From Desulfonauticus submarinus (lineage in GTDB: Bacteria; Desulfobacterota; Desulfovibrionia; Desulfovibrionales; Desulfonatronovibrionaceae), in NCBI RefSeq assembly GCF_900104045.1, contig NZ_FNIN01000001.1, forward strand, positions 1 through 64,000: a stretch of DNA of 64,000 nucleotides. Reading direction: 5' to 3'. The notes beneath the pieces are model-generated. The model saw only the letters and a list, made by a program, of their open reading frames with translations, did no database searches and was not told the DNA's origin. Positions within the stretch are counted from its first letter, which is position 1. Each line of letters opens with the position of its first letter. This document shows, one piece after another, positions 1-64,000 of the stretch. The translations under genes were made by a program, and so were the position numbers.

Positions 1-398
1 ACCAGTCTTTTGTTTTCATCTAAAACTGGCAAAGAATTAATTCCTCTTTCTACAATCAAGGCCTCAGCTTCCATAACATGATCAGTAGGTTTTAAATAAA
101 CAAACTCAGTAATCATAATATCTTTTGCTTTTTTAGCCTCTACCTTTTCAATGCATTTTCTTAGAAAATCATTAATCTCAGGTTCTTGAATAGTCCTGGC
201 TAGCTTTGCATCTAAATAATAAGGCATAACTTCCTTTAACAAATCATATCCTGTAATAATCCCCTCTAACTCCATCTTGTCATTTACAATATAAATCTGA
301 CGAGGAGCAAGCTTTCCTATCTTACATAATAAACTCTTAAACCTACACTCCCCACTCGCTAATACTAATTTCGTCTGCATAAACTTCGATACTAGCAT
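1..398 (-). CDS. CBS-domain protein, 3' end cut by the window edge
   Basis: A minus-strand reading frame starts at ATG 398 (MLVSKFMQTKLV) behind a GGAGGAAT ribosome binding site at about 400-408 and stays open to base 1, giving 132 residues without a stop. Two segments look like CBS repeats: one around IYIVNDKMELEGIITGYDLL and one around DIMITEFVYLKPTDHVMEAE followed by GINSLPVLDENKRL. CBS pairs usually bind adenosyl ligands and act as energy or ion sensors. It lies 23 bp after the sigma-54 activator gene and is probably the last gene seen of the same operon. What follows the CBS pair, if anything, is outside the window. Confidence 0.8.
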   Translation of the reverse strand, partial: MLVSKFMQTKLVLASGECRFKSLLCKIGKLAPRQIYIVNDKMELEGIITGYDLLKEVMPYYLDAKLARTIQEPEINDFLRKCIEKVEAKKAKDIMITEFVYLKPTDHVMEAEALIVERGINSLPVLDENKRL

Positions 399-421
399 TA
401 TTCCTCCTTATCGTTTAATGT

Positions 422-1780
422 TTAATTGTTTAATTTATATTTTTTTAATTTTCTCCATAAAGATACTCTATCTATGCCAATAATTTTTGAGGCACGCGTT
501 TTATTAAAGTTACATTTTTCTAATACCCATTTTATATATCTTTTTTCAACTTCTTCTAATGAAGGTATTTCACTAAAATCTTTATGGTAGATTATAATAT
601 CTATACTTTTGATATACTCTGGAAGATCGTCCTCTGTAATAATGTCTGCGTTACTAAGGGTTACAGCTCTTTCTATAACATTTTCAAGCTCTCTTATATT
701 TCCAGGCCATGAATAATGTTTTAAAAGTTTCATTGCTTCTACAGAGAAGCCTTGGATTTCTTTATTTTGTTCTTTGCTTTTTTGAGCTAAGAAATAGTTA
801 GCTAAAATAGGAATGTCATCTTTTCTTTCACTCAAAGGTGGTAGAGCAATTGAGATGACATTTAAACGATAAAATAGATCTTGCCTAAAATTGCCTTGTT
901 GAATTTCTACTTGCAAATCTCTATGGGTAGCTGCAATAAATCTTACATCTACTTTAATGGGTTTTGTACCACCTACGCGAAGGATTTCCTTTTCTTGAAT
1001 TACTCTTAGTAATTTAACTTGTTGGGATAAGGGCATGTCTCCTATCTCATCTAAGAATAGAGTTCCTTTATGAGCTATTTCTATAAGTCCTTTTTTTAAA
1101 GAGGTGGCACCAGTAAAAGCACCTGCTTCATGTCCAAATAATTCATTTGCTATAAGTTCTTCTGTTAGAGAACCACAATTGAAGGCTACAAAAGGTTGTT
1201 GTGAGCGAGGACTGAGTTCGTGAATTGCTTTGGCAATAAGTTCTTTTCCTGTTCCGCTTTCTCCAATAATTAAAATATTAGAATTGCTTTTTGCCACTTG
1301 TTTAATTGTTGCAATAACTTTTTTAATTGCTGCGCTTTTGCCTTTAATTTGTTCTAATATGCTAGATTCTTTTAACTCTTGTTTTAATTTTTGATTTTCC
1401 AAAATAAGAGAACGTTTAGTTAAAGCTTCTTTAGTTATTTTCCTAACTTCTTCTAATTTGTACGGCTTTTCTAAATAATAATATGCCCCTAGTTTCATTG
1501 ATTCTACTGCAGTATCTATAGATGCATGTCCAGTTATTAGAATCACTTCAGTATAAGGATATAGCTCTTTAGTTTTTTTTAGAATTTGAAGACCACTTAC
1601 TTCTGGCATTTTTAAATCAGTAATTACTAGATCTGGTTCATGAGTTTCTAATATTTCTAAAGCTTTTTTGGGAAATTGTATCGGTACTATGTTGTATCCT
1701 TCTTTTTCAAGAATATGAGAAAGATTTTTTAGAGCAATTTTTTCATCATCAATAATGAGAATATTAGCTGAATTTTTCAT
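422..1780 (-). CDS. NtrC-family sigma-54-dependent response regulator
   Basis: The 452-residue protein has the full three-domain layout of a bacterial enhancer-binding protein. Residues 1-120 are a receiver domain with acidic D11/D12, phospho-acceptor D55 (VITDLKMP) and K105. Residues about 145-380 are the AAA+ domain with Walker A GESGTGKE (173-180), the sigma-54-contacting loop GAFTGA (220-225) and Walker B LFLDEI (241-246). The C-terminus carries a Fis-type helix-turn-helix (TRASKIIGIDRVSLWRKLKK). Its ATG directly follows the stop of the kinase gene, so the pair is surely co-translated. It should activate a sigma-54 promoter; the best candidate is the promoter of its own operon at 6475-6490. 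Ligand and target genes are inferred, not shown. Confidence 0.95.
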   Translation of the reverse strand: MKNSANILIIDDEKIALKNLSHILEKEGYNIVPIQFPKKALEILETHEPDLVITDLKMPEVSGLQILKKTKELYPYTEVILITGHASIDTAVESMKLGAYYYLEKPYKLEEVRKITKEALTKRSLILENQKLKQELKESSILEQIKGKSAAIKKVIATIKQVAKSNSNILIIGESGTGKELIAKAIHELSPRSQQPFVAFNCGSLTEELIANELFGHEAGAFTGATSLKKGLIEIAHKGTLFLDEIGDMPLSQQVKLLRVIQEKEILRVGGTKPIKVDVRFIAATHRDLQVEIQQGNFRQDLFYRLNVISIALPPLSERKDDIPILANYFLAQKSKEQNKEIQGFSVEAMKLLKHYSWPGNIRELENVIERAVTLSNADIITEDDLPEYIKSIDIIIYHKDFSEIPSLEEVEKRYIKWVLEKCNFNKTRASKIIGIDRVSLWRKLKKYKLNN

Positions 1781-3202
1781 TTAACTTTCTACTATATTAT
1801 CTTGAGGTATAATGACGCTAAACGTAGTGCCTTGACCTTCTTTGCTTTGGACTTCAATTTTACCGCCATGTTGAGATATAATTCCTTGACATACAGCTAG
1901 TCCAAGACCTGAGCCCTTTCCAACATCTTTGGTAGTAAAAAAAGGATCAAATATTTTTGATAAATTTTCTTTGGGAATGCCTGGACCACTGTCTTTTACC
2001 TCAAAAATAAAATTATTTTTTTTCTTAAATCCAGCTACAGTGATAGTGCCTTCTTTTTTGTCTAGAGCTTGAATAGCATTTAAAACAAGATTTAAAATAA
2101 CTTGTTGTATTCTTCGAGGATCTATTTTTACTTCCAGATCAGAAGGAATATCTATTTCTAGTTGAATATGAGTAGGGACCTCTCCTTGAATGAGTTTGAG
2201 AGTATTTTGGACGAGTTGTTTAAAGTTTATATTTTTTAAGGAAAAGGATGTTTCTCTTGAAAATTCTAAAAGGTTTCTAACTATTTCTTTGGCTCTATCT
2301 ACTTGATTTAAACTTTCTTGAAGAAGTTCTTGTTGATATTTTTTATCTCCTGCATCTATCTCTTCCAATAAAATTTGGAGGGAAGTAGATATATTGTTTA
2401 GGGGATTGTTAATCTCATGAGCCACTCCAGAGGTTAAAGTTCCTAAAGCAGCCATTTTTTCTTTTTGAAGGAGTTGTTTATTCCTTAATCTCATTTCTGT
2501 TAATAGATAGTTTATATTTTTTACTAGGTTTTCAAATTCGTCCCCTGTTTGGATATTAGGTAGTTTATCATAATCTCCAGATACTATTTTTTGAATTGCT
2601 TCTTCAATATTTTTTAATGGTTTAGTAACATTTTTTAATAAGAATAAGAATGTAATAATAGCCAAAGAAATGAATGTTATAATTGTTATAAATAAAAAAT
2701 TTCTAGATTGATTTATAATATGTTGAATTGTTTTTCTGCGTTTACTAATTGCCTTTTCTAAGAAAACAGTAGCTTTTCTACCTTTTTCTCTTATGTCGTG
2801 TATCTCTTTGCTATTTGTTTTAATATTTTTATTGTTTTTATTTTTATTAATAAAATTTGATATAGCGTCTTTATATTGTTTTAGAAATAGTAGCTCTTGA
2901 GAGAGAATATTGTCATTATCTTTTTCTGTTAAAATAATATTTTCTAACTGGTCCTCGCTTTTTTCGATAAAACTTTTTGCTATAATTAGGTTTTTAATAT
3001 CATAACTTATAAAAAAATTTTTTTCATATCTTCTTGCTTCTAAGATATTATTTAATAAAGCTTCTTTTTTTTCTAATATATGTATTGTTTGATTTAAATT
3101 GCTATAATTAAAAAAGCTTAAAAGAGAGACTAGAATAACAATGAAGAAAAGAATTAAAAATGTTATGATAATCTTTTGTCTAATGCTTAGTTTTATTTTC
3201 AT
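1781..3202 (-). CDS. membrane sensor histidine kinase, partner of the NtrC-type regulator
   Basis: About 473 residues when started at ATG 3202; an in-frame GTG 27 bp upstream lies inside a perfect palindrome and is a poor choice. The order is TM1 (about 11-30), a periplasmic helical stretch of about 135 residues rich in Lys, Asn and Glu (four-helix-bundle-like sensor), TM2 (about 168-189), a HAMP linker, the H box [12 protein letters not shown] with H262, and a HATPase domain with [17 protein letters not shown] and [10 protein letters not shown]. This is the NtrB/ZraS style of kinase that pairs with sigma-54 activators. The stop codon touches the regulator start with no gap. It follows the SLC13 permease in the operon, so it may report on substrate or transport state; that is inference. 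Confidence 0.93.
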
Positions 3203-3216
3203 AGCCAAATTTTTGA

Positions 3217-3250
3217 GGCCTAACACCACTTTTAAAAGTGGTGTTAGGCC
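3217..3250. repeat. perfect 34-bp palindrome between permease and kinase genes
   Basis: Two exactly complementary 17-base arms meet with no spacer (arm begins GGCCTAACACCACTTTT). In RNA it would form a very stable hairpin with a minimal loop. On the plus strand it is followed by GAAGTTTTTT, which looks like an intrinsic terminator reading rightwards, although no plus-strand gene precedes it. On the minus strand, the direction of the operon, there is no U-tract after it, so it is more likely a partial attenuator, an mRNA-stabilising or processing hairpin, or a protein site. It lies 28 bp after the permease stop and ends 14 bp before the kinase ATG. Confidence 0.85.
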
Positions 3251-3278
3251 GAAGTTTTTTAGAATGTACTTCTTTTAA

Positions 3279-5090
3279 TTATTGGATACCATAGAAAAAG
3301 TAAAGTACCCCTAATTCAACTACTAAGAAAAGGATGGTCATGATAGTTCCTGCTTTTGCATAGTCGATAGTTCTATAACCACCTGGTCTCATTATAAGGG
3401 CATTTACTTGATGGGTAGGGAGAACAAAGGTGTTAGATGCAGAAAGTCCTACGACAAGGGCTGCCATTCTTGGGTCCCCTCCTGCCATTACAGCCATATT
3501 CATACATAAAGGTACAAGAAGAACAGTAGCTCCTACGTTTGATATTACTAGGGTAAAAAAGGAAGTCATAATGCCAATGACAGTTAAAAGTACAATAGGA
3601 GAGGGTTGTCCTATTAATTCTAAAACTTTATGGGCAATATAAGAAGCTGTTCCAGTTTTTTCAAAAGCAATTCCTAGAGGTATTAGGCCAGCAAGTAAAA
3701 ATACGGTCATCCAGTCTACAGAACGATAAGCTTCATCAACAGTAAGTACACCTGTAATTACCATGCCAAGTGCTCCTGACATGAGAGCCACGGATAACTT
3801 TACTTTAAAGAAAATAATCTGGGCTAGGGCTAAAGCAAGCCAGAATACTGCCCATTTAGCCTTGTGGGGTTTTAAGATTTCTCCTTCTAAAGGGCTTGCA
3901 AAAGCTAGGGGTCTGGGTTGTGGACGACTTTTTAAAATATGAAATTTTTCCCATGGTCCAAAAAGAAGTAAAGTGTCTCCCATTGCGAGTCTTATATTGG
4001 TTAAGCCACTATAAAATACCTTATTATTTTTTAATAAAGCTAAGGGAGTAACTCCATATAATTCTTTAAATTTTATTTCAGAAAGGGTTTTACCAATTAA
4101 TTCAGATCTAGGAGTAATAATGGTTTCAGCAAGACCTGCATTGGTCTTAGCTAATTCTTCAGCAAATACTTCTAATCCATCTTTTATGGTAAAGCCAAGT
4201 TCTTTGGCCAATATTTCTACGTTTCTTTTTTTACCTACAATTGCAATAGTATCTCCGCCCTCTATAATATCAGAGCTTCTTGGCACCAAAATTTTTTCCT
4301 TTTTTTTGTCTTTGGCAATAGCAACAACAGTGACAAGATATTTTTCTCTGATAGCAAGTTGGACTAAACTTTGGGGAGAAAAATTTTGAGGAACACTTAG
4401 CTCAAATATACTTTCTAAACCCGTGTAAGCCTCCATAAGTAAGTCAGAGATTCCTTTATCTGATTGTCCACTTCCAGAAGGGAGAATATATTTACCGAAA
4501 AAAGCAAAATAGATAATAGCAGCGGCTAAAAGACAGATACCAATAGGGGTTTGGGTAAATAAACCGAATGGTTTTAATTTTTCTCCATTTAATATCATTA
4601 AGTCGTTTAACAAAATAGTTGGACTGGCTCCAACTAAAGTTAACGTTCCACCTATAATTGCACAGAATCCCATTGGCATAAGAATTCTAGAAATAGGAAC
4701 TCCTGTTCTCTTGGCAATTCTTTGGGCAGCTGGCAAAAATAATGCTGCCGCCCCAATATTTTGCATCATACTTGAAATTATACCAACAGTTCCTGCAATA
4801 AAAGTGATTATTCGTTTTTCACTTTTTCCTGCTAATTTAATAATAGGACTGGCAACTTTATTCATTATGCCTGTTTTATCAAGACCTGCACCGATGATAA
4901 TAACTGCAATGATGGATACAACTGCATTGGAACTAAAGCCGATAAATGCTTCTTTTGGAGTGACTAAGCCGATAAGAGGCAAAATAACCATCATCATTAT
5001 TCCAACTACATCTACACGTACCCATTCAGATACAAAAAGAAAAATTACAAAAGCAAGCACAATCATTGTAAGTAGCATCTCTGGGGTCAT
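3279..5090 (-). CDS. SLC13/DASS-type anion permease with two RCK_C (TrkA-C) domains
   Basis: 603 residues, with hydrophobic membrane blocks at about 1-205 and 400-603 and a soluble insert of about 190 residues holding two TrkA-C-like repeats (around SDIIEGGDTIAIVGKKRNVE and around RLAMGDTLLLFGPWEK). This SLC13 (divalent anion:Na+ symporter)/RCK_C layout is typical of bacterial sulfate and carboxylate importers, and in a sulfate reducer sulfate uptake is a reasonable guess. The ATG follows GAGGAGGAATT. It sits among universal stress proteins upstream and a two-component system downstream in one operon. The RCK_C insert suggests control by a soluble ligand such as a nucleotide. Substrate cannot be read from sequence alone. 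Confidence 0.88.
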   Translation of the reverse strand: MTPEMLLTMIVLAFVIFLFVSEWVRVDVVGIMMMVILPLIGLVTPKEAFIGFSSNAVVSIIAVIIIGAGLDKTGIMNKVASPIIKLAGKSEKRIITFIAGTVGIISSMMQNIGAAALFLPAAQRIAKRTGVPISRILMPMGFCAIIGGTLTLVGASPTILLNDLMILNGEKLKPFGLFTQTPIGICLLAAAIIYFAFFGKYILPSGSGQSDKGISDLLMEAYTGLESIFELSVPQNFSPQSLVQLAIREKYLVTVVAIAKDKKKEKILVPRSSDIIEGGDTIAIVGKKRNVEILAKELGFTIKDGLEVFAEELAKTNAGLAETIITPRSELIGKTLSEIKFKELYGVTPLALLKNNKVFYSGLTNIRLAMGDTLLLFGPWEKFHILKSRPQPRPLAFASPLEGEILKPHKAKWAVFWLALALAQIIFFKVKLSVALMSGALGMVITGVLTVDEAYRSVDWMTVFLLAGLIPLGIAFEKTGTASYIAHKVLELIGQPSPIVLLTVIGIMTSFFTLVISNVGATVLLVPLCMNMAVMAGGDPRMAALVVGLSASNTFVLPTHQVNALIMRPGGYRTIDYAKAGTIMTILFLVVELGVLYFFYGIQ

Positions 5091-5140
5091 AATTCCTCCT
5101 CATTTCTTAATTACAATAGGTATTTGAATTTTGATTTAAA

Positions 5141-5230
5141 TTATTTTTTATTCTCATTGCGAAACATATAGCAAAGTATAAAAGTAATGATAATTATAGC
5201 TAATCCAAAGTAAAATTTAATGCCCATCAT
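5141..5230 (-). CDS. 29-residue single-span membrane peptide
   Basis: A short frame starts at ATG 5230 (a second ATG follows at 5227) behind a very good site TAGGAGGATT, and ends at TAA 5141. The peptide reads MMGIKFYFGL, then an unbroken hydrophobic run AIIIITFILCYMF, then a polar basic tail RNENKK. That is one transmembrane helix with an apparently cytoplasmic C-terminus under the positive-inside rule. It lies 7 bp after the stop of the second universal stress protein and about 50 bp before the permease start, so it is set inside the operon. Small single-span peptides in such places often act as accessory subunits of the neighbouring transporter. I recognise no family; coding status rests on the SD, the spacing and the helix. 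Confidence 0.6.
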   Translation of the reverse strand: MMGIKFYFGLAIIIITFILCYMFRNENKK

Positions 5231-5237
5231 AATCCTC

Positions 5238-5780
5238 CTAACATAAACAATATACACATACTCTAGAGCAATTTTCTGGTCTGTTATCATTTGCTACAAA
5301 GTCTCTTTCTGCATCAGAAATTACAAATTCAATTGGTATGTTTTGTTGTTTAAGGTGTTCTAAAGCTGCCTCTTTATCTTCAAATAGAATTTTATGCTCT
5401 ATGTCTACTCCGTTTGCTTTGGCTTTTTGGGCAAAGCTTAAAAAAGATTTTTCACTTTCTTCAGTAAAAGTTTTGATTAATTCTTTTTTAGCACTACTAC
5501 TTAAAGGTACTCCATTTTCAGATAAGGGGGCAGCATTTAAAGCCAGTATTTTATATCCCATTCTTTTGGCCATATCCAGACTATAGTCTATGACTTCAGA
5601 ACTAAATTTGGCTCTATCTCCGATTACCAAAAGCATAGGGTCTTTAGAAATAGTTTGATCCTCTTTGTTTAGAAGTTTACTTGCAGTATCCTTATCCCCT
5701 GCCTCTGCAAAAGTAATTGCTTCTTGGTACTGCTCTAATTTTTCTTTTGTCTTGCGGTTAAATAGCTTTTTTAAAAACAT
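5238..5780 (-). CDS. universal stress protein-like protein with a Cys-rich tail
   Basis: 180 residues. After a basic N-terminus (MFLKKLFNRKTKEKLEQYQE) and a segment AITFAEAGDKDTASKLL, residues about 50-170 have the alpha/beta UspA-like pattern (MLLVIGDRAKFSSEVIDYSL, a helix, KILALNAAPL, and a late strand IEFVISD). The classic C-terminal G-2X-G-9X-G(S/T) ATP motif is not evident. The last ten residues carry four cysteines in a C-x3-C-x2-C-x-C pattern (NCSRVCVYCLC), which is unusual for the family and could bind a metal or cluster. SD GAGGAGGAATT precedes ATG 5780. It is in the operon between another Usp and the permease. Confidence 0.78.
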   Translation of the reverse strand: MFLKKLFNRKTKEKLEQYQEAITFAEAGDKDTASKLLNKEDQTISKDPMLLVIGDRAKFSSEVIDYSLDMAKRMGYKILALNAAPLSENGVPLSSSAKKELIKTFTEESEKSFLSFAQKAKANGVDIEHKILFEDKEAALEHLKQQNIPIEFVISDAERDFVANDNRPENCSRVCVYCLC

Positions 5781-5799
5781 AATTCCTCCTCTTGTGTTT

Positions 5800-6273
5800 T
5801 TACTTTATCAATACCAGAGGTATATCTAGTTCTTTTTTAAGCTGACATAATCCTTTGTGATTCAATTTAAATGCATAAACAGGAAGAATTGTCATTAGAA
5901 CATCTCTATGTTTGTTTACGAAATTCTTTATTTCTTTTATCAAAGATCCCTGTTGAATGTATATTTCTGGTTTTATTAAATTTTTATTAGGCAAATTAGA
6001 ATTTATAGATTTTACTTCTTGGTAAATAATTTTTTTATAGTCTTCTAAACTTAAACTTTCAGCATAAGTTATATTTACCATCCTATCTTCTAAAAACATT
6101 CTTATCTTTTTTAAATTATTTTTTAATTTTTCTAAGTTGTTTTTTGGTTTATTAAATGGAATAATTTCTAAAATACTTAAATTTGCTTTCATTTCTTGAC
6201 TTAAATTACATGCATATTGTAGAGCCTTGCGATCTGCCTTAAATCCTTGATTAGCAAGAAGAATAGTGTTCAT
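5800..6273 (-). CDS. universal stress protein family protein
   Basis: 157 residues with a typical Usp start (MNTILLANQGFKADRKALQYACNLSQEM) followed by NLSILEIIPF, a charged helical middle, and a C-terminal strand-helix-strand (HRDVLMTILPVYAF, then a final IPLVLIK). The layout matches the UspA fold, although the ATP-binding glycine motif is not clear. It is second in the minus-strand operon, 6 bp after the 55-residue protein and 19 bp before the second Usp. Usp proteins beside SLC13-type permeases are frequent in delta-proteobacteria; a regulatory or chaperone role towards the permease or kinase is inference. Confidence 0.75.
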   Translation of the reverse strand: MNTILLANQGFKADRKALQYACNLSQEMKANLSILEIIPFNKPKNNLEKLKNNLKKIRMFLEDRMVNITYAESLSLEDYKKIIYQEVKSINSNLPNKNLIKPEIYIQQGSLIKEIKNFVNKHRDVLMTILPVYAFKLNHKGLCQLKKELDIPLVLIK

Positions 6274-6279
6274 TTTTTA

Positions 6280-6447
6280 TTATAACCTCACTCTTGGAGT
6301 TGCTCTTCTTTCTACTCTTTTTTTAGAAATGTTTTTTATTTTTTTTTGGGATTTTGAATTTAAAAAATATTTAGCCTTATTAGGACAATTTGCCTCTGCA
6401 AAAGTAATTGCTACCATCATGCTTTCTAACTTTTCTCTTATATTCAT
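6280..6447 (-). CDS. 55-residue basic protein related to the N-terminus of the neighbouring Usp
   Basis: Starts at ATG 6447 behind AAGGAGGTAA and ends at TAA 6280, 6 bp before the next gene. Residues 12-31 (VAITFAEANCPNKAKYFLNS) line up with residues 21-40 of the second Usp (EAITFAEAGDKDTASKLLNK), so the two share a short helix-turn-helix-like module. The C-terminal half is very basic (KKIKNISKKRVERRATPRVRL) and may bind nucleic acid or membrane. It is the first gene after the sigma-54 promoter. No named family recognised; the start, SD and shared module support it being real. Confidence 0.7.
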   Translation of the reverse strand: MNIREKLESMMVAITFAEANCPNKAKYFLNSKSQKKIKNISKKRVERRATPRVRL

Positions 6448-6474
6448 TTTTTACCTCCTTTGTCGTTTTTGCAC

Positions 6475-6490
6475 AGCATATTTTGTGCCA
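6475..6490 (-). promoter_or_regulatory. sigma-54 (-24/-12) promoter of the usp-permease-kinase-regulator operon
   Basis: On the minus strand the sequence TGGCACAAAATATGCT carries the invariant GG and GC separated by exactly ten bases, with a perfect TGGCAC -24 element and ATGCT in place of TTGCT at -12. It ends 27 bp before ATG 6447, leaving a very short leader that just contains the ribosome binding site. An NtrC-type activator gene lies in the operon it would drive. Confidence 0.78.
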
Positions 6491-6553
6491 TCTAACTTTT
6501 ATAGTTAATTTATTGATTTTATTAAATTAATTTTTAAGTTTAATTTTATTCAG

Positions 6554-6570
6554 TGTTGCGAAATGTAATA
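6554..6570. promoter_or_regulatory. candidate activator site (UAS) 1
   Basis: TGTTGCGAAATGTAATA, a near-dyad of the form TTRC-N5-GYAA. It lies 64 bp upstream of the sigma-54 promoter. It matches a second copy at 6643-6659 in 12 of 17 positions, the differences being transitions or A/T swaps. Spacing and symmetry fit binding of an NtrC-type dimer. Function is inferred. Confidence 0.55.
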
Positions 6571-6642
6571 GTATGTTTAGGTGACATTTATTTTTTTATT
6601 GTAATTCATTGAAATATAATTCTTTTTTTATAAATAAGGTTG

Positions 6643-6659
6643 TGTTACAAATAGCAATA
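6643..6659. promoter_or_regulatory. candidate activator site (UAS) 2
   Basis: TGTTACAAATAGCAATA, containing the dyad TTAC-N5-GCAA. Its centre is 89 bp from that of the first copy and about 160 bp upstream of the -24 element, inside the usual range for enhancer sites that act by DNA looping. Confidence 0.55.
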
Positions 6660-6999
6660 CCTAGTAAAGGGTTAGCGGCTTGCTTTTTTTAGTTTTTTTA
6701 TACTAAGCTTAGTTAAAGAATAGTAAACAAAAGAATAAGTTTTTAGGAAATGGATTGAGATTGTTATTTTTAATTTTTTGAGCTGCCCGAAAGCACGTTT
6801 TATTCTCTGCTGTACAAAGATTTGGACACGTCTAAAACGTGCTTTTGAACTGTGCATAAACTGATTTAGTGGGACAATGGTATTTTTGTAAGGCACGTCA
6901 GAGGACGAGCTTTCTAAAAGGATTGCAATACCAATAGGTTAATAAAGTTAGAGATTGAATTAACTTATATTTAAAAAAAGTGTTAAAGGAGTCTTTAGT
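6660..6999. other. intergenic region with an unexplained inverted repeat
   Basis: No convincing gene. The stretch 6780-6920 looks richer in G and C than its surroundings and holds a 13-base inverted repeat, AAAGCACGTTTTA at 6790-6802 and its complement at 6833-6845, with a 30-base loop. An 8-base direct repeat GCAATACC (6654-6661 and 6925-6932) brackets the segment. It could be a relic of a small inserted element or a structured RNA. The last 50 bases hold the ribosome binding site AAAGGAG for the Lon-type gene; its promoter is not obvious. Confidence 0.5.
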
Positions 7000-9015
7000 A
7001 TGTTTTTTAATAAAAAAAGCAAAGAAGAAGTAGAGCAGCAGCAAGAAGTTTCTTCGTCAGAATTAGATGAACTTAAAAAGAAAATATTAAATGCTAGTTT
7101 GCCAGATAATGTTACAAAAGTTGCTCTTAAAGAATTGGAGAAAATTAAATATATTAGCACATCTTCTGCTGAGTATACTATTGGTCTGAATTATATAAAT
7201 TGTCTTTTGGGATTGCCCTGGAATGAAGTGACTGCAGATAGTTTGGATTTGAGGAGAGCAAAGGAAATTTTGGATGAAGATCATTATGGTCTTATGGAGG
7301 TAAAAGAAAGAATTTTAGAGTTTTTAGCGGTTCGTTTGCTTAGAGCCAAAAAAAAGATAGGGGTTTTAGTGGTTGATGATGAAAAATTAACTTGTTTAAA
7401 TTTGCAGCATGTATTGGAAAAAGATGGATATCATGTGGATTATGCTTTAAATGGAAGAGATGCTTTAGAGTTAATAGAAAAAAACAATTATGATATTGTA
7501 ATTACTGATCTAAAGATGAGGGATATAGATGGATTTGGAGTGTTAGAAGCTGCTAAAAATAAGGATACTCATATAGAGGTTATTATTATTACTGGATACG
7601 CCACTGTCTCAACTGCAGTGTCTGCCCTGAAAAAGGGATCTTATCATTTTTTATCTAAACCTCTTCAGTTAGATGAAGTTAGAGATACAGTTAGAAAGGC
7701 ATTAAATAAACGATTAGTGCGCTTAGATCCTAGGGGACCAATTTTATGTTTTTTAGGTCCTCCAGGAACAGGTAAAACTTCGTTAGGTGTTTCCATAGCA
7801 AGAAGTTTAGGAAGAAAGTTTGTTAGAATCTCTTTGGCAGGGGTAAGAGATGAAGCTCAAATTCGAGGACATAGAAGAAGTTATGTAGGTGCGTTGCCTG
7901 GAAGAATTATTCAGGAAATTAAACGGTGTGGTTCCAAGAATCCTGTATTTATGTTAGATGAAATGGATAAAATAGGACAAGATTTTAAAGGTGATCCTGC
8001 AGCTCCTTTATTAGAGGTTTTAGATCCTGAACAGAATAAACATTTTGTAGATCATTATTTAGAGGTTCCTTTTGATTTGTCAAAAGTGATGTTTATTGCA
8101 ACAGCTAACACTTTAGATACTATTCCAGAACCTCTTTTAGATCGATTGGAAGTTTTATATTTGCCTGGATATACTAATGCAGAAAAAGTACAAATTGCTT
8201 TTAAATATTTGATCCCTAGAGCCATAAAAAGTGCTGCTTTAGAAGAGGTAAAGGTAAATTTTACAAAAGAAGGGGTAGAACATTTAATCAGAGGATATAC
8301 TAAAGAAGTTGGTCTTCGGGGGTTAAATAGGCAAGTGGAGGCTATTTGTCGTAAGCTTGCTAAGGAAATTTTGTTGTCAGCTGATACTAATATTCAGGAG
8401 ATTATTGTTGATGTAGAAAAAGTAGAGAGTTTGTTGGGTCCACCAAGATATGTTTCTCAAGTTTTAGATGCAAAAGATAGGGTTGGAGTGAGTACTGCTC
8501 TTGCTTGGACTCCTACTGGGGGAGAAATTCTTTTTGTAGAAGCTACTAAAATGAAGGGAAATAATGAACTTATTTTGACAGGTTCATTAGGAGATGTTTT
8601 AAAAGAATCTGCTCAAGCAGCTTTAAGTTATTTTAAAAGCAAAGCAGAGGAGTTTGAGATTCCAGAAGACTTTTTTTCTACCCATGATATTCATATTCAT
8701 GTCCCTGCAGGTGCTATTCCAAAAGATGGTCCTTCTGCAGGGCTAGCTATAGCAGCGGCTTTATATTCTCTTTTAAAAGAGATGCCTTGTAAAAGAGAAG
8801 TTGGAATGACAGGTGAAATTACACTTACAGGAAGAGTGTTGCCCATAGGGGGAGTTAGAGAGAAATTAATGGCAGCTCATTTAGCAGGGGTTAAAATAGT
8901 TTTATTGCCTGAAAAAAATCGACCAGATTTAGATAAGGTGCCAGAGGATATAAAAAATAGTTTGCGTATTATTTGGATTAAAGATTTAAAAGAAGCTTTA
9001 GAATTTGTTGTTTAA
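7000..9015 (+). CDS. Lon-type ATP-dependent protease with an embedded response-regulator receiver domain
   Basis: 671 residues. Residues about 20-117 match the Lon linker just before the AAA+ module (LPDNVTKVALKELEKIK, SAEYTIGLNYINCLLGLPW, ILDEDHYGLMEVKERILEFLAVR); the usual Lon N-terminal substrate-binding domain (some 200 residues) is absent. Residues about 118-238 are a full receiver domain with D126/D127, phospho-acceptor D170 (VITDLKM), T198 and K220. The Lon AAA+ module resumes at once: Walker A GPPGTGKT (253-260), Walker B FMLDEMDK (317-324). The protease domain has catalytic S579 (PKDGPSAG) and K622 (GGVREKL), so it should be active. A receiver placed in the loop leading to Walker A suggests phosphorylation control of ATPase or oligomer state. 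It is divergent from the kinase/sigma-54 operon, whose kinase is a candidate phosphodonor. SD AAAGGAG precedes the ATG. Confidence 0.95.
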   Translation: MFFNKKSKEEVEQQQEVSSSELDELKKKILNASLPDNVTKVALKELEKIKYISTSSAEYTIGLNYINCLLGLPWNEVTADSLDLRRAKEILDEDHYGLMEVKERILEFLAVRLLRAKKKIGVLVVDDEKLTCLNLQHVLEKDGYHVDYALNGRDALELIEKNNYDIVITDLKMRDIDGFGVLEAAKNKDTHIEVIIITGYATVSTAVSALKKGSYHFLSKPLQLDEVRDTVRKALNKRLVRLDPRGPILCFLGPPGTGKTSLGVSIARSLGRKFVRISLAGVRDEAQIRGHRRSYVGALPGRIIQEIKRCGSKNPVFMLDEMDKIGQDFKGDPAAPLLEVLDPEQNKHFVDHYLEVPFDLSKVMFIATANTLDTIPEPLLDRLEVLYLPGYTNAEKVQIAFKYLIPRAIKSAALEEVKVNFTKEGVEHLIRGYTKEVGLRGLNRQVEAICRKLAKEILLSADTNIQEIIVDVEKVESLLGPPRYVSQVLDAKDRVGVSTALAWTPTGGEILFVEATKMKGNNELILTGSLGDVLKESAQAALSYFKSKAEEFEIPEDFFSTHDIHIHVPAGAIPKDGPSAGLAIAAALYSLLKEMPCKREVGMTGEITLTGRVLPIGGVREKLMAAHLAGVKIVLLPEKNRPDLDKVPEDIKNSLRIIWIKDLKEALEFVV

Positions 9016-10605
9016 AATATATTCAGGCAGAGGTATTTTTTTACAAATTAAAGGCAGTTTTAACTGATTTCCTGTATCTCCAGGTTTGAGTTTAGATGAT
9101 TTCCATGCTTCATACCAGCCTGGCTTCATTAAAATAACTTTAGCGGCATTAAGAAAGTTTTGCTTTCTAAATACTCCATAGGGAAGTAAGCCATCTCCAA
9201 ATAATTGTTTTTCTATTTCTTCGCTTATTTTTTTTAAAAGAGAATTAATAGAATCAGGTATTGTTTTTAATTCAATACAAAATAGATAACAAAAATTTTT
9301 ATTGTCTACAACCATACACCAATGTGTTATTCCAATAGATAGATTTTTTTGCATTTTATTAACTGCTTTTGAGATTAATAGAGGAGAACTTTTTTCTCCA
9401 CATATATTAGCTATTTCTCCTGATTTGCTTTCAAAAATAATATTGGGAGTTGTTCCTGTAAAACTTTCAACTCTAACTAAATCATGCATAGCATAACGAT
9501 ATAAACCAGACCATGTTGTAATATACATCTCGTAAACTTTGCCTTTTTCTAATTCATGGGCAAGAAGAAAATTTTTTTTATCATCTGGTAGGCAAAACTC
9601 AAAAAATATACCAAATACTGCAAGAGGTGCTGCTGGAGTTTCTGCTTTTAAGGGAATAGTAAATTTACCTTCGCTTGCACCATATCCACAGTCCATAAAG
9701 CTAATGTTTGGAAACATGTTTCTTATTGTTTCCACATAACGACCAACAGAGCCTCCAAGCCAGCAACTTATTACCTGTAAATTAGGCCAATAGTTTTTAG
9801 GTGTGAGAGGAGATTTGTTTTTTATCATTTGGTGTTTTAATAAGTTCGCCTGTTGAGGTTGAGGACGGAGAAAGGGATTAAGAGATTTTCTTATTTTAGT
9901 TGGTATATTGAATATTGAACTAAGAGTGCCATTTGCGATATCTTTTAAGATAATATCTTGATATTTTATAACAGTATTTACAAGTTGTTTTAAGCGAGCG
10001 GCATTGTTGCCAATGATTAATCTTACATCTTGGGTTAAAGCAAATCTCATTAATGTGTAATCTAGGGCCAACGGATCTTTAATATCCAGGATTTCAAGAG
10101 GATAAGCACAAGTACGAATTAAGGCCTTGGGTGCTTTAATAAGACTAATTCCTGATGCACATCCTACAGGTATGTTTTTTTTACTAGGAGGAAAAAGGAT
10201 CTTATTGACCAAGGGCAACATCATTCCCTCAGATATTTTAGGAAATATTTCTTTTAATGCTTCTATTCTTAATTTAGTTATAAGATTTTTTACTTCTAGT
10301 CCTTTGGGAGATTCCGGTAAAATTTTTTCTTTCCCTGTAGTCCCACTAGTGACAATAAATACTTTTGGATCTCCTTTAAATAATTGATGAGGCTTTCCTT
10401 GAAAACTAGATATTGTATATGGTTCAATATCTCTCCAGTTAGTAGGATTAACATAATTTCTAAAGTCTTGAATGGTTTTTATTTTAGAAAAATGATGTTT
10501 TTGTCCAAATAAAGAATTTTTATTTTCTTTGATTATAGAAAAAAGTAGTTCTTTTTGAATGGAATGACAATTTTTACATATTTGTTTAAATTTTTTTATA
10601 TTCAT
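8998..10605 (-). CDS. GH3-family acyl-adenylating enzyme
   Basis: 535 residues with the GH3 (auxin-responsive promoter) family pattern: an N-terminal segment NPTNWRDIEPYTISSFQG, the ATP-binding loop FIVTSGTTGKEK, CWLGGSVGRYVETIRNMFP, DCGYGASEG, and YITTWSGLYRYAMHDLVRV. GH3 enzymes belong to the ANL adenylate-forming superfamily and, in plants, join carboxylic acids to amino acids; bacterial members have mostly unknown substrates. Its 3' end overlaps the Lon-type gene by 18 bp on the opposite strand, and it follows the ATPase/GNAT gene by 4 bp, so these two form one transcription unit. Substrate unknown. Confidence 0.88.
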   Translation of the reverse strand: MNIKKFKQICKNCHSIQKELLFSIIKENKNSLFGQKHHFSKIKTIQDFRNYVNPTNWRDIEPYTISSFQGKPHQLFKGDPKVFIVTSGTTGKEKILPESPKGLEVKNLITKLRIEALKEIFPKISEGMMLPLVNKILFPPSKKNIPVGCASGISLIKAPKALIRTCAYPLEILDIKDPLALDYTLMRFALTQDVRLIIGNNAARLKQLVNTVIKYQDIILKDIANGTLSSIFNIPTKIRKSLNPFLRPQPQQANLLKHQMIKNKSPLTPKNYWPNLQVISCWLGGSVGRYVETIRNMFPNISFMDCGYGASEGKFTIPLKAETPAAPLAVFGIFFEFCLPDDKKNFLLAHELEKGKVYEMYITTWSGLYRYAMHDLVRVESFTGTTPNIIFESKSGEIANICGEKSSPLLISKAVNKMQKNLSIGITHWCMVVDNKNFCYLFCIELKTIPDSINSLLKKISEEIEKQLFGDGLLPYGVFRKQNFLNAAKVILMKPGWYEAWKSSKLKPGDTGNQLKLPLICKKIPLPEYILNNKF

Positions 10606-10609
10606 ATTT

Positions 10610-12073
10610 TTAGATTAAATCTACTAAGTTATAATATTGTTGAACATAGTTTTTTAACTCGATTGCTTTATTTTCAAATAAGTTAATTTCATTAAAGTCT
10701 ATATTTTGATTGTTTAAGTAAGTATATAAAAGTGTAAAATTAGATATAGTTCTTAGGCAGATTCCAGAAAAGAAAAATTTTAAATTCAAAAGAGATTCGT
10801 CTATATTCCATGGAAGAGGGTTATCTGTGAAAATTTTTAAATGTATAGTTTTAAAATTTTTTATACAGAGATCTTTTATAATATTTTTAAGTTCTTTTTG
10901 CCAGTGTATGCCAAATTTTTTAATTATGATTGTAGTTAACATTGCTCTATTATCTTTTTTTATCAAAAATTCAGTTTTTCTTTTTAAATGTTTATTATAC
11001 TCTTTTTTAACTAAAGCAGGTAAACCACTGTGCTGTATTAAGTTTTTAATAATGATCTGATGTTCTTTTGGGACATAAAGTACACTTTCTGTTTTAGGTT
11101 TTTGAGTTAGAGAAATAGAATATAAAAGAGATTCTCTTTGGTTTGCTGTCTGCTCTTTAATATTTATGAATTTTGCTTTTTCATGAACTGAAAGTTTAAG
11201 AGCAAGAGGACAAAATTTAAAGTGTTTAGTAAGGCGTTGAGAGCCTGTGTGAGTAGTAACTAGATTGGATTCTAAGATTACTATATTATTATCCTTTTGC
11301 AAAGCATAGTTATATAATTTTTTTGCAATACGTATTAAAGCTGTACTATGCCTGTAGGTAGGATGAGTCATAAGTGCTCCTGCTTCTGCAATTTCTCTAC
11401 ATTCTGGAGATCGGATTAATGCTGAGTGAGCAATAACTTCATCTTCTTCATTTTTTGCCACAAAAGATATTATATTTCTCTCTTCTAGATGTTCTTTTAG
11501 TATTTCTGGATAATAAAAAGACGTTTTTGTGTAGGTGTATCTATATGTATGATAGGCGAGTTTAGTAATTTTATAAGAGTCATCTGGGATAGCTACACTA
11601 ATATTAAATTTTGATTTTTCTTTATTGTTAGATTCAATATAAGATTTTTTTGTTCGAGGAATGTTAAAATTTGATATTTTTTTATCTAAAATTGTTTGCC
11701 AACCATCATTGCCACAATTAATAAATTCGAAATTGTCTGTAAGTTTTTTAATAAGAAAAAATTTTAGCCCATCTATAGAGTTTTCTGGATTTTCTGGTGT
11801 ATATTGAGGAATATTTTTTTCATCAATAGGTATTCCTTTATTTTTTAAAATAACTTGAATTAGTTGTTTATCTTTTTTTATTTTAACTTTAACTTCAAAT
11901 AATTCTTTTTCATCAGAGGGAAAATTTTCAATAATATGCTCAGCAGCTTCTTCAACTGCTAAAGTTAATTCATTTTTTTCTTTTTCATTTGCTCCATAGA
12001 ATTCACAAATAGAAAAAATAAAATTTCTAATTATTGGTATTGCTTCAATTTGATAAATCGTTCTTAAGTTCAT
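10610..12073 (-). CDS. fusion of an anti-sigma-kinase-like ATPase domain and a GNAT acetyltransferase-like domain
   Basis: 487 residues. Residues 1-135 look like a HATPase_c_2 (RsbW/SpoIIAB-like) domain: NELTLAVEEAAEHIIENF is the N-box helix, and KNKGIPIDEKNIP plus DGLKFFLIKKLTDNFEF follow the G-box pattern. Residues about 155-310 resemble a GNAT domain (IPDDSYKITKLAYHTYRYTY, FVAKNEEDEVIAHSALIR, EIAEAGALMTHPTYRHSTA, then NLVTTHTGSQRLTKHFKFCP). The last 170 residues are unassigned. The pair with the GH3 enzyme 4 bp downstream suggests a linked pathway: adenylation of an acid and acyl transfer, with the ATPase domain as a regulatory partner. That link is inference. A good promoter lies at 12111-12140. 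Confidence 0.72.
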   Translation of the reverse strand: MNLRTIYQIEAIPIIRNFIFSICEFYGANEKEKNELTLAVEEAAEHIIENFPSDEKELFEVKVKIKKDKQLIQVILKNKGIPIDEKNIPQYTPENPENSIDGLKFFLIKKLTDNFEFINCGNDGWQTILDKKISNFNIPRTKKSYIESNNKEKSKFNISVAIPDDSYKITKLAYHTYRYTYTKTSFYYPEILKEHLEERNIISFVAKNEEDEVIAHSALIRSPECREIAEAGALMTHPTYRHSTALIRIAKKLYNYALQKDNNIVILESNLVTTHTGSQRLTKHFKFCPLALKLSVHEKAKFINIKEQTANQRESLLYSISLTQKPKTESVLYVPKEHQIIIKNLIQHSGLPALVKKEYNKHLKRKTEFLIKKDNRAMLTTIIIKKFGIHWQKELKNIIKDLCIKNFKTIHLKIFTDNPLPWNIDESLLNLKFFFSGICLRTISNFTLLYTYLNNQNIDFNEINLFENKAIELKNYVQQYYNLVDLI

Positions 12074-12110
12074 AATTATTACTATACTGTTTTTAAAAAT
12101 AAGAGAGAAT

Positions 12111-12140
12111 ATTATATTTCTTTTGTTTAATTAATGTCAA
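12111..12140 (-). promoter_or_regulatory. sigma-70 promoter of the ATPase/GNAT-GH3 unit
   Basis: On the minus strand TTGACA (12135-12140) and TATAAT (12111-12116) are both perfect, with an 18-base spacer. Transcription should begin near 12104, about 30 bases before ATG 12073. Confidence 0.75.
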
Positions 12141-12273
12141 TAAATTTATTTATTAGGGATATTTTAAAAATTTGAAGTTTTTTGGACAATTTTTAAAAAT
12201 TATAATATGTTAAAAACTATATTATAAAAAAATGTGTGGCCTCGATAATAAAAGATAGTAGAGAAGAAATATT

Positions 12274-12321
12274 GAGAACAAGGACTATTTTGTTTTTGGG
12301 ATATAAAATGTCCTTGTTCTC
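12274..12321 (-). terminator. hairpin after metE, possible terminator
   Basis: Twelve-base complementary arms (GAGAACAAGGAC and its complement) enclose a 24-base AT-rich loop just downstream of the metE stop. There is no strong U-tract on either side, so termination is likely but not certain; a role in mRNA 3' end protection is an alternative. Confidence 0.45.
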
Positions 12322-12330
12322 TTATTTGCT

Positions 12331-14604
12331 TTATTTATATTTTTCTCTGAGCATTTTAGCAGCAGAGACCATATTTTTAAGAGAGGCAAGGGTTTCTGGC
12401 CATTCTCTTGTTTTTAATCCACAATCTGGATTTACCCAGAGTTTTTCTTTGGGTATTACTTTTAAAGCTAGTTCTAGAAGTTCTTTTATTTCTTCTATGC
12501 TTGGTACTCTAGGACTGTGAATATCATAAATCCCAGGACCTATTTCATTCGGATAATTGAATTCCTTAAAAACTTCTAAAAGCTCCATTTTGCTTCTACT
12601 TGCCTCTATACTGATGACATCTGCATCCATTTTAGCAATCCATTCTATTATATCTTCAAAATCACTATAACACATATGGGTATGTATTTGTGTTTCATCT
12701 TTTACGCCAGAGGTTGCTAACTTAAAGGCATTTATTGCCCAAGATAGATATTCTGACCATTTGTTTTGTTTTAAAGGCAATCCTTCTCTTAAAGCAGGTT
12801 CGTCTATTTGAATAACTTTAATATTGGCTTTTTCTAAGTCTTTTACTTCTTCTCGTATGGCCAAAGCAAGTTGAAAAGCAGTATCTTTGCGAGGTTGATC
12901 ATCTCTAACAAAACTCCAACAGAGCATAGTAATAGGACCTGTAAGCATTCCTTTGACAGGCTTTGTGGTTTTAGATTGAGCATAGGTAATCCATTCTATT
13001 GTCATGGGAGAGGGTCTTTCTATGTCTCCATAGATAATAGGTGGTTTAACACATCTAGTTCCATAACTTTGCACCCATCCATTTTCTGTGGAGCAATATC
13101 CTTTTAATTGTTGTCCAAAATATTCTACCATATCATTTCGTTCGGGCTCACCATGAACAAAAACATCTAGTCCAAGTTCTTCTTGTCTTTGGATTACTTC
13201 ATCTATAAATTTTTTTATTTTTTGTTTATATTCTTGTTCATTTAACTCTCCTTTTTTATATAAAAGACGGGTTTTTCTAATTTCTGGTGTTTGAGGGAAT
13301 GATCCAATAGTAGTGGTTGGGAATAATGGTAAATTAAGGATAGAGCGCTGTTTTTTATTTCTTTCTTTATAGGAACTTTGTCGTTGAAACATTTTGGTAT
13401 TAATTTGACTTAATTTATCTTGGATGTTTGTGATAGTTCGTAATGTGCTTTTTTGTCTAGAGTCTATTGTTTTTTGATTTTCTTCTAAAATTTTTGATAC
13501 ATCCTTTCCCTCTAAAGCCTGTTTTAAAATTTTTAATTCTTCACATTTTTGTTTGGCAAAAGACATCCATGATTTTAATTCTAAAGATAATTTTTTTTCA
13601 TATTCTAAATCAATAGGAACATGTAATAAAGAACAAGATGTAGATAACATAATTCTTTCTATATCTAAGGATTTACTAGACAAAATATTTTTTATATCAT
13701 CTAATATTTTATTTAAATTTGCTTTCCAAATATTTCTACCATTGATGATACCTAGGGATAAAAAAGTGTTTTTAAATTCATGTAAGTAATTGAGTTGTTT
13801 TTTGCCTCTAATTAAATCTAAGTGTAATCCATCTATAGGAAGAGATAACACAGTATCTTTATTGTCTAAGATATCTTCAAAGTATGTTGCTAATAAGATT
13901 TTATTGTTAGAAGGAAGATGTTTTTTTATTTTTTTATAGGCCTTGATAAATAATTCTTTGATCTTAGATGGAAGATTTAAGACAAGAATTGGTTCATCAA
14001 TTTGAATCCACTCACAATACGGTGATATTTTAATAAGTAATTCAATATAGATATCTATTATCGGATCTATTAAACTCCATTTATCAAAATTTTTATCCTG
14101 AGATTTTCCAAGATAAAGATAAGTAAGAGGGCCTATAAGAATAGGTTTTAGATTAGCAAAACCACTATTTTTAGCCTCTTTTAATTCAACAATTATTTTA
14201 TTACTGTTGAGAGAGAATTGTTGCCCTTTATAAAATTCAGGAACTATGTAATGATAATTAGTATCAAACCATTTAGTCATTTCCATGGCTTTAGCATTTT
14301 GAGTGCCTCTAGCCATGGCAAAGTAAGTATCCATTTCTGATTTTGTAGAAGAAGTTTGAAATCTTTTTGGTATTGCACCCAAAGTCATACTCATATCTAG
14401 TACTTGATCATAATAGGAAAAATCTCCTACTGTAATAAAATCAAAGTTCATTTCTTTTTGTAAGTATAAATTTTGTTGTCGAATATTTTTTCCTGTCTGT
14501 TCAAGTTGTTCTAGAGAAATGTTGCCTTTCCAATATGCTTCTATTGCCTTTTTAAGTTCTCTTTGGGCACCAATGCGTGGTAACCCCAATACATGTGTGT
14601 ACAT
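12331..14604 (-). CDS. metE: cobalamin-independent methionine synthase
   Basis: 757 residues, the usual MetE length, with both halves present. It transfers a methyl group from 5-methyl-tetrahydrofolate (polyglutamate) to homocysteine in the cytoplasm. The N-terminal half starts VLGLPRIGAQRELKKAIEAYW. The C-terminal catalytic half has TTTIGSFPQTPEIR, VHGEPERNDMVEYFGQQL and the zinc ligands in HTHMCYSDF and VNPDCGLKTREW (last Cys 728). ATG 14604 follows an AGGAGGACC site. A cobalamin riboswitch with terminator lies upstream, so it is predicted to be shut off when B12 is available, implying the genome also has the B12-dependent enzyme MetH elsewhere. Confidence 0.97.
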   Translation of the reverse strand: MYTHVLGLPRIGAQRELKKAIEAYWKGNISLEQLEQTGKNIRQQNLYLQKEMNFDFITVGDFSYYDQVLDMSMTLGAIPKRFQTSSTKSEMDTYFAMARGTQNAKAMEMTKWFDTNYHYIVPEFYKGQQFSLNSNKIIVELKEAKNSGFANLKPILIGPLTYLYLGKSQDKNFDKWSLIDPIIDIYIELLIKISPYCEWIQIDEPILVLNLPSKIKELFIKAYKKIKKHLPSNNKILLATYFEDILDNKDTVLSLPIDGLHLDLIRGKKQLNYLHEFKNTFLSLGIINGRNIWKANLNKILDDIKNILSSKSLDIERIMLSTSCSLLHVPIDLEYEKKLSLELKSWMSFAKQKCEELKILKQALEGKDVSKILEENQKTIDSRQKSTLRTITNIQDKLSQINTKMFQRQSSYKERNKKQRSILNLPLFPTTTIGSFPQTPEIRKTRLLYKKGELNEQEYKQKIKKFIDEVIQRQEELGLDVFVHGEPERNDMVEYFGQQLKGYCSTENGWVQSYGTRCVKPPIIYGDIERPSPMTIEWITYAQSKTTKPVKGMLTGPITMLCWSFVRDDQPRKDTAFQLALAIREEVKDLEKANIKVIQIDEPALREGLPLKQNKWSEYLSWAINAFKLATSGVKDETQIHTHMCYSDFEDIIEWIAKMDADVISIEASRSKMELLEVFKEFNYPNEIGPGIYDIHSPRVPSIEEIKELLELALKVIPKEKLWVNPDCGLKTREWPETLASLKNMVSAAKMLREKYK

Positions 14605-14671
14605 TTGGGTCCTCCTTTTTATTTTTTTGTTTTAGTATATCGTAAAATTTTTAAATCTGCCAACTTTATTT

Positions 14672-14717
14672 TAAAAAATAAAAAAGCCCATTCCTTATTA
14701 CAGGAATGGGCTTTTAC
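14672..14717 (-). terminator. intrinsic terminator of the cobalamin riboswitch
   Basis: On the minus strand an 11-base stem (AAGCCCATTCC with its complement, 8-base loop) is followed by a U-rich run (TTTTTTATTTTTTAA). It sits about 70 bases before metE and after the B12 aptamer, the expected place for a ligand-controlled terminator. Confidence 0.85.
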
Positions 14718-14769
14718 GCATAATAGAATAGCAGTGGCCTTTTATTTTAGGCCCTCTCCTATTCTTCAC

Positions 14770-14968
14770 CCATCCCCGCGGGGTGAGAATAGACGCGTTA
14801 ATCCAGGACGTCTTCTGGCTTCCGACTAGATAAATCTATGTAAACACCCTTCCCAAGATAAAATCTCAGTGGATGTTTACTCTATATATGTCGGTTACAG
14901 CAGCGCGTCTGCCACGGATTTTCACCGTGTTCCGTTTCCTGGACGCGTTTATGTGTTTACAGAGTAAA
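14770..14968 (-). ncRNA. cobalamin riboswitch upstream of metE
   Basis: Read on the minus strand the region has the aptamer hallmarks: GGTGAAAATCCGTGGCAGA, then GCGCTGCTGTAACCG, and the B12 box AGTCGGAAGCCAGAAGAC (14810-14827). The ends pair as P1 (ACGCGTCCAGGA with TCCTGGATTAACGCG). Adenosyl- or methylcobalamin binding should favour the terminator at 14672-14717 and lower metE expression. Limits are approximate; the 5' end is set from the promoter. Confidence 0.93.
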
Positions 14969-14974
14969 CGGGCT

Positions 14975-15002
14975 TGTATATTGGGAGAGGAATAGGTGTC
15001 AA
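14975..15002 (-). promoter_or_regulatory. promoter of the riboswitch-metE transcript
   Basis: Minus-strand TTGACA (14997-15002) and TATACA (14975-14980) with a 16-base spacer; the start would be near 14968, just before the aptamer P1 arm. Confidence 0.7.
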
Positions 15003-15036
15003 GTTTAAAATTGTTTTTGAATTTAGGAGTATTGTT

Positions 15037-15750
15037 ATGAAAGTTGTTATTGCAGGGGCTACTGGTGATATTGGAAAGGCCGTGGCTAAAGAACTTTTAC
15101 ATCAGGGATATAACTTACTTTTACTTTATAGGAGTGAAGAAAAAAGACAAACTTTAGAACAAGAGTTAGGAACTTTTGGGATAAATTTTTTCTGTATAAA
15201 AAATTTTGATTCTCAACAATTTAAAAAAAGTCTTGACGATTTTTTGCCTACAGCCTTTGTAAATGCAATAGGAGATGGATTTTATAATAAAATAGAAAAT
15301 ATTACTGTTGAAGAATTGGATAATTGTTATGAATCAAATTTCAAAGTTCCTTTTTTTATAAGTCAATGCATATTTTCTTTTTTTAAAAAAAATAAGAAAG
15401 GACATATTGTATTTATTAACTCAATTTCTGGATTAGAAGGTTTTCCGTATGGAGGGGCATATTGTAGTTTTAAATTTGCTTTGAGAGGATTGGCTGAAGT
15501 TATGTATAAAGAAGGTAAACGTTATAACATTAAAATTAGTTCAATATATCCTGGTGTTGTTAATACAAAATTACTAGAGAAGATGCCTTTTAGACCAAAA
15601 ATAAAAGATTGCCTTGATCCTAAAGACATTGCATTGGCTGTTAAATATATTTTGGAACTACCATATCAAGTTGAAATTAAAGATTTAATTTTAAAAAATA
15701 CATCTTTGCATTGGATAAAAGTGTCTTCTAATAGAAAAAACAAAGAATAA
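15037..15750 (+). CDS. short-chain dehydrogenase/reductase
   Basis: 237 residues from ATG 15037, chosen because TAGGAG lies 8 bases before it and the Rossmann strand begins at once (MKVVIAGATGDIGKAVAKEL); the frame also extends 21 codons further upstream without an SD. The cofactor loop is GATGDIG (7-13), the active site is S129 (NSISG) and Y142-x3-K146 (YCSFK), with 13 residues between Ser and Tyr as expected. Such enzymes reduce or oxidise a carbonyl or hydroxyl with NAD(P). Similar to YdfG/DltE-like SDRs; the substrate is unknown. Convergent with the transporter gene, 13 bp apart. Confidence 0.88.
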   Translation: MKVVIAGATGDIGKAVAKELLHQGYNLLLLYRSEEKRQTLEQELGTFGINFFCIKNFDSQQFKKSLDDFLPTAFVNAIGDGFYNKIENITVEELDNCYESNFKVPFFISQCIFSFFKKNKKGHIVFINSISGLEGFPYGGAYCSFKFALRGLAEVMYKEGKRYNIKISSIYPGVVNTKLLEKMPFRPKIKDCLDPKDIALAVKYILELPYQVEIKDLILKNTSLHWIKVSSNRKNKE

Positions 15751-15763
15751 ATTTTATTTTATA

Positions 15764-16405
15764 TTATTTAGTCTGAATATATCTTTTAATATAATAAACA
15801 GCACAGTATACGATGGGAGTATCTAAAAGAGCTATAATTACTTTAATTAGATATTGGCCAGCAATGGCTGGTATAATGGGAAAAACTCCATAGAAAGAAA
15901 TGGTTATAAAGATACAAGTATCTATAAATTGGCTTATTAAAGTGCTTCCATTGTTTCTTAACCATAGGTGTTTACCATTGGTTAAGTGTTTTAGTTTATG
16001 AAATATCCATACATCGAGATGTTGACTCACCATATAAGAAGTCCATCCACCTGCAAGCATTCTTGGACCCAACTGGAGAGTAGTTTCATATGCTTTTTGA
16101 TTTTTCCAAAAAGAAGCTGGTGGAGCGGCAATGGAAATAGTAAAAAATATTACAGAAATTAAAAGTCCTAAAAAACCTATTTTTACTGCAAAACTTGCTT
16201 TTTGTTTACCATAAATTTCAGAAATAATATCTGTAAAAACAAAACTAAAAGCGTAAGAAAATACAGTTGCAGAGGCAGCTAAGTTTCCAAATACAGAAAT
16301 CATTTTAGCTCCTGCTGCATTACTTGCTACTAGTAAGGCAGTATTTAAAGATATTAGTGTTATTAAAATTTTTATATCTTTTTCTGTTAAATGCTGTATC
16401 CTCAT
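15764..16405 (-). CDS. queuosine precursor transporter family protein (YhhQ/COG1738), copy 1
   Basis: 213 residues, mostly hydrophobic, with about six membrane spans. Family signatures are FVFTDIISEIYGKQKA near residue 55 and LWLRNNGSTLISQFIDTCIFI near 145, followed by LLDTPIVYCAVYYI at the end. YhhQ-type (VUT) proteins import 7-deazaguanine precursors of queuosine (preQ0/preQ1). A perfect promoter precedes it at 16455-16483. A second copy of equal length lies at 21136-21777; which precursor each takes cannot be told. No preQ1 aptamer was seen in the short leader. Confidence 0.85.
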   Translation of the reverse strand: MRIQHLTEKDIKILITLISLNTALLVASNAAGAKMISVFGNLAASATVFSYAFSFVFTDIISEIYGKQKASFAVKIGFLGLLISVIFFTISIAAPPASFWKNQKAYETTLQLGPRMLAGGWTSYMVSQHLDVWIFHKLKHLTNGKHLWLRNNGSTLISQFIDTCIFITISFYGVFPIIPAIAGQYLIKVIIALLDTPIVYCAVYYIKRYIQTK

Positions 16406-16454
16406 TTAAATAAGATATAAAAATATTAAGAGTTTTTTGGTTTTAAAAAAAATT

Positions 16455-16483
16455 ATTATATATAGGTTAACATTTTTTGTCAA
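16455..16483 (-). promoter_or_regulatory. sigma-70 promoter of the queuosine precursor transporter gene
   Basis: Minus-strand TTGACA (16478-16483) and TATAAT (16455-16460), both perfect, spaced by 17 bases. Leader of roughly 43 bases before ATG 16405. Confidence 0.8.
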
Positions 16484-16678
16484 ATTAGAGGCTAGAGATA
16501 GATAAGGAAAAGATAAATTTATTTTATTAAAATAAGAGCTCAAGTTTATAGGAATGGTTGGGAAGAAAGAATGTTAAAAAAATAAACTCATGGAGACGTT
16601 GTTTAAGTATTTTTATTTTTAAAAATCAATTTTTGATTTTTTGTGTTTATTAAAGACAATTATGGTTTTTGGTTTTAG

Positions 16679-16705
16679 TTGACAGTTGTGGGTTAAGGAT
16701 ATAAG
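16679..16705 (+). promoter_or_regulatory. possible promoter of the rpsF-rpsR-rplI-dnaB operon
   Basis: TTGACA (16679-16684) and TATAAG (16700-16705) on the plus strand. The spacer is only 15 bases, so the call is tentative. The gap 16484-16767 otherwise holds AT-rich sequence and a strong SD AAAAGGAGG just before rpsF. Confidence 0.4.
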
Positions 16706-16767
16706 AACTTTTGTTTCCTTGTTCCTGGTTTTAGGATCAGGGGCCATAAAGACCAAAAGGAGGTATT

Positions 16768-17091
16768 ATGTTAAGAAGGTATGAAACGTTGTTGTTGTTA
16801 AGTCCAGAACTTTCTTCTGAAGAAAAACAAGGTGTTGTAGAAAAGGTTTCAGATATTATTAAACGAGATGGTGGGGAAGTGGTTCTGGTAGATGATTGGG
16901 GGATGAAAGAGCTAGCTTATCCTGTTCGTAAGCAAACAAGAGGATATTATGTACGTCTGGAGTTTGGTTTGCCAGGAAAGTATGTATCAGAGTTAGAGCG
17001 GAATCTAAGAATTATGGAAGAAGTGTTTAGATTTGTGACCGTAAAGCTTGCTGATTCATTTGAGTCTAAGGAGGAAAAAAATGAGCAATAA
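16768..17091 (+). CDS. rpsF: 30S ribosomal protein S6
   Basis: 107 residues with the S6 pattern [48 protein letters not shown] and a C-terminal [18 protein letters not shown]6 binds 16S rRNA with S18 in the platform of the small subunit. SD AAAAGGAGG precedes the ATG. It heads the conserved S6-S18-L9-DnaB operon and its last codons overlap the start of rpsR by 11 bp. In some bacteria the S6:S18 complex represses its own mRNA; I could not identify that RNA motif with confidence in the leader. Confidence 0.97.
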
Positions 17092-17353
17092 CAAAGTAAG
17101 AAAGTTTGTCCCTCGTAAAAAATTTTGTCGTTTTTGTGCAGATAAGAATTTGGTAATAGATTACAAGAGGCCAGATATTTTAAGTCAATTTGTGACTGAG
17201 AGGGGAAAAATTATCGGACGGAGAATTACAGGCACTTGTGCTAAGCATCAGAGAGCTTTGACTCGGGCAATTAAGAGGGCAAGACAGATGGCATTGATGT
17301 ATTATACTACTGTTCACAGTACAGAAGTTAAAAAGAAGACAATGAGTATTTAA
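17081..17353 (+). CDS. rpsR: 30S ribosomal protein S18
   Basis: 90 residues from ATG 17081, which follows TAAGGAGG and overlaps the rpsF stop by 11 bp; the frame continues 11 codons upstream but without an SD. Signatures: [35 protein letters not shown] and [22 protein letters not shown]. The cysteines near the N-terminus (CRFC, and one in TGTCAKH) fit the zinc-binding (C+) form. S18 partners S6 in the 30S platform. Confidence 0.97.
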
Positions 17354-17373
17354 GTTAAGTAAGGAGAGGAACT

Positions 17374-17853
17374 ATGCAAGTTGTATTGCGTGCAGATATA
17401 GAAAATTTAGGAAGGCTGGGAGATGTAGTAAATGTAAAGCCTGGGTATGCTAGAAATTATTTGATTCCCAAAGGCCTAGCTATGTTGGCCACTGATAAAA
17501 ATTTGAAGCGATTTGAGCGAGAAAAGAAAAAATTACAAGAGAAAATGGATGCAATTAGATTTGCAGCCCAAGAATTAGCTGATAAGTTAAATGCTTTAGA
17601 AGTGGTTTTGCCTGTAAGGGTTGGAGAAGGAGATAAACTTTATGGTGCAGTAACTGCGGCAAATATTGCTGACAAGGTAGCTGAACTTGGTTATGAAGTA
17701 GATAAGAGAAAAATTCTTATTAAAGAACCAATTAGGGCGTTAGGAGAATATGAGTTAGAAGTAAAATTACATCCTGATGTTAGGGCAACTTTAAAGGTAA
17801 AAGTAATAAAACATGGAAGTGAGCAAGCCCAAGAAGAGGGTTCAGAAGAGTAA
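17374..17853 (+). CDS. rplI: 50S ribosomal protein L9
   Basis: 159 residues. The N-domain has the L9 signature LGDVVNVKPGYARNYLIPKGLA, then a long central helix (LKRFEREKKKLQEKMDAIR) and a C-domain (LPVRVGEGDKLYGAVTAANIADKV). L9 binds 23S rRNA near L1 and reaches along the ribosome surface. SD AAGGAGAGG precedes ATG 17374. The 3' end overlaps the start of dnaB by 41 bp. Confidence 0.97.
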   Translation: MQVVLRADIENLGRLGDVVNVKPGYARNYLIPKGLAMLATDKNLKRFEREKKKLQEKMDAIRFAAQELADKLNALEVVLPVRVGEGDKLYGAVTAANIADKVAELGYEVDKRKILIKEPIRALGEYELEVKLHPDVRATLKVKVIKHGSEQAQEEGSEE

Positions 17854-19228
17854 ACAGAGGGGGAAAGATATTCCCCCCTCTCAAATTTTAGGGAAAACCC
17901 CCCCCCATAGTTTAGAAGCTGAAAAGGCAGTATTGGGGGGGGTTTTTTTATCCAATAATATATTTTTTTCTCTTGTTGATCTATTAGTCCCTGAAGATTT
18001 TTATTATCCTGCTCATCAAATTATTTTTTCTGTGTTTATAGAACTTTATCGTAGAAGCATACCTATTGACTTGGTAACTGTTGCAGAGGAGTTAGAGAAA
18101 AAAGGAAAATTAGAAGATATTGGTGGTGCAGTTTATTTAGCAAGTTTGCCAGAAAGTGTGGCTGCTAGTGCCAATGCTTTGTTTTATGCCCAGATTGTGA
18201 AAGAAAAATCTTTAAGACGGCGTCTTATTGAAACAGGTACAGAGTTAATTTCTAAAGGATTTGAAGAAGAAAAAGATATTGATGAAATTGTAGATGAATC
18301 TGAACAAAAGATTTTTAGTTTGGCTGAGAGTTCTATTCAGCCTGTTTTTGTTTCTACAAAAGAGCTAAGCGATAGAGTTTTTGAACAGCTTCAAAAAAGA
18401 GTAGAAAGAAAAGAATTAGTTACAGGTGTTCCTACTGGATATTTTCAATTGGATGAGATGACAGCAGGTTTTCAACCTACTGATTTAATAATTATAGCTG
18501 GTCGTCCTAGTATGGGTAAAACAGCTTTTGCCTTAAATGTAGCTATGAGAGCTGCAGTACAAGCAGGAGTCCCTGTTGCTATATTTTCTTTAGAAATGTC
18601 TAAAGAACAACTTATGATGAGAATGTTGTGTTCATGGGGAAAGGTGGATCTTAGAAATATGCGTACAGGCTTTCTTTCAGATGAAGATTTTGTTCGTCTC
18701 ACAGATGCAGCTTCTGCATTATCTAGTGCACCTATTTTTATAGATGATACTCCAGCTTTAAGTACTATTGAGGTTAGAGCAAGGAGTAGAAGACTTAAAT
18801 CAGAGCACGGTCTTGGAATGGTAATTGTAGACTATTTACAGTTAATGCGGGCAAGCAGAGGAATTGATTCTCGTGAACAGGAAATTTCTGAAATATCTCG
18901 TTCATTAAAAGCGTTGGCTAAAGAATTGGAGGTGCCTGTTGTTGCCTTATCTCAATTAAATAGAAAAGTAGAAGAACGTACAGATAAAAGACCAAAGCTT
19001 TCAGATTTGAGAGAATCTGGAGCTATTGAGCAAGATGCTGATCTTATTTTATTTTTGTATAGAGATGAGGTGTATAATAAAAAAGAAGATAATCCCAATA
19101 GAGGAAAGGCAGAAGTTATTATAGGAAAACAGCGAAATGGCCCAATTGGTAAGGTAGAGCTTGCATATCTTGGAAAATTTACTGCATTTGAAAATCTGGC
19201 AGCAGAGCCTACCCCTTCAGAGGGATAA
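17813..19228 (+). CDS. dnaB: replicative DNA helicase DnaB
   Basis: 471 residues. A basic N-terminal tail (about 28 residues, KPKKRVQKSKQRGKD) precedes the N domain PPHSLEAEKAVLGGVFL. The RecA-type motor follows with Walker A GRPSMGKTA (230-238), Walker B MVIVDYLQLM and a C-terminal KQRNGPIGKVEL. The start is ATG 17813, or GTG 17819, both inside rplI, with no clear SD, so translation is probably coupled. Its 5' part holds nine C (17898-17906) and eight G (17935-17942) in a row, complementary to each other, and a second G/C-rich hairpin just after the rplI stop; such runs stand out in this AT-rich genome. Confidence 0.96.
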   Translation: MEVSKPKKRVQKSKQRGKDIPPSQILGKTPPHSLEAEKAVLGGVFLSNNIFFSLVDLLVPEDFYYPAHQIIFSVFIELYRRSIPIDLVTVAEELEKKGKLEDIGGAVYLASLPESVAASANALFYAQIVKEKSLRRRLIETGTELISKGFEEEKDIDEIVDESEQKIFSLAESSIQPVFVSTKELSDRVFEQLQKRVERKELVTGVPTGYFQLDEMTAGFQPTDLIIIAGRPSMGKTAFALNVAMRAAVQAGVPVAIFSLEMSKEQLMMRMLCSWGKVDLRNMRTGFLSDEDFVRLTDAASALSSAPIFIDDTPALSTIEVRARSRRLKSEHGLGMVIVDYLQLMRASRGIDSREQEISEISRSLKALAKELEVPVVALSQLNRKVEERTDKRPKLSDLRESGAIEQDADLILFLYRDEVYNKKEDNPNRGKAEVIIGKQRNGPIGKVELAYLGKFTAFENLAAEPTPSEG

Positions 19229-19296
19229 AGTTTTATTTTTTATAAGGCTTGGGGTATAATGATTTGTTATTTTTATCTTAAAAGGAGTTTTGATTA

Positions 19297-20583
19297 ATGA
19301 AATTCTTGCATTTAGAAGAACAGTTATCAAGGGAAGAGATAAAAAAGTTACAGTTGGTGAGATTAAAAAGTGCTGTTGCAAGGGCAAAGAAATCTCCTTT
19401 TTATGCCAAAAAATTAAAGGGTATAGAGCCAGAGGATTTAAAAAGTATAGAAGATGTGAAGCTTTTGCCATTTACTACAAAAGAGGACTTGAGAGAACAT
19501 TACCCTTATGGATTTCTTACCGTTCCTAAGAGTGAGTTTGTCAGATTACATGCTTCTTCTGGTACTACTGGGTCTCCAACAGCTATTTTATATACTGAAA
19601 ATGATTTAAATACTTGGGCTGATTTGATGGCTAGATGTTTATTTATGGTAGGAGTTCGGAAAGAAGATGTTTTTCAAAATATGAGTGGTTATGGTCTTTT
19701 TACTGGAGGTTTAGGTATTCATTATGGTGCTGAACGGTTGGGTTGTCTTACTATTCCTGCTGGAGCTGGAAACAGCAAACGGCAAATTAAGTTGTTAAAA
19801 GATTTTGCTGTAAGCGTTGTACATATAATTCCTTCGTATGCTTTACATCTTAGTACCGTATTTGAGGGTTTGGGCATTAATCCTAAAGATTTTAATTTGC
19901 GTATATTTTTAATTGGAGCAGAGCCTCATACAGATGAGACAAGACGTCGAATAGAGGAGATTTATGGAGTCAAGGCTTTTAATTCTTATGGACTATCTGA
20001 AATGAATGGACCTGGAGTTGCTTTTGAGTGTGAATATCAAAATGGAATGCATATTTGGGAAGATGCGTTTTTAGCAGAAATTGTTGATCCTGTTGATTTA
20101 ACTACTTTGCCTGAAGGTGAAGTTGGGGAACTCATTATGACTACGTTAGCAAGAGAGGGCATGCCTCTTATTCGCTATAGAACAAAAGATTTAACTAGAT
20201 TTTTGCCAGGTGAATGTCCATGTGGTCGTAGCCATGTAAGAATAGATAGAATTACTGGTCGAGCTGATGACATGATTATCTTAAAAGGTGTTAATATATA
20301 TCCTATGCAAGTGGAAAAGGTACTTATGTCTATGAAAGAGGTAGGACAGAACTATTTAATTGAGCTTTATAAAGAAGGTCATTTAGATCAAATGAGAGTA
20401 AAAGTAGAGATAAAAGATGAATATTTTGTAGAAGATATGAGAGTGTTAAAGGCATTGCAAAGTAAAATTGCTAAAAATTTGAGAGAAGAAATTTTAATTA
20501 CACCTAGAGTCGAGTTGGTAGAACACAATTCTTTACCTAAATCTCAAGGAAAAGCCATAAGAGTGATAGATTTAAGAAATTAA
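19297..20583 (+). CDS. phenylacetate-CoA ligase family enzyme (PaaK-like)
   Basis: 428 residues, the family length. The adenylate-forming motif is HASSGTTGSPTAILYT (85-100), followed by SGYGLFTGGLGIHYGAE, NSYGLSEMNGPGVAFEC and a C-terminal GRADDMIILKGVNIYPMQVE. Such enzymes activate an aryl acid with ATP and CoA; the CPCGRSH segment fits the zinc-like site of PaaK homologues. SD AAAAGGAG precedes ATG 19297. In anaerobes these genes often accompany indolepyruvate oxidoreductase, but that is not seen here; it lies between dnaB and purE. The substrate (phenylacetate or a related acid) is inferred. Confidence 0.9.
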   Translation: MKFLHLEEQLSREEIKKLQLVRLKSAVARAKKSPFYAKKLKGIEPEDLKSIEDVKLLPFTTKEDLREHYPYGFLTVPKSEFVRLHASSGTTGSPTAILYTENDLNTWADLMARCLFMVGVRKEDVFQNMSGYGLFTGGLGIHYGAERLGCLTIPAGAGNSKRQIKLLKDFAVSVVHIIPSYALHLSTVFEGLGINPKDFNLRIFLIGAEPHTDETRRRIEEIYGVKAFNSYGLSEMNGPGVAFECEYQNGMHIWEDAFLAEIVDPVDLTTLPEGEVGELIMTTLAREGMPLIRYRTKDLTRFLPGECPCGRSHVRIDRITGRADDMIILKGVNIYPMQVEKVLMSMKEVGQNYLIELYKEGHLDQMRVKVEIKDEYFVEDMRVLKALQSKIAKNLREEILITPRVELVEHNSLPKSQGKAIRVIDLRN

Positions 20584-20619
20584 GAAGTTACCATATTGTT
20601 TTTTAAAAAGGGGGTCAAT

Positions 20620-21102
20620 ATGCCTAAAGTTGCTATTTTTATGGGAAGTAAGTCAGACTTAGAAAAGGTAAAACCCTGTGCTCAAATTTTAGAAATGTTA
20701 GAAATTGACTATAAAATGACTATTACTTCTGCTCACAGAACTCCAGAAAGGACTTATAATTTAATTAAAGAAATGGAGGAAAAAGGTTGTCAGGTGTTTA
20801 TTTGTGCTGCAGGTATGGCTGCTCATTTGGCAGGAGTTGTGGCTTCTAAAACTGTGAAGCCAGTAATAGGTATTCCTATTTCAGCCTCTTCTTTAGGCGG
20901 AATGGATGCTCTTTTATCAACAGTGCAAATGCCCCCAGGCTTTCCTGTGGGCACTGTAGCCTTAGATAAAGCAGGAGCAAAAAATGCTGCTTGGTTTGCA
21001 GCCCAAATTTTAGCGTTAACAGATGCTAGTTTAGCTCAAAAAATTGCTAACTTTCGTGAAGAAATGAAAAAGGAAGTAGAAAAGGCTGCAAATGAACTAT
21101 AA
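20620..21102 (+). CDS. purE: N5-carboxyaminoimidazole ribonucleotide mutase
   Basis: 160 residues from ATG 20620, which follows AAAGGGGGT; an upstream in-frame TTG lacks support. Class I PurE motifs are present: VAIFMGSKSD (5-14), ITSAHRTPER with the active-site His, AAGMAAHLAGVVASKT, PVIGIPISASSLGGMDALLSTVQMP. It converts N5-CAIR to CAIR in purine synthesis. It follows the PaaK-like gene by 36 bp; purD lies 1.7 kb further on the other strand. Confidence 0.97.
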   Translation: MPKVAIFMGSKSDLEKVKPCAQILEMLEIDYKMTITSAHRTPERTYNLIKEMEEKGCQVFICAAGMAAHLAGVVASKTVKPVIGIPISASSLGGMDALLSTVQMPPGFPVGTVALDKAGAKNAAWFAAQILALTDASLAQKIANFREEMKKEVEKAANEL

Positions 21103-21135
21103 CTAAAAATTAATTTTTTTATTTAAAGGAGCCTT

Positions 21136-21777
21136 ATGAAGCAAGAAGGTAGAATAAATAATTTTGCATTATATTTTTTGATAGCTGCTTTTAGTGGAAG
21201 TTTAGTTATTGCTCAGGTTTTAGCTTCAAAAATAGTTATGTGGAAAGGGATTGTATTTCCTGCTGGAGTAATTGCATATTGTATTACTTTTGTAGCTACA
21301 GACGTTATTAGTGAAATTTGGGGTAAAAGTGTAGCTAAACAAGTTGTTTGGGCAGGGTTTGGAGCTGTTATCGTAAGTTTATTTCTTATTCAAGGAGCAG
21401 TTTTGATGCCTGCTGCTCCTTTTTGGGGAAAGGATAGTGCTTTTAGCTCGATTATGGTCTCAACTCCGCGTATTATTTTGGCTTCTTTGATAGCTTATTT
21501 AGTAAGTCAAACCCACGATGTATGGGCGTTTCATTTTTGGAAAAGGGTTTGTAAAGGAAAATATCTTTGGGTGCGGAATAATTTTTCTACAGCTATTTCT
21601 CAGCTTATAGATACTACTTTGTTTATTGGTATTGCTTTTGGGGGACAAGTTCCTATATTATCTTTAATAGGTGGACAATTGCTTATTAAATTGGGTATAG
21701 CTTTATTAGATACACCAGTTGTTTATTTATTTGTTTGGGTTTTAAGAAGAAATGATTTAGGTTTTCATGAGACATAA
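21136..21777 (+). CDS. queuosine precursor transporter family protein (YhhQ/COG1738), copy 2
   Basis: 213 residues with about six membrane spans and the same signatures as the copy at 15764-16405: FVATDVISEIWGKSVA and LWVRNNFSTAISQLIDTTLFIG, ending LLDTPVVYLFVWVLRR. SD AAAGGAG precedes ATG 21136. The two copies differ clearly in sequence, so this is an old duplication or separate acquisition rather than a recent copy. It may import a different 7-deazapurine or queuine. Confidence 0.85.
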   Translation: MKQEGRINNFALYFLIAAFSGSLVIAQVLASKIVMWKGIVFPAGVIAYCITFVATDVISEIWGKSVAKQVVWAGFGAVIVSLFLIQGAVLMPAAPFWGKDSAFSSIMVSTPRIILASLIAYLVSQTHDVWAFHFWKRVCKGKYLWVRNNFSTAISQLIDTTLFIGIAFGGQVPILSLIGGQLLIKLGIALLDTPVVYLFVWVLRRNDLGFHET

Positions 21778-21806
21778 TTTTTAAGACTGGGTAAGAGGTC
21801 TCGAAT

Positions 21807-22340
21807 ATGAATAAGGTAAAGATTATTTTATTAGGGTTAGCTTTTATAATAGGAATGCCCTCTTTAGTCTTTGCCATGACTACAACAGAAGAAAAGCGTT
21901 TATTTCAAGATATTGCAGAAATTAAAGCAACATTAAAAGTATTTATGCATCAAGTGGATAAGCGTTTTGAACAGATAGACAAACGCTTTGAGGAAATGGA
22001 TAAACGATTTGAAAAACGTTTCGAGCAGATAGACAAACGTTTCGAGCAGATAGATAAGCGTTTTGAACAAATAGATAAACGTTTTGATCAAATAAATAAT
22101 AGATTTGAAGATTTTAGAACTTTTTTATGGATGATTGTAGGTATTTTTACTACTCTTACTGGTGTTGTTATTGCATTTGCTTATTGGGATAGGCGAACTG
22201 TTATTAAAGCTGCAGTAGATGAAACCATCAGTAAAATAGAAAAGGTTGGACGTTTAAAAGATTTAATTTATGCCTTGCGAGAGCTTGCTAAAACAGATAA
22301 AAAACTTGCAGAAGTTTTAAGAAGTTTTAATTTACTTTAA
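21807..22340 (+). CDS. membrane-anchored coiled-coil protein with heptad repeats
   Basis: 177 residues. It starts with a signal-like hydrophobic stretch (KIILLGLAFIIGMPSLVFA), then residues about 47-95 repeat the heptad DKRFEQI some seven times (with one EKRFEQI variant), a clear parallel coiled coil. A membrane span follows (TFLWMIVGIFTTLTGVVIAFAY), then a charged tail (IEKVGRLKDLIYALRELAKTDKKLAEVLRSF). At DNA level it is a 21-base tandem repeat at about 21957-22100. No assigned function; such proteins are often membrane-tethered scaffolds. A possible site AGAGGT precedes ATG 21807. A second coiled-coil repeat protein, also 177 residues, is at 24272-24805. Confidence 0.75.
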   Translation: MNKVKIILLGLAFIIGMPSLVFAMTTTEEKRLFQDIAEIKATLKVFMHQVDKRFEQIDKRFEEMDKRFEKRFEQIDKRFEQIDKRFEQIDKRFDQINNRFEDFRTFLWMIVGIFTTLTGVVIAFAYWDRRTVIKAAVDETISKIEKVGRLKDLIYALRELAKTDKKLAEVLRSFNLL

Positions 22341-22344
22341 AATT

Positions 22345-22851
22345 ATGATTTTATTTATTTATGTTTTTATTTTTCTTTTATTTTTATTTTGGGCACTTAA
22401 TTTTTTAAGTTTGCCCGGAAATTGGTTGATGTTGATTAGTCTAGGAATAGTAGATTATTTTAGCCAAGCTATTCATTTTGGTAAATGGTATTGGTTAGGT
22501 TTTGTGTTTTTAGCTTTAGCTGCCGAAATTGTAGAATGGGTAGGGCAATATATAGGAGGGAAAAAATACGGACTTAGTAAAAAGGGGAATATTGCCGCAA
22601 TTGTTGGGGCTATAATAGGCTCTATTTTAGGCGTGCCTTTCTTTTTCGGATTTGGAGCACTTATAGGTGCGTTGCTAGGTGCATATGTAGGAAGTCTTGG
22701 CCTTGAATATTTAACAGAAAAATCTTGGGAATTAGCACATCAAAAGGCCAAAGGCGCTTTTTTAGGTAAGGCCCTTGGCCTTGCTGCTAAGTTGGGTCTT
22801 GGTATAGCTATTTTATCTTTGGCTATCCCTAAACTTTTACAAAGTGGTTAA
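22345..22851 (+). CDS. DUF456 family membrane protein
   Basis: 168 residues with the DUF456 pattern: LSLPGNWLML near the N-terminus, then AAEIVEWVGQYIGGKKYGLSKKG and a glycine-rich membrane core (AAIVGAIIGSILGVPFFFGFGALIGALLGAYVGSL), and a C-terminal hydrophobic segment. About four membrane spans; function unknown. It starts 4 bp after the coiled-coil gene and its 3' end overlaps purD by 15 bp on the opposite strand. Confidence 0.85.
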   Translation: MILFIYVFIFLLFLFWALNFLSLPGNWLMLISLGIVDYFSQAIHFGKWYWLGFVFLALAAEIVEWVGQYIGGKKYGLSKKGNIAAIVGAIIGSILGVPFFFGFGALIGALLGAYVGSLGLEYLTEKSWELAHQKAKGAFLGKALGLAAKLGLGIAILSLAIPKLLQSG

Positions 22852-24120
22852 TTTTTCTATTCCTTTATCTCCAATATCTCTTCTAAAATACATGTTTTCA
22901 AAATAAATTTGTTCTATTCCCTGATATGCCTTTTTTTTGGCTTCTTTTAAATCTTTACCTAGAGCAGTAATATTTAAGACTCTTCCACCACAAGTATAAT
23001 ATTTATTATTTTCTTGTTTTGTTCCAGCATGGAATACAATAATATCTTTTAAATTTTCTAATTTATCTAATCCTTGAATTTCCATATTTTTAGAATAACT
23101 CTTAGGATAACCTTTAGCTGCTAAGACTACGCATAAGGCACTCTGGTTATCTATTTCTAAATTTATTTTGTCCAACTTTCCTTGTACACATGCTTGCATA
23201 ATTTCTACTATATCTGTTTTTAATCTAAGCATTAGTGGTTGACATTCTGGGTCTCCGAAACGGACATTATATTCTAAAACCTTAGGTCCTTGTTTGGTCA
23301 TCATAAGACCAGCATATAAAATTCCTATAAATGGATTTCCTTGGTTAGCAAGATAATCAATGATTGGTTTTATTACAAGTTCTCCTACTTTTTCCATTTC
23401 TTTATCTGGAAGAATAGGAGCAGGAGAATATGCTCCCATGCCGCCTGTATTGGGCCCTGTGTCATTTTCTCCTATTCTTTTATGGTCTTGGGAAGAGGGA
23501 AGATACTTCACATTTTTACCATCACAAAAAGCCAAAAAAGAAGCCTCTTCTCCTTCTAAGGCTTCTTCTATGACTACTTTATCTCCAGCATCGCCAAAAA
23601 TTTTTTCTTCCATAATTTCTGTTAGAGTTTTTTGGGCTTCTTCAAGAGTTTTGGCAATGATTACACCTTTTCCTGCTGCAAGCCCATCTGCTTTAATAAC
23701 TATTGGAAAAGATTGAGTTTTTATATAGTTTAATGCTTCCTTATAGTTGTCAAAAACTTTAAAGCTAGCTGTTGGAACATTTGTTTTGGCCATAAGTTCT
23801 TTAGCAAAAGACTTACTCCCTTCTAATTTTGCTGCAAATGAATTTGGACCAAAGCAAGGAATATTTTCTTTATCCAGGGCGTCTTTTAGTCCCATTACTA
23901 ATGGTAACTCTGGCCCTACTACCACTAAGTCTATTTTATTTTCTTTAGCAAATTTGACTAGTTCAGGAATGTCATTTGCTTTTATGTTTATATTTTGTCC
24001 TTCTTTGCTCGTACCACCATTGCCTGGAGCAATATAAAGATTTTTTACGTTTGGGCTTTGTTTTATTTTCCAAGCCAAGGCATGTTCTCTACCTCCAGAA
24101 CCAACTAACAGGATATTCAT
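22837..24120 (-). CDS. purD: phosphoribosylamine-glycine ligase
   Basis: 427 residues, full length. ATP-grasp enzyme joining glycine to phosphoribosylamine in purine synthesis. Motifs: MNILLVGSGGREHALAWK, NLYIAPGNGG, VVGPELPLV, FPIVIKADGLAAGKGV, the catalytic QDHKRIGENDTGPNTGGMGAYSP and LEYNVRFGDPECQ. ATG 24120 follows TTGGGAGGAAAA. Convergent with the DUF456 gene, overlapping by 15 bp. Confidence 0.97.
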   Translation of the reverse strand: MNILLVGSGGREHALAWKIKQSPNVKNLYIAPGNGGTSKEGQNINIKANDIPELVKFAKENKIDLVVVGPELPLVMGLKDALDKENIPCFGPNSFAAKLEGSKSFAKELMAKTNVPTASFKVFDNYKEALNYIKTQSFPIVIKADGLAAGKGVIIAKTLEEAQKTLTEIMEEKIFGDAGDKVVIEEALEGEEASFLAFCDGKNVKYLPSSQDHKRIGENDTGPNTGGMGAYSPAPILPDKEMEKVGELVIKPIIDYLANQGNPFIGILYAGLMMTKQGPKVLEYNVRFGDPECQPLMLRLKTDIVEIMQACVQGKLDKINLEIDNQSALCVVLAAKGYPKSYSKNMEIQGLDKLENLKDIIVFHAGTKQENNKYYTCGGRVLNITALGKDLKEAKKKAYQGIEQIYFENMYFRRDIGDKGIEKLTTL

Positions 24121-24271
24121 AAAATTTTCCTCCCAAATTTAGTGTATTTAAATTTATTAAAATTTATTTGTTATCTAGTTTGTGGCTTTAGGTTTTTATT
24201 TTGCCAATTATTAAAGTTTTTTGTTAGTTTTAATTTTTTGTTTAGCATTTAAGTATTTTTGATTTAAAATT

Positions 24272-24805
24272 TTATGTAAAAAAATATTTTAAGATACCAA
24301 TTAAAGCAATTAGCTGTCCTGTCCAAAAAGTGAACATCCATTTTATCATTCTCACTTCAACGGCTTTTATTTCTTTAGATAAGTTAAGCTCTACTTCTTT
24401 TATTTCTTTTCTAGTGTTTTCTATTTGTTGAATTAACCTCAGTTCAATTTCTTTTATTTCTTTTCTAATATTTTCTATTTCTTTAGCTAATTTTAGTTCA
24501 GTTTCTTTTATTTCTTTTCTAATATTTTCTATTTCTTTAGCTAATTTTAGTTCAGTTTCTTTTATTTCTTTTTTAGAATTGTCTATTTGTTGAACTAATC
24601 TAAGTTCAACTTCCTTTATTTCCTTTCTTGTTTCTTCTATTTGTTGAATAAGTCGTAGTTCTGTTTCATTAAGATCTGCTTTGGTGGACATTTGAGTAAG
24701 TTGAGGATAACGTTTTTCTAATTCTTCAAAGGCTTCTGCTAATACTTTAGCTTTTTCTTCGTTATCATCTTTAAATGCTTGGTATATTTTCAGAGCATAA
24801 CCCAT
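24272..24805 (-). CDS. coiled-coil repeat protein with a C-terminal membrane anchor
   Basis: 177 residues. An N-terminal helical domain (MGYALKIYQAFKDDNEEKAKVLAEAFEELEK) is followed by about five and a half copies of an 18-residue unit of the form ETELKLAKEIENIRKEIK from residue about 48 to 150, then one hydrophobic span at the end (FTFWTGQLIALIGILKYFF). Eighteen residues equal 7+11, so the coiled coil should be nearly straight rather than classic left-handed. Two adjacent 54-bp DNA units at about 24445-24555 are almost identical, a sign of recent repeat copying. It resembles the DUF1640-like class of bacterial coiled-coil proteins; function unknown. Last gene of the icd-to-TPR operon. Confidence 0.72.
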   Translation of the reverse strand: MGYALKIYQAFKDDNEEKAKVLAEAFEELEKRYPQLTQMSTKADLNETELRLIQQIEETRKEIKEVELRLVQQIDNSKKEIKETELKLAKEIENIRKEIKETELKLAKEIENIRKEIKEIELRLIQQIENTRKEIKEVELNLSKEIKAVEVRMIKWMFTFWTGQLIALIGILKYFFT

Positions 24806-24833
24806 TTGTATAGCTCCCTATTAAATTTTAGAC

Positions 24834-25631
24834 TTAAATATTTTTTTCTATAAATTTAAGCATTTTTTGAGCTAAATCAAAATCTGGCTTTAAATTTAAA
24901 GCTTTTTTAACTGTATTTTTGGCTTTTTCCATGTCTTTTGCATCTAAATATACTCTTGCAAGGTTAAAGTATAGATAAGCATCATTTGGGTCTATTTTTA
25001 TTGCGTGTAAATAAGCTTTTTCAGCGTCTTTATATCTTCCTAATTTTCGTAAGGCAATTCCCAGTCTATTGAATATGTGAATAGATTCTGGATCTTCTCT
25101 ATAAGCAAGTTTAAGATATTTTAAAGATTTTTCAAAAGCTTCTGCTTCTATAAGTTGATCACTAATTTCTATTTTTAGTTTAGTGTCATTTTGAAACTTA
25201 TTTATCAGATGATCATATATTTTTTCAGCAGCTTGGATATTTTTTTCTTCAAGGTGTTGTTTGGCTTTAGCTAATTCTTTTTGCTTTTGGGCTTCAAGTT
25301 GAGCTAACTTTTCTTGGGCTACCTGCGTTACTCCTTCTTGGAGAATTTCTAGTAATTCTTTTAAAGTTTCTAAAAGTTTTTTTTCTTCACCTGGTTTATA
25401 TTCGATTAACACAGGATAAATTTCTCTTAGCTTTGGATTTTGATTAAGATAGTATAGGTCTTTAGAAATAAGTTCAGCTAGTTCTTTTTTTTCGTTATTC
25501 ATAAGTGGTTGTTTTATGTAGCCTAAAATCCCGTCATAGAGAGCTTGAACACCTGCTAGTACTTTATTTTGTTTTAGCAGAGATTGTATACTGTTTAGTT
25601 TTTGTCTTGCTTGGATTAAGCTAGCACTCAT
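24834..25631 (-). CDS. tetratricopeptide-repeat protein
   Basis: 265 residues. The N-terminal 130 residues are a helical, probably oligomerising region (MSASLIQARQKLNSIQSLLKQNK, then Lys/Gln-rich helix). The C-terminal half holds three or four TPR units, best seen at AEAFEKSLKYLKLAYREDPE, IHIFNRLGIALRKLGRYKDA and AYLYFNLARVYLDAKDMEKA. No signal peptide, so likely cytoplasmic. It starts 3 bp after carA and ends 28 bp before the coiled-coil repeat gene. A scaffold role is likely; partner unknown. Confidence 0.85.
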   Translation of the reverse strand: MSASLIQARQKLNSIQSLLKQNKVLAGVQALYDGILGYIKQPLMNNEKKELAELISKDLYYLNQNPKLREIYPVLIEYKPGEEKKLLETLKELLEILQEGVTQVAQEKLAQLEAQKQKELAKAKQHLEEKNIQAAEKIYDHLINKFQNDTKLKIEISDQLIEAEAFEKSLKYLKLAYREDPESIHIFNRLGIALRKLGRYKDAEKAYLHAIKIDPNDAYLYFNLARVYLDAKDMEKAKNTVKKALNLKPDFDLAQKMLKFIEKNI

Positions 25632-25634
25632 AAG

Positions 25635-26753
25635 TTATCCTTTTATATGTTTTTTTACCATTTTTTTAAAATGAGCAAAAAAAGTTTGACAATCGTGCGG
25701 CCCAGGACCTGCTTCTGGATGGTGTTGGACAGCAATAATTGGTTTTGTTTTGTGCTTAAACCCTTCTAAGGTGTTGTCATTTAAGTTTATATGAGTAGCT
25801 TGTAAAAAATCAAGTTCACTAATATCCACACAAAAACCATGATTTTGAGAGGATATTTCAATCTTGTTTGTAGCTAAATCTTTTACAGGATGATTTAGTG
25901 CGTGATGTCCAAATTTTAATTTAAAACATTTTCCTCCCAAAGCCAGACCTAAAATTTGATGTCCAAGACAGATACCTGCAAGAGGATAATTTTCACTCAA
26001 TTTTTTTACAGTTTGAATAACTTCAGTTAGAGGTTCAGGATCTCCAGGGCCATTTGATAGGAAAATAGCATCAGGTTGTAAAGAGTTAATCTCTTCGTAA
26101 GACGTAGTCGCAGGCACTATTAGAGGTTCAAATTCATATTTTTTTAATAACCTTAAAATACTCCATTTTATTCCAAAGTCCAATACTACTAACCTGATTC
26201 TATTTTTGGGCCATTTAAAGTTTTTTAAATCTACTTCATGCGGTTTATTGTTAAAAATATAAGGTTTATTACAGCTTACCTTATAGGCTAGTGCCTGTCC
26301 TTGCATAGGTGGTAGGGACTTTGCTTTTTGTTTAAGATTTTCTACATTTAAATCTTTGGTTGAAATGATGGCTCTCATAGCACCATGTATTCTTATATGC
26401 CTTGTAAGAGCTCTAGTATCTATACCTTCAATACCTAGTATATTATTTTCTTTTAAATAATCTGGAAGGCTTTGTGTAGCTCTCCAATTAGATGGGGTTT
26501 TTACACATTCTTTTACTACAAAAGCACTTACATGGATTTTACCTGATTCTATATCTTCATCATTTATCCCATAATTTCCTATATGTGGATAGGTCATACA
26601 TACAATTTGTCCTAGATAAGACGGATCTGTTAGGATTTCTTGATAACCTGTCATTCCTGTGTTAAAGATAACCTCTCCACCTATTTCTCCATGACCTGTG
26701 AAAGAAGTTCCCTCAAAAAAGGTTCCATCTTCAAGAACCAACATTGCTTTCAT
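25635..26753 (-). CDS. carA: carbamoyl-phosphate synthase small subunit
   Basis: 372 residues. Glutaminase subunit that frees ammonia from glutamine for carbamoyl phosphate (pyrimidine and arginine synthesis). N-domain: [15 protein letters not shown] and [17 protein letters not shown]. Class I amidotransferase domain: [12 protein letters not shown], nucleophile C262 in [14 protein letters not shown], and the His/Glu of [15 protein letters not shown] 26753 follows AGGAG and lies 23 bp inside the end of kdsB. carB is not in the window. Confidence 0.96.
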
Positions 26754-27504
26754 TTATGTTCTCCTGTTTTTTTAATATTTGTTTTACTTCTTCTAAGTCT
26801 TCTGGTGTATCCACACCTATACTTGTATAATTGGTTTTGACAATATATATTGGGATTTGATTTTCTAAAAATCTGAGTTGCTCTAGAGACTCAATTCTTT
26901 CTAACTCTCCTCTTTTTAGACAAGCAAATTTTTTTAAGGCCGTATATCTATAGGCATATAATCCTATGTGCCCTAAAAATAAATTACTTTTATTTCTAGG
27001 ATAGGGGATTTTGCTTCTAGAAAAGAATAGGGCAAAGTTATATTTATCTATTACGACTTTTACTTGATTTGGGTTTTCTGCATCTTTTTCAGAAATTTTT
27101 TTAGCCAGAGTAGTTACTTGAATGTCTTTATTTTTAAAAGGTGCAAGAAGTTCTTTTAACATTTCAGGGTTTATAAGCGGTTCATCTCCTTGAATATTTG
27201 CTATCACACTTTCAGAAGGCAGAGCTAATTTTTCCGCTGCTTCTAAAATTCTGTCTGTTCCGCTTTTATGGGTAGAAGATGTTAAAATAACAGGTATGTT
27301 TAGTTCTTGGGCTTTTTGAAAAATTAGTTGATGATCAGTGGCAAGATAGATTTTTTTGAATAATTTACATTTTTTTGCCCTTGTATATACATGCCAAAAC
27401 ATAGGCTTACCACATATTTCTGCCAAAGCTTTTCCAGGAAATCTGGTGGAGGCGTATCTAGCAGGGATAAATCCGTAAAATGGAATTGATGTAGTTAATG
27501 GCAA
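26731..27504 (-). CDS. kdsB: 3-deoxy-manno-octulosonate cytidylyltransferase
   Basis: 257 residues. Activates Kdo as CMP-Kdo for lipopolysaccharide core. Motifs: [39 protein letters not shown] and a C-terminal [15 protein letters not shown]. The start is TTG 27504, chosen because AAGGAGG lies 8 bases before it; no ATG precedes the conserved IPARY motif. It overlaps kdtA by 47 bp and carA by 23 bp, so the operon is tightly coupled. Confidence 0.95.
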
Positions 27505-28726
27505 AATTTAAGCCTCCTTTTTTGGTTTTTAAATAGGTTGTAAATTTTTGAAAAATTTCATTTCTATTAAAATGAGAAGAATTTTCTAAGCATGTTAAAA
27601 GTTCTTGTTTGTTTTTTACTTTTTTTGCTAAATTTAAGTTAAATACTTCTTCTCCTACCCAGGTAAAGTTCGTCCAATATGGCCCAATAATTGGTTTTAT
27701 ACCCTGAGATAGAGGTTCTAAAAAATTTTGTCCTCCATAAGGAGCTAAACTTCCTCCTACAAAAGCTTTTTGGGCCAAGGCATAGGTAAAAACGAGTTCA
27801 CCTATTTTATCCCACAAGACAATACTTCCTGGTTTTATTTTATTTTTTAATTTGCTTCTTAAAGTATAGGGCAAATTCATTTTTTTTAATTTTTTTTCTA
27901 GATCATTTATTCTATTTAAATGGCGAGGAAATATAGTAAATGCTGTTTTAGGATGTTTATTTTTGTAATGTTTAATTACCCATAAAATATCATCTTGCTC
28001 TGCTAAACGTATTGAACCAAATACAATCAACTTTAAATTAGGAGAAATAATAGAATTTAATGGATTTTTTATATATGGTATTGGGCCTTTAGGGTTTATG
28101 TTTTCAAATTTTAAATTAGGCATTATTTTCACTTCAGAATCTTGGAATATAAATTTAAATCTTTTAGCGTCATCTTCTGAAATAGCCAAAATAGCATCTG
28201 GAGGGCTAATAAAGTTTTTTAAAATAAGATAATGAGTAAAAGTTTTTCTACTCATTCTTCCATTTATAATGATTAAAGGAATATTTTTCTTTTTACATTC
28301 AAAATAAAAGTTTGGCCAGATTTCGGTTTCTAAAACAATTGTTATTTTAGGAGCAACATTATTTAAAAATTTTTTTATTAACGGTAAAAAATCAAAAGGG
28401 AAAAATACTGTTTTTATATTTGCTTTTTTTAATACTTCTATACCTTGAGCAGTATGTGTGCTTACAAGAATTTTAATAGATGGATTTATTTTTTGTATTT
28501 TTTTAGCCAAAAGTATGGCTAAGTAGGCTTCTCCTACTGAAGCAGCTTGAATAAGAATATCTGCTTTAGGAAAAGGAATAAGGCTTAGTCTTTGTTTTAA
28601 ACCTGTTTTAATTTTAGGAATAAATGGTGTTGTAAAAAGAAGGGGAAACCATAGAAGATTGTAACACGACAAAAAAAAAGAGTTTTTAAAAGTTTTATTG
28701 GAAGTTAACTTATTTATTTTTTTCAA
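27458..28726 (-). CDS. waaA: 3-deoxy-D-manno-octulosonic-acid transferase
   Basis: About 422 residues. Moves Kdo from CMP-Kdo to lipid A at the inner membrane. N-terminal: a hydrophobic patch, then LIQAASVGEAYLAILLAKKI; middle: LVSTHTAQGIEVLKK, VLETEIWPNFYFECKKKNIPLIIINGRMS; C-terminal: FVGGSLAPYGGQNFLEPLSQGIKPIIGPYWTNF. These fit GT30/KdtA. Two in-frame TTG codons lie at 28732 and 28726; the second is 7 bases after GGAG and is preferred. It overlaps ddl by 17 bp and kdsB by 47 bp. Confidence 0.94.
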   Translation of the reverse strand: MKKINKLTSNKTFKNSFFLSCYNLLWFPLLFTTPFIPKIKTGLKQRLSLIPFPKADILIQAASVGEAYLAILLAKKIQKINPSIKILVSTHTAQGIEVLKKANIKTVFFPFDFLPLIKKFLNNVAPKITIVLETEIWPNFYFECKKKNIPLIIINGRMSRKTFTHYLILKNFISPPDAILAISEDDAKRFKFIFQDSEVKIMPNLKFENINPKGPIPYIKNPLNSIISPNLKLIVFGSIRLAEQDDILWVIKHYKNKHPKTAFTIFPRHLNRINDLEKKLKKMNLPYTLRSKLKNKIKPGSIVLWDKIGELVFTYALAQKAFVGGSLAPYGGQNFLEPLSQGIKPIIGPYWTNFTWVGEEVFNLNLAKKVKNKQELLTCLENSSHFNRNEIFQKFTTYLKTKKGGLNFAINYINSILRIYPC

Positions 28727-29606
28727 GCCCAAGCTCCAATAGACGCTTGATTAATTGAGAAAAATTTAAACCTATTGCCTGTGCTTCTTTAGGAAGAAGG
28801 CTTGTTGGTGTCATTCCAGGAAGGGTATTTACTTCAAGGATATAGATATTTCCTTTTTTATCTAACATAAAATCTGTACGACTATAATCGCTTAATCCAA
28901 AAAGAGTATGTACCTTAAGAGCTAATTCCTGTAAAGTCTGGGTTAAGCTATTTTCAATAGGAGCAGGGCAAATTTCTTCTGCACCATTTGGTTCGTATTT
29001 GCTGGTGTAGTCAAAAAAGAAAGATTTATTGGGTTTTATAAGTACTGGAGGGAGGGCTTCCTGACCTAGAACCCCACAAGTAAGCTCTGTTCCTTGAATA
29101 AATTCTTCTATGAGATACTCAGTTTCTGGATTTAGTTTTAGGTTCAAAAATTCTTGTTGGTTTTTTATTATTTTTATACCTACACTAGAACCTCCTAAAT
29201 TTGGTTTTATGATAAGTGGGAACTCGCTAGGAAAGGAAAAATGTTCTAAATCTTTTTTATATAATGTCCATTTAGGAGTAGGTAAGTTGTGATTTAAAAG
29301 AATTTGTTTAAAGAATAGTTTATTTAAGCATAAAAACGAAGGAAATGGTCTAGAGCCCTGATAGGGGATTTTTAGGTCTTCTAAAAGTGCTTGAATTGTC
29401 CCATCTTCTCCTGGACTCCCGTGTAAGTTGATAAAGGCAAAGTCATGATTTTTAGCGTATTTTATAAGCTCATTTAAATTAGGAGTGAGATTAAATAGGG
29501 TTACCTCATGTCCTAAAGACAAAAGTGATTTTTTGATTTCTTTTGCTCCTGCTAAAGAGACTTCTTTTTCACTAGACCATCCGCCAGCAATTAAAAGAAT
29601 ACGCAC
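28710..29606 (-). CDS. ddl: D-alanine-D-alanine ligase
   Basis: 298 residues. ATP-grasp enzyme making D-Ala-D-Ala for peptidoglycan. Motifs: AGGWSSEKEVSLAGAKEI, INLHGSPGEDGTIQALLEDLKIPYQG, PLIIKPNLGGSSVGIKII and ILEVNTLPGMTPTSLLPKEA. The initial glycine-rich loop reads AGGWSSEKE, as in many delta-proteobacterial Ddl. The 5' end overlaps the HD gene by 35 bp and the 3' end overlaps waaA. Confidence 0.95.
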   Translation of the reverse strand: MRILLIAGGWSSEKEVSLAGAKEIKKSLLSLGHEVTLFNLTPNLNELIKYAKNHDFAFINLHGSPGEDGTIQALLEDLKIPYQGSRPFPSFLCLNKLFFKQILLNHNLPTPKWTLYKKDLEHFSFPSEFPLIIKPNLGGSSVGIKIIKNQQEFLNLKLNPETEYLIEEFIQGTELTCGVLGQEALPPVLIKPNKSFFFDYTSKYEPNGAEEICPAPIENSLTQTLQELALKVHTLFGLSDYSRTDFMLDKKGNIYILEVNTLPGMTPTSLLPKEAQAIGLNFSQLIKRLLELGLEKNK

Positions 29607-30162
29607 TTAAATTTACCTCCAATAAATCACTGAGTTGTTGTTCTATTGCTAATGCCTGTATTTTAGATTTTTTAATTAGTTCAATTTTTTGCTGGCTAGT
29701 TCCGTAGCGAATAAATAGGTCTTCAAAGCGTTCTTCTATGGAAACTAGTTTGTCATGTTTAGCGCGTTTATCACTATAAATAATTAAAAGCGGCAAAAAG
29801 TGTTTCTTTATGTTTACTTCATAAGGCCAATAAACATGATGAAGCACTGCCTGAGCTAGAGCTGGGTTTAAAAAATGAGAAAGCACAATGCTTGCTCCTA
29901 GCTGGCTGTGTGCTCCACCATGCTTGATAGTATAGTTTTTGCCTATATCATGCAAAAGGCCAGATGCATAAGCAAGATGCTCATTAATAAGGGAAAGCTT
30001 GTTTTTGCCTAGTTTTATAATTTCTTTGGCTAAATTCCCAACCAAAAGGGAGTGCTTTTGAATATGTTCTGGCATTTTATAAATAGACCAGATTTTTTTG
30101 CACTCATTTTCTGTTGGTATTTTCCAACCTGACTGTAAAGGAAAATTGGGCAGTGTTCTCAT
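29572..30162 (-). CDS. HD-domain phosphohydrolase-like protein
   Basis: 196 residues. HD superfamily metal ligands are seen in order: H36 region (IQKHSLLVGNLAKEI), the HD pair in ASGLLHDIGKNYT, HGGAHSQLGASIVLSHF and AVLHHVYWPYE. Small single-domain HD proteins of this type often hydrolyse nucleotides or phosphate esters, for example in the YqeK group. ATG 30162 overlaps the icd stop by 4 bp. Substrate unknown. Confidence 0.85.
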   Translation of the reverse strand: MRTLPNFPLQSGWKIPTENECKKIWSIYKMPEHIQKHSLLVGNLAKEIIKLGKNKLSLINEHLAYASGLLHDIGKNYTIKHGGAHSQLGASIVLSHFLNPALAQAVLHHVYWPYEVNIKKHFLPLLIIYSDKRAKHDKLVSIEERFEDLFIRYGTSQQKIELIKKSKIQALAIEQQLSDLLEVNLSAYSFNCWRMV

Positions 30163-31307
30163 TGTTCTAAATTAGCTATTACTCTATCTCCAAATTCCTT
30201 GCAACCAACAACCTTTGCCTCTTTCATTTGGGAAGCTAGATCTATGGTAACAGTTTTTTGTAAAATTGTTTTTTCTATAGCTTTTTCAATATGCTGGGCA
30301 ACTTGTTTAAAACCCATATGTTCTAACATCATAGCCATACTTAGAATCATACTACAAGGGTTTGCTTTATCTTGGCCAGCAATAGAAGGAGCAGTGCCAT
30401 GTGTTGGTTCATATAAGGCAAGCGAGTCTCCCATGTTCACTCCAGGAGCGATTCCCAGTCCGCCTACTTGAGCGGCTAAAGCATCAGACAGATAGTCTCC
30501 ATTTAAGTTAGTAGTGGCAATTACATCATATTCTTCAGGCCGCAATAAGACTTCTTGAAACATTGCATCAGCAATTCTGTCTTTTAATATAATTCCTTGT
30601 TTCCCTTGTTTTGCTTCTTGTTCTGTAATTATGCTGTTGGAAAATTCTTGTTTTGCTAGTTTATATCCCCAGTCTCTAAATGCACCTTCTGTGTATTTCA
30701 TTATATTTCCTTTGTGTACAAGGGTTATAGATTTTTTATTATGAATTAGAGCATATTCAATAGCTTTTTTTATGAGTCTTTTAGAGCCTTGTTCTGTCAT
30801 TGGCTTTAACCCGATTCCAGCACTAGGATTTAAATTGATTTGAAATTCTTTTTCTAAAAAAGAAATTATTTTTTTGGCTTCGTTTGAGTTGGCAGGCCAC
30901 TCTATTCCTGCATATACGTCTTCTGTGTTTTCTCTAAAAATAATCATATTTACCTTTTCTGGGTGTTTTACAGGGCTAGATATTCCTTGAAAGTAGCGGA
31001 TAGGTCTAATACAGGCATAAAGGTCAAAAGTTTGCCTTAAAGTTACATTTAAACTTCTAAATCCTTTGCCAATAGGAGTGGTAAGAGGGCCTTTTACTGC
31101 AAAACGGGCTTGTTTAAGAATTTTAAGAGTTTCTTCTGGTAAATAACTACCTGTTTGTTGAAAAGCTTTTTCTCCTGCTAAAAGTTCTTGCCATTTAATT
31201 TTTTTTTCAAAATTATGAATTTTTAATGCTTCTTTAATTACTTTTATAGCCACAGTCATTACTTCTGGGCCAATACCATCACCAGCAATAAAATAAACAG
31301 TTTCCAC
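30159..31307 (-). CDS. icd: isocitrate dehydrogenase (NAD(P)-dependent)
   Basis: About 382 residues from GTG 31307, which follows GGGAGGTGAAG; the frame runs a further 19 codons upstream but those residues (TFNFYIFNLLFKTF) are not family-like. Motifs: VYFIAGDGIGPEVM, the isocitrate-binding FRSLNVTLRQTFDLYACIRPIRY, IFRENTEDVYAGIEW and the metal site in NLNGDYLSDALAAQVGGLG, then EPTHGTAPSIAGQDKANP. The ENTEDxYAGIE motif marks isocitrate rather than isopropylmalate dehydrogenase. Oxidises isocitrate to 2-oxoglutarate, here probably for glutamate synthesis. Heads the minus-strand operon through ddl, waaA, kdsB and carA. Confidence 0.95.
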   Translation of the reverse strand: METVYFIAGDGIGPEVMTVAIKVIKEALKIHNFEKKIKWQELLAGEKAFQQTGSYLPEETLKILKQARFAVKGPLTTPIGKGFRSLNVTLRQTFDLYACIRPIRYFQGISSPVKHPEKVNMIIFRENTEDVYAGIEWPANSNEAKKIISFLEKEFQINLNPSAGIGLKPMTEQGSKRLIKKAIEYALIHNKKSITLVHKGNIMKYTEGAFRDWGYKLAKQEFSNSIITEQEAKQGKQGIILKDRIADAMFQEVLLRPEEYDVIATTNLNGDYLSDALAAQVGGLGIAPGVNMGDSLALYEPTHGTAPSIAGQDKANPCSMILSMAMMLEHMGFKQVAQHIEKAIEKTILQKTVTIDLASQMKEAKVVGCKEFGDRVIANLEQ

Positions 31308-31497
31308 CTTCACCTCCCTAAAAGTTTTGAATAAAAGATTAAAAATATAAAAATTAAAGGTCAAATAATTTGTTGATAGCGTTTAAAAGAAAACAGTGTT
31401 TTTGTTTAGATTTTGTTAGTCTTGTTTTTCCCAATTTTTTATTAGTGGTGTAAGTTGCATAAAAATGTAAATATGTGTGTTAATATAGAAAAAATAC

Positions 31498-31531
31498 TTG
31501 AAATAAAATTGGGTATGACATATTATCATAC
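31498..31531 (+). promoter_or_regulatory. toxin-antitoxin promoter with overlapping operator
   Basis: TTGAAA (31498-31503), a 17-base spacer and TATTAT (31521-31526) form a strong promoter. An inverted repeat GTATGA-N7-TCATAC (31513-31531) covers the -10 element, the usual place for autorepression by a ribbon-helix-helix antitoxin. Confidence 0.75.
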
Positions 31532-31546
31532 TTGGAGGTGATAAAA

Positions 31547-31789
31547 ATGCCAGTTTCAAAAATTGCAATTACACTTGATAAGGAGTTGGTTAAAGAAGTT
31601 GATTTATTAGTAAAATCAAATTTATTTCCAAATAGAAGCAAAGCTATTCAAGAAGCTGTGAAGGAAAAATTAGAGAGACTAAAAAGAACTAGGTTAGCTA
31701 AGGAGTGTGCTAAACTTGATCCTGGGTTTGAAGAAAGTATGGCAGAAGAGGGATTTTCAATGGAGATAGAAGAATGGCCAAAATATTAA
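31547..31789 (+). CDS. ribbon-helix-helix antitoxin, MazE-like role
   Basis: 80 residues from ATG 31547 behind TTGGAGGTG. The N-terminus has a ribbon-helix-helix fold (SKIAITLDKELVKEVDLLVKSNLFPNRSKAIQEAVKEKLERL): strand, two helices, with basic residues in the strand. The acidic C-terminal tail (DPGFEESMAEEGFSMEIEEWPKY) is the kind that wraps the toxin. It overlaps the toxin gene by 16 bp. It should bind the operator at its own promoter and neutralise the toxin. Confidence 0.9.
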   Translation: MPVSKIAITLDKELVKEVDLLVKSNLFPNRSKAIQEAVKEKLERLKRTRLAKECAKLDPGFEESMAEEGFSMEIEEWPKY

Positions 31790-32112
31790 GAGGAGATATT
31801 TGTTGGGCTGACTTAAATTCTGTAATAGGAAGCGAGCAGGGAGGCTTTCGTCCTGTTCTTATTTTAAGCCACGATATTTTTAATGAAAAGTCGGGCACTG
31901 TGATAGCTATGGCAATCACAAGTCAACCTCAAAAAGCAGGCTTTCCCTTAACTTTTGAGCTTTCAGAGACACAACTCCCCAAAAAATCATGGGTTAAGAT
32001 AAGCCAAATTCGGACATTATCTGTCAAAAGAATTAGAGGTAAAATTTCAAGTGTTTCTTCTGAAGAGCTCGAATTAATTATAGATGGATTAAATGAAATA
32101 ATTGGCGGTTAA
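31774..32112 (+). CDS. mazF: MazF/PemK-type endoribonuclease toxin
   Basis: 112 residues with the MazF pattern: LRGDICWADL, SEQGGFRPVLILSHDIFN, TVIAMAITSQPQ, then a late WVKISQIRTLSVKRI and a C-terminal helix. MazF toxins cut mRNA at short sequence motifs. The conserved Arg in GGFRPVLI and the Thr/Ser after AMAIT are in place, so it should be active. The start ATGGCC lies inside the antitoxin gene (16-bp overlap), typical for coupled translation. Confidence 0.93.
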   Translation: MAKILRGDICWADLNSVIGSEQGGFRPVLILSHDIFNEKSGTVIAMAITSQPQKAGFPLTFELSETQLPKKSWVKISQIRTLSVKRIRGKISSVSSEELELIIDGLNEIIGG

Positions 32113-32143
32113 CTTTGAAGGTAATAAAGAAGGAAAGAAAATA

Positions 32144-32512
32144 TTATTGAGGGGTACAAACAGTTTTTGAGCTATGATTTACAGTGGTAATAGAACAATT
32201 AAACACGTTTTCTCGGTAGATAATTTGTCCTCTTCCTGCTACTGTAATTTGTCCTGAGGTATCATCTAACACAAGAGAAACAGTATTATTAAAAACTTGA
32301 CAATTATAGTTTTTGGTTCCGTTTTCAGCGTACCTAGCGCCTAAAATGTTGGCACATTCGGTAAGTTGTGCTTCTATAACTGTTTGTAGAGATGTTTTTT
32401 TATATTTGGCATATTGAGGAATAGCTATTGCTGCTAAAATTCCTATAATAGCAACTACTATTAATATTTCTATTAAGGTAAATCCTTTTTTAATTTGAGT
32501 CTTTTTAAACAT
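32144..32512 (-). CDS. type IV pilin-like protein, second gene
   Basis: 122 residues with a class III leader: [10 protein letters not shown], then cleavage before F, then the conserved N-terminal helix [19 protein letters not shown] with E5 of the mature protein. Globular part has four cysteines (ECA, YNCQ, FNCS, VCTP), enough for two disulfides. It lies 53 bp after the first pilin gene with a hairpin terminator between, so it may be made at a lower level. Likely a minor pilin. Confidence 0.9.
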
Positions 32513-32523
32513 AATTTTTTAAT

Positions 32524-32553
32524 AAAAAAAGGGGGAAAACTCCCCCCTTTTTT
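32524..32553. terminator. intrinsic terminator between the two pilin genes
   Basis: A run of A, a five- to six-base G/C stem with a short AAAACT loop, then a run of T; read on the minus strand it is GGGGGGAGTTTTCCCCC followed by TTTTTTTATT. It would end most transcripts of the first pilin gene, with read-through feeding the second. Confidence 0.85.
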
Positions 32554-32565
32554 ATAGTTTAATTC

Positions 32566-32937
32566 TTATTGTGCTGTACAACCAACTTTATTACTATTTT
32601 GAGCATGATCAATTTGACAGTCTACAGTAATGTTTTTAATAGTAAAAGTTCCGTTATTATCTGTGTGAGCGTTATCAAACCATACTAAACCAGTATCATC
32701 ATCCATATAAAGAGTTGTTGTGCCATTACCTACTGCACAAGGCCACTGGGTGGTACCGTTATCTGTATAAGCTGCTGCTAATTCGGTGATACAACTTGTA
32801 AGAGCACCTTCTCCTCCAGATTCAGCTGCTCTTTTTTTGTACTTAGCAAATTGTGGAATTGCGATTGCAGCCAAAATACCAATGATGGCTACAACGATTA
32901 AGAGTTCGATTAGGGTAAAACCTTTTTCTTTGTTCAT
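32566..32937 (-). CDS. pilA: type IV major pilin-like protein
   Basis: 123 residues; leader MNKEKG then mature [30 protein letters not shown], a textbook type IVa pilin start with E5. The mature 117-residue protein has four cysteines (SCI, PCA, DCQ, GCT). Strong SD AAAAGGAGG and a sigma-54 promoter at 32979-32994 favour it as the major subunit. It is much longer than the short Geobacter nanowire pilin, so no conductivity claim is made. With the PilY1-like gene at the right edge it indicates type IV pili. Confidence 0.92.
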
Positions 32938-32978
32938 ACAAAAACCTCCTTTTAAAATAGTTTGTTTAAACTGGGCTC

Positions 32979-32994
32979 TTCAAATACTATGCCA
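32979..32994 (-). promoter_or_regulatory. sigma-54 promoter of the pilin gene
   Basis: Minus-strand TGGCATAGTATTTGAA: TGGCA at -24 and TTGAA in place of TTGCA at -12, with correct phasing (TGGCATA-N4-TTG). It ends 41 bp before ATG 32937. pilA genes are sigma-54 dependent (PilS-PilR) in several proteobacteria. The -12 GC is replaced by GA, so it is weaker than the promoter at 6475. Confidence 0.6.
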
Positions 32995-33046
32995 GGAAGA
33001 AATGTCAATAGAAAAGCTAAAAGTATTTTTTTAATTTTAAGAAATG

Positions 33047-33080
33047 GACATTTTTTGTCTTTTTATGAACAAAAAATGTC
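33047..33080. promoter_or_regulatory. inverted repeat upstream of the pilin promoter, candidate activator site
   Basis: GACATTTTTTGT (33047-33058) and its exact complement ACAAAAAATGTC (33069-33080). The first arm extended by one base is itself a dyad, GACA-N5-TGTC. It lies 53-86 bp upstream of the sigma-54 -24 element, a position suited to an NtrC/PilR-type activator, but it could also form an RNA hairpin. Confidence 0.5.
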
Positions 33081-33584
33081 AAAAGACGAGGTCTTTTATT
33101 AATATTTTTTTATTTTTAAAATTTGAAACTATCTTTTTGTAACTTTTTATAAAAAGATAGTATGCTTTTAAGTGAATACTAAAGTGTGAAAGTGTGAGTT
33201 GGTTGTTGTATATATTGATTTTGTTTAACTTGATATTATGTAGAACAGATAAGTAGGTAATTAAGAACTTTAGACTTTTAGAGTTTATAGCTTAGTTTTT
33301 AATATTTTAATAATTGATCTATAATATTTTATTTTGATATGGAATGGAATTGTTTAAATATATTTTATAGATAAATTAAATTTAAATAAATTTTAAATTA
33401 AATTTTAGTTTAAGGAACTATTATAACTGCGTAGTGTTGTTAAAGTGTAGTACTGTTAAAATAAAGAGAAGAGAACTAAAAGAAAAAAGATAGGTGTGTT
33501 GTTTTGTTTAAAAAAGTATTAACAGGCGATTTAAAAACACTTCTTATATCTAAAAGGATGTAAAAAATAATCTATTTTTATTTT
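33081..33584. other. AT-rich intergenic stretch, no gene seen
   Basis: About 500 bases of very AT-rich sequence between the pilin promoter region and the heptosyltransferase-type gene. The only structure found is a ten-base inverted repeat, CTATCTTTTT at 33129-33138 with its complement at 33151-33160. No open frame with a ribosome binding site was found on either strand. Confidence 0.5.
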
Positions 33585-34613
33585 TTATATTTTATCTTCA
33601 TCTTTATCTTTTTTATGATATAGAGTATAAGTAGCCTCGGAAATTAAAAAAGGAGATATTTTTTTTAGACATTGCAAATTATAAGAGCAAGTAGATGTGC
33701 CATGCAACGAACAAGGACGACACTTAATATTACGTTCTTGAAAAATATGAACATTTTCTCCATAAGGGAAAAATCCCCATTCAGGCACGCTTGGTCCAAA
33801 AAGACAAATTAAAGGTTTATTTAAAGCCCAAGCCATATGCATTGGACCAGAATCTGTGCTTAATACTATCTTAGCTTCATTTAAAAGTGCCAGGGTTTCT
33901 CGAAGAGTTGTTTTATTAGTAAGATTATAAGAATTGTAAACTGGCAGAATTTGTTTTTCTCTTCCTAAAATAATATAAGGGATATGTTTTTTTTCAATAT
34001 AATCTATATATTCTAGCCAATAGTTTTGGGGCCATGTTTTTGTTTTAAAAGATGCATAAGGATGTATTGCCACAAAATTATTTGATTTTAGATGTAATTT
34101 TTTTAATATTTTTTGAGCTTTAATTTTTTCTTTTTGTGTAAGATATATTTTGGGAACAAGAAAAATTTTTTTAGGAATATTGTTTAATGCAAAATAAGTT
34201 AAAGCATATCTTTCTGGAACACTGTAGTTTAATGCTTTAAATTTTATTTTTCCTTTTGATAAAAGAAAAATTCTTCTTTGAAGACTTAACTTAGAATACC
34301 TATATACCTTGCCTTGCCAGAGTAAAGATAAAAAAGATGATCTTAAATTTACGTGTAAGTCTAAAATAGGTATATTTTTATATTTTCTTTTTATTGTTTT
34401 AAATAAATTAAATAATTCAAAAATAGAACTAGTTTCTAAAGTATAAATTTTTTCTATGAAAGGATTGTGAAAAAAAATGGGAGCAAAATTTTTTTTGGTA
34501 ACTATGATGGTTTTTTTATTTTCTATGCGTCCCAAGTATTCGATTAGGCCTGTAGTTAAAATAGTATCTCCAAGAGAGCTAAATCTAATAATAATATAAT
34601 TTTTACTCATCAT
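33585..34613 (-). CDS. glycosyltransferase family 9 (heptosyltransferase-type)
   Basis: 342 residues. GT9 signatures: YIIIRFSSLGDTILTTGLIEYL at the N-terminus, IDLHVNLRSS-like segment (PILDLHVNLRSSFLSLLW), VAIHPYASFKTKTWPQNYW, and LALLNEAKIVLSTDSGPMHMAWALNKPLICLFGPS. These enzymes add heptose from ADP-heptose to the LPS core on the cytoplasmic side. A Cys cluster near the end (CRPCSLHGTSTCSYNLQCL) is common in this family. It overlaps the phosphatase gene by 4 bp, which fits joint work in heptose assembly. Confidence 0.9.
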   Translation of the reverse strand: MMSKNYIIIRFSSLGDTILTTGLIEYLGRIENKKTIIVTKKNFAPIFFHNPFIEKIYTLETSSIFELFNLFKTIKRKYKNIPILDLHVNLRSSFLSLLWQGKVYRYSKLSLQRRIFLLSKGKIKFKALNYSVPERYALTYFALNNIPKKIFLVPKIYLTQKEKIKAQKILKKLHLKSNNFVAIHPYASFKTKTWPQNYWLEYIDYIEKKHIPYIILGREKQILPVYNSYNLTNKTTLRETLALLNEAKIVLSTDSGPMHMAWALNKPLICLFGPSVPEWGFFPYGENVHIFQERNIKCRPCSLHGTSTCSYNLQCLKKISPFLISEATYTLYHKKDKDEDKI

Positions 34614-35209
34614 ACTAATTTAATATCTAAAAGAGCTTGCCAAGCAAAATATAAGTCTTTAGCAATGATAAGTTTTTTGTCATTAAATTTAGTTAGAGTA
34701 TAATTTGAAGTTAAAGCAAAATTATATTTTAAAGCTTCTTTTTTCCCATGACCTGTAAGCAAAAGAATATTCAAGCTAAGTTTTGCGTTATATCCAAATT
34801 TTATATCACATATTTTATCTCCTATCATTATAGTTTTATTTGTATCTAAGTTATATTTATCTTTTATTTTTTCCCATAATCCTATTTTAGGTTTTCTACA
34901 ATTACAATTATCATTTGGAGAATGAGGACAAAATAAATATTCCTGAAATTTTATTTGATGTTTGGCTAAAATTTCATCTATTTTTGATTCTACTAAATAA
35001 TAATCTTTTAAAGAAAAATATCCTCTTCCTATTCCGCTTTGGTTTGTAATTAAGAATAATTTAAGTTGTTTATCAGTCATTTGTTTTAAAGTCGAGATGA
35101 CATGGGGAAGAAATTCTACATCTTCAGGATTATGTAGATAGTGTTTCTCATAAATAATAGTTCCATCTCTATCTAAGAGAATATTTTTGATTTGAGATCG
35201 GTTGTTCAT
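34610..35209 (-). CDS. gmhB: HAD-family heptose bisphosphate phosphatase (GmhB-like)
   Basis: 199 residues. HAD motifs: LLDRDGTIIYE (motif I with the two Asp), LFLITNQSGIGRGYF (motif II) and TIMIGDKICDIKFG (motif IV). The zinc loop CPHSPNDNCNCRKPK is typical for GmhB and the histidinol-phosphatase branch. Removes the C7 phosphate from manno-heptose 1,7-bisphosphate on the way to ADP-heptose. The partner GT9 gene 4 bp overlapped downstream favours GmhB over HisB. Confidence 0.88.
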   Translation of the reverse strand: MNNRSQIKNILLDRDGTIIYEKHYLHNPEDVEFLPHVISTLKQMTDKQLKLFLITNQSGIGRGYFSLKDYYLVESKIDEILAKHQIKFQEYLFCPHSPNDNCNCRKPKIGLWEKIKDKYNLDTNKTIMIGDKICDIKFGYNAKLSLNILLLTGHGKKEALKYNFALTSNYTLTKFNDKKLIIAKDLYFAWQALLDIKLV

Positions 35210-35524
35210 TGTTCTCTAATCCGTTAAAAAGATTTTTATTTCATTTTTTTAATGAATACAAGATTAAACTTAAATGTTAAAAATTTTAATAGATTAACTC
35301 TTTAGTTTTTTAAACTTTTTTTAACTTAATAATTTCAACTAATTGTTTTTATTTGAAAACACAAATTTAACAATAATGTGATTCAAGAATGAGTTACGAT
35401 GTTAGGTTGGGCAAGCTATGGGCTAAATTTTACCTTTAAAGTTTGTATCTTGATAAAGTATGATTTCAACTATATGGATAAAGGAAAAGTTTAATATTTT
35501 GGGGTAAAAATTTTAGGGGGCAAA
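35210..35524. other. intergenic region between divergent genes
   Basis: AT-rich, no gene seen. A possible plus-strand promoter for the PHP gene is TTGATA near 35451 with TATATG at about 35472, but the spacer of 15 bases is short. The last bases carry a purine-rich site (TTAGGGGGCAAA) before ATG 35525. Confidence 0.4.
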
Positions 35525-36184
35525 ATGATAGATTTTCATACTCATACAACATTTAGTGATGGGGAATTAATTCCAGCCGAGTTGATTCGAAGGGCAAAAG
35601 TAGTAGGCTATAAGGGGATAGGAATTAGCGATCATGCGGATCTTTCTAATTTAGAATTTATTATAAAAAGTCTTTTACCTTTAAAAGAACAGTATAGTTG
35701 TCATATGGATATAGAAGTTTTTATTGGAGTTGAACTTACTCATGTTCCTCCTAGTTTGTTAGGAGAAAGCGTTTTTTTGGCAAGAAAATTTGGGGCAGAA
35801 TATGTAGTAGTGCATGGGGAAACCATTGTAGAGCCAGTTGCTAGAGGAACAAATTTGGCCGCTATAGAGGCTGGAGTAGATATTTTAGCGCATCCTGGTC
35901 TTATTACAGAAGAAGAGGTGAAGTTGGCTAAAGAAAACAAAGTTTATTTAGAAATTACTACGCGCAAAGGACACTCTCTTACTAATGGACATGTGGCTAA
36001 ATTAGCCTTAAAATATGGAGCAAAATTGCTCATAAATAATGATGCGCATGCGCCAAGTGACTTAGTTTCTAAGGAAATGAGAGAAAAGATAGGGGTTGGA
36101 TGTGGTCTTTCTAAAAAAGATTTAGATTTTATAGAGAGGAACGCAGAAGAGTTAATGCAAAAAATGTTAAAGAAGAAAATTTAG
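35525..36184 (+). CDS. PHP-domain metal-dependent phosphoesterase
   Basis: 219 residues. PHP metal motifs: MIDFHTHTTFSDGEL (HxH at 4-6), GISDHADLSN, VEVFIGVELTHVPP-like acidic site, VVVHGET, DILAHPGLI and LLINNDAHAP. These bind a trinuclear metal centre and hydrolyse phosphate esters, with the histidinol-phosphatase family (HisK) and YcdX-like proteins as relatives. Without a his gene nearby the substrate is open. It stands upstream of the sirtuin and tolQRAB-pal genes. Confidence 0.87.
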   Translation: MIDFHTHTTFSDGELIPAELIRRAKVVGYKGIGISDHADLSNLEFIIKSLLPLKEQYSCHMDIEVFIGVELTHVPPSLLGESVFLARKFGAEYVVVHGETIVEPVARGTNLAAIEAGVDILAHPGLITEEEVKLAKENKVYLEITTRKGHSLTNGHVAKLALKYGAKLLINNDAHAPSDLVSKEMREKIGVGCGLSKKDLDFIERNAEELMQKMLKKKI

Positions 36185-36247
36185 GAGAAAGAGGTTAAAA
36201 CTGAACTTTAATGTCTTTGAAAGTATAGGAATTTAAGGAATCTAAAT

Positions 36248-37000
36248 ATGGACGAAAAGATTAATAAAGCTGCACAATGGATAAAAGAAGCTAAATATGT
36301 AGTAGCTTTTACTGGAGCGGGCATTTCTGTACCAAGCGGTATCCCAGATTTTAGAAGCCCTGGTGGATTATGGTCTCATTTTGACCCGTGGCAGGTATGT
36401 TCGGACTGGGCATTACAGCACAATCCAAAAGGTGTGTGGGAGTTTTTGTTAGAAGCAGTCTTTATGTTTAATAAAGCCGAACCAAATCCTGCGCATTTAT
36501 CTTTGGCAGAATTGGAAAGAAGAGGTGTTTTAAAGTGTATTATTACTCAAAACATAGATGGTCTTCATCAAAGAGCTGGGTCTAAAAATGTTATAGAGTT
36601 TCATGGTGGATGTACAAAATTTTATTGTAATGATTGTGGTAAAAATTATTCTTTAGAAAACCTTAAAAAGCTGACAAGAGAAAATATTCCCTGGATGTGT
36701 ACTGATTGTGGTTCTATTGTACGGCCAGATATAGTTTTTTTTGGAGAACAAATACCTCCAAGTGCTTTATTTTCTAGTCAAGAGCATTGTTCTAAAGCTG
36801 ATTTAATGTTAATTATTGGAACTTCTGGAGAGGTTGCTCCAGCAAACACTTTACCTACAATAGTTAAACAGAATAGTGGTAAAATTATAGAAATAAATTT
36901 GGGAGAAACAGCATATGAGTCTGTTTCAGATATAAGGTTTAATCGAGGTGCAGAAGAAGTTTTACCTTTAATCGTTTCTAAAATAGGAGGGAAAAATTAA
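36248..37000 (+). CDS. cobB: NAD-dependent protein deacylase of the Sir2 family
   Basis: 250 residues, typical for bacterial sirtuins. NAD site: VVAFTGAGISVPSGIPDFRS; TQNIDGLHQRAGS; catalytic His in EFHGGCTKF; four zinc cysteines (YCNDCG and MCTDCG); DIVFFGE; IGTSGEVAPANTLP; INLGE near the end. Removes acyl groups from lysines using NAD. It ends 1 bp before tolQ, so it may share its transcript. Confidence 0.94.
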   Translation: MDEKINKAAQWIKEAKYVVAFTGAGISVPSGIPDFRSPGGLWSHFDPWQVCSDWALQHNPKGVWEFLLEAVFMFNKAEPNPAHLSLAELERRGVLKCIITQNIDGLHQRAGSKNVIEFHGGCTKFYCNDCGKNYSLENLKKLTRENIPWMCTDCGSIVRPDIVFFGEQIPPSALFSSQEHCSKADLMLIIGTSGEVAPANTLPTIVKQNSGKIIEINLGETAYESVSDIRFNRGAEEVLPLIVSKIGGKN

Positions 37001-37001
37001 A

Positions 37002-37709
37002 ATGGATATTTTTACATCAAATGCAGCTCTTACTCTGGTGGCTAATTCTACATTAGCAGTGAAAATTGTTTTGATTTTATTAGTTCTTATGTCGATTTTT
37101 AGTTGGTCTATTATTTTTAATAAGTTATATATTTTCTTTATTACTAAAAGAGATAATAAAAATTTTGCGCGTTATTTTGAAGACGAGATAGTTGGGTTAA
37201 AAGGATTGGAAGTAAAATTAAATGCGTATAGAAAAAAAGCTTGTGCGAGAGTGATATATGTTGCGTTTAAAGAATTAAAAAGGATAGAACAAACTTCTTT
37301 ACCTTTAAATCTTAAATTAAAAATTTTAGAAGAAAATTTAAAAAGAGCGCTTATAAATGGAAGACAGATTGAATTATCAAATTTAAAAAAGACAATTCCT
37401 TTTTTAGCTACTTGTTCTAATGCGGCTCCTTTTATTGGTTTGTTTGGTACAGTGTGGGGAATTATGCATTCTTTTCATTCTATTGGTTTACAAAAGAGTG
37501 CCTCTTTGGCCACAGTTGCTCCTGGTATTTCAGAGGCGCTTATAGCAACCGCAATTGGTCTAGCTGTGGCTATACCTGCTACTATGGCTTATAATTATTT
37601 TTTAACCAAACTCCAGGATGTGGATAAGGATTTTGATATACTTGGCAATATGTTTTTAAATCTTGTTCAAAGGAATTTAATATTTTTTAAGGAAAAAGAA
37701 GGAGAATAA
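37002..37709 (+). CDS. tolQ: TolQ inner-membrane proton channel subunit
   Basis: 235 residues of the MotA/TolQ/ExbB family. N-terminal span (LAVKIVLILLVLMSIFSWSIIFNKLY), a cytoplasmic helical loop, then two spans within LATCSNAAPFIGLFGTVWGIMHSFHSIG and ISEALIATAIGLAVAIPATMAYNYF. With TolR it uses the proton gradient to drive TolA and keep the outer membrane tied in at division. First of tolQ-tolR-tolA-tolB-pal. Confidence 0.95.
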   Translation: MDIFTSNAALTLVANSTLAVKIVLILLVLMSIFSWSIIFNKLYIFFITKRDNKNFARYFEDEIVGLKGLEVKLNAYRKKACARVIYVAFKELKRIEQTSLPLNLKLKILEENLKRALINGRQIELSNLKKTIPFLATCSNAAPFIGLFGTVWGIMHSFHSIGLQKSASLATVAPGISEALIATAIGLAVAIPATMAYNYFLTKLQDVDKDFDILGNMFLNLVQRNLIFFKEKEGE

Positions 37710-37713
37710 TGAG

Positions 37714-38115
37714 ATGAAGATAGAAGAAAATACTTCTTTTCTTTCAGAAATTAATGTGACTCCTTTTGTTGATGTAATGCTTGTTTTGCTTATTATTTTT
37801 ATGGTTACGGCCCCAATGATGACGCAAGGAGTAGAAGTTAATTTGCCAAAAGCGAAAACAGTAAGCACATTGCCTGAAGAAACTGATAATGTAGTTGTGA
37901 GCTTAAAAAAAGATGGTTTAATTTTTGTGGATACTTATAAAGTGTCATTAGATGAGTTAGAAGATTTTTTAAAAAAACATGCTAAGAATAAAAAAATGAT
38001 TTTTTTAAAAGCTGATAAAGATGTTTCCTATGGGGTAGTAATAGATGTAATGAGTAGAGTAAAATCTGCGGGAATAGATAAACTTGGCGTTATTGTTCAA
38101 AAAGAAGATAAGTAA
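37714..38115 (+). CDS. tolR: TolR inner-membrane protein
   Basis: 133 residues of the ExbD/TolR family. SEINVTPFVDVMLVLLIIFMVTAPMM holds the one membrane helix with the conserved proton-carrying Asp (D in PFVDVML), then a periplasmic domain ending with VIDVMSRVKSAGIDKLGVIV. It follows tolQ by 4 bp, with SD AAGGAGAA. Its stop shares one base with the tolA start. Confidence 0.95.
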   Translation: MKIEENTSFLSEINVTPFVDVMLVLLIIFMVTAPMMTQGVEVNLPKAKTVSTLPEETDNVVVSLKKDGLIFVDTYKVSLDELEDFLKKHAKNKKMIFLKADKDVSYGVVIDVMSRVKSAGIDKLGVIVQKEDK

Positions 38116-38816
38116 TGGGTTTTTTATTCTTTATTTTTTCGCTAATAGTGCATATCTTTTTATTTTTTTCACTTTCCAGTCATTTGGAATTTAATTTAAA
38201 CAAGAATATAAAATATTCTGTTTATAAAGTACAGTTGGTTGAGGTGCGGGTAGCCAAAAAAAGGTCTTTAAATACTTCAAAAAATACTAAAAAAGTAGTT
38301 AAAGATAAGATTATAAAAATTGCAGATAAAAGAATAAAAAAAAATAACAGACATTTAGATAAAAATGCTACAAATAAAAGAAAAGCTGAAGAAGTTGATA
38401 TTAAAGGCATAATTTCTTCTCTTGAAAAAGAAGTTAAAACAAGTCAACAGGTAAATATTGCAGCTAAGGAAATTAAGAATTTGGAGAAAGAGATTGGATA
38501 TTATGGTAATAATACTGGAATAGTGGGTAAAAATGTAGAAGATGAATACGTTTTTATTTGTTCTATAAAAATAAAACAGAATTGGAGAATGCCTTTTTTT
38601 AAATTAGGAGAGCATCTTATTACAGTAGTTGCAATAAAAATTGATAAAACAGGAAAAATTTTGCATGCAGAAATAAAAAAGACTTCTGGGAATAAGTTTT
38701 TTGATGAAACAGCTTTAAAGGCCATTTATTTAACTTCTACTTTACCTCCTCCTCCACAGGGAATTGAAAAAAATGATATAGAAATTATTTTTGATTCAGA
38801 GGAACCTAAAAGATGA
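38115..38816 (+). CDS. tolA: TolA-like energy-transducing protein
   Basis: 233 residues. An N-terminal membrane anchor (LFFIFSLIVHIFLFFSLSSHL) is followed by a Lys-rich helical linker (residues about 40-140) and a C-terminal TonB/TolA-like domain (SIKIKQNWRMPFFKLGEHLITVVAIKIDK, then ETALKAIYLTSTLPPPPQG). TolA spans the periplasm and links TolQR to Pal/TolB. Shorter linker than in E. coli (421 residues). Overlaps tolB by 4 bp. Confidence 0.9.
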   Translation: MGFLFFIFSLIVHIFLFFSLSSHLEFNLNKNIKYSVYKVQLVEVRVAKKRSLNTSKNTKKVVKDKIIKIADKRIKKNNRHLDKNATNKRKAEEVDIKGIISSLEKEVKTSQQVNIAAKEIKNLEKEIGYYGNNTGIVGKNVEDEYVFICSIKIKQNWRMPFFKLGEHLITVVAIKIDKTGKILHAEIKKTSGNKFFDETALKAIYLTSTLPPPPQGIEKNDIEIIFDSEEPKR

Positions 38817-40135
38817 TAAAAAGAAAGAATTTTATTTTTTATTTGTTTTGTTTTTATTTGTTCATTTTTAATAATGTTTATGCTAAATCTTTAAAGATAT
38901 CTATTTATGGACCAGCTCAGCATAAGGTTAATATTTTTGTGGCAGATCCTGTTATTTTGAACAAGTCTGGTGTTATTTCTAATGAGATTGCAAAGTTAAA
39001 GTTAAGTTTTATTAGTAAGTTAAAATTGTTTCCTTTTTTAAATATAGTAAAAAAGGAAAATGTTTTAGATAAAGGGAAAATACAATATATAGATTTACCA
39101 AAATTGGACTTAAAAAAGTTTTTTTTATCTCAAGTAGATATTCTTATTACAATAGGAATTAATTTCAAAGAAAATACTTTAGGTAGGGTAGAGCTTAGAG
39201 CCTTTGATGTTTTTCAAAGAAAAATGTTTTTAGGCCAAGCATTTGAGCTTGAGAATAGTCAACAAATAGAGTTGGTTGTAAGACAATTTAGTGCGGCATT
39301 ATTAAAACAGTTTATAGGAAAAGATGCATTTTTTAAAAATCCAATTGTATTTGTCAGTAAGAGTAAAAATAGCAGTTCTATTTATCAAGTTTTTGCTGAT
39401 GGGTTTGGCTTGAAAAGATTGTTTGAAGTTAAGGGTATTGCTGTAAGTCCTTGTTGGTCTTTTGATGGAAGAAAGATTGTTTTTTCTGTGATTCAAGATA
39501 GACGCCATAAATTAGGTGTTTTTGATCTTGATACTCAAAAGATAAATTATAAAAAGCTTCCTGGAAATACATGTATATCTCCTGTTTTTACTCCTTTTGG
39601 AGATATTGCTGTAAGTTTAGACTTAAATGGAAATCCTGATATTTATCTTTTGGACAAAAATTTTAAAATCAAAAAAACATTGGTAGAGCATTGGGGTATT
39701 GATATTTCTCCTTTTTTTGATAAACAAGGAGATAAAATGGTGTTTACTTCTTCTAGGTTAGGAAATCCTCATATTTTTTTGTGGCAAAAAAATGGAGAAG
39801 AGATTAAGAGAATTACCTATGATGGCAAATATAATACTAGTGCTGTGATAAGTCCTGATGGTAGACTGGTGGTGTTTAGTAGGCTTACGCCAACAGGACA
39901 TAGAATTTTTGTTTATGATTTACTATATGATATAGAAAAACAAATTACTTTTGGCCCTGGTAATGACGAAGAACCTTTTGTGTCTTTAGATGGTTATTTT
40001 GTTGTTTTTGTTTCTAATAGAGATGGGAAGTATAAACTTTATTATACAACTATTAATGGAGATGGTCCTTATTTGATCCCAACAAAAGGAATAGAAGTTT
40101 TTTCACCTGCTTGGAGTTGGGTCAAAGCACATTAG
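38813..40135 (+). CDS. tolB: TolB periplasmic beta-propeller protein
   Basis: 440 residues. Signal peptide (FIFYLFCFYLFIFNNVYA), an N-terminal alpha/beta domain (KISIYGPAQHKVNIFVADP, then LKLSFISKLKLFPFLNIV), and a six-bladed propeller with repeats like GIAVSPCWSFDGRKIVFSV, DISPFFDKQGDKMVFTSS and VISPDGRLVVFSR, plus NRDGKYKLYY. TolB binds Pal and outer-membrane porins. Periplasmic. Confidence 0.95.
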   Translation: MIKRKNFIFYLFCFYLFIFNNVYAKSLKISIYGPAQHKVNIFVADPVILNKSGVISNEIAKLKLSFISKLKLFPFLNIVKKENVLDKGKIQYIDLPKLDLKKFFLSQVDILITIGINFKENTLGRVELRAFDVFQRKMFLGQAFELENSQQIELVVRQFSAALLKQFIGKDAFFKNPIVFVSKSKNSSSIYQVFADGFGLKRLFEVKGIAVSPCWSFDGRKIVFSVIQDRRHKLGVFDLDTQKINYKKLPGNTCISPVFTPFGDIAVSLDLNGNPDIYLLDKNFKIKKTLVEHWGIDISPFFDKQGDKMVFTSSRLGNPHIFLWQKNGEEIKRITYDGKYNTSAVISPDGRLVVFSRLTPTGHRIFVYDLLYDIEKQITFGPGNDEEPFVSLDGYFVVFVSNRDGKYKLYYTTINGDGPYLIPTKGIEVFSPAWSWVKAH

Positions 40136-40172
40136 CTTTTAAATTTTAGAATAAAAATTTGAGGAGGAATTT

Positions 40173-40748
40173 ATGAAAATAAGTAAATTTATTTTAGGTG
40201 TAATAGTAGTTTGTTCTTTATGTTTTTTGGTAAGTTGTGCCAAAAAGAAAATAGCAGCTCCTCATCAATCTTCAGAAGTTAAACAAAAGGTAGAACAGCA
40301 ACAAAAGTATAAAGGATTAGAAGCCTTAAGAGAAAGTAAGGAGCAGAAAGTAAAGTTAAAAGCACAGAATTTACAGCAAAATAATGTAAAGGAAAAAATA
40401 GATGTAAAAAAGGTTCTTGGAGAGAGAATTTATTTTGATTTTGATTCTTATGAATTAAAGCCAGAAGCACGAAAAATTTTACAAGAAAAGGCAAAAATTT
40501 TGAAAATGTATCCAAAGTTGAAAATAGTTATAGAAGGTCATTGTGATGAAAGAGGTACAGAGGAATATAATCTGGCTTTGGGAGAGAAACGAGCTAGAGC
40601 TGCTTATGAATTTCTTATCTTGTTAGGTATTAATGCCAATAGAATGCAAATTGTAAGTTATGGAGAAGAATATCCTTTAGATCCAGCACATAATGAAACT
40701 GCTTGGGCAAAAAATAGAAGAGATGAATTTAAAATTATTGAACAATGA
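40173..40748 (+). CDS. pal: peptidoglycan-associated lipoprotein Pal
   Basis: 191 residues. Lipoprotein signal with lipobox LVSC (Cys 22), a Gln/Lys-rich linker, then an OmpA-like peptidoglycan-binding domain (IYFDFDSYELKPEARKIL, IVIEGHCDERGTEEYNLALGEKRARAA, IVSYGEEYP). It anchors the outer membrane to the cell wall and is the outer partner of TolA/TolB. SD GAGGAGGAA precedes the ATG. Confidence 0.96.
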   Translation: MKISKFILGVIVVCSLCFLVSCAKKKIAAPHQSSEVKQKVEQQQKYKGLEALRESKEQKVKLKAQNLQQNNVKEKIDVKKVLGERIYFDFDSYELKPEARKILQEKAKILKMYPKLKIVIEGHCDERGTEEYNLALGEKRARAAYEFLILLGINANRMQIVSYGEEYPLDPAHNETAWAKNRRDEFKIIEQ

Positions 40749-40765
40749 GGATAAGAGGATAATAT

Positions 40766-41287
40766 ATGGAAGCATTAGAAGCAATTCTTACGAGAAGAAG
40801 TATTCGCAAGTTTAAAAAGACTCCTATTTCTAGAGATATGTTAGAAAAATTATTGCGAGCAGCAATGGCTGCTCCTTCTGCAGATAATGCACAACCATGG
40901 CACTTTATTATTGTAGATGCAGAAGAGTTGCTTAAAAAAGTTCCTAAACTCAATCCATATGCTGCAATGTCTCCAGAGGCTCCTTTAAATATTTTGGTTT
41001 GTGCTAATCTACATAAAGTTAAAAATTCTAATTTTTGGGTCCAAGATATTAGTGCTGCTATTCAAAATCTACTTTTAGCTGCCCATGCCATTGGTTTAGG
41101 AGCAGTATGGACTGGTATATATCCAGTACCAGAACGGGTAGATGGGTTTAAGAAACTTTTTAAGTTGCCAGATTATGTAGTTCCTGTGGCCTTAATACCA
41201 ATAGGTTATCCAGATGAATATAAAGAACCTGAGGACAGATTTGATATTAATAATGTTCATTATAATACCTGGGATGAAGGGTATTAA
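40766..41287 (+). CDS. nitroreductase-family FMN oxidoreductase
   Basis: 173 residues. FMN site: ILTRRSIRKFKKTPISRDMLEKLL, AMAAPSADNAQPWHF, then AIQNLLLAAHAIGLGAVWTGIYP and VALIPIGYPDE. The family uses FMN and NAD(P)H to reduce nitro, quinone or flavin substrates; the natural one is unknown. It begins 17 bp after pal and may be read from the tol transcript. Confidence 0.9.
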   Translation: MEALEAILTRRSIRKFKKTPISRDMLEKLLRAAMAAPSADNAQPWHFIIVDAEELLKKVPKLNPYAAMSPEAPLNILVCANLHKVKNSNFWVQDISAAIQNLLLAAHAIGLGAVWTGIYPVPERVDGFKKLFKLPDYVVPVALIPIGYPDEYKEPEDRFDINNVHYNTWDEGY

Positions 41288-41348
41288 GTGTTAAATAAAG
41301 TAAATTTTTAATAAGTCTTATTAACCCCTAACTTTAAAGGAGGGGAAA

Positions 41349-42389
41349 ATGGCTAGTCTTATCCCCACGCCAGATTTTCTCCAGGTTTCTTTTGGGTGGT
41401 TTCAATTTTTTCTTATTTTAACCTTTATTTTACATTTAATTGTAATGAATATTTTTGTTGGTTGGCTTATTATTACTCTTAGTGAGGAAAGTAAGTCGTA
41501 TCTGTCTGTACCTAACTTTACAAGGACTAAAATGCCGACTTTTTTGGCTTTTACAATTAATTTTGGAGTTGCTCCATTATTATTTTTACAAGTTTTATAT
41601 GGTCAATTTTTATATACATCCTCAGTGTTAATGGGTAATTTTTGGATTAGTATAATTTTTATTTTAATACTAACTTATTATCTAACATATTACTATGATT
41701 TTAAATTTAGTACCTTATCTATATCAAATAGAAAGGTAATATTGTTCCTAGTTTTAATTTGTGTTTTATTTGTAGCCTTCTTATTTGTGAACAATATGAC
41801 TTTAATGTTAAATCCAACAGATTGGTATGTTTTTAGTAAAAATAAAATAGGTAGTATTTTGCATTTAAAAGATCCCACTTTATTTCCCAGATATTTTCAT
41901 TTTTTAATTGCTTCTGTAGCAATTGGAGGTTTGAGCTTAAGTTTTTACGCGTCTTTTAAAAAACACAATAAAGAGATTGTAGAAAAGGGATTGAGGTGGT
42001 TTTTTAATGCAACCATTGTTCAACTTTTTGTTGGATTGTGGTTTATTGTATCTTTGCCAGAACGAGTGATGCTTTCGTTTTTAGGAAAAAATATTTGGGC
42101 AACTTTATTCTTTAGTTTAGCTATGGTTTTGATCTTTTTTGCATTGTTTTTTTCCAAAAGAAAACAATTGAAACCAACAATAACTTCTGTATTTTTATTG
42201 ATAACTTGTATGGTTTTAGTGCGGGATTGGGTGAGGAGAGAATATTTAAAGGAATATTTTAATCCAGCATCTTTACCCTTAAAAACCAACTATTTACCTT
42301 TTATTTTATTTATTTTGTTCTTTGTTTTAACCTTAGGTCTTATTGGTTATATGATTCGTTTATACCTCAAGCCAAATAGAGAGGTGTAG
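41349..42389 (+). CDS. multi-span membrane protein related to CydA-type quinol oxidase subunits
   Basis: 346 residues with about eight hydrophobic spans and almost no soluble part. The first helix (FGWFQFFLILTFILHLIVMNIFVGW) has a His at the place of the haem b595 ligand H19 of E. coli CydA, as does the first helix of the next protein. SD AAAGGAGGGG precedes ATG 41349 and the next gene starts 2 bp after its stop, so they should form one complex. It may bind haem b and quinol; this is inference from the pattern. Confidence 0.65.
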   Translation: MASLIPTPDFLQVSFGWFQFFLILTFILHLIVMNIFVGWLIITLSEESKSYLSVPNFTRTKMPTFLAFTINFGVAPLLFLQVLYGQFLYTSSVLMGNFWISIIFILILTYYLTYYYDFKFSTLSISNRKVILFLVLICVLFVAFLFVNNMTLMLNPTDWYVFSKNKIGSILHLKDPTLFPRYFHFLIASVAIGGLSLSFYASFKKHNKEIVEKGLRWFFNATIVQLFVGLWFIVSLPERVMLSFLGKNIWATLFFSLAMVLIFFALFFSKRKQLKPTITSVFLLITCMVLVRDWVRREYLKEYFNPASLPLKTNYLPFILFILFFVLTLGLIGYMIRLYLKPNREV

Positions 42390-42391
42390 TC

Positions 42392-45004
42392 ATGCAATAT
42401 CCAGTTTGGGAACTAACTTTTTGGGGTGGAGGGCTTACTATTGCTCTTTTGGCAATTTTTCATGTATATATTGCTCATTTTGCAGTAGGAGGTGGTTTAT
42501 TTCTTGTTTTAACAGAACAGAAAGCAAGGTCTTTAAATTCTAAAGGACTATTAGAATATCTTAAAAAACATTCATTATTTTTTCTTTTAGTTAGTATGGT
42601 TGCTGGTGGAGTAACTGGAGTTGGTATATGGTTTAATATTTCCCTTATTCAACCTCAAGCAACATCTGTTTTAATCCATAATTTTGTGTTTCTCTGGGCT
42701 ATAGAGTGGTTGTTCTTTTTAGGAGAAATAGTTGCTTTATTACTTTATTATTATGGGTTTGAACGTTTAAGCCCTAAAAATCATACTATTATTGGGTGGC
42801 TTTATTTTGCCTTTGCCTGGGGGTCTTTGTTTATTATTACAGGCATTATTGATTTTATGTTAACCCCTGGTAAATGGATTGTGACTGGTAATGTCTGGGA
42901 TGGTTATTTTAACCCTTCTTTTTTACCTTCATTATTTTTTAGAACCTTTTTAGCTTTTTCTGTGGCTGCCTTGTTTGGATTGGTTACAGCATGTTTTATA
43001 AAAGATGAAAAAGATAGAAATGCTATTATAAAATTTTATGTAAAATATCTTAACATTTGTTTAATTTTGACTTTTTTCTTTGGATTATGGTATTATAATA
43101 TTTTATCTCCTTTGATTAAAACGTATATATTTAAGATGACTCCTTTTTATCAGGTGTATTTAAAAACTTTTATTTATTTAACGCCAGTTTTAATGTTTTT
43201 AGGTTTATTCATGCTGTTAAAATTAGATATAAATTTTAAAAGACTAATTTCATTTATTCTTTTAATTTTTGGTATTTTATATTTTGGTTCTTTTGAATTT
43301 TTAAGAGAGGGGGCAAGGAAACCTTTTGTTATCTATAACTATATGTACTCTAATTCTATCAAGCCAGAACAAGTTCAAAAAATAAATGAAAAAGGTTTAT
43401 TAAAAGTAGCTAAGTGGAGTAGAATTAAAGAGATTGTTCCTGAAAATGAGCTTAAGGCTGGAAAAGAGATTTTTAATTTAGAATGTTTATCATGTCACTC
43501 TATAGGAGGTTGGTTACGGGATATTTTACGATTAACAAAAAAATATGATGTAAGAGGTCTAGAAGCTCAACTTTCAGGACAAGGAAAAATTCTAAAATAT
43601 ATGCCACCTTTTGTTGGCACTGCAAAAGAAAAACAAGCGCTGGCAAAATATATTATTTACGAGTTACAAGGAAAGAAAGGTTTAGATACTATTTCTTATA
43701 CCCCACCTAATCTCAAATTTAGTATGCCTACTTTTAATATTGAGAAAGATGAGTATGTTCTTTTGGCATGGAATAATATGGGAATGCATTGTATTTCAGA
43801 CTGTTCTTCTTTTTGGGTTATCTTGCCTCCAGCAAATGATCTGTATGCTCAGTTATTAAAAAGGGGAGAAACTCCAGAAATAATAACAGAAGGTATTACT
43901 ATTTGCTATAAAGTAGAAAAGGATTTTTTGCATCCAGAAAATAAGATTAAATTGTGGGCTAATATTAAAAGTATTTTTGGCAAAGATTTAAAACCTGGGG
44001 TTGGCTTGTCTGGGAATAGGGTTTTTGGAAAGATGAAATTAGAAGAAGAGAAAAATTTATTCGTTGCTGATTTGATTCCTGTAGTTCCTTATCCAGAGAG
44101 TGGTGGGTTTAATCCCTATCCTTTAGTTAGTGTTGAGGCTGTAGATAATCTTACAGGAAAAGTTTTGGCCTCTACAAAGGCAGTTCTTCCTACTTCTACT
44201 GAAATGGGTTGTAAAAATTGTCATGGAGGTCCTTGGAAAGTGGGAGGAGTTGCTGGTATTTCAGATATTACAGCAGAAGATGTGTTAAAGGTTCATGATA
44301 GAATAAATAGAACAAACTTATTGGAAAATGCCAAAAAAGGACGGCCTGTTTTATGTCAGTCATGTCATCCTGATCCTGTTGTAGGTGCTAAAGGTAAGCC
44401 AGGAATTCCAAGTATGTCTGCTGCATTGCATGGCTGGCATGCTAGTTATTTAAGTGGGAGAGGAGCAGATGCTTGTTCTATGTGTCATCCAGCTTCTGCA
44501 ACAGGACCAACAGGTTGTTTACGGGGAGTGCATCAGGCAAGGGGGTTAAGTTGTATAGATTGTCATGGATATATTGAGGATCATGCTTTGAGTTTGTTAA
44601 AGTATGAATTGAAAAAAGGTAAACCTGTACAAAAATTGATTACACCGTTAACTCCTCGAACGGTAAGTAATTTTAAGCAAATTGTAGCTAGAGTACCCTG
44701 GGAAAATGAGCCAACATGTGAGAGTTGCCATAACGATGCAAAACATGTAGGTAGATCTAGCTTTAATATGTGGACTAAGGATGGAGGGGAACTATACAGA
44801 AATTCATTAGACGCAACAGAGGGACTTATGTGCGCTTCTTGTCATAATTCTCCTCATGCTATTTACCCTGCTATGAATGCTTATGGTAAAGATAGAGATA
44901 ATATTCAACCTATTCAATACCAGAAGATGAGGGTTAGTATTGGGGCAAAGAATAATTGTAAAGTGTGCCATAAAGTAGATATGGAAGAAGATGCACATCA
45001 TTGA
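42392..45004 (+). CDS. CydA-like membrane domain fused to an octaheme cytochrome c
   Basis: 870 residues. Residues 1-310 hold about eight spans and resemble the CydA core: first helix with H24/H29 (LLAIFHVYIAHFAVGGG), then EWLFFLGEIVALLLYYYGFERL with E112 like the quinol/proton Glu of CydA, and TIIGWLYFAFAWGS followed by IIDFMLTPG. From residue about 360 there are eight CXXCH haem sites at about 365, 607, 654, 694, 720, 775, 813 and 855. Between the first and second lies a domain starting VLLAWNNMGMHCISDCSSFW. The c-type part should be periplasmic. A quinol-oxidising module passing electrons to a periplasmic chain is the likely role. No oxygen-site claim is made. Confidence 0.85.
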   Translation: MQYPVWELTFWGGGLTIALLAIFHVYIAHFAVGGGLFLVLTEQKARSLNSKGLLEYLKKHSLFFLLVSMVAGGVTGVGIWFNISLIQPQATSVLIHNFVFLWAIEWLFFLGEIVALLLYYYGFERLSPKNHTIIGWLYFAFAWGSLFIITGIIDFMLTPGKWIVTGNVWDGYFNPSFLPSLFFRTFLAFSVAALFGLVTACFIKDEKDRNAIIKFYVKYLNICLILTFFFGLWYYNILSPLIKTYIFKMTPFYQVYLKTFIYLTPVLMFLGLFMLLKLDINFKRLISFILLIFGILYFGSFEFLREGARKPFVIYNYMYSNSIKPEQVQKINEKGLLKVAKWSRIKEIVPENELKAGKEIFNLECLSCHSIGGWLRDILRLTKKYDVRGLEAQLSGQGKILKYMPPFVGTAKEKQALAKYIIYELQGKKGLDTISYTPPNLKFSMPTFNIEKDEYVLLAWNNMGMHCISDCSSFWVILPPANDLYAQLLKRGETPEIITEGITICYKVEKDFLHPENKIKLWANIKSIFGKDLKPGVGLSGNRVFGKMKLEEEKNLFVADLIPVVPYPESGGFNPYPLVSVEAVDNLTGKVLASTKAVLPTSTEMGCKNCHGGPWKVGGVAGISDITAEDVLKVHDRINRTNLLENAKKGRPVLCQSCHPDPVVGAKGKPGIPSMSAALHGWHASYLSGRGADACSMCHPASATGPTGCLRGVHQARGLSCIDCHGYIEDHALSLLKYELKKGKPVQKLITPLTPRTVSNFKQIVARVPWENEPTCESCHNDAKHVGRSSFNMWTKDGGELYRNSLDATEGLMCASCHNSPHAIYPAMNAYGKDRDNIQPIQYQKMRVSIGAKNNCKVCHKVDMEEDAHH

Positions 45005-45038
45005 GAAAAATGTAAATAAGTTAAGGAGGTTTAAAATA

Positions 45039-45446
45039 ATGAAAAAATTGTTGGCAGTGTGTTGTATGTTGGGATTGTTAATAGGATGTGGTTCATCAGG
45101 TCCTGATTTAAAAGAAGGGCAGTGGAAAATTAAGACAAAGGTAATAGCTAAAGGTCTTCCTTTTAGTATGCCTAGTGGTAGTTATACTGTTTGTTTAACA
45201 AAAGATAACTATATACCTAAGCAAGGTATAGAAAAGAAAAATGAACATTGTAAAATAACCGATCAATCTGTCTCTGGCAATACAGTACATTGGAAAATGG
45301 AGTGTGATGACAACGGAGTAAAAATGACAATGACTAGTGAAATTACTTATAGTGGAGATACTTTAAATGGTAAATATGTGACGCAATATGGAGGTATGTC
45401 TTTTACTACTGAGGTAAGTGGTAAGTGGATTGGAAAGTGTGAGTAA
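45039..45446 (+). CDS. DUF3617-like lipoprotein
   Basis: 135 residues from ATG 45039, which follows TAAGGAGG; the frame extends 16 codons upstream without support. Lipobox LIGC at residues 17-20 (MKKLLAVCCMLGLLIGC). The mature part fits DUF3617: EGQWKIKTKVIAKGLPFSMPS, TVCLTKDNYIPKQ, KNEHCKITDQSVSGNTVHWKMEC. Function unknown. It follows the octaheme gene by 34 bp and a strong terminator follows it, so it is the end of that unit. It may be a partner of the cytochrome on the outer membrane. Confidence 0.85.
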   Translation: MKKLLAVCCMLGLLIGCGSSGPDLKEGQWKIKTKVIAKGLPFSMPSGSYTVCLTKDNYIPKQGIEKKNEHCKITDQSVSGNTVHWKMECDDNGVKMTMTSEITYSGDTLNGKYVTQYGGMSFTTEVSGKWIGKCE

Positions 45447-45467
45447 ATTTTTTAAAAATATAGAGAT

Positions 45468-45507
45468 AAAAACAGGGCTAGGCTTTTAAGCCCCTAGCCC
45501 TGTTTTT
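45468..45507. terminator. bidirectional intrinsic terminator
   Basis: AAAAACAGGGCTAGG and CCTAGCCCTGTTTTT form a long stem with runs of A before and T after, so it works in both directions: for the plus-strand lipoprotein gene and the minus-strand tatA gene. Confidence 0.93.
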
Positions 45508-45530
45508 ATTTATCTTTATCATAGAAAATA

Positions 45531-45743
45531 TTATTGTTTAGAATTTTCTTTTTCTTGTTCTTTAGAAGTAACAGATTCTTTGGGAGGAGAGACTTCTATC
45601 TCATCTGGTTCAGAAGTTGCTTTTTTAAAATTTTTAATTGCTTTTCCCATGCCCGCTCCAATTTCTGGCAATTTATTTGCTCCGAATATTATAAGCACAA
45701 TAACTAAAATAATGATAAGTTCTGGAATACCAATGCCAAACAT
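45531..45743 (-). CDS. tatA: twin-arginine translocase subunit TatA
   Basis: 70 residues from ATG 45743 behind AAGGAGGAG; the frame extends 9 codons further without support. One membrane helix ([15 protein letters not shown]), the hinge [21 protein letters not shown], and an acidic/Lys tail, as in TatA/TatE. TatA forms the pore for folded proteins such as periplasmic hydrogenases, which fits the hyp genes in this window. Confidence 0.93.
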
Positions 45744-45997
45744 GTTCTCCTCCTTAGTTACTTTTCCCAATAAGTCTTAACTTGTTTTAAAGTCTATACA
45801 CCTACGTATGACTGTGGTCAAGAAAAGCCTAGAATTATACAATGGTTCTTTTATTTAATTTGATTTTTGAATTTATAAGGGATCATTTTTTTAAAACATT
45901 AACTATTTTAGAAGACTGGAGATAGATTTTCTTATTATGGCTAGATTAAGAAGCATATTAGGTGCTATTGAGTTTAAGTTTTTGTCGGTATTTTTCC

Positions 45998-46024
45998 TTG
46001 ACAATTTATTTATCCATATATAAA
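45998..46024 (+). promoter_or_regulatory. promoter of the tRNA-Met gene
   Basis: TTGACA (45998-46003) and TATAAA (46019-46024, in TATATAAAG). The spacer is 15 bases by this -10; a TAAAGA -10 at 46021 would give 17. Start near 46032, a few bases before the tRNA. Confidence 0.6.
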
Positions 46025-46042
46025 GACAGTTGTTTACCTCGT

Positions 46043-46118
46043 GGGCCTATAGCTCAGTTGGCAGAGCTCCCGGCTCATAACCGGACGGTCCCAGGTTCGA
46101 ATCCTGGTAGGCCCACCA
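46043..46118 (+). tRNA. tRNA-Met (anticodon CAU), elongator type
   Basis: 76 bases with a perfect 7-bp acceptor stem (GGGCCTA with TAGGCCC), D arm GCTC/GAGC, anticodon loop CTCATAA, T arm CCAGG-TTCGAAT-CCTGG and an encoded CCA. The acceptor starts with a G-C pair and the anticodon stem lacks the three G-C pairs of initiators, so it is not initiator tRNA. A tRNA-Ile2 with lysidine-modified CAU is the other option. Confidence 0.93.
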
Positions 46119-46187
46119 CTTATGTTTTGAGGAGAAAAATTGAACAAGCTATTATCTCTAGTTAAATCAATAGTAGGAAATAATTTT

Positions 46188-46226
46188 AAAAAGGTGCTTT
46201 CCTAAAAAGAAGGAAAGCACCTTTTT
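46188..46226 (+). terminator. intrinsic terminator after the tRNA gene
   Basis: AAAAAGGTGCTTTCCT pairs with AGGAAAGCACCTTTTTT around a short loop, followed by a T run. It ends 10 bp before the NIF3 gene start. Confidence 0.88.
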
Positions 46227-46236
46227 TATTTGTAAT

Positions 46237-47022
46237 ATGGATGTTTGGGAATTAATAGACATTATTGAGAAATATGCTCCTTTAAACTTTGCAGCATCGT
46301 GGGATAAAAGCGGTCTTTTGGTGTTAGGTGAAAAGGAAGATATCCAAAAAGTAGCTATTTCTTTAGAACCTTCTTTAAGTGCTGTAAATAAAGCCTTAGA
46401 CTGGGGAGCCAACTTTCTTTTAACCCATCATCCTCTTGCTTTGCATCCTGAGTTTCCTAACAAAAAAAATGAATATTTTTATGTTTTAAAGAAAGTTTTA
46501 AGTTCTGGCATGTTTTTATATTCTGCTCACACTTCTTTAGATGCGAATTCTAAAGGTCCTGTTTCTTGGTTTGCTAAGGAGCTTGGTTTACAAAATTTAA
46601 GAGTAATAGATTCTTTTTTAGATGTAGATGAAAAAGGAACCGTTGGCTTTGGATTAAGAGGTGAATTTTCTGCTAGAATAAAAACAGTGGATTTTATTCA
46701 TAAAGTAAAATCTATCTTAGGAATAGATATTTTAAGAGCTATAGGTAAAGCTCCTTCCAATATAAAACACGTTGCCTATTGTCCTGGTTCTGGAGCTTCT
46801 TTGGCAGAAAAGGCTTTTAAGTTAGGAGTTGATGTCTTTATTACAGGTGATTTTAAATATCATGAGGCTTTGGAAGTAGGTTTTCAGGGATTTGTTTTAG
46901 ATGTTGGCCATTTTATTTTGGAAGAAATGATGATGCAATATTTTTATAAAGATATTGCTAAAAATATAAAAGAGGTAGATTTTATTTTTATTCAAAGTAA
47001 AGACCCATTTTGTTATTTATAA
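46237..47022 (+). CDS. NIF3/DUF34 dinuclear-metal protein
   Basis: 261 residues, the short form of the family (no inserted CutA-like domain). Motifs: PLNFAASWDKSGLLVLG, FLLTHHPLALHP with the metal His pair, SAHTSLDANSKGPVSWFAKEL, KHVAYCPGSGASLAEKAF, VFITGDFKYHEAL and VLDVGHFILEE. NIF3 proteins bind two metal ions; GTP cyclohydrolase-like and metal-chaperone roles have been proposed but none is settled. ATG 46237 lies just after the tRNA terminator. The zinc-ribbon gene follows 19 bp later. Confidence 0.9.
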   Translation: MDVWELIDIIEKYAPLNFAASWDKSGLLVLGEKEDIQKVAISLEPSLSAVNKALDWGANFLLTHHPLALHPEFPNKKNEYFYVLKKVLSSGMFLYSAHTSLDANSKGPVSWFAKELGLQNLRVIDSFLDVDEKGTVGFGLRGEFSARIKTVDFIHKVKSILGIDILRAIGKAPSNIKHVAYCPGSGASLAEKAFKLGVDVFITGDFKYHEALEVGFQGFVLDVGHFILEEMMMQYFYKDIAKNIKEVDFIFIQSKDPFCYL

Positions 47023-47041
47023 TTTTTAAGAGGAGGACTAA

Positions 47042-47773
47042 ATGTATCTTGAACAAATTAAAAAACTTGTTTTGTTGCAGGATATTGATAATAAGTTAAT
47101 CTCATATAAGGAAAAATTAGATATTCTTCCTAAAGAATTAAATGAACTTAAAGAAAATTTATCTAATTTAGACAATAAAAAATTAGAGCTAGAAGATAAA
47201 TTAAATATTTTGAATGACCAAAAAAAGAGATTAGAGTTTGAAATAGAAGACAATGATAGTAAAATAAAAAAAGTAAAAAATAAGTTAATGATGATTTCAA
47301 ATTCCAAGGAATATCAGGCAATGATGAGAGAATTGGATAATTTTGAACGTCTTAATAGAACAAAACAAGAAGAACTTACTAGTTTGCTAGAAGATATAAA
47401 TTTGCATCAAAAAGATTATGATGAGCTTTTAGGGGAAATAGAAGAATTAGATAATAAGATTAAAGAACTTGAGAATCAGTCTGAAAGTGAATTAAAAGAT
47501 ATTGAAAAGAAAATAGAAGAATTAGAAAAAGAAAGAGAGGCCTCTTGTGCTTCTATTCCTGCTCCTATTTTGGCGAGATATAATTTTATTCGAGAAAGAT
47601 TAAGTCAACCTGTGGTTGTAGCTGTTAGTAATGGAGTGTGTATGGGCTGTTATATTAGCATTCCTCCTCAAACTTTTGTTGAATTGCAAAAAGGTGAGCA
47701 AATTTTAAATTGTCCTAATTGTCAGCGTTTAATTTATTGGGAAGAATTCTATAATAAAACAGAAGCAGAATAA
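47042..47773 (+). CDS. coiled-coil protein with C-terminal C4 zinc ribbon (COG1579)
   Basis: 243 residues. Residues about 1-180 form a long antiparallel coiled coil (LILLQDIDNKLISYKEKLDIL-like start, later ELDNKIKELENQSESELKDIEKK). The C-terminus has two CxxC pairs (VCMGCYISIPPQ and NCPNCQRLIYW), a zinc ribbon. The family is conserved beside NIF3 in many bacteria; a nucleic-acid or trafficking role has been suggested but is unproven. SD AGAGGAGG precedes ATG 47042. Confidence 0.9.
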   Translation: MYLEQIKKLVLLQDIDNKLISYKEKLDILPKELNELKENLSNLDNKKLELEDKLNILNDQKKRLEFEIEDNDSKIKKVKNKLMMISNSKEYQAMMRELDNFERLNRTKQEELTSLLEDINLHQKDYDELLGEIEELDNKIKELENQSESELKDIEKKIEELEKEREASCASIPAPILARYNFIRERLSQPVVVAVSNGVCMGCYISIPPQTFVELQKGEQILNCPNCQRLIYWEEFYNKTEAE

Positions 47774-47885
47774 ATTTTTTTAATCTTTTTATTGTAGATT
47801 AAAATATTTAATTTTTGTTAGAGAATTATTTGTCTTATTTTTTCTCTTGTCTAATAGACTATAAGGTCTTAAAATAATGTTTAAC

Positions 47886-48297
47886 TGGAGTTGGACAGGC
47901 TACCGCCTCTATTTTTTGATAGAGGAGGAAAGTCCGGGCTCCGTAGGGCAAGACGCTGGGTAACACCCAGTGAGGGCGACCTCAGGAAAGTGCCACAGAA
48001 AGGAGACCGCCGAGCACCTAAAAGGGCACAGAAAAGTTTATTAAATAAGAAAATTTATCTTTTCCCTTTTAGGTGCTCGGTAAGGGTGAAAGGGTGGGGT
48101 AAGAGCCCACCAGCTGTCATGGTGACATGACAGGCTAGGTAAACCCCGTCTGGAGCAAGGCCAAATAGGAAGGCGCTTTTAGGCTGGCCCGGCCGATGCC
48201 TTCGGGTAGGCCGCTAGAGGCAGGGAGTAATCCTTGTCCTAGAGTAATGGTAGCCACCTGGATTCAGGAACAGAACCCGGCTTATGTCCAACTCCAG
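47886..48297 (+). ncRNA. rnpB: RNase P RNA, bacterial type A
   Basis: Catalytic RNA that trims tRNA 5' ends. The ends pair as P1 (TGGAGTTGGA with TCCAACTCCA). Conserved cores are seen: GAGGAAAGTCCGGGCTCC (CR I), then GAGGGCGACCTC-like P10/11 and CCACAGAAA, GGTGAAAGGGTGGGGTAAGAGCCCACCA, AAACCCCGTCTGGAGCAAGGCCAAATAGG, and the 3' CR V segment ACAGAACCCGGCTTA. The P12 arm is long: GAGCACCTAAAAGGG pairs with CCCTTTTAGGTGCTC around an AT-rich tip. A T run follows (TTTTTTTAT). An open frame across it is spurious. Confidence 0.97.
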
Positions 48298-48324
48298 ATT
48301 TTTTTATAATAAAGGAAGACAAGG

Positions 48325-49539
48325 GTGCCCTCTATTAATAATTTGTGGTCTATAGTCCTTGCTGCTGGTCGAAGTTCTAGATTAAGAAAAACTGGAATAA
48401 AACAAAAAAAACAGTTTTTGGAATATAAAGGTTTTCCTTTATTTGTTCATTCCTTAGTAAAGTTTTCCTCAATACCTCTTATACAAGGCATAGTTTTAGT
48501 AGTATCAGAAGAAGACTTTGAGCTAGTTCAAACGCTACTTGTTTCTTTTGATTCTCGTCTTAATTTAAAAATTCCTATAGTTTTAGCTAAAGGAGGAGAA
48601 CTTAGACAGGAGTCTGTTTATAATGGGCTTCAATGTTTACCTAGAGAATGTTCTCATGTTTTTGTGCATGACGCGGCAAGACCTTTTTTTTCTTCTGTAT
48701 TAGTTGACCGTATTTTAGAAAAATATATTTCTCTTGAGAATGATGAAGGTGTTATTCCTGCCCTTCAGGTCAAAGATACAATTAAACAAGTTGATCAATA
48801 TGGAAAAGTTATCACAACCCTAAAGCGTTGTTATCTTCGTTCGGTACAAACTCCTCAACTCTTTTCTTTTGAATTATTAAAAAAAGCTCACGATCATGCA
48901 CGAGATAAGGAGATAGTAGGAACAGATGATGCCAGTTTAGTAGAAGAAATAGGTCATTCTGTGTGTGTAGTTAATGGAGAAGAACAAAATATAAAAATAA
49001 CAACTAAAGAAGACCTTAAAATGTTGGCCATACCTAAACAAAAAGTTTTTATTACTGGATTTGGTTATGATGTGCATAAATATGGTGGAGATAAACCCTT
49101 AATTTTAGGGGGTATTCCTATTAGCAATAAAATAAAGGTAGTTGCCCATTCAGACGGTGACGTAGTTTTTCATGCTTTAGTAGATGCGATTTTAGGATGC
49201 TTAGGGGAAGGGGATATTGGAGAACTGTTTCCAGATTCAGACAAGGATAATGCTAACCTACCAAGTTCTATTTTTGTGTCAGAGGTATTGTTGCTGGCTG
49301 AAAAAAAAGGCTTTCATTTTACTCATATAGATATTACTATTATCGCTCAAGTTCCTAAGATTAGTCCATTTAAAAAGCAAATACAAAAAAATATTGCCAA
49401 TCTCATAGGCCTTCCTATAGAAAGAGTAGGTTTAAAAGCTACAACGGAAGAAGGTCTTGGATTTACAGGGAGAAAGGAAGGTATTAAGGCTGTTGTGATA
49501 GTAAGTGGTTATTTTGAATTTGAAGAAGATAATTTTTAG
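48325..49539 (+). CDS. ispDF: bifunctional IspD/IspF enzyme of the MEP isoprenoid pathway
   Basis: 404 residues. The N-terminal IspD part (1-230): IVLAAGRSSRLRKTGIKQKKQFLEYKGFPL, VFVHDAARPF, RSVQTPQLFSFELL, GTDDASLVEEIGH; it makes CDP-methylerythritol. The C-terminal IspF part (about 245-404): GFGYDVHKYGGDKPLILGG, VVAHSDGDVVFHALVDAILGCLGEGDIGELFPDSD, GLKATTEEGLGFTGR; it makes the 2,4-cyclodiphosphate. Fused forms are common in delta- and alpha-proteobacteria. The start is GTG 48325 after AAGGAAGACAAGG; followed by cysS. Confidence 0.96.
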   Translation: MPSINNLWSIVLAAGRSSRLRKTGIKQKKQFLEYKGFPLFVHSLVKFSSIPLIQGIVLVVSEEDFELVQTLLVSFDSRLNLKIPIVLAKGGELRQESVYNGLQCLPRECSHVFVHDAARPFFSSVLVDRILEKYISLENDEGVIPALQVKDTIKQVDQYGKVITTLKRCYLRSVQTPQLFSFELLKKAHDHARDKEIVGTDDASLVEEIGHSVCVVNGEEQNIKITTKEDLKMLAIPKQKVFITGFGYDVHKYGGDKPLILGGIPISNKIKVVAHSDGDVVFHALVDAILGCLGEGDIGELFPDSDKDNANLPSSIFVSEVLLLAEKKGFHFTHIDITIIAQVPKISPFKKQIQKNIANLIGLPIERVGLKATTEEGLGFTGRKEGIKAVVIVSGYFEFEEDNF

Positions 49540-49577
49540 AAGTGTTTTTTTAAAGATAAGTAGATGAGGAGATTTAG

Positions 49578-51035
49578 ATGTTAATTTATAATTCTTTTTC
49601 AAGGAAAAAAGAAGAAATAAAGCCCCTTAAAGATAAAAAACTTGGTGTTTATGTATGTGGAATAACAGCTTATGATTATTGCCATATAGGACATGCAAGA
49701 AGCGCAGTGGTATTTGATGTTTTGATTAGATATTTAAGGTTTTTAGGATATGATGTTAAGTTTGTTCGCAATTTTACAGATATAGATGATAAAATTATTA
49801 AACGGGCAAATGAGGAAGGAATTAGCTGTGAAGAATTAGCAGCAAAATATATTGATGCATTTTATAAAGATATGGATGCCTTAAATATTTTACGGGCAGA
49901 TATTGAACCAAAAGCAACAGAGCATATAGAAGAAATGATAGAATTAACAAAAATTTTATTGGATAAGGGATATGCTTATCTTGCAGATAATGGAGATGTC
50001 TATTTTAGGGTTAGAAAATTTTCTTCTTATGGTGCTCTTTCAGGGAGAAATATAGAGGAATTGCAGGCAGGTGCTAGAATAGCGCCTGAAGAAAAAAAAG
50101 AAGATCCATTGGATTTTGTGTTATGGAAAAGTGCAAAGCCAGGAGAACCTAGTTGGGATAGTCCATGGGGAAAAGGAAGACCTGGCTGGCATTTAGAATG
50201 TTCTGCAATGAGTAAAAAGTATCTAGGTATTCCTTTTGATATCCATGGAGGAGGACAAGATTTAATTTTTCCTCATCATGAGAATGAAAGGGCTCAGAGT
50301 GAAGCTGCTTATGGAACTACTTTTGTTAAATATTGGGTTCATAATGGTTTTGTGCAAGTAAATTCAGAAAAGATGTCTAAATCTTTGGGGAATTTTATTA
50401 CTATTCGAGATATTTTAAATAATTATCATCCAGAGGTTTTGCGTTTTTTCCTTTTAACTAAGCATTATAAAAGTCCTTTAGATTATAATGTAGAAGCTTT
50501 AGAGGAGTCAGAAAAGGCACTTAAAAAGATATATAAAACACTAAAAGATATAAATAGTTCTTTAGAAATTAAAAAATGGAAAAATATAACATTAAAACAA
50601 GATTTAATTCAAGAATTTAATTCTAATAGAGAGAATTTTTTTAAAGCATTAGATGATGATTTAAATACTGCAAAAGGTTTGGGATTTCTTTTTAATGTAG
50701 TAAGAATATTAAATAGAATTTTAAGCGATAAAAATTATCGCAAATCAGTTCAAACAAAAGAGATGTTAGAAGTGGCAAAAGATTTTTTTGAAAAGGTAAA
50801 AGATATATTAGGCATATTATATTTGAAACCAGATATATTTTTAAATGAATTAAAAACAATTCAACTTAAACGTAAGAATATTGATTTAGCAAAAGTAGAA
50901 GAATTGATATCTTCACGTGAACAGGCAAGAAAAAATAAGGATTTTACACAAGCAGATGCTTTAAGAGAAGAATTAGATAAAATGGGCATAGAAATAAAAG
51001 ATACTCCGCTAGGAACAGAATGGGATTTAAAGTAA
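49578..51035 (+). CDS. cysS: cysteinyl-tRNA synthetase
   Basis: 485 residues. Class I synthetase: zinc/ATP site VYVCGITAYDYCHIGHARSAVVFDVLIRYL (HIGH), FVRNFTDIDDKIIKRA, GRPGWHLECSAMSKKYLG, DIHGGGQDLIFPHHENERAQSEA and KMSKSLGNFITIRDIL (KMSKS). C-terminal DALR-like helix region with SREQARKNKDFTQADALREEL. SD TGAGGAG precedes ATG 49578. Charges tRNA-Cys. Confidence 0.97.
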   Translation: MLIYNSFSRKKEEIKPLKDKKLGVYVCGITAYDYCHIGHARSAVVFDVLIRYLRFLGYDVKFVRNFTDIDDKIIKRANEEGISCEELAAKYIDAFYKDMDALNILRADIEPKATEHIEEMIELTKILLDKGYAYLADNGDVYFRVRKFSSYGALSGRNIEELQAGARIAPEEKKEDPLDFVLWKSAKPGEPSWDSPWGKGRPGWHLECSAMSKKYLGIPFDIHGGGQDLIFPHHENERAQSEAAYGTTFVKYWVHNGFVQVNSEKMSKSLGNFITIRDILNNYHPEVLRFFLLTKHYKSPLDYNVEALEESEKALKKIYKTLKDINSSLEIKKWKNITLKQDLIQEFNSNRENFFKALDDDLNTAKGLGFLFNVVRILNRILSDKNYRKSVQTKEMLEVAKDFFEKVKDILGILYLKPDIFLNELKTIQLKRKNIDLAKVEELISSREQARKNKDFTQADALREELDKMGIEIKDTPLGTEWDLK

Positions 51036-51122
51036 AAGAATGTCGATTTTAGTTGGTTTTAATTATATTTATGTTAAAACATATTGAAAATAAACTTATA
51101 ATTTTTAAGTGAGGAGGCAGAT

Positions 51123-51350
51123 ATGTGTTTGGCAGTGCCGATGGAGGTAAAATCAATAGATGGTCAGGTGGCAGAAGTAGAAGTAGGAGGAGTAAAAAAC
51201 CAAGTAAGGTTGGATATTATTGACGAACAACCTAAAATTGGGGACTATGTTATAGTCCATGCTGGCTTTGCAATTAGAAAGTTGGATAAGGATGAAGCTT
51301 TAGAAACTTTAAAACTTTTTGAAAAGGGGCTTGGAATTGAACTTACTTAA
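51123..51350 (+). CDS. hypC: hydrogenase maturation chaperone HypC
   Basis: 75 residues. Starts MCLAVPMEVKSIDGQVAEVEVGGVKNQVRLDII, with the essential Cys2; then GDYVIVHAGFAIRKLDKDEALETLKLF. HypC carries the Fe(CN)2CO unit with HypD and delivers it to the [NiFe] hydrogenase large subunit. SD TGAGGAGG precedes ATG 51123. It overlaps hypD by 14 bp. Confidence 0.97.
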   Translation: MCLAVPMEVKSIDGQVAEVEVGGVKNQVRLDIIDEQPKIGDYVIVHAGFAIRKLDKDEALETLKLFEKGLGIELT

Positions 51351-52422
51351 TCAGTTTAAAAATCCTAGGCTTTGTGAGGAAGTTTTAACTCAGCTTAAAA
51401 ATGAGTTAAAAGGTCCGTTTAGGTTTATGGAAGTGTGTGGGACTCACACAGTAGCTATTTTTCAATCTGGCCTTAGGTCTTTGTTTCCTGAGGAATTAAT
51501 ACATGTATCTGGGCCTGGATGCCCTGTGTGTGTGACCCACGAGCGGGAAGTAGCTGCTTTTTTAGAATTAGCGCAAAAAGATGTAATTTTAGCTACTTTT
51601 GGCGACTTAATGCGCGTGCCTGGGCCTGACAAGAAAACATTAAAAGACTTGCAGGCAGAGGGAGCAAGAATAAAAATAGTCTACTCACCTTTTGATGCTT
51701 TAAAGTTAGCTATAGAAAATCCTAAAGAAAAAGTAGTATTTTTAGGCATAGGTTTTGAGACTACAGCTCCTACTGTGGCAGCTACTTTAAATCTAGCCAA
51801 GGAACAAGGGATTACAAACTTTTCTGTTTTATGCCTGCATAAACTTGTTCCACCAGCATTAGAAGCATTAGTTAGTGATAAGAGTTTAAAAGTAGAAGGT
51901 TTTTTACTTCCTGGGCATGTATCTGCTATTATTGGTCTTGAGCCATATAAATTTTTAGCTAAAAATTATGGTATTCCTTCTGTAATAGGTGGTTTTGAGC
52001 CTTTAGATATTTTGCAAGCAATTTATTTGATGGTAAAGATGGCTAATGAAGAAAAACCTGAAGCTATAAATAATTATAAGCGAGTAGTAAAAGATCAAGG
52101 GAATTTAAATGCCTTGGCTATGATGGATAAGGTATTTGAGCCATGTGGTGCTTTGTGGAGAGGTATAGGAGAAATTCCAAATAGTGGCCTTAAAATTAGA
52201 GAGGAGTTTGCTCAGTTTGATGCTAGAAAGTTGTTTTCAATAGAAGAGCTTCCAGATGTTCCTCCTATTAAGGGATGTAGATGTGGTGATGTATTAAAAG
52301 GTATTATACGCCCAGATGAATGTCCTTTATTTAAAAAAGTATGCACTCCTCAGAGTCCTGTTGGGCCGTGTATGGTTTCTACAGAAGGTTCTTGTGCAGC
52401 TTATTATAAATACTCGTTATAA
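51337..52422 (+). CDS. hypD: hydrogenase maturation scaffold HypD
   Basis: About 361 residues from TTG 51337 (AAAAGGGG lies 7 bases before it; no ATG is available before the conserved part). Motifs: FMEVCGTHTVAIFQSGLRSLFP with the active Cys, HVSGPGCPVCVTHERE, LATFGDLMRVPG, FLGIGFETTAPT, FLLPGHVSAIIG and the [4Fe-4S] cysteines near the end (IKGCRCGDVLKGI, ECPLFKKVCTPQSPVGPCMVS). Assembles the Fe(CN)2CO group. The 14-bp overlap with hypC suggests coupled translation. Confidence 0.96.
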   Translation: MNLLNQFKNPRLCEEVLTQLKNELKGPFRFMEVCGTHTVAIFQSGLRSLFPEELIHVSGPGCPVCVTHEREVAAFLELAQKDVILATFGDLMRVPGPDKKTLKDLQAEGARIKIVYSPFDALKLAIENPKEKVVFLGIGFETTAPTVAATLNLAKEQGITNFSVLCLHKLVPPALEALVSDKSLKVEGFLLPGHVSAIIGLEPYKFLAKNYGIPSVIGGFEPLDILQAIYLMVKMANEEKPEAINNYKRVVKDQGNLNALAMMDKVFEPCGALWRGIGEIPNSGLKIREEFAQFDARKLFSIEELPDVPPIKGCRCGDVLKGIIRPDECPLFKKVCTPQSPVGPCMVSTEGSCAAYYKYSL

Positions 52423-52447
52423 GGAAATATAAACTAGGAGTTTATAG

Positions 52448-53452
52448 ATGTCTAAATTATTATTAGATTATGGAAGTGGAGGAAAGGCTTCTCATAGATT
52501 AATAAAAGATATTTTTGTAAAGCATTTGAGCAATCCTTATTTGGATAAATTAGACGATGCTGCTTTTTTAGATAATATCAAAGCTCCTTTGGCTATGAGT
52601 ACAGATTCTTATACTGTAGATCCTATTATTTTCCCAGGAGGAGACATAGGCTCGCTGGCTGTTCATGGCACAGTGAATGATGTTGCTATGTTAGGTGCAA
52701 AGCCAAGGTTTTTGAGCTGTGGTTTTATTTTAGAAGAAGGTTTGGAGATTGAGTTATTGGAAAGGATTGTGTCTTCTATGGCGCAGGCAGCAAAACATGC
52801 GGAAGTATTTATTGTAACTGGTGATACTAAAGTTGTGCCAAAGGGTGCGGTAGATAAAATTTTTATTAATACCACAGGTATTGGAGAAGTATTAGTAAAT
52901 CCAGCTCCTGCAGGTAATAGAGCTAAAGTTGGAGATATAATTATTGTAAGTGGTACTATTGGAGATCATGGTCTTACAATATTATCTAAGCAAAAAGGTA
53001 TTTCCTTTGATACAGAAATAAAAAGTGATTCAGCGGCATTAAATTTAATAATAGAAAAATTACTTAAAGAGATTCCAGAAATTCACGTTTTAAGAGATCC
53101 TACAAGAGGTGGCTTGGCTACAACTTTAAATGAAATAGCCAAGCAGTCTAATGTAGAGTGTTTTATTGAAGAGGATTTTATTCCAATTAGAGAAGAGGTA
53201 AAAGGAGGATGTTCTTTTTTGGGATTAGATCCCTTGTATTTAGCCAATGAAGGTAAATTTATTGTTATTTTGCCTGAAAAATATCAAGATAAAGTCTTAG
53301 ATATTTTAAGAGAAGATCCTCTTACTCAAGAGGCAAGAGTAATTGGCTTAGTAAAAGATGAGCATCCTGGTAAAGTTGTATTAAAGACTGGCCTTGGAGG
53401 GCAGCGTTTGTTAGATATGTTAGAAGGTGAGCAGCTTCCTAGAATATGTTGA
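52448..53452 (+). CDS. hypE: hydrogenase maturation protein HypE
   Basis: 334 residues. ATP-binding PurM-like fold: LDYGSGGKASHRLIKDIF, DDAAFLDNIKAPLAMSTDSYTVDPIIFPGGDIG, HGTVNDVAMLGAKP, GDTKVVPKGAVDKIFINTTGIG, LRDPTRGGLATTLNEIA. It ends in PRIC, the C-terminal Cys that is carbamoylated and dehydrated to thiocyanate for the iron ligand. HypF, HypA and HypB are not in the window. Confidence 0.97.
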   Translation: MSKLLLDYGSGGKASHRLIKDIFVKHLSNPYLDKLDDAAFLDNIKAPLAMSTDSYTVDPIIFPGGDIGSLAVHGTVNDVAMLGAKPRFLSCGFILEEGLEIELLERIVSSMAQAAKHAEVFIVTGDTKVVPKGAVDKIFINTTGIGEVLVNPAPAGNRAKVGDIIIVSGTIGDHGLTILSKQKGISFDTEIKSDSAALNLIIEKLLKEIPEIHVLRDPTRGGLATTLNEIAKQSNVECFIEEDFIPIREEVKGGCSFLGLDPLYLANEGKFIVILPEKYQDKVLDILREDPLTQEARVIGLVKDEHPGKVVLKTGLGGQRLLDMLEGEQLPRIC

Positions 53453-53472
53453 TGATTTATTAAGGAGGAAAA

Positions 53473-55188
53473 ATGCGTTGGTCTAGATATTATATCCCAA
53501 CTTTAAAGGAAGATCCAGCAGATGCAGAGGTAATTAGCCATAAGCTTTTGCTTAGGGCTGGTATGATAAGAAAGCTGACAGCTGGCATATATACTTATTT
53601 GCCCTTGGCTTTAAGGTGCTTACAAAAAATTTCTCAAATTATTAGAGAAGAAATGGAGAGATTTGGAGCAGTAGAAATTTTAATGCCAGGAGTACAACCA
53701 GCAGAGTTATGGAAGCAATCTGGACGTTGGGATGCATACGGCAAAGAACTTTTAAGATTTAAAGATAGACATGATCGGGATTATTGTCTTGGACCAACTC
53801 ACGAGGAAGTGGTTACAAATCTTATAAAAGGAGAAGTAAAATCTTATCGCCAATTACCTCTCAATCTTTATCAAATTCAAACTAAGTTTAGAGATGAGAT
53901 AAGACCTCGCTTTGGGCTTATGCGAGGAAGAGAATTTATTATGAAAGATGGGTATTCTTTTGATAAAGATGATAAGGGAGCGATTAGTAGTTATGAAAAT
54001 ATGTACGAAGCTTATAAAAGTATTTTTACAAGACTTGGCTTAAAGTTTAGAGCTGTAGAAGCAGATACTGGACAAATTGGCGGTACATATTCTCATGAGT
54101 TTATGGTTCTTGCAGATACAGGTGAGGATACTATTGTTGTTTGTGAAGAGTGTGATTATGCTGCTAATTTGGAAAAAGCAGAAGTGTTATATAATGAAGT
54201 AGAGCAGAGAAAAATAGATTGTCCTCCATTAGAAGAAGTTAATACTCCAAATAAACATACAGTAGAAGAAGTAGCAAAATTTTTAAATATTTTTCCTCAT
54301 AAAATTGTTAAAACTTTACTTTATAATATAGATGGTAAAGTTGTTGCTATTCTGATTAGAGGAGATAGAGAACTTAACGAAGTTAAATTAAAAAATAAAT
54401 TAAAAGCCACTGAGGTTAGACTGGCAACAAAAGAAGAGGTTGAAAAATATTCTGGAGCTCCTGTTGGTTTTGCTGGTCCTGTTGGTTTAAACATAGAAGA
54501 AATTTATGCAGATCAAGAGTTGCAATTTGATACAGATTACGTAATAGGAGCTAACAAAAAAGATACTCATTTTATTCACTGTGATTTAAAAAGAGATGTT
54601 AATATAAAAGATTATTATGATCTGCGTAATATTACTGTAGATGATAATTGTCCAAAATGTGGAGGTAAAATATCTTTAACAAAAGGTATAGAAGTTGGAC
54701 ATATTTTTAAATTAGGTACAAAATATAGTAAAGCCATGGGAGCAACTTTTCTAGATGAAAATGGAAAAGAAAAGCCATTGGTTATGGGATGTTATGGTAT
54801 AGGAGTAAGTCGAGTTCTTGCTGCTTGTATTGAACAAAATCATGATGAAAATGGTATTATTTTTCCTTTGCCAATTGCTCCGTTTGAGTGTTTGCTTATA
54901 GTATTAAATCCTAAAGATAATAAAGTATTAGATGCGGCAAATAAGTTATATGTAGAGTTGAAAAAAAGTAGAATTGATTGTTTATATGATGATAGAGACG
55001 AAAGGCCTGGTTTTAAATTTAAAGATGCAGATTTAATTGGTGTCCCTATTCAAATAATAATTGGTGCAAAGGGCTTGGCAAAAGGAGTTGCAGAGATAAA
55101 AATAAGGAGAACAGGAGAAAAAATAGAAGTTCCTCTTTCAGAATGTATTAAAAGTGTAATTGATCTTAAAAGTAAGAATAATTTTTAG
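53473..55188 (+). CDS. proS: prolyl-tRNA synthetase
   Basis: 571 residues, the bacterial-type enzyme with the editing (INS) domain between motifs 2 and 3. Class II motifs: RMSR-type start ([34 protein letters not shown]), [62 protein letters not shown] and the C-terminal anticodon-binding domain ([21 protein letters not shown]). The editing domain spans about 230-390. SD AAGGAGGA precedes ATG 53473. Confidence 0.97.
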
Positions 55189-55287
55189 ATAAAAGTGGAG
55201 AGGGTTTTTTTAGCTTAAAGAAAATAATTTTGAAAAATATTTTTTGAGTTTTGAGTATAAAAATAAAAATTAATTTAGGAGGAAACA

Positions 55288-56145
55288 GTGGCAGAAAATA
55301 AATGTTCTGGTTGTTCTAAACAAGGAAGTTGTTCAGTTCAAGATGAGGCAAGTTGTCCAGAGGAAAAACTTAAAAAAACTGTTAGTCGTATTAAGCATAA
55401 ACTGGTTGTTTTGTCTGGAAAAGGTGGTGTGGGTAAAAGTACTGTGGCTGTTAATTTGGCAGTAGGTCTTGCTTTGCAAGGGAAAAAAGTGGGTTTATTG
55501 GATGTAGACGTGCATGGCCCATCTATACCAAGACTTCTTAGTTTAAAAAAAGAAAAGCCTCATATGGAAAAAAATTATATGGAGCCTGTTCCTTGGAATA
55601 AAAATCTTTTTGTGATGTCTTTGGGTTTTCTTATTCCTTCAGAGAAAGAGGCTGTGATTTGGCGTGGACCTGTTAAGATGGGACTTATTAGACAGTTCCT
55701 AGAAGATGTTGCTTGGGGAGATTTAGATTATCTTATTGTAGATTGTCCTCCCGGAACAGGAGATGAACCTTTGAGCGTGTTGCAGCTTCTTGGAAGTGAG
55801 GCTAAAGCAATCATAGTAACAACTCCTCAAGGTGTGGCAGTAGATGATGTGAGGAGATCTGTTACTTTTTGTGCCCAGTTGGGAAATCCTGTTTTAGGTA
55901 TTGTAGAGAATATGAGTGGATTTGTTTGCCCTAAGTGTGGGGAAAGAACAGACGTATTTTCTTCTGGTGGTGGAGAAGGTTTGGCAAAAGAGATGGGTGT
56001 TCCGTTTTTAGCTAAAATACCTTTGGACCCAGAAGTTGTTCGTTCTGGTGAGGAAGGATATGTTTATATAAAAACTCATCAAGATAGGGAACCTGCAAAA
56101 GAAATGCAAAAGGTTGTGCAAGCGGCTTTAAAATTAGAGCAATAG
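55288..56145 (+). CDS. mrp: Mrp/NBP35-family Fe-S cluster carrier ATPase
   Basis: 285 residues, starting at GTG 55288 behind TTTAGGAGGA. The N-terminus has a Cys motif (KCSGCSKQGSCSVQDEASC) like that of Nbp35. Deviant Walker A VVLSGKGGVGKSTVAVN, then LLDVDVHGPSIPRLL, DYLIVDCPPGTGDEPLSVLQ and MSGFVCPKCGERTDVF with the CxxC that bridges a [4Fe-4S] cluster. It loads clusters into apo-proteins, likely including hydrogenase-type enzymes here. Confidence 0.95.
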   Translation: MAENKCSGCSKQGSCSVQDEASCPEEKLKKTVSRIKHKLVVLSGKGGVGKSTVAVNLAVGLALQGKKVGLLDVDVHGPSIPRLLSLKKEKPHMEKNYMEPVPWNKNLFVMSLGFLIPSEKEAVIWRGPVKMGLIRQFLEDVAWGDLDYLIVDCPPGTGDEPLSVLQLLGSEAKAIIVTTPQGVAVDDVRRSVTFCAQLGNPVLGIVENMSGFVCPKCGERTDVFSSGGGEGLAKEMGVPFLAKIPLDPEVVRSGEEGYVYIKTHQDREPAKEMQKVVQAALKLEQ

Positions 56146-56245
56146 AATTTAATTTAATAAGGATATGGAAAAAATAATTTGAAAATTTAAAAATAATAAA
56201 AAAAAGATATTAATATAGAGTATAATTTTAACTTTATAAAATAAA

Positions 56246-57436
56246 TTATAAATTTAAAATTACGTTTAAGAGAGAATCTCGTTCCACAACTCCTAAAGGC
56301 TCTTTGTTCTGATTAATGACAGGGAGCCTTTTGACTTTCCATAATTTCATTTTTTTTAAAATACTATAAATATTTTCTTCTGGTTGGATATAGTAAAAAT
56401 TTTCGTGTAAAAGTTTTTTTAATTCTATTGATTCTGTACTAAAGAAATCTTTTAATTTATCCCAAAAACTGAGATCATTTTTTTGAAGAAAATATTTTGT
56501 TATATCTGAATCAAAAATGAGACCTTTTACTTTTTTATTATTGTTCACGCAAATCGCCATTTGAAGAGGATGCTCAAGCACTAAGGGGATAATCTCATGA
56601 AGAGGAGTATTTACTTCTATAATAGGAACGTTTTTGCATAGAATTTCTTTAGCTAAAAATCCTTTTTGTTTAGTTTCTAGAGCTTTAGATGGGCCTTCAT
56701 TAGTAAGAGCATAGAGAATATCTGTACGGGAAATAACTCCAACTACTTTATTATTTGTATCTATAACAGGCATCCTTTTTATTTGTTTTTGATTTAGAAT
56801 TTTAGCACATTCTATTATCTTACATTCTGGGTTTATTGAAATTGGTTTAGATGTCATAACTTGATGTACATTAATATCTTTTTTAATTTGTTTTAAAACT
56901 GTTTGCGTGAAATTATGGTTTTTTAAATTTAAATCTATATCTATTTGAAGATTTTTTAAAATATCACTGCCAGTTAATATCCCTGTTAATTGTTCTTTAG
57001 TGTTTACTACTGGAAGAAATTTTATTTTTTCTTTTATAATTAATTTTAAAGCTCTAGTAATTTTTTTATTTTCTTGAATTGTTATAGGAGGATAAGACAT
57101 TACATCTTTTACTAACAGAGGATAATGAAAGGCATTTTCAAGGTTTATTATTGCTATACTGCCTTCATGAATAAGGTTTTTTATTTTTTGTAAAAAAAGA
57201 TTTATTTTAGTTTCTTCATCTATTATATCTATAATAATGGGTAAATCTTCTGATAATCTTAATATTTTGGCACTATGGATATAAGAATTGCTACCAAATC
57301 CCATTATTCCTCGATAGGCAGTAGCTCCTTTTAATCCCATTTTTCTGGCAATTGAAATTAATTTTTCATAAGTTGGAATTCCTTCTATTTTATCACTTTC
57401 TCCTAAATATATTTTTAAAAGTTGATTGTTGGCCAT
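56246..57436 (-). CDS. DUF190 domain fused to four CBS domains
   Basis: 396 residues. Residues 1-105 are DUF190 (LLKIYLGESDKIEGIPTYEKLISIARKMGLKGATAYRGIMGFG, then IIDIIDEETKI), a PII-like fold. Residues about 110-395 hold four CBS repeats in two pairs (VMSYPPITIQENKKITRAL, VMTSKPISINPECKIIECA, a third ending LIFDSDITKYFL, and YIQPEENIYSILKKMKLWKVKRLPVINQ). DUF190 genes accompany crcB/fluC fluoride channels; this one starts 12 bp after crcB. The CBS pairs suggest nucleotide control of the channel. Confidence 0.9.
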   Translation of the reverse strand: MANNQLLKIYLGESDKIEGIPTYEKLISIARKMGLKGATAYRGIMGFGSNSYIHSAKILRLSEDLPIIIDIIDEETKINLFLQKIKNLIHEGSIAIINLENAFHYPLLVKDVMSYPPITIQENKKITRALKLIIKEKIKFLPVVNTKEQLTGILTGSDILKNLQIDIDLNLKNHNFTQTVLKQIKKDINVHQVMTSKPISINPECKIIECAKILNQKQIKRMPVIDTNNKVVGVISRTDILYALTNEGPSKALETKQKGFLAKEILCKNVPIIEVNTPLHEIIPLVLEHPLQMAICVNNNKKVKGLIFDSDITKYFLQKNDLSFWDKLKDFFSTESIELKKLLHENFYYIQPEENIYSILKKMKLWKVKRLPVINQNKEPLGVVERDSLLNVILNL

Positions 57437-57448
57437 TATTATTCCCTT

Positions 57449-57829
57449 TTAAATAAGTTTTGCTAAAAGATAACCAAGATATAGTCCAAGAAATCCTATC
57501 ATTATTTCTCCAATAAGATTACATCCACCTAATAACCATTGTCCATCTTTAAACAATTGAGCGCATTCAAAGATAAAAGATGAAAATGTAGTAAAAGCTC
57601 CCATAAATCCAGTAAGAATAATAATTCTCATCTCAGGAGAGATTAACATTCTTTGTTCTGCCATTTCAAAGATTAAACCAAACAAAAAGCATCCAGTTAT
57701 ATTTACTATAAAAGTTCCATAAGGAAAGTTATGGCCTACAAATTTATAAATTAATCCTGATAGCCAATATCTACTTAGCGCTCCGCTTCCACCAAAGATA
57801 AAAATCCACATACCTTTTTGCCAAAACAC
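57449..57829 (-). CDS. crcB: CrcB/FluC fluoride ion channel
   Basis: 126 residues, four membrane spans. Family motifs: FGGSGALSRYWLSGL, FPYGTFIVNITGCFLFGL, and GFMGAFTTFSSFIFE, the last giving the fluoride-lining Phe and Thr/Ser track. Dimeric channel that expels F- from the cytoplasm. The start is GTG 57829 behind AGGGAGGTT. Single gene, so a homodimer. No fluoride riboswitch was recognised in the leader. Confidence 0.94.
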   Translation of the reverse strand: MFWQKGMWIFIFGGSGALSRYWLSGLIYKFVGHNFPYGTFIVNITGCFLFGLIFEMAEQRMLISPEMRIIILTGFMGAFTTFSSFIFECAQLFKDGQWLLGGCNLIGEIMIGFLGLYLGYLLAKLI

Positions 57830-57917
57830 CTAAACCTCCCTTAAAAATTAAAAATTAAGCTTAAATAAAGTAAAAGTCTAGGGTGAGTTTTGGGGAAATG
57901 AGGTTAGTTTGAAAAGT

Positions 57918-57943
57918 AAAGAGAGGACAAAAGCCCTCTCTTT
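57918..57943. terminator. hairpin after the TrxB-like gene, probable terminator
   Basis: AAAGAGAGG and CCTCTCTTT enclose an eight-base loop. On the plus strand a T run follows (GTTTTTT); on the minus strand, the direction of the trxB-like gene, the tail is weaker (ACTTTTC). Lies 6 bp after that gene's stop. Confidence 0.65.
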
Positions 57944-57948
57944 GTTTT

Positions 57949-58845
57949 TTAGGATTTAGTAAGAGTTTTTATATAATTTAGTGCAGATTTACCAGCAATT
58001 GCGCCTTCTCCTACAGCAACACTTATTTGTAAAAATCTCCCCACACAGTCTCCTGCTGCAAATACTCCTGGAATATTTGTTTTTTGTTCAAAATCAGCTT
58101 CAATAAAAACTCCTTTTCTAGTAAGACCAAGGGTATAAGCAAAGTCTAAAGAACTTGCTTCTCCCATAGCAATAAATAGTCCATCTAATGGTTCTATGTC
58201 TCCATTTTCTAAAACTATTTGTTCTAGGCCTTTGTTTCCCTTAAGAGAAATAATTTTGTCTTTGCGTACAGGGATTTTAAAACTTTCTAGCTTTTTTGCA
58301 AATTCTTGAGAAAAAGAAGGTTTTTTCCCTTGGGTAAAGATAGTTATTTGTTTTGTATATTCTGTTAACTCTAAGGCTTGATTAGCAGCAAACACACCTT
58401 CTCCTAATACAGCTACTTTTTTATTTTTATAGAAAAATCCATCACAACTAACACAATAAGAAACACCTTTACCTTCATAATCCTTTAAATTATCAATTCC
58501 TGGTCTTACTCTGGTTACTCCTGTAGCTAAAATAATGGCTTTACTTTCATACTGATTTGTTTCTGTTTTTACTAGAAAGGTGTTTTGATTTGAAAAGTGA
58601 ATTGAAAGTACTTTTTCGCATTTAATTTCTGCGCCAAATTTTTTTGCTTGTTCTATGCCTCTTTGAATGAGTTCTTTACCTGTGATTGGCTTAGGAAAGC
58701 CAAAATAGTTATCTATAACATATTCTCCTGCTACTTTTGGATTGCATCCTAAAACAAGAGTACTTGCTCCACCTCTTGCAGTATATATAGCAGCAGAAAG
58801 ACCTGCTGGACCTGCGCCTATGATAATAATATCTTTTTGTTCCAT
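57949..58845 (-). CDS. thioredoxin reductase-like flavoprotein
   Basis: 298 residues. FAD site DIIIIGAGPAGLSAAIYTAR, the redox pair CVSCDG (where TrxB has CATCDG), the second nucleotide site VAVLGEGVFAANQALEL, and the C-terminal FAD motif GVFAAGDCVGRFLQISVAVGEGAIAGKSA. The Arg-rich HRR segment that holds the 2'-phosphate of NADPH in TrxB is missing (ITIFTQGKKPSF here), so it may use NADH or another donor. Low-potential variant TrxB enzymes occur in sulfate reducers. No thioredoxin gene is next to it. Confidence 0.85.
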   Translation of the reverse strand: MEQKDIIIIGAGPAGLSAAIYTARGGASTLVLGCNPKVAGEYVIDNYFGFPKPITGKELIQRGIEQAKKFGAEIKCEKVLSIHFSNQNTFLVKTETNQYESKAIILATGVTRVRPGIDNLKDYEGKGVSYCVSCDGFFYKNKKVAVLGEGVFAANQALELTEYTKQITIFTQGKKPSFSQEFAKKLESFKIPVRKDKIISLKGNKGLEQIVLENGDIEPLDGLFIAMGEASSLDFAYTLGLTRKGVFIEADFEQKTNIPGVFAAGDCVGRFLQISVAVGEGAIAGKSALNYIKTLTKS

Positions 58846-58951
58846 AAAAAACTCCTTTTTTGGGATTATATTACATTTTTATTTTAAATTAGTTAAGATT
58901 TTTTTATTTATTAGTCTAGAGGAGTAAGTATTTTTTTAATTTTGTTAGTGG

Positions 58952-58979
58952 TTGACACAAACCTCACTCTAACTATACC
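58952..58979 (+). promoter_or_regulatory. promoter ahead of the decayed ATPase gene
   Basis: TTGACA (58952-58957) and TATACC (58974-58979) with a 16-base spacer; ATG 59013 follows, with a AAGGGGC site. Confidence 0.6.
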
Positions 58980-59012
58980 TAAAAATTAAGACAAAAAATT
59001 AAGGGGCACTCA

Positions 59013-59721
59013 ATGCAAAAGCTACCTATAGGTATTCAGACTTTTAAGAAGATTAGAAGTGCAGATTACGTGTATGTGGATAAGACTAAGTTTATCTACA
59101 AGTTAATTAGTGAAGGTACTAATTATTTTTTTCTTTCTCGTCCTAGAAGATTTGGTAAGAGTCTTTTTTTAAGCACATTAAAAGAGGTTTTTGAAGGAAA
59201 CAAAGAGCTTTTCAAAGGTCTATACATTTATGACAAATATGATTTTACTCCTCATCCTGTGATTAGAATCTCCTTTGGTAGTGGAGATTATTCTATAATA
59301 GACAGTATTTATGAAGAAATAAACTATATTTTGAGAACCAATATAAAGCACCTTAAAGTAGAATGTTCAAATCTTGAATTTTATAAAAGTTGTTTTAAGG
59401 AGCTTATAGAAAATACTTATTTTAAATATAATTCTTCGGTAATAGTGTTGATAGATGAATATGACAAGCCTATTTTGGATAATATATTGGATAAAGACAA
59501 GGCAAGGACAGCTAGGGATATTTTAAAAAATTTCTATTCTGTTTTAAAAGATATGATTATAGAATTTAAAGTAGATAGTAAAGAAGACCCAATCAAACAA
59601 ATAGAAGACAAAAAATATTATCAAAAATATCTAGCAGAAAATAAACCTATTTATCTGCTTTGGAATAAAATTTGATAGCAAAGATAAAAATATTACAACT
59701 TGGGAAGTTAAAAAATTATAA
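59013..59721 (+). pseudogene. decayed AAA-ATPase / PD-(D/E)XK nuclease-like gene
   Basis: The first 175 residues match the AAA-ATPase-like family that goes with DUF1703 (MQKLPIGIQTFKKIRSADYVYVDKTKFIYKLI, FFLSRPRRFGKSLFLSTL as Walker A, VIVLIDEYDKPI as Walker B). After KNFYSVLKD it jumps straight to the end of the family (MIIEFKVDSKEDPIKQIEDKKYYQKYLAENKPIYLL), so about 250-300 middle residues are missing. A one-base shift then ends the frame at 59675; in the next frame the usual tail (GIKFDSKDKNITTWEVKKL) runs to TAA 59721. Complete members have some 500 residues. So an internal deletion plus a frameshift; likely non-functional. These genes are often multicopy and mobile-like. Confidence 0.85.
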
Positions 59722-59863
59722 AAAATATTTATGATGAATTATTAAAGATTTTTAGGGGTGGAATAAATTAAATAATTAGCAAAATTTTTTTATGATGGTG
59801 GGGAAAATATTGTAAATGGAGAAAAGAATAATCTAATTTGTTTAAGAGGACGTTAAAGAGTTT

Positions 59864-60529
59864 ATGCAAAGTAAAAAAACTCTTCTTTTAATAGAAGATG
59901 ATGAATATTTAGGACTTGCTGTTAAAAAGTATTTGGAATCTAAACATTATATTGTAAAATGGTTTAAAGATGGAAGAAATATAGATAAAATAAATTTAAA
60001 AGATATAAATTTAGTTATTTTAGATTTAATGCTTCCTTATGTTAGTGGAGAAAAAATTTTATCAATTTTAAAAGATAGTTTTTATGATTTACCTATAATT
60101 ATTTTAACTGCTAAAAATGAAATTTCTTCTAAAAAAGAATGTTTTGATAAAGGTGCTGATGATTATTTAACTAAACCTTTTGAAATTTTAGAATTAGAGC
60201 TTAGAATTAAATCTTTGTTAAAAAGATTTTCTAAGAGTCAAGTCCAAGGTAAAAAAGTTTGGATCGATGATATATGTGTTGATCTTGAAAGTGGTCAGAT
60301 TTTTAAGCAAAATAAAGAGATAAAAATTAGTAAGAAATGTTGGGAGATATTAAAGATTTTGTGTTTAAAAAGAGGGGAGTTGGTTTCAAAAGAAGAAATC
60401 ATGAAACTAGTTTGGGATAATGTGATAGTTGGAGAAGACACTTTAAGAACTTATATTAAAAATTTAAGAAAAATTTTACCATCTAATTCTATAGAGACTT
60501 ATAAAGGAAGGGGATACAAATTAAAATAA
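59864..60529 (+). CDS. OmpR-family response regulator
   Basis: 221 residues. Receiver domain 1-118: LLLIEDDEYLGLAV, phospho-acceptor D54 (VILDLMLP), T83-type Thr (IIILTAKNE), K-P pair (DDYLTKPFEILELELRI). Winged helix 125-221: IWIDDICVDLESGQI-like start, then ELVSKEEIMKLVWD and the recognition part DTLRTYIKNLRKILPS, with YKGRGYKLK at the end. The last codons overlap the probable start of the kinase gene. Target genes unknown; the pilY1 unit downstream is a candidate. Confidence 0.94.
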   Translation: MQSKKTLLLIEDDEYLGLAVKKYLESKHYIVKWFKDGRNIDKINLKDINLVILDLMLPYVSGEKILSILKDSFYDLPIIILTAKNEISSKKECFDKGADDYLTKPFEILELELRIKSLLKRFSKSQVQGKKVWIDDICVDLESGQIFKQNKEIKISKKCWEILKILCLKRGELVSKEEIMKLVWDNVIVGEDTLRTYIKNLRKILPSNSIETYKGRGYKLK

Positions 60530-61344
60530 CAACAGAGAAATCTATACTTTTAAATTTTTGTCTAGTCTTAATATTGTGTCTTCTTTTATTGTCTATAGGT
60601 ATTGGTGTTTCCTTTTATTCAGAGTTATTTTTCTATGGATTTGTTCCTGCACAAATTTTAGAGATATTAAAAAGATTATTTTTTCACTTGTTGTTATGGG
60701 AACTCGTGTTGGCAATAGCTATAAGTTATGTTTTTTTTAAATTATTTTATTCTTATGTCTTACAAAAAGAAGAGTTTGATGAATTTTTAACAATTTTATT
60801 TCAGTCTATTTCTCATAAATTTGGGAACTGGCTTTCTGCCCAAAAAATAAATCTTATTTTAGTAAAAGAAAATCAGGATATTGAAGCAATAGAGTGTATG
60901 CAAAAGTCAATTGATTTTATGGAAAAAGATTTGCGTCAAATTTTACAAGTAGTTTCTACGTTTCAGAGTGGGAAATATAGTATAGAAAATATAGATGTTG
61001 CTAAACTTATAACAGATATTATAAAGGAGTTAACTCCTTTATATTTCAAGAATACAAAAATTCATTTACAACCAATTAAAATAAATGCTCTTAAGGTAGA
61101 AATTAAGCTGATGTTATTTTTACTTTTAGAAAATGCTTTTAAATATTCTCAAAATAAAATTTTTATTCGTACTGGCAAATTCAAAAAAAGATATTTTTTT
61201 GTGTCTAATGATATTAATGATAATATTTCTTCTGGGTCTGGGTTGGGCCTTTTTTTGGTTAAAAAAATAGTAAAAAAAAGAAATATTTATTTTAGAGTAA
61301 AACAAAAAAATGGAAGATTTTTAGCCCTTATTGTTTGGACATAA
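60520..61344 (+). CDS. short membrane histidine kinase, probable non-standard start
   Basis: About 274 residues if begun at 60520. Two membrane spans (ILLNFCLVLILCLLLLSIGIG and LFFHLLLWELVLAIAISYVFF) with almost no periplasmic loop, then an H-box-like SISHKFGNWLSAQKINLIL and an HATPase (FLLLENAFKYSQNKIFIRT, SGSGLGLFLVKKI); the domain is compact. The first ATG/GTG/TTG in frame is TTG 60574, which cuts the first span to about 15 residues and lacks an SD. ATT 60520 (IKITTEKSILLNF) follows AAGGAAGGGG at a good distance, as does ATA 60526. Partner of the OmpR-type regulator. Confidence 0.8.
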   Translation: MKITTEKSILLNFCLVLILCLLLLSIGIGVSFYSELFFYGFVPAQILEILKRLFFHLLLWELVLAIAISYVFFKLFYSYVLQKEEFDEFLTILFQSISHKFGNWLSAQKINLILVKENQDIEAIECMQKSIDFMEKDLRQILQVVSTFQSGKYSIENIDVAKLITDIIKELTPLYFKNTKIHLQPIKINALKVEIKLMLFLLLENAFKYSQNKIFIRTGKFKKRYFFVSNDINDNISSGSGLGLFLVKKIVKKRNIYFRVKQKNGRFLALIVWT

Positions 61345-61469
61345 GTTTCCACAATTTTCACGATTTTTCCATGAAAATGGGGTTGAATTTTGGGTTAAAT
61401 AGTTTATTTAGAAAATATAATCTAAGTGAAGATTGTGTTTTTAAGACGGTAAAAAAGGAGAGAGTAAGA

Positions 61470-61823
61470 ATGAAAATAAAACATGTGTTTTTTTTAGGCT
61501 TGTTTGTGATAGGAATAGTTTGTTTTTCAGGTATTAACTCTTATGCTCGAGAATGTTCTAGTATGGAAGATGCAATTTTGTTGGAGGGCAAGGTACTAAA
61601 AATAAATGAATATAAAAAGGCTGTTTTTATTAAGGTACTAGGTGAAAGTGTATATAGGGGTAAACATTGGTTTAAAGTAGCAAATAAAGAAGGAATGCAA
61701 TGTATTGGGATAGGTAAAAAGATTTTTTTTGTGTTAATAGATGACTTTAAACCGTACTCTTATATTTGTATACCATGTAATAATATGCCTTTATTAAAAG
61801 GAGGGGCTAAATGTTTAAAATAA
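61470..61823 (+). CDS. small secreted protein with five cysteines, upstream of pilY1
   Basis: 117 residues from ATG 61470 behind AAAGGAGAG; the frame runs 45 codons upstream without family-like sequence. Signal peptide MKIKHVFFLGLFVIGIVCF with a cleavage site near SYA-RE. The mature part (RECSSMEDAILLEGKVLKI, then IYICIP-like SYICIPCNNMPLLKGGAKC) has five cysteines. No family recognised. It overlaps the pilY1 start by 13 bp, so the two are made together; a pilus accessory or chaperone role is possible. Confidence 0.75.
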   Translation: MKIKHVFFLGLFVIGIVCFSGINSYARECSSMEDAILLEGKVLKINEYKKAVFIKVLGESVYRGKHWFKVANKEGMQCIGIGKKIFFVLIDDFKPYSYICIPCNNMPLLKGGAKCLK

Positions 61824-64000
61824 ATAAATTAATATTAATCATTGGTTGTCTGGGATTGTTTTTGATGCCTGTTTTAACATGGGCTACAATGTCAGATTAT
61901 TGTGCCACTCCTCCTTTTTTAAGTGCTTCTGTAAAACCCAATATATTATTTGTAATTGATAAAAGTGGAAGTATGGCCTGGCTGGCTTATGGAAATGCTT
62001 ATGATAGCAGTGAGACGTATGAGGGATATTTTATCCCTACTAAGAATTATAAAAAAATAGATGGGGTATGGCAAGAGACTAATGATCCTGAAAGTTGTAG
62101 TTTTACTCAGGCAGCACGTACTTACGTTAGTGGAAGAAGTATTTCTGGAGTATGTAGTGGAAGTAAGCTTAACTTTGCTAGAATGGCAAGAATAGATTTG
62201 TTGCGCTGGGCTATTACTGGGGGAAGGCCAGATAGTTGTGGAGGAGTTACAGATAAAGATTGTGATCCTGATTTAGCGTGTACAGGAAGTTACTGTACAT
62301 TAAAAACAAATTATGGAGTATTAGTAAAAGTACCCACGTCTAGAATAGATGGTCTTGTCCAACGTTTAAGAGAGGAAAAGCCAGAGTCAAGGCCGAGGCT
62401 AGGGGTGTTATTTTATAGTACGTATATTTATCCGGATAAAGTATATATAGGAGATTACCCTAATGGTGGAGAAGCAGATACTGATCATCCTTATACTTAT
62501 TTTACTCGTTATATTAATGCAATTAATCCTGGTGGTTATACAGCTACAAGTCCAGCAATGTGGGAAGCTTATGATTATTTTAAACAACATAATGATCATC
62601 GATATTCTAATGGATTTTTAATGAAAGATAGTAGTCATTTGTTTAGAGATCCTTTGTATGTTTGTGATGCGAATAAGCAGAACTGTGAATTTGTGCCATG
62701 TGCTAAAAATTTCATTATATTAGCCTCAGATGGTCAATGGAATGTGGGAGGTAATCCTATCATAAGAACATGTAGTATTAATACTAATTTTGAAAATTAT
62801 TCAGCAGACCCTGTAGTACCAGCGTATAGAGTTCATGCCGATGTTTTAAGGCAAGCTAATGGCATAGATGTCAACGTAAATAAGGTATATTCTCTCGGAT
62901 TGTTTTTAGGAGGAACAGGAGAACTTTCTTTAAAAAACGTGGCTATGTATGGATCTTTTGATACTTCTGGGAATAAGAGATGGCCAGGGAATAAAAGTGG
63001 CTATCCTTTTGATGTTTGTTTTATGGATGACTGTGGCAATGGCGCTGGGAGTGCATGTACAAATTTACCTCCTTCAAGTTATGATTGGGATACTGACGGG
63101 AATGGTGAACCAGATACTTTTTTTAATGCTAAAACTGCTTCTGAAATTAAGGATACAATTACAGCTTTTATTCAGGCTATTTTAAAAGAAGCATCTTCTG
63201 GTACATCTGTGTCTGTGCTTTCCGAGAAAAGAAAACAAGGAGCTTTAATTCATCAGGCAGTTTTTTATCCGCAGAAAAGATTTTTTGATGCAAATGGAAC
63301 GAGTAAAAAGGTAGATTGGATTGGGAATATATTTACTTATTGGTTCCTTAATACCAAGGAGGCTCAAAATATTCGGGAAGATACAGATCAAGATAAAATT
63401 TTAACAGTTTTAAGCGATAATATTTTAGGCTTTAGTGTGGATAATCAAACAGGTGAGCTTACAATAAATGTTTATAACAGTAGTGCTAACGGTAGTGCGG
63501 ATGTGCAGGTTGGTTCGTATTCTGCTTTAGAAGAAATTAAAACTTTGATCAATGTAGGAAAAGTTTTGGAGCTTACTTCTGCAGATGATAGAAAAATTTA
63601 TGGAGCATATACAGATACAGAGATGGCAGAATTTACTGTTGCTAATAAAACTAAATTTCAAAATTTATTGTATCAAGATTCATCTAAAGTTGATAGTTGT
63701 CTTACAAGTTCTGGAGATGTTGCAGAAAATATTATTAAATATATTAGAGGAGAAGATATTAGTGGCTGTAGAGTTAGAAGGATGGCTAATGGAGTTTGGA
63801 AATTAGGTGATATAATTTATTCTACTCCAGCTGTTGTAAATTATGGTGAGTATGGAGTAATTTTTACAGGTTCTAATGATGGTATGTTACATGCGTTTAA
63901 GGTGGGTAAAACAAGGGCTGATGGTCTTAGTAAAGGACAGGTAGTAAAGTTATGTGATGATAGTTCTGCGGTATGTCAAACAGTAGAACTTGGAAAGGAA
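61811..64000 (+). CDS. PilY1-like type IV pilus tip protein, cut by the window edge
   Basis: Open from ATG 61811 (site AAAAGGAGGGG) to the last base, 730 codons with no stop. Signal peptide (FKINKLILIIGCLGLFLMP, cleaved near WAT). The N-terminal part is a von Willebrand A domain: MIDAS ILFVIDKSGSMAW (D50, S52, S54), GGYTATSPAMWEAYDYF, FIILASDGQWN. From residue about 665 the PilY1 beta-propeller begins (GDIIYSTPAVVNYGE, VIFTGSNDGMLHAFKVG). Many Cys suggest disulfides. PilY1 caps the pilus, helps adhesion and mechanosensing, and often binds calcium in the propeller; those roles are from the family. The C-terminus is outside. Confidence 0.93.
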   Translation, partial: MFKINKLILIIGCLGLFLMPVLTWATMSDYCATPPFLSASVKPNILFVIDKSGSMAWLAYGNAYDSSETYEGYFIPTKNYKKIDGVWQETNDPESCSFTQAARTYVSGRSISGVCSGSKLNFARMARIDLLRWAITGGRPDSCGGVTDKDCDPDLACTGSYCTLKTNYGVLVKVPTSRIDGLVQRLREEKPESRPRLGVLFYSTYIYPDKVYIGDYPNGGEADTDHPYTYFTRYINAINPGGYTATSPAMWEAYDYFKQHNDHRYSNGFLMKDSSHLFRDPLYVCDANKQNCEFVPCAKNFIILASDGQWNVGGNPIIRTCSINTNFENYSADPVVPAYRVHADVLRQANGIDVNVNKVYSLGLFLGGTGELSLKNVAMYGSFDTSGNKRWPGNKSGYPFDVCFMDDCGNGAGSACTNLPPSSYDWDTDGNGEPDTFFNAKTASEIKDTITAFIQAILKEASSGTSVSVLSEKRKQGALIHQAVFYPQKRFFDANGTSKKVDWIGNIFTYWFLNTKEAQNIREDTDQDKILTVLSDNILGFSVDNQTGELTINVYNSSANGSADVQVGSYSALEEIKTLINVGKVLELTSADDRKIYGAYTDTEMAEFTVANKTKFQNLLYQDSSKVDSCLTSSGDVAENIIKYIRGEDISGCRVRRMANGVWKLGDIIYSTPAVVNYGEYGVIFTGSNDGMLHAFKVGKTRADGLSKGQVVKLCDDSSAVCQTVELGKE

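Follow-up and report, generated by a model that had tools for sequence, protein, structure and literature searches.

A Lon protease of Desulfonauticus submarinus with a receiver domain set into its AAA+ module, and its kinase and NtrC-type neighbours

The closest described counterpart of the protein presented here is DVU3303 of Desulfovibrio vulgaris, a Lon protease with a receiver domain, for which activation by phosphorylation was already hypothesised in 2011 (Rajeev 2011, PMC3333781). The NtrC-type regulator DVU3305 regulates both DVU3303-3305 and DVU3302-3298, and binding has been shown for DVU3305 only (PMC3333781); its targets are restated in a sigma-54 regulome paper (PMC4641369). In the fitness data cited from a later study, DVU3303-3305 have pairwise co-fitness above 0.9 (which could reflect polar insertions, because in D. 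vulgaris the three are said to form one operon) and all three are detrimental in chlorate, while the transporter DVU3299 is important in the same condition (Trotter 2023, PMC10102598). The signs are therefore opposite: loss of DVU3303-3305 helps and loss of the target DVU3299 hurts (PMC10102598), a pattern that does not follow from an activator merely switching on the transporter.

An earlier note on the DNA studied here named related putative Lon genes in Desulfovibrio and knew of no functional study of them. DVU3303 is such a gene. We found no phosphorylation, ATPase or protease assay and no other biochemical study of any member in the open-access literature; there is genetic evidence for joint action of the three genes (PMC10102598). 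The observation of a receiver-bearing Lon is correct, its interpretation is plausible, and the idea was already published. What is new here is the family-wide evidence: a single clade of apparently single origin, its distribution, its invariant active sites, its linkage to a kinase and an NtrC, and a matching alpha1 helix.

Architecture of the protease

The window, a stretch of 64,000 nucleotides from Desulfonauticus submarinus (contig NZ_FNIN01000001.1, positions 1 to 64,000), contains a locus of the DVU3303 type, in which the genes of a histidine kinase and a sigma-54 regulator of the NtrC type (422-3229) accompany that of a Lon with a receiver (7000-9015), here called Lon-Rec. The likeness to DVU3303, DVU3304 and DVU3305 of D. 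vulgaris Hildenborough extends to the USP-like genes and the anion transporter, with DVU3303 itself compared by description. In contrast to the single operon of DVU3303-3305, the kinase and regulator of the window lie on the other strand, behind the usp and transporter genes. The features of the locus are as follows.

422-1780, minus strand: NtrC-type response regulator with a receiver, a sigma-54 AAA+ domain with GAFTGA and a Fis HTH; DVU3305-like (Pfam, translation, synteny)
1781-3229, minus strand: membrane histidine kinase with HAMP, HisKA and HATPase; DVU3304-like, the expected phosphodonor (Pfam, synteny)
3279-5090, minus strand: anion transporter, CitMHS/Na-sulfate symporter with TrkA_C domains; DVU3299-like (Pfam)
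5238-5780, minus strand: USP-like small protein (relatives at other Lon-Rec loci match Usp weakly)
5800-6273, minus strand: second small USP-like protein (no Pfam match at E 0.001; fold by analogy with DVU3298-3302)
6476-6490, minus strand: sigma-54-like site TGGCACAAAATATGC, upstream of the usp/transporter/kinase/NtrC run
7000-9015, plus strand: Lon-Rec, LonA-type protease, 671 aa; receiver inserted, Lon N domain absent
7054-7356, plus strand: residues 19-119, three-helix linker of Lon plus the first helix of the AAA+ module (by alignment to the Lons of Thermus and B. subtilis; model helices)
7360-7725, plus strand: inserted receiver domain, residues 121-242 (Pfam PF00072 at 122-231; model secondary structure)
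7375-7380, plus strand: D126-D127, acidic pair of the receiver (D126 in 104/104; residue 127 D in 102, E in 2)
7384-7425, plus strand: receiver helix alpha1, residues 129-142, the expected kinase-specificity surface, common to the linked NtrC
7507-7509, plus strand: D170, predicted phosphoacceptor (104/104)
7657-7659, plus strand: K220, receiver switch lysine (104/104)
7756-7779, plus strand: Walker A GPPGTGKT, residues 253-260 (sequence; K259 in 104/104)
7945-7962, plus strand: Walker B, residues 316-321, with D320/E321
8407-9006, plus strand: Lon proteolytic domain, residues 470-669, with the Ser579/Lys622 dyad (PF05362)

Lon-Rec is encoded by a single clean ORF and scores 736 bits against the NCBIfam Lon equivalog model (cut-off 608). 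Pfam finds Response_reg at residues 122-231 (E 4e-26), AAA at 249-386, Lon_lid at 411-461 and Lon_C (PF05362) at 470-669 (E 6e-82). Against solved structures, residues 19-119 align with the three-helix/linker region of Lon (Thermus Lon 248-348, and B. subtilis Lon) and residues 245-669 with the remaining ATPase and protease, so that the receiver splits the AAA+ module, following its first helix and preceding beta1 and Walker A. An AlphaFold2 model built with 19 relatives (mean pLDDT 80, pTM 0.66) has the first AAA+ helix at 99-117, the receiver at 121-242 and beta1 at 248, and matches Lon structures across the insertion, with TMt up to 0.88 (Meiothermus Lon). In this model the receiver is held in the AAA+ core by connections of 3-5 residues and not by a flexible tether.

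Compared with LonA proteases of family S16 (B. subtilis 3m6a, Thermus 7p6u, Meiothermus 4ypl), the three-helix linker, AAA+ core, lid and Ser/Lys protease align end to end, but Lon-Rec is without the N domain and has a receiver of about 120 residues before Walker A. Like NtrC-type regulators (NtrC1, AtoC, ZraR), it carries an NtrC-type receiver directly ahead of an AAA+ core, and NtrC1/ZraR-like receivers are the best matches of this domain. Unlike in those regulators, the core is that of Lon, the first AAA+ helix precedes the receiver, and the predicted output is proteolysis rather than sigma-54 activation.

Lon-Rec begins at the point corresponding to the end of the N domain in ordinary Lons, and none of the 19 members scanned has this domain, the alignment beginning at the three-helix linker. 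The earlier note had placed the receiver between the Lon linker and Walker A and reported the N domain missing, and both statements hold. Its further view, that the receiver replaces the N domain, does not: the receiver interrupts the AAA+ module, and loss of the N domain was a separate event. A chance or frameshift artefact is excluded by the clean ORF and by orthologues throughout the order, and the architecture is far beyond chance. As the genome retains two Lons of 817-819 aa, Lon-Rec is an additional, specialised Lon.

Conservation, distribution and origin

In an alignment of 104 Lon-Rec members, D126, D170, K220, K259, T260, D320, R382 and S579 are found in every one, and E321, N370 and R440 in 103 (residue roles by alignment). 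Residue 127 is D in 102 members and E in two, and residue 198 is T in 102 and S in two. K622 is present in all 103 members that have a residue there; the other row is a gap, as expected for the L006 copy, which is cut by a contig end. Similarly, the receiver and protease residues are invariant in the 19 aligned members, except in one copy cut by a contig end. The family thus has what defines a response regulator (receiver fold, acidic pair, phospho-Asp, Thr/Ser and Lys) and an AAA+ protein (Walker A/B, Arg finger and sensor residues, with roles by alignment), and the intact phosphorylation and protease residues named from the single sequence (D126/D127, D170, K220, S579 and K622) are all there and conserved across the 104 members. 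A degenerate receiver is excluded for the whole set, in which only L196 and L197 deviate.

Spacing is also constant, with an H95-D126 distance of 32 residues in 104 of 104 members and a distance of 40 residues between K220 and the Walker A lysine K259 in 102 of 104. The equivalent receiver-to-Walker A distance in the linked NtrCs, used as a control, is near-constant too (72-76), so the constant spacing is not strong evidence for mechanical coupling, and fixed linker length as a proof of such coupling was dropped.

The spread of receiver-bearing Lons, which the earlier note had proposed to map, was surveyed with a profile of the receiver/AAA junction, at one copy per positive genome. Lon-Rec occurs in 111 of the 297 genomes sampled from the window's order (26/55 genera) and in 48 of 395 from its phylum (37/246 genera), and this profile found it in 0 of 398 Pseudomonadota genomes and 0 of 54 genomes of one gammaproteobacterial order. 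The window's order includes Desulfomicrobium-like genomes, L003 and G028 being nearly identical. Orthologues have been reported in Thioalkalivibrio, Dechloromonas and Thermodesulfovibrio (Rajeev 2011, PMC3333781); these lie outside our direct sampling, and hence we do not claim absence outside the phylum. Among the best plasmid matches listed there was no convincing Lon-Rec.

In a FastTree phylogeny with 80 ordinary Lons, the catalytic parts of Lon-Rec form one clade with support 100. The Lon receivers likewise form one clade (SH-aLRT 85), within a weakly supported set that includes most linked NtrC receivers. With Lon part and receiver each forming one clade, independent repeated fusions are unsupported, and the fusion appears from these trees to be a single clade of single origin. 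The simplest history would be one fusion followed by vertical descent and loss, perhaps with some transfer, as the Desulfosarcina copy (L009, 59% identical) may illustrate.

Linkage and the shared receiver surface

Among 76 testable loci, each with at least 7 kb on both sides, an NtrC-type regulator lies within 8 kb of Lon-Rec in 69, and a kinase adjoins that regulator in 68 of these 69 (68 of 76 testable); the remaining seven are without a linked NtrC. By our own estimate, chance linkage to an NtrC would be about 14%, as calculated from the 15 NtrC-like genes of the 2.1 Mb D. submarinus genome. Some loci have the kinase and NtrC genes on the strand of lon-rec, in one operon with it; in others the pair is convergent and downstream, or lies past divergent genes. 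Since these arrangements differ between loci, the linkage has been maintained through rearrangement. An anion transporter is present at 27 and a USP-like gene at 41 of the 76 loci.

In the window, the sigma-54-like site at 6476-6490 scores 13.4 of 15, against a 99th percentile of 12.2 for the best site in shuffled sequence, and similar sites on the same strand are present in relatives L140-L143. Directly upstream of lon-rec no sigma-54 site was found, the best candidate (6669-6683, score 10.6) being under the shuffle 95% level.

Several other elements surround the gene. At 6790-6845, approximately 155 nt upstream of lon-rec, is a 13-nt perfect inverted repeat (AAAGCACGTTTTA / TAAAACGTGCTTT) with arms 30 nt apart, which occurs once in the genome and had no counterpart among the inverted repeats found in two congeners; it may serve as a site for a regulator or form an RNA hairpin (hairpin z -1.7). 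A gene of the GH3 family (acyl-adenylate type; 8998-10605, minus strand) is convergent with lon-rec and overlaps its 3' end by 18 nt; GH3 enzymes are best known from plants. The next gene (10610-12073, minus strand) encodes a HATPase_c_2 domain of the anti-sigma type and, after it, a region that may be a GNAT acetyltransferase but falls below the Pfam cut-off. Further along, 15764-16405 (minus strand) and 21136-21777 (plus strand) encode similar integral membrane proteins, by eye resembling a YhhQ/VUT-type transporter pair.

The alpha1 helix of a receiver is the main contact of its histidine kinase and a determinant of kinase-regulator specificity. Across this helix, the Lon receiver is 51% identical to the linked NtrC but 23% identical to 25 unlinked NtrCs from five genomes, whereas outside alpha1 the corresponding values are 48% and 37%. 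Asn134 (N134) is found in 67 of 68 Lon receivers and 56 of 58 linked NtrC partners, compared with 1 of the 25 other NtrCs, and in a sliding comparison the excess identity to the linked NtrC is greatest at alpha1 and at beta4-alpha4. In all five genomes checked, the receiver closest overall to that of Lon-Rec belongs to the linked NtrC; on alpha1 alone, one unlinked paralogue ties or exceeds it in two of the five. Identity at alpha1 is 0.51 to a Lon receiver's own partner and 0.48 to other partners, which means that the surface is conserved and not co-drifting, and locus-by-locus co-variation gave little signal. The natural reading of these comparisons is that a common kinase would serve the Lon receiver and the linked NtrC. 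That the Lon receiver derives from the receiver of the linked NtrC is plausible, but support for this is weak, as are the branches of the receiver tree. In L196 and L197 (G057, G094), which belong to one family, Lon-Rec carries D127E and T198S and the neighbouring NtrC is without the shared alpha1 motif; their Lon-Rec has possibly been rewired to another kinase.

Proposed control of proteolysis by phosphorylation

We propose a signalling system of three components in which Lon-Rec serves as the protease arm. The membrane histidine kinase (1781-3229) would phosphorylate both the NtrC-type activator (422-1780) and D170 of Lon-Rec, whose receivers would present it with the same kinase-facing surface. 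The activator would then turn on the sigma-54 promoters of the usp, anion-transporter and signalling genes, while phosphorylated Lon-Rec would change its AAA+ activity or ring assembly by way of the short connections that tie the receiver to the first AAA+ helix on one side and beta1/Walker A on the other, and most likely switch on proteolysis of a specific regulatory or stress substrate. We consider it probable that one kinase serves the activator and Lon-Rec in this manner, with phosphorylation most likely the activating signal; here we infer the phosphotransfer to D170, the direction of the switch and the substrate. Phosphorylation would likely switch the protease, and a phosphorylation-controlled protease is the best-supported reading because of the active-site conservation, the kinase linkage and the shared alpha1 helix.

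What else might the receiver do? One option is docking, in which it would bind the NtrC or the kinase and deliver it to the protease as negative feedback, with phosphorylation altering binding and not catalysis. Lon usually recognises its substrates through the N domain, which Lon-Rec has lost, and the nearness of the receiver to that of the linked NtrC makes receiver-receiver pairing plausible. However, destruction of the activator or kinase predicts opposite mutant phenotypes, whereas those cited for DVU3303-3305 have the same sign, with co-fitness above 0.9 (polar effects being possible; PMC10102598), and a receiver fixed in the AAA+ core by 3-5 residue connections, as modelled, is not on a flexible tether; we regard docking as unlikely. 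A second option reverses the sign, such that unphosphorylated Lon-Rec is active and the kinase shuts the protease off. The sequence evidence fits either sign equally, but an activating input agrees better with the fitness effects of the kinase, NtrC and Lon-Rec mutants, which share one sign (again with the polarity caveat; PMC10102598), leaving inhibition more doubtful still. It is highly improbable that the receiver, which could compete for the kinase, only drains its phosphate or no longer signals while Lon-Rec works as an ordinary Lon, as conservation throughout a phylum-wide clade extends to protease, ATPase and receiver residues alike, and a sink would need neither a protease nor a constant place of insertion.

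Adaptors, or marks on the substrate, are the usual means of steering proteolysis in bacteria, and to our knowledge no AAA+ protease has been shown to be regulated by a receiver built into its ATPase core. We lean, with some reserve, towards Lon-Rec being a directly phospho-gated AAA+ protease, in which one kinase would distribute its signal to a sigma-54 activator and to a Lon ring switched by a built-in receiver, so that transcription and protein removal would be triggered jointly. The family data make such a phospho-switch testable, offering a defined kinase, a matching alpha1 pair, an invariant phosphoacceptor, many homologues and a tractable host with fitness data. If phosphorylation does control Lon-Rec directly, the protease itself would be the response regulator, a different principle of control.
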